A DNA stretch of 7,465 nt from Syntrophomonadaceae bacterium (GTDB lineage Bacteria > Bacillota_D > Dethiobacteria > DTU022). Within the stretch, counting starts at the first letter, position 1, and each line of letters starts with the position of its first letter. The stretch is taken from the NCBI GenBank assembly GCA_003562605.1, contig PWUG01000405.1, forward strand, positions 1-7,465. The letters run 5' to 3'. Below, one piece after another: positions 1 to 7,465 of this stretch. The translations under genes and the position numbers were made by a program. The notes under the pieces are model-generated. The model searched no databases. It was not told the DNA's origin and was given only the letters and a program-made list of their open reading frames with translations.

Positions 1-139
1 TACAAGGTATGGCATTCATCTTGGGCAAAATTTAGTTCTTGATGAACTTGCAGAAGATAAGGTTTATGAATCCATGTTCATTTTTACCTGCCCCAAGATA
101 ACAGGTACAACTCAGGGCATTGGACAGCCCATTGCTATA
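1..139 (+). repeat. Direct repeat copy 1 (cyclase C-terminal segment)
   Basis: These 139 bases are repeated at 919-1057, an offset of exactly 918 bp (306 codons, in frame). Only two mismatches are seen: T112 versus C1030 and C118 versus A1036. Both are third-codon-position changes that keep Thr and Gly. The similarity ends immediately after GCTATA, where copy 1 continues into the linker. The left limit is unknown because the window begins inside the repeat. Confidence 0.97.
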
Positions 140-1063
140 GCAGATGGCCCTTCTCCAGCTGAAGCCCCCGAAATTTACTCAGATCCTCAGAACTTTGAAG
201 AGAAGTGGTGGCCATCGCGGTATGGTGAGGGAGATAAGCTTGGTTCTGCTAATGAACTTACCGGTGAAAAAATTGTAGAAGCAGCCAAGCTAGTTAGCGA
301 GGGGTTAGTATATGATTTAGGTACAACTTATGAGTCAGCTAACCCGGGATACCCCCCTCGCTTATGGAATAACTTGGTTCTTTCTCATGGAGCAATGGAC
401 CCACTTGGCTCAAATAAGCTTCTTTACCTGGAAGAGATTTTTATTGGATGCCCTGGAAAAGGAACGCAGCTTGATGGTTTTGCTCATGTTTCAATAGACG
501 GTATTTTTTACAATGGCTTCGAGATGGAAGAGGTTTTCTCGGCTGATGGTGTCAAGAAATTTGGAGTAGAAGACTATCGACCTATGGTAACCAGAGGTTT
601 ATTAATCGATCTGGTGGCATACAAGGGGCGATATCTTGAGCCGAGTGAGCCAATTACTGTAGCTGATATAGAAGGCTTTCTTGATGAGTATGATCTAGAA
701 GTTCGTCCTGGGGACGCAGTGCTGATTCGCACAGGCTGGATAAGATATTTTTGGGAAGATCCTGAAAAGTTTATGGAATCCGAACCTGGTATTACAAAAG
801 AAGTTGCAAAGTGGCTTTATGACCAGCGAGTTGTGCTAGTGGGTACTGACCAATGGGCTACTGAAGTTCTGCCTTCAGAAGATCCTAATGAAGTATTTCC
901 GGTTCACCAGGATCTACTTACAAGGTATGGCATTCATCTTGGGCAAAATTTAGTTCTTGATGAACTTGCAGAAGATAAGGTTTATGAATCCATGTTCATT
1001 TTTACCTGCCCCAAGATAACAGGTACAACCCAGGGAATTGGACAGCCCATTGCTATAAAATAA
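2..1063 (+). CDS. Cyclase-family hydrolase, tandem-domain, 5' end outside window
   Basis: Probable metal-dependent hydrolase of the cyclase/kynurenine formamidase-like family (PF04199-like), whose members open cyclic amides, lactones or related rings; the substrate here is unknown. The frame is open from base 2 with no stop. The first 46 codons are the C-terminal end of one cyclase domain (ends GQPIAI). A linker of about 17 residues (nt 140-190, ADGPSPAEAPEIYSDPQ) follows, then a complete second domain (nt 191-1063) that ends with the same sequence plus Lys-stop. Family marks in the second domain: GTQLDGFAH at nt 461-487, RGLLID near 593, RTGW near 728, TDQWATEV near 844. Relative to the classical HxGTHxDxxxH metal motif, the first two His are Gly and Gln, while Asp and the last His remain. 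An ATG at 74 gives 329 aa but lies inside the duplicated C-terminal segment with only a weak AAGG upstream, and no other in-frame start precedes the second domain, so I treat the gene as running in from upstream. Family call is firm; two-domain architecture is likely. Confidence 0.82.
   Translation, partial: TRYGIHLGQNLVLDELAEDKVYESMFIFTCPKITGTTQGIGQPIAIADGPSPAEAPEIYSDPQNFEEKWWPSRYGEGDKLGSANELTGEKIVEAAKLVSEGLVYDLGTTYESANPGYPPRLWNNLVLSHGAMDPLGSNKLLYLEEIFIGCPGKGTQLDGFAHVSIDGIFYNGFEMEEVFSADGVKKFGVEDYRPMVTRGLLIDLVAYKGRYLEPSEPITVADIEGFLDEYDLEVRPGDAVLIRTGWIRYFWEDPEKFMESEPGITKEVAKWLYDQRVVLVGTDQWATEVLPSEDPNEVFPVHQDLLTRYGIHLGQNLVLDELAEDKVYESMFIFTCPKITGTTQGIGQPIAIK
919..1057 (+). repeat. Direct repeat copy 2 (cyclase C-terminal segment)
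   Basis: Second copy of the segment at 1-139, encoding the normal C-terminal end of the cyclase domain, here followed by AAA TAA. The repeat probably extends left of base 919 into whatever lies upstream of the window; only the upstream sequence can show whether the whole domain is duplicated. Confidence 0.97.
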
Positions 1064-1298
1064 GTCCCTTGATTATTTTTATGAGGAAAATAAAGGTGCT
1101 TGAGCTTTAAGCGAACTATTGTCTTTAACTTCAGTAAGCACAAAGAGTTTTAGCACAATATTGAATTAAACATGTAAAAAAATATGTCATATGAAATTGT
1201 TTTGATTTGATGTTAAGGAATAAACAGGATAGGGATAATTTTGGTAAAGATGTTTAAGTGTATAGATTATAAATAATAAAAACTAGGAGGAATAAAAA
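1064..1298 (+). other. Intergenic region, probable operon promoter region
   Basis: 235 bp of AT-rich DNA between the cyclase stop and the dehydratase start. No reading frame of note is present and no stem-loop with a T-run follows the cyclase. A GATAAT hexamer at 1234-1239 and a TATAAA at 1268-1273 resemble -10 boxes, but the only TTGA-type -35 candidate (TTGATG, 1207-1212) is 21 bp from the first, so no promoter can be called firmly. An 8-bp palindrome TCATATGA lies at 1187-1194. A promoter for the downstream gene block is expected here from gene spacing alone. Confidence 0.4.
1285..1290 (+). promoter_or_regulatory. Ribosome binding site of abfD-like gene
   Basis: AGGAGG placed 8 nt before ATG 1299. 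It fixes the start of the dehydratase gene. Confidence 0.85.
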
Positions 1299-2747
1299 AT
1301 GATTCGCACATCAGAAGATTATTTTCAAAGTTTAAAGGAATTAAAAACGCCCATCTGGGCCTTTGGGGAAAAGATCGATGATATACCAGATTATCCATTA
1401 TTTAGACCCCACGTCAATGCTGTTGCCAAAACATATGAACTATCTATGGACCCGCAACATGAAGATTTAATGAACACCATATCACACTTAACTGGTGAAA
1501 AAATAAGCAGGTTTAATCACATTCACCAAAGTAGGGAGGACCTGCTTAAAAAAGTAAAAATGCTACGCATGATTAACCAGCAAACAGCTTGCTGTATTCA
1601 GCGTTGTGCCGGGATGGATGCGATGAATGCTACGTATACAGTAACATACGAAATTGATCAAAAGCATGGCACATCTTACCACGAGAAATTTAAAAAATTT
1701 GTAGAAAAATTACAAAAAGAAAATCTAGTAACTATTGGAGCAATGACAGATGTTAAAGGAGACCGCAGCAGAAAGCCAAGTAAACAAACTGATCCAGATA
1801 TGTTTGTCCACGTTGTTGAGGAACGAGACGACGGTATAATTGTTCGTGGGGCCAAGGCTCATTTGACCGGAGTGACCGGTGCACACCAAGTGCTGGTTTT
1901 CCCCACAGAGAATATGGGAGAAGAAGATAAAGATTATGCTGTAGTATTCTCTATGCCTGTTAACACAGCTGGAGTCACTTATATTTTTGGAAGGCAGACC
2001 AATGACACTCGCAAAATGGAAGAAGGCGACATGGATAAAGGCAACGCACAGTTTGCCATGGTTGGTGGCGAATGTCTAGCTGTATTCGATGATGTGTTTG
2101 TTCCGTGGGAAAACGTCTACATGTACAAAGAATATGAATTCGCAGGATTGTTTGTAGAACGGTTCGCCTCAGCGCACAGACAGAATTACGGTGCCTGCAA
2201 AGGTGGTATTGCCGATGTCATTATGGGTGCAGCGTATAATATTGTAAAATATAACGGTGTAGAAAAGGCCTCTCACATTCGGGACAAATTTGCAGAAATG
2301 ATTCACTTAACAGAAACACTATATTCAGGTTCTATTGCCTGCTCCAGTGAAGGGCGTCCAACAGCCTCTGGAGCTTTTGTTCCTGATACCATGTTAGCCA
2401 ACGCTACAAAATTAAATACAACACGTTTCGTCTATGAAATTGGACGTCTTTCTCACGATATTTGTGGTGGGTTTTTAGCTACAATGCCTTCGGAAAAGGA
2501 TTTTCGTCATCCTGAACTGCATCCTTTAATCGACAAATATCTTAAGGGAGTAGATGGAATTACCACTGAGCAAAAAATGCGCATGTTCCGCTTGGTAGAA
2601 TCGCTTACCGGTGGTACTGCAGTAGTTGAAGCTATGCATGGTGCTGGTCCCCCACAAGCTCAAAGAATCATGATGCTGCGTGGTGCCAATCTCCCCATGA
2701 AAGGAAAACTTGCAGATAACATTGCCGGTGTAAACAACGAAGAATAA
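1299..2747 (+). CDS. abfD: 4-hydroxybutyryl-CoA dehydratase / vinylacetyl-CoA isomerase family protein
   Basis: 482-aa flavin and [4Fe-4S] enzyme of the HpaB/4-hydroxybutyryl-CoA dehydratase family. The family converts 4-hydroxybutyryl-CoA to crotonyl-CoA by a ketyl-radical mechanism and isomerises vinylacetyl-CoA; it is cytoplasmic and oxygen-sensitive. The start, length and residue pattern agree with the Clostridium aminobutyricum enzyme as I recall it (about 490 aa). All four cluster ligands are in place: Cys99 and Cys103 (TACCIQRCAGMD), His293 and Cys300 (AHRQNYGACKGG). The proposed catalytic residues also have counterparts: Tyr297, Lys301, Glu258 (GGECLAVFD) and Glu445 (EAMHGAGPPQAQR). 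The GAMTDVKGDR segment near residue 147 matches the flavin-binding region. The C-terminal third is slightly shorter than the reference, mainly a lost loop around residues 400-420. It heads a gene block for CoA-thioester oxidation and is followed 36 nt later by the thiolase. Substrate could be a relative of 4-hydroxybutyryl-CoA. Confidence 0.93.
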   Translation: MIRTSEDYFQSLKELKTPIWAFGEKIDDIPDYPLFRPHVNAVAKTYELSMDPQHEDLMNTISHLTGEKISRFNHIHQSREDLLKKVKMLRMINQQTACCIQRCAGMDAMNATYTVTYEIDQKHGTSYHEKFKKFVEKLQKENLVTIGAMTDVKGDRSRKPSKQTDPDMFVHVVEERDDGIIVRGAKAHLTGVTGAHQVLVFPTENMGEEDKDYAVVFSMPVNTAGVTYIFGRQTNDTRKMEEGDMDKGNAQFAMVGGECLAVFDDVFVPWENVYMYKEYEFAGLFVERFASAHRQNYGACKGGIADVIMGAAYNIVKYNGVEKASHIRDKFAEMIHLTETLYSGSIACSSEGRPTASGAFVPDTMLANATKLNTTRFVYEIGRLSHDICGGFLATMPSEKDFRHPELHPLIDKYLKGVDGITTEQKMRMFRLVESLTGGTAVVEAMHGAGPPQAQRIMMLRGANLPMKGKLADNIAGVNNEE

Positions 2748-2766
2748 TATATCATATTCATATCTG

Positions 2767-2775
2767 AAAGGGGAG
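2767..2775 (+). promoter_or_regulatory. Ribosome binding site deciding TTG start of thiolase
   Basis: AAAGGGGAG lies 8 nt before TTG 2784. It overlaps the in-frame GTG at 2775, so that GTG cannot be the initiator used with this site. Confidence 0.7.
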
Positions 2776-2783
2776 TGACTTAC

Positions 2784-3962
2784 TTGGAAGATGTTGTAAT
2801 TGTTTCCGGTGCGAGAACACCCATAGGAGATTTTGGAGGTTCCCTACGCAGCATTTTGCCGCATCAACTTGCAATAATAGTTGTCCAGGAAGTACTAAAG
2901 CGTGCCAGATTAGATGCTGAAGTGGTGGAAGAAGTAATTTTGGGCAATTGTTTGCAACGTAGTGACGAACCTAACCTGGCTAGAGTTGTTTCCTTGCTTG
3001 CAGGGATGCCTAAAGAAACAACAGGTTTTACCATTCAGAGTCAGTGCAGTTCAGCAATGCAGGCCATTGTATCTGGAATACAGGAAATAAAGCTAGGAGA
3101 TGCTGAAATAGTCGTTGCTGGAGGCGTGGAATCAATGAGCAGCGCCCCATACGTCTTGAAAGATGCTCGTTGGGGAGCTCGTCTGCAACACAAAGAAATG
3201 ACCGATTCTCTTTGGGAGCTGCTGATGGACCCAATCCATAAGATTATGATGGGAGAAACAGCTGAAAATTTAGCAGTTAAGCATGAAATAACTAGAGAAG
3301 AGCAAGATGAGATAGCTTTTCGCAGTCATAAAAATGCTTCTCAAGCCATACAAAAAGGCAAGTTCAAAGATGAGATCGTGCCTGTGCCTGTTCCTCAGCG
3401 AAAAGGTGATCCTGTCTTCGTTGATACCGATGAACATCCGCGATCTGATATCACCATCGAGGACTTAGCGTCCTTGAAGCCTGTTTTTAAAAAAGGAGGA
3501 ACAGTAACAGCAGGTAATTCATCCGGGCTTAATGACGGGGCGGCGGCTGTAGTTTTAATGAGTGCTAAAAAGGCAGACTTTTTGGGTATTCAACCGCTAG
3601 CGCGAATTGTATCCTACGCTTGGGCTGGAGTAGAGCCGGAATTAATGGGTTATGGTCCTGTACCAGCGACACATAAGGTACTAAAAAAAGCCGGCTTGAA
3701 ATTAGAAGATATGGAGTTAATTGAATTAAACGAAGCATTTGCAGCCCAGTATTTGGCTTGTGAAAAACTGTTGGGTTTAAATCGAGAGATAACCAATGTT
3801 AATGGCAGCGGTGTTGCCTTAGGTCATCCTGTGGGCTGTACAGGTGCACGCATTGTGGTGACATTATTACATGAAATGGCCCGCAGGGATTTAAAAACAG
3901 GATTAGCTTCGCTTTGTGTTGGCGGTGGAATGGGAATGTCCATGATTCTGGAAAGAATTTAA
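2784..3962 (+). CDS. Thiolase (acetyl-CoA C-acetyltransferase family)
   Basis: 392-aa thiolase, expected to cleave a 3-ketoacyl-CoA such as acetoacetyl-CoA with CoA to give acetyl-CoA, or run the reverse condensation. I choose TTG 2784 over the upstream GTG 2775: the ribosome binding site then has normal 8-nt spacing and the protein begins [15 protein letters not shown], the usual thiolase start. With this start the catalytic residues fall at family-typical positions: nucleophile Cys88 ([10 protein letters not shown]), Asn316 (NEAFAAQ), His348 ([14 protein letters not shown]) and Cys378 (LCVGGGMG). The length is normal and no domain is missing. The nucleophile motif reads QCSSAMQ instead of the more common CGSGLQ or CSSGLQ, a mild change that could bear on substrate choice. 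It lies between the dehydratase and the dehydrogenase genes, which fits a terminal beta-oxidation role. Chain-length specificity cannot be read from sequence. Confidence 0.93.
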
Positions 3963-3976
3963 TTAATAAAATACTG

Positions 3977-4014
3977 GAAACATGCCGACTTCTCATTTTT
4001 AGTCGGCATGTTTC
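3977..4014 (+). promoter_or_regulatory. Intra-operon stem-loop between thiolase and dehydrogenase genes
   Basis: Perfect 14-bp inverted repeat: GAAACATGCCGACT (3977-3990) and AGTCGGCATGTTTC (4001-4014), with a 10-nt loop, extendable by a G-T and a T-A pair. No T-run follows: the stem is succeeded by TAC and then the ribosome binding site AGGAGAG (4021-4027). It is therefore more likely an mRNA-stability, processing or partial attenuation element than a full intrinsic terminator. Confidence 0.75.
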
Positions 4015-4020
4015 TACAAA

Positions 4021-4027
4021 AGGAGAG
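4021..4027 (+). promoter_or_regulatory. Ribosome binding site deciding GTG start of dehydrogenase
   Basis: AGGAGAG, preceded by A residues, ends 7 nt before GTG 4035. It lies downstream of the alternative ATG 4008 and so excludes that start. Confidence 0.8.
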
Positions 4028-4034
4028 TTTCTTA

Positions 4035-4886
4035 GTGGATATTAAAAAAGTGGGAGTTCTTGGCAGTGGTTCTATGGGAAACGGCATTGCTCAGGTTGCC
4101 GCGCAAGCCGGTTATGACGTGATTATGCAAGATATTAAAGAGGAATTAGCTGTTAAGGGTTTTAAAATAATACAGAAAAACATAAACCGTGATGTAGAAA
4201 AAGGCAGAAAAACGGCAGAAGAAGCTGAAAGCATTCTTTCCCGGATAAAAACAACAGCAGCAATGGAAGATTTAGCAGATATGGATATGGTTATAGAAGC
4301 GATTTTTGAGCGTATGGAAGTAAAAAAAGAGGCTTATGCCAGACTGGATAAAGTATGCAAACCGGAAACATATTTTGCCTCGAACACTTCGGGCTTAAGC
4401 ATCACAGAGATAGCATCGGCTACTGAAAGGTCAGAAAAAGTAGTTGGTATGCATTTTTTCAACCCGGTTCCATTGATGAAACTTGTAGAAGTAATTCGTG
4501 GAATTAACACATCGGAGGAGACTTTTGAGTTGGCCATAGGAGTTACCAGAAAGCTAGGTAAAGAACCTATAGCGGTTGAGGAAGCTCCTCTTTTTGCAGT
4601 GAACCGCATATTGGTTCCCATGATTAATGAAGCAATCTTTGTGCTTATGGAGGGTGTTGCCAGTGCTGAGGACATTGATAAAGGGATGAAGCTTGGAGCT
4701 AACCATCCTATTGGACCTATTGCTCTTGCAGATTTAATTGGCCTAGATACTCTGCTCATGGTAATGGAGACTCTTTACAATGAAACAGCTGACTCTAAAT
4801 ATCGCCCATCTCCTCTTTTACGTAAGCTTGTTCGCGCGGGACACTTTGGTCGTAAAACCGGCAAGGGTTTTTATGAATACACTTAA
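4035..4886 (+). CDS. hbd: 3-hydroxyacyl-CoA dehydrogenase (3-hydroxybutyryl-CoA dehydrogenase type)
   Basis: 283-aa NAD(P)-dependent dehydrogenase interconverting (S)-3-hydroxybutyryl-CoA and acetoacetyl-CoA. Start chosen at GTG 4035, 7 nt after its ribosome binding site; an ATG at 4008 would add nine residues but lies within the right arm of the stem-loop and ahead of the ribosome binding site. The chosen start gives MDIKKVGVLGSGSMGNG, with the Rossmann glycine motif GxGxMGxG at residues 10-17, and the length usual for short monofunctional enzymes. Catalytic features: Ser119 (SNTSG), His140 (GMHFFNP), Glu152 (LVEVI), Asn190 (VNRI). The C-terminal dimer domain ends with GRKTGKGFYEY. The segment before Asn190 reads APLFAVNRI, where PGFVVNR is usual, a small deviation. 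Seventeen nt separate it from the next gene, so the two are almost surely co-transcribed. Confidence 0.94.
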   Translation: MDIKKVGVLGSGSMGNGIAQVAAQAGYDVIMQDIKEELAVKGFKIIQKNINRDVEKGRKTAEEAESILSRIKTTAAMEDLADMDMVIEAIFERMEVKKEAYARLDKVCKPETYFASNTSGLSITEIASATERSEKVVGMHFFNPVPLMKLVEVIRGINTSEETFELAIGVTRKLGKEPIAVEEAPLFAVNRILVPMINEAIFVLMEGVASAEDIDKGMKLGANHPIGPIALADLIGLDTLLMVMETLYNETADSKYRPSPLLRKLVRAGHFGRKTGKGFYEYT

Positions 4887-4903
4887 TAGAGGAGGCTAAG
4901 TCG

Positions 4904-5686
4904 ATGACATACGAAACATTGAATTATACTGTTAAAGGCAAGGTTGCGCTTATTCAGTTAAATAGGCCGGAATCAATGAATGCGCTGGAAGACAAACTAA
5001 TGGCTGAATTAATGTATGTTACGAATGTAGTTGAAAAGGAAGAAGATATTGGAGCTGTTGTGCTTACAGGTTCAGGGAAAGCTTTTTGCGCAGGAGGTGA
5101 TTTGCGTCGTCTGGAAGAAGGATTTTCTCCTCTGGAGGGTTATGATTATATAAAAGATTTTCACCCTTGGCTTATCAAATTTTCCAGGTTGGAAAAACCG
5201 GTAATCGCTGCTGTGAATGGATTTGCAGTAGGGGCAGGATTTTGTATATCTTTATCTTGTGATATTGTGTTAGCTTCGAAAGAAGCCATATTTGCTCAAT
5301 CTTTTGTTAATGTAGGGTTAATACCTGACCTTGGGGGATTATATTTTTTGCCCAGACTGGTAGGCTTACAAAAAGCCAAGGAGTTAGTATTTACCGGGGA
5401 AAAAATTAGTGCGGAAGAAGCCAAGGAACTGGGAATAGTGAATAAAATTTTACCTGGTGATCAATTACTGGGAGAAGCCGAGGCACTTGCCCAGAAACTG
5501 GCTAAAGGACCCAGGGTAGCCCACCGCTTGGCGAAACAGATCATTAACCAGAGCCTTGAACTGAGCCTTGAAGAATTGTTATCACTAGAAGCCAATGCAC
5601 AGTCTCTTTGCTTCCAAACGGAAGATCATTCGGAAGCTGTAAAAGCTTTTTTAGAAAAGAGAAAACCTGTTTTCAAAGGGAAGTAA
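4904..5686 (+). CDS. Enoyl-CoA hydratase/isomerase family protein, isomerase-type active site
   Basis: 260-aa crotonase-fold protein. Start ATG 4904 is preceded by AGAGGAGG with 8-nt spacing. The CoA-binding and oxyanion-hole segments are present: FCAGGDLRRL (residues 61-70) and NGFAVGAGF (105-113). By motif alignment, the two glutamates that activate water in true enoyl-CoA hydratases (Glu144 and Glu164 in the rat enzyme) are replaced by Cys114 and Phe134. By contrast, Asp142 in GLIPDLGG matches the catalytic Asp of PaaG-type and delta3,delta2-enoyl-CoA isomerases, and the whole C-terminal half (LPRLVG, AFLEKRKPVFKGK) reads like PaaG. I therefore favour a double-bond isomerase or another PaaG-like reaction over hydration, although automatic annotation would probably say enoyl-CoA hydratase. 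It sits directly between the dehydrogenase and CoA-transferase genes. Family is certain; reaction is inferred. Confidence 0.9.
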   Translation: MTYETLNYTVKGKVALIQLNRPESMNALEDKLMAELMYVTNVVEKEEDIGAVVLTGSGKAFCAGGDLRRLEEGFSPLEGYDYIKDFHPWLIKFSRLEKPVIAAVNGFAVGAGFCISLSCDIVLASKEAIFAQSFVNVGLIPDLGGLYFLPRLVGLQKAKELVFTGEKISAEEAKELGIVNKILPGDQLLGEAEALAQKLAKGPRVAHRLAKQIINQSLELSLEELLSLEANAQSLCFQTEDHSEAVKAFLEKRKPVFKGK

Positions 5687-5697
5687 GGGATGGTTAG

Positions 5698-6930
5698 ATG
5701 ATGTTAACACTAAATAACGAAGGGAAAAATAAAATATTTGAAGGGATTCGAGTATTAGATTTTACCAGGGTGTTGGCTGGTCCATACTGCACCCGTTTGT
5801 TGGCAGACATGGGTGCGGAAGTAATAAAAGTTGAACAGCCTGGCATTGGAGATGATGCCCGACACTTTCCTTATTATTTAGATCAAGGTGATACAGGATA
5901 CTATTTACAGCAGAACTGTGGCAAAAAAAGTATTAGTTTGGATATGAAAAAAAAAGAAACAATTGAAATACTAAAAAAATTGGTTGTTGTAAGTGATATT
6001 GTAGTTGAAAATTTTAGGCCCGGGGTTATGGCTAAATATGGTCTGGATTATAATAGTTTGAGATTGCGCAAAAAAGACCTGATCATGTGTTCAATTTCTG
6101 CTTTTGGTCAAACAGGCCCTTATTCTCCATTTGTTGGTAATGATTTGACTACTCAAGCTATGAGTGGGTTTATGGATATGACAGGACACCCCGATGGTCC
6201 ACCGACCCAAGTAGGAACCAGCATTGGTGATACAATTGCTGGTTCTCATGCTTTTGGCGCGATTGCTTCTGCGCTGTATCGAAGGGAGCGAACAGGGGAA
6301 GGAGAATATATAGATATCGCTATGTTGGATTGTATGTTTTCCCAGTTTGAAATTGCCATACAGAGTTATATTCTTAGCAATGGGGAGATCAAACCAAGAA
6401 GATTTGGCAGTCACCATCCAACTGTTGTACCACTTGGCGCATATGAAGCAAAAGATGGTTGGATAATCGTAGGAGTCTTTAATGATAGCACTTGGAACCG
6501 GTTAGCTGAAACAATGGGCCAAACAGAACTCATAGATGATCCAAGATTTATGGGCAATACAGCACGTGCTGAGAACAAGAATACGGTTATCAAAATTATA
6601 CAAGAATGGATAAAGAATTTGACAGTAAAACAGGCTCTTGATGTTTTAAGAGAAGCACGTGTTTTAACTGCTCCAGTACTTTCAATACAGGAATTAGTAA
6701 ATGACCCGCAAATAAGAGCTAGAGAAATGCTGGTTCAAGTAGAACATCGTAAATTAGGCTCAGTTGAAATAATTAATTCGCCTATCAAGCTTACGAATAC
6801 AGAAGCTTGTGTTTCGGGAAGAGCGGCATTACTAGGTGAACACAACCACGAAATCTTAGAATTATTGGGTCATTCAATTGATGAAATTAACTTGTTAAGA
6901 GAAAATAAAGTGACTTACGAAGATCTTTGA
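5698..6930 (+). CDS. Class III CoA-transferase (CaiB/BaiF family)
   Basis: 410-aa family III acyl-CoA transferase, which moves CoA between carboxylic acids through enzyme-bound aspartyl intermediates. Family marks in order: GIRVLDFTRVLAGPYCTRLLADMGAEVIKVE (residues 16-46; split as GIRVLDF, AGPYCTRLLADMGA, EVIKVE), ENFRPGVMAKYGLDY (104-118), CSISAFGQTGPY (131-142), and VGTSIGDTIAG (172-182). The last contains Asp178, the counterpart of the catalytic Asp169 of formyl-CoA transferase. The length is normal. Two consecutive ATG codons (5698 and 5701) follow a weak GGGA 7 nt upstream; either could be used. The gene starts 11 nt after the crotonase stop, so translation may be coupled. It is the likely activation enzyme of the pathway; the donor and acceptor acids cannot be told from sequence. 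Confidence 0.92.
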   Translation: MMLTLNNEGKNKIFEGIRVLDFTRVLAGPYCTRLLADMGAEVIKVEQPGIGDDARHFPYYLDQGDTGYYLQQNCGKKSISLDMKKKETIEILKKLVVVSDIVVENFRPGVMAKYGLDYNSLRLRKKDLIMCSISAFGQTGPYSPFVGNDLTTQAMSGFMDMTGHPDGPPTQVGTSIGDTIAGSHAFGAIASALYRRERTGEGEYIDIAMLDCMFSQFEIAIQSYILSNGEIKPRRFGSHHPTVVPLGAYEAKDGWIIVGVFNDSTWNRLAETMGQTELIDDPRFMGNTARAENKNTVIKIIQEWIKNLTVKQALDVLREARVLTAPVLSIQELVNDPQIRAREMLVQVEHRKLGSVEIINSPIKLTNTEACVSGRAALLGEHNHEILELLGHSIDEINLLRENKVTYEDL

Positions 6931-6959
6931 TTGCAGAGATTATTTTTGGGTTTTAAAAG

Positions 6960-6968
6960 AAAGGAGGT
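6960..6968 (+). promoter_or_regulatory. Strong ribosome binding site ahead of leader frame and mutase
   Basis: AAAGGAGGT is a near-perfect anti-Shine-Dalgarno match. It is only 5 nt before TTG 6974 but 43 nt before the mutase ATG 7012. Either it serves a short leader frame, or the intervening hairpin folds away and brings it to about 12 nt from the mutase start. Confidence 0.75.
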
Positions 6969-6971
6969 AAT

Positions 6972-7003
6972 ACTTGGCTTCCGTGAAGCACGGAAGCCCA
7001 AGT
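6972..7003 (+). promoter_or_regulatory. Stem-loop between ribosome binding site and mutase start
   Basis: Left arm ACTTGGCTTCCGTG (6972-6985) pairs with right arm CACGGAAGCCCAAGT (6989-7003). This gives 14 base pairs with a single bulged C (6999) and a 3-nt loop AAG. The inner 10 bp are perfect and GC-rich. No T-run follows, so it does not look like an intrinsic terminator. Its place between the ribosome binding site and the mutase start suggests a translational role or a junction scar. Confidence 0.8.
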
Positions 7004-7012
7004 TATGGATAA
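6974..7012 (+). CDS. Possible 12-codon leader peptide overlapping mutase start
   Basis: TTG 6974, 5 nt after a very strong ribosome binding site, opens a 12-codon frame ([13 protein letters not shown]) whose TAA stop overlaps the mutase ATG as TAATG, the classic geometry for translational coupling. The start codon is buried in the left arm of the stem-loop. TTG use is plausible since the thiolase here also appears to start with TTG. It may equally be chance; the peptide resembles nothing I recognise. Confidence 0.3.
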
Positions 7013-7465
7013 TGTTTAAAGATGAAAAGCTAAAGCAGATCGAAGCAGGCAAGGAAAAGTGGGAACAAGAGACCCGTCCCAAGTTTAAGGACCGGCCCGC
7101 GAAATTTGTCACGGTTTCCAGCAAGCCCCTGAACGAACTCTATACCCCCCTGGATATTCAAGACCTGGACTACGAGCAAGACCTGGGCTTTCCCGGCGAA
7201 TATCCCTATACCCGCGGGGTGCAGGGGAACATGTATCGCGGCCGCATCTGGACCATGCGGCAGTTTTCCGGTTTTGGCACGGCGAAAGAGACCAACGAGC
7301 GCTACAAGTACCTCTTAAAACACGGCCAGACCGGGTTAAGTGTTGCCTTTGACATGCCCACGATCATGGGCTACGATTCGGACCATCCCCGCGCCCTGGG
7401 GGAGGTGGGCCGCTGCGGGGTGGCCATCGACTCCCTGGCCGACATGGAAGTCCTGTTCGACGGCA
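7012..7465 (+). CDS. B12-dependent acyl-CoA mutase large subunit (isobutyryl/methylmalonyl-CoA mutase family), 3' end outside window
   Basis: First 151 codons of a coenzyme-B12-dependent carbon-skeleton mutase substrate-binding subunit, which rearranges acyl-CoAs such as isobutyryl- to butyryl-CoA or methylmalonyl- to succinyl-CoA. Family segments seen: [15 protein letters not shown] (residues 58-72), [21 protein letters not shown] (78-98), [13 protein letters not shown] (105-117), GYDSDHP (120-126), [16 protein letters not shown] (136-151). At the position after RQ, where methylmalonyl-CoA mutase has Tyr89, this protein has Phe85, as in isobutyryl-CoA mutases; hydroxyisobutyryl-CoA mutase has Ile there. 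The second specificity residue lies past the window, as would any B12 domain or separate small subunit gene. ATG 7012 gives a normal N-terminus ([18 protein letters not shown]). The frame stays open upstream to 6931, but without a suitable start. Codon use is strongly GC-rich compared with all upstream genes. Confidence 0.88.

Follow-up and report, generated by a model that had tools for sequence, protein, structure and literature searches.

Probable fragment of a rare double-domain PF04199 cyclase with near-identical, probably recently homogenised domain ends in a Syntrophomonadaceae bacterium

In the isatin hydrolase dimer an N-terminal helix and a larger beta-hairpin are swapped, so that the pocket of one monomer is lined by residues from its partner (PMC6117287). 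The active site of KynB, whose chains are about 23 kDa, is likewise described as one to which the partner subunit contributes (PMC4243253). A third enzyme, the dihydrophloroglucinol cyclohydrolase CsDPGC, is a ring opener of the "cyclase" family from an anaerobe (PMC10470551). Isatin hydrolase (4j0n, 5nmp) and KynB (4co9) share their fold with the domain described here. The best solved match to it is 5ibz [phmmer E 1.2e-34; Foldseek E 3.3e-29, TM 0.83–0.84 by query], a 323-aa chain deposited as an "uncharacterized protein" under the title "a novel cyclase (pfam04199)"; in our sequence the corresponding domain is instead fused to another. Among the titles and abstract starts listed in literature searches, a coverage from which subscription papers are mostly absent, none dealt with double PF04199 proteins.

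The DNA analysed (the window) is a stretch of 7,465 nucleotides, contig PWUG01000405.1 of assembly GCA_003562605.1. Its features are collected in Table 1. An open frame (frame 2) runs from base 2 to a stop at 1061–1063 and specifies 353 residues, the gene beginning before the window. The frame has one Pfam cyclase match [PF04199, 84.4 bits against a gathering cut-off of 23.1, E 1.1e-23], since the first domain is present as only 46 codons. The structure model of the second domain has a mean pLDDT of 93.8. A first-pass annotation, made from the letters alone, had read this frame as a cyclase tail, a linker and a whole second domain; that order stands, with a linker of 22 codons rather than about 17.

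Table 1. Coordinates of features in the window
Feature	Position	Strand	Basis
C-terminal 46 codons of first cyclase domain, truncated by window edge	2..139	+	Repeat; alignment with nine double-domain proteins
Inter-domain linker, 22 codons, up to WWPSRYG	140..205	+	Aligned with linkers of nine double-domain proteins
Complete second cyclase domain and stop; PF04199 at 311–865	206..1063	+	Pfam, structure model, PDB match
Predicted beta hairpin	365..448	+	Secondary structure of model; presumed equivalence to isatin hydrolase hairpin by counting
Metal-site motif region GKGTQLDGFAH	455..487	+	Isatin hydrolase counterpart HxG[T/A]HxDxPxH
Second copy of near-identical domain end	919..1057	+	Repeat comparison
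4-Hydroxybutyryl-CoA dehydratase/vinylacetyl-CoA isomerase-like protein (HpaB family)	1299..2747	+	Pfam, CIQRC and HRQNYGAC
Thiolase	2775..3962	+	Profile match
3-Hydroxybutyryl-CoA dehydrogenase	4035..4886	+	NF004474, 432 bits against cut-off 408
Enoyl-CoA hydratase/isomerase family protein	4904..5686	+	Profile match
Family III CoA-transferase (CaiB-like)	5698..6930	+	Pfam

The ends of the two domains are nearly the same at the level of DNA. Bases 1–139 and 919–1057 differ at only two places, 112 (T/C) and 118 (C/A), both synonymous as had been claimed, and bases 1–111 are exactly identical to their counterpart; from base 140 onward the copies part ways. The 46 residues are all the same, 44 of the 46 codons agree, and two of 20 four-fold sites differ. 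The copies lie 918 bases apart, that is, the 306 codons previously given for the repeat unit. On its left side the repeat runs into the window edge, and it is the spacing that is established and not the full extent of the unit. The statement that no start codon lies between base 140 and the core of the second domain was likewise confirmed: after an in-frame ATG at base 74, in the tail of the first domain and by eye without a clear ribosome-binding site, the next ATG, GTG or TTG codons, at 374 and 395, already belong to the second domain. Since none occurs between 140 and 373, this interval offers the second domain no separate start.

The top match of the frame, among the best 120 of 728, is a protein of 602 aa (P0001). 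When this was used as query, nine of 105 matches, itself included, were 602–647 aa in length. The first-pass annotation had proposed a search for proteins of about 610 aa that carry two PF04199 domains; these nine, together with one genome locus of 637 aa, are its outcome, and we refer to P0001, P0122–P0129 and that locus, L001, as the double group. A domain-start motif of the WWPSRYG type occurs twice in all nine proteins, and Pfam finds two cyclase stretches in both double proteins scanned (P0122 and L001). Among the genome loci examined (79, from the best 80 of 176 relatives) two hold a double cyclase: L001, from a Synergistaceae MAG, and L002, a 635-aa protein of Desulfosarcina widdelii which is the same as P0126 (DSCW_05230). 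Aligned over both domains, the nine proteins place their linker as the window does. Judged by eye, that of P0122 is closest to the window's, those of P0001 and P0126 fit more poorly, and that of L001 lies at the equivalent place. P0122 is also the nearest of the double proteins in sequence, its first and second halves being 68% and 67% identical to the window's second domain. We regard it as very probable that the window gene encodes a fused double-domain cyclase. What we have would be the 3' portion of a PF04199 double-protein gene, its product measuring probably some 600–650 aa.

Such proteins look rare. At E 1e-60 one of 185 genomes from the phylum of the Synergistaceae MAG and one of 389 genomes drawn from the class of D. 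widdelii carry a double cyclase, the carrier being in each case the seed genome; each search gave one extra match, of single-domain length. A search of genome contigs with the second domain of the window alone yielded 11 pattern matches, none of which was confirmed, and a blastn search of plasmids gave no match. The N-terminus is hydrophobic in eight of the nine double proteins, which suggests export; judging from these sequences, most of the relatives probably export their enzyme.

Several single observations belong here. At the motif Asp, P0001 has G in its first half and E in its second, and both of its sites look degenerate from the sequence. A single-domain Acetomicrobium cyclase (P0007) is nested in the tree among halves that come from double proteins, perhaps having lost one half. 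On an Acidobacteria contig two cyclase frames are adjacent and unfused (L072, 3–1923). Another fusion within the PF04199 family is P0049, a protein of 511 aa that also bears PF13669 and PF00903, which we take to be glyoxalase-type families.

The halves of the nine double proteins are 39–86% identical. Between the halves of L001 and L002, 59 of 93 and 46 of 71 four-fold silent sites differ (63–65%), as against two of 20 in the window's domain ends. Since silent sites have diverged so far in these two lineages and are nearly alike in the window, the near-identity seen here is recent and the fusion appears old. Selection on the protein alone would not keep silent sites alike; the window's ends were therefore copied recently, unless the assembly misleads us. 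We favour an old fusion followed by recent partial gene conversion between the halves, to which we would give a probability of about 0.55–0.6. The near-identical ends would then be the trace of recent intragenic copying, through gene conversion or unequal exchange. The first-pass annotation had left the choice between recent duplication and conversion open, and it is the latter that is favoured, because the fusion spans distant lineages with diverged halves and half-specific residues.

Trees of the halves were built with nine single-domain rows each, picked from the 119 matches besides P0001 (best 120 of 728); the 46-codon first-half tail of the window was excluded from every tree, and L001 was included in the segment trees and is absent from the whole-domain tree. 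In the whole-domain tree the halves cluster mostly by lineage. Those of P0122 are sisters (100/99), P0123 groups with P0126, and a second group comprises P0124, P0125 and P0127–P0129, in which first halves and second halves are separate clades. When only alignment columns 1–80 are used, eight first halves group together (91/85) and eight second halves likewise (88/90), both with support below the starred threshold and with a bootstrap still unsettled; neither group takes in P0001, P0122 or the window row. A single clade of first halves is not rejected for columns 1–80 (p-AU 0.09), in part for lack of power because this segment is short, and is rejected for columns 81–283 (p-AU 8e-8). A single clade of second halves is weakly rejected even for columns 1–80 (p 0.03). 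The conflict between segments is limited to P0123 and P0126, which join the position groups in columns 1–80 and come together (93/91) in columns 81–283; in six other double proteins first and second halves stay apart in both segments. The P0122 halves are sisters (100/99) in columns 81–283, with a placement that columns 1–80 do not resolve.

By block, the halves of P0122 agree at 21/30 and 22/30 positions in blocks 1 and 2, at 29/29 and 29/30 in blocks 7 and 8, and at 19/26 in the final full block. Since its last 26 columns are less alike than its middle, the part copied in P0122 differs from that in the window, which speaks against the explanation that we prefer. We also compared the longest runs of half–half identity with 2000 shuffles of each protein, a test to which little weight is given as it ignores uneven conservation. 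The observed run was reached in no shuffle for P0124 and L001, in 3 for P0122, 11 for P0127, 63 for P0001, 86 for P0128, 248 for P0123, 285 for P0126, 1175 for P0129 and 1206 for P0125. The longest run shared by the L001 halves is 33 aa, yet silent differences remain within it, and we count this against our preferred explanation.

Some residues mark the two halves (columns numbered after the first half of P0122). G31, N32 and E55 are found in 10/10 first halves and 0/10 second halves, whereas H55 shows the reverse (10/10 second halves, 0/10 first halves); the nine single-domain rows compared have none of these four residues. Y36 and T56 are fixed in first halves and are present also in some second halves and single-domain rows. 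The second half of the window lacks G31, N32 and E55, as do the nine single-domain rows; at column 55 it has N and not H, which again counts against the reading that we prefer. Of the 61 columns from 28 to 88, seven are half-specific, against one of the 219 others up to the domain end (Fisher p 1.2e-4, a descriptive value because columns 28–88 were named after the columns had been seen, and because the ten proteins are related and not independent). In the model of window bases 140–1060 there are strands at residues 76–81 and 98–103, an apparent hairpin, and half-specific columns 53, 55, 56 and 78, mapped by counting, lie on or adjoin its strands. By analogy this hairpin is probably the counterpart of the one swapped between the subunits of isatin hydrolase. 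Across the family, copying would seem to have acted more strongly on the core than on the N-terminal strand and hairpin region, where the halves keep their own residues.

If the relatives are a guide, the two domains most likely pack as a built-in dimer, each giving its hairpin to the pocket of the other. An AlphaFold model of the whole of P0122 (9 rows) had a pLDDT of 56.6 and a pTM of 0.42, too low to judge how the halves pack. By the same analogy the half-specific hairpin residues suggest that the two pockets differ. One might go further and propose a lopsided fused dimer in which conversion keeps the cores alike, the swapped hairpins are kept different, and the two pockets come to have unlike specificity; we consider this rather doubtful. 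Dimeric enzymes which have become single chains are well suited to asking how active sites lose their symmetry, and the fused cyclases, with the range of half–half identity given above, constitute a graded series for it. The location of the half-specific residues also turns the swapped hairpin into a testable claim.

Other histories of the gene deserve consideration. The window gene might be the product of its own recent tandem duplication, separate from that of the other double proteins and maybe comprising three or more units. The nearly identical silent sites, the spacing of exactly 306 codons and the pairing in trees of halves from one lineage would all agree with this. The window linker, however, occupies the position seen in distant double proteins and partly shares their linker sequence, the second half of the window lacks the first-half marks G31, N32 and E55 (though so do the nine single-domain rows compared), and two other lineages carry the fusion with strongly diverged silent sites. 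We think a separate duplication unlikely. That the double proteins arose through several independent fusions is about equally unlikely; gene conversion would then be unneeded, the halves do cluster by lineage across most of the domain, and a single-domain protein (P0007) sits within the double group. Against it, the linkers and the half-specific residues would have to be convergent, including three residues shared by all first halves and one by all second halves that are absent from the nine single-domain rows compared, and columns 1–80 group eight first and eight second halves by position, if with sub-threshold support. One old fusion with partial copying between halves, lineage by lineage, is the simplest reading.

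Least likely of the three, in our estimate, is an effect of assembly, in which reads belonging to the second copy were used to extend the left end of the contig and the true end of the first domain is more different. Contig breaks are common inside repeats, and here the first base of the window falls within one; moreover bases 1–111 are exactly identical. The differences at 112 and 118 nevertheless lie within the repeat, beside the linker, and the linker junction is paralleled in the other double proteins. An old fusion with recent conversion remains the explanation that we prefer.

With respect to function, the motif Asp and the last His are invariant across the 104 rows of alignment A4, which holds 103 of the best 120 of 728 matches (alignment A3 holds 32). 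The KynB residues His50, His54, Asp56, His60, His161 and Glu173 correspond to G, Q, D, H, H and Q in the window, positions placed through alignments of 1r61 and 4j0n that are weak in the motif part and do not contain KynB itself; the replacement of GTH by GTQ is plain, and the place of Glu173 depends on the 1r61 alignment. For the HxG[T/A]HxDxPxH motif of isatin hydrolase the window has GKGTQLDGFAH, and for GLQC/GLAS it has LGQN near the second motif, in an alignment uncertain by about one residue. The metal-ligand positions are thus only partly kept, and by motif the domain corresponds to neither KynB nor isatin hydrolase. Of the "fused double-domain hydrolase" in the first-pass annotation, the fusion is well supported and the hydrolase unproven, several metal ligands of the characterised relatives being replaced.

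The genes downstream (Table 1) suggest anaerobic CoA-based catabolism. The product of 1299–2747 has CIQRC at residue 99 and HRQNYGAC at 293, in agreement with the CxxxC and HxxxxxxC pattern of 4-hydroxybutyryl-CoA dehydratase, residues which we take to be its iron-sulphur ligands. A loose form of the pattern is present in all 120 matches listed, several of which are named 4-hydroxybutyryl-CoA dehydratase. The enzyme might open or hydrolyse a ring, an ester or an amide, and its product could conceivably enter the neighbouring pathway. The CsDPGC gene cluster includes a dehydrogenase and a thiolase homologue, as are found near the window cyclase (PMC10470551 for CsDPGC); in contrast to CsDPGC, the seven window proteins scanned include no short-chain reductase. 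By analogy a ring-opening role ahead of a CoA pathway can be put forward tentatively. In any case an uncharacterised and probably exported type of cyclase is placed near anaerobic CoA pathways.

D. widdelii provides a partial parallel. Its double cyclase has two domains with the linker at the window's place, its halves being, as noted, strongly diverged at silent sites. A thiolase and a 3-hydroxyacyl-CoA dehydrogenase, 57% and 55% identical to those of the window, lie about 8.5 and 7.6 kb upstream of it, among genes (all at least 7.6 kb upstream) for a CoA ligase, TRAP transporter parts, two hydratase-like proteins and an HpaB-like protein. Unlike the window's, these pathway genes are not adjacent to the double cyclase, a 704-aa frame on the other strand intervening, and the HpaB-like protein is only 30% identical to that of the window and lacks both ligand patterns. 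A mutase downstream of the D. widdelii double cyclase is matched by the mutase start in the window. There is no CaiB-like match in L002, nor among 11 frames of L087. Two loci with single-domain cyclases (L037 and L047) have matches to the window's thiolase, HpaB-like protein, CaiB, hydratase and dehydrogenase. Among the window proteins only the cyclase finds matches at L001, and no HpaB-like match turns up at E 1e-30 in the genome that contains this locus; the link to the pathway is therefore not general.

A protein encoded on a 1600-base JGI contig (P0226) is, over its length, 100% identical to the product of 1299–2747, a sign that this population may have been assembled elsewhere too. The methylmalonyl-CoA mutase start at window positions 6931–7465 has a GC3 of 0.74, as against 0.29–0.35 for the six genes upstream of it. 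A hairpin is predicted at about 6972–7003, between the low-GC3 genes and the mutase start, and the segment 6931–7465 may mark either a transfer boundary or a chimeric join.
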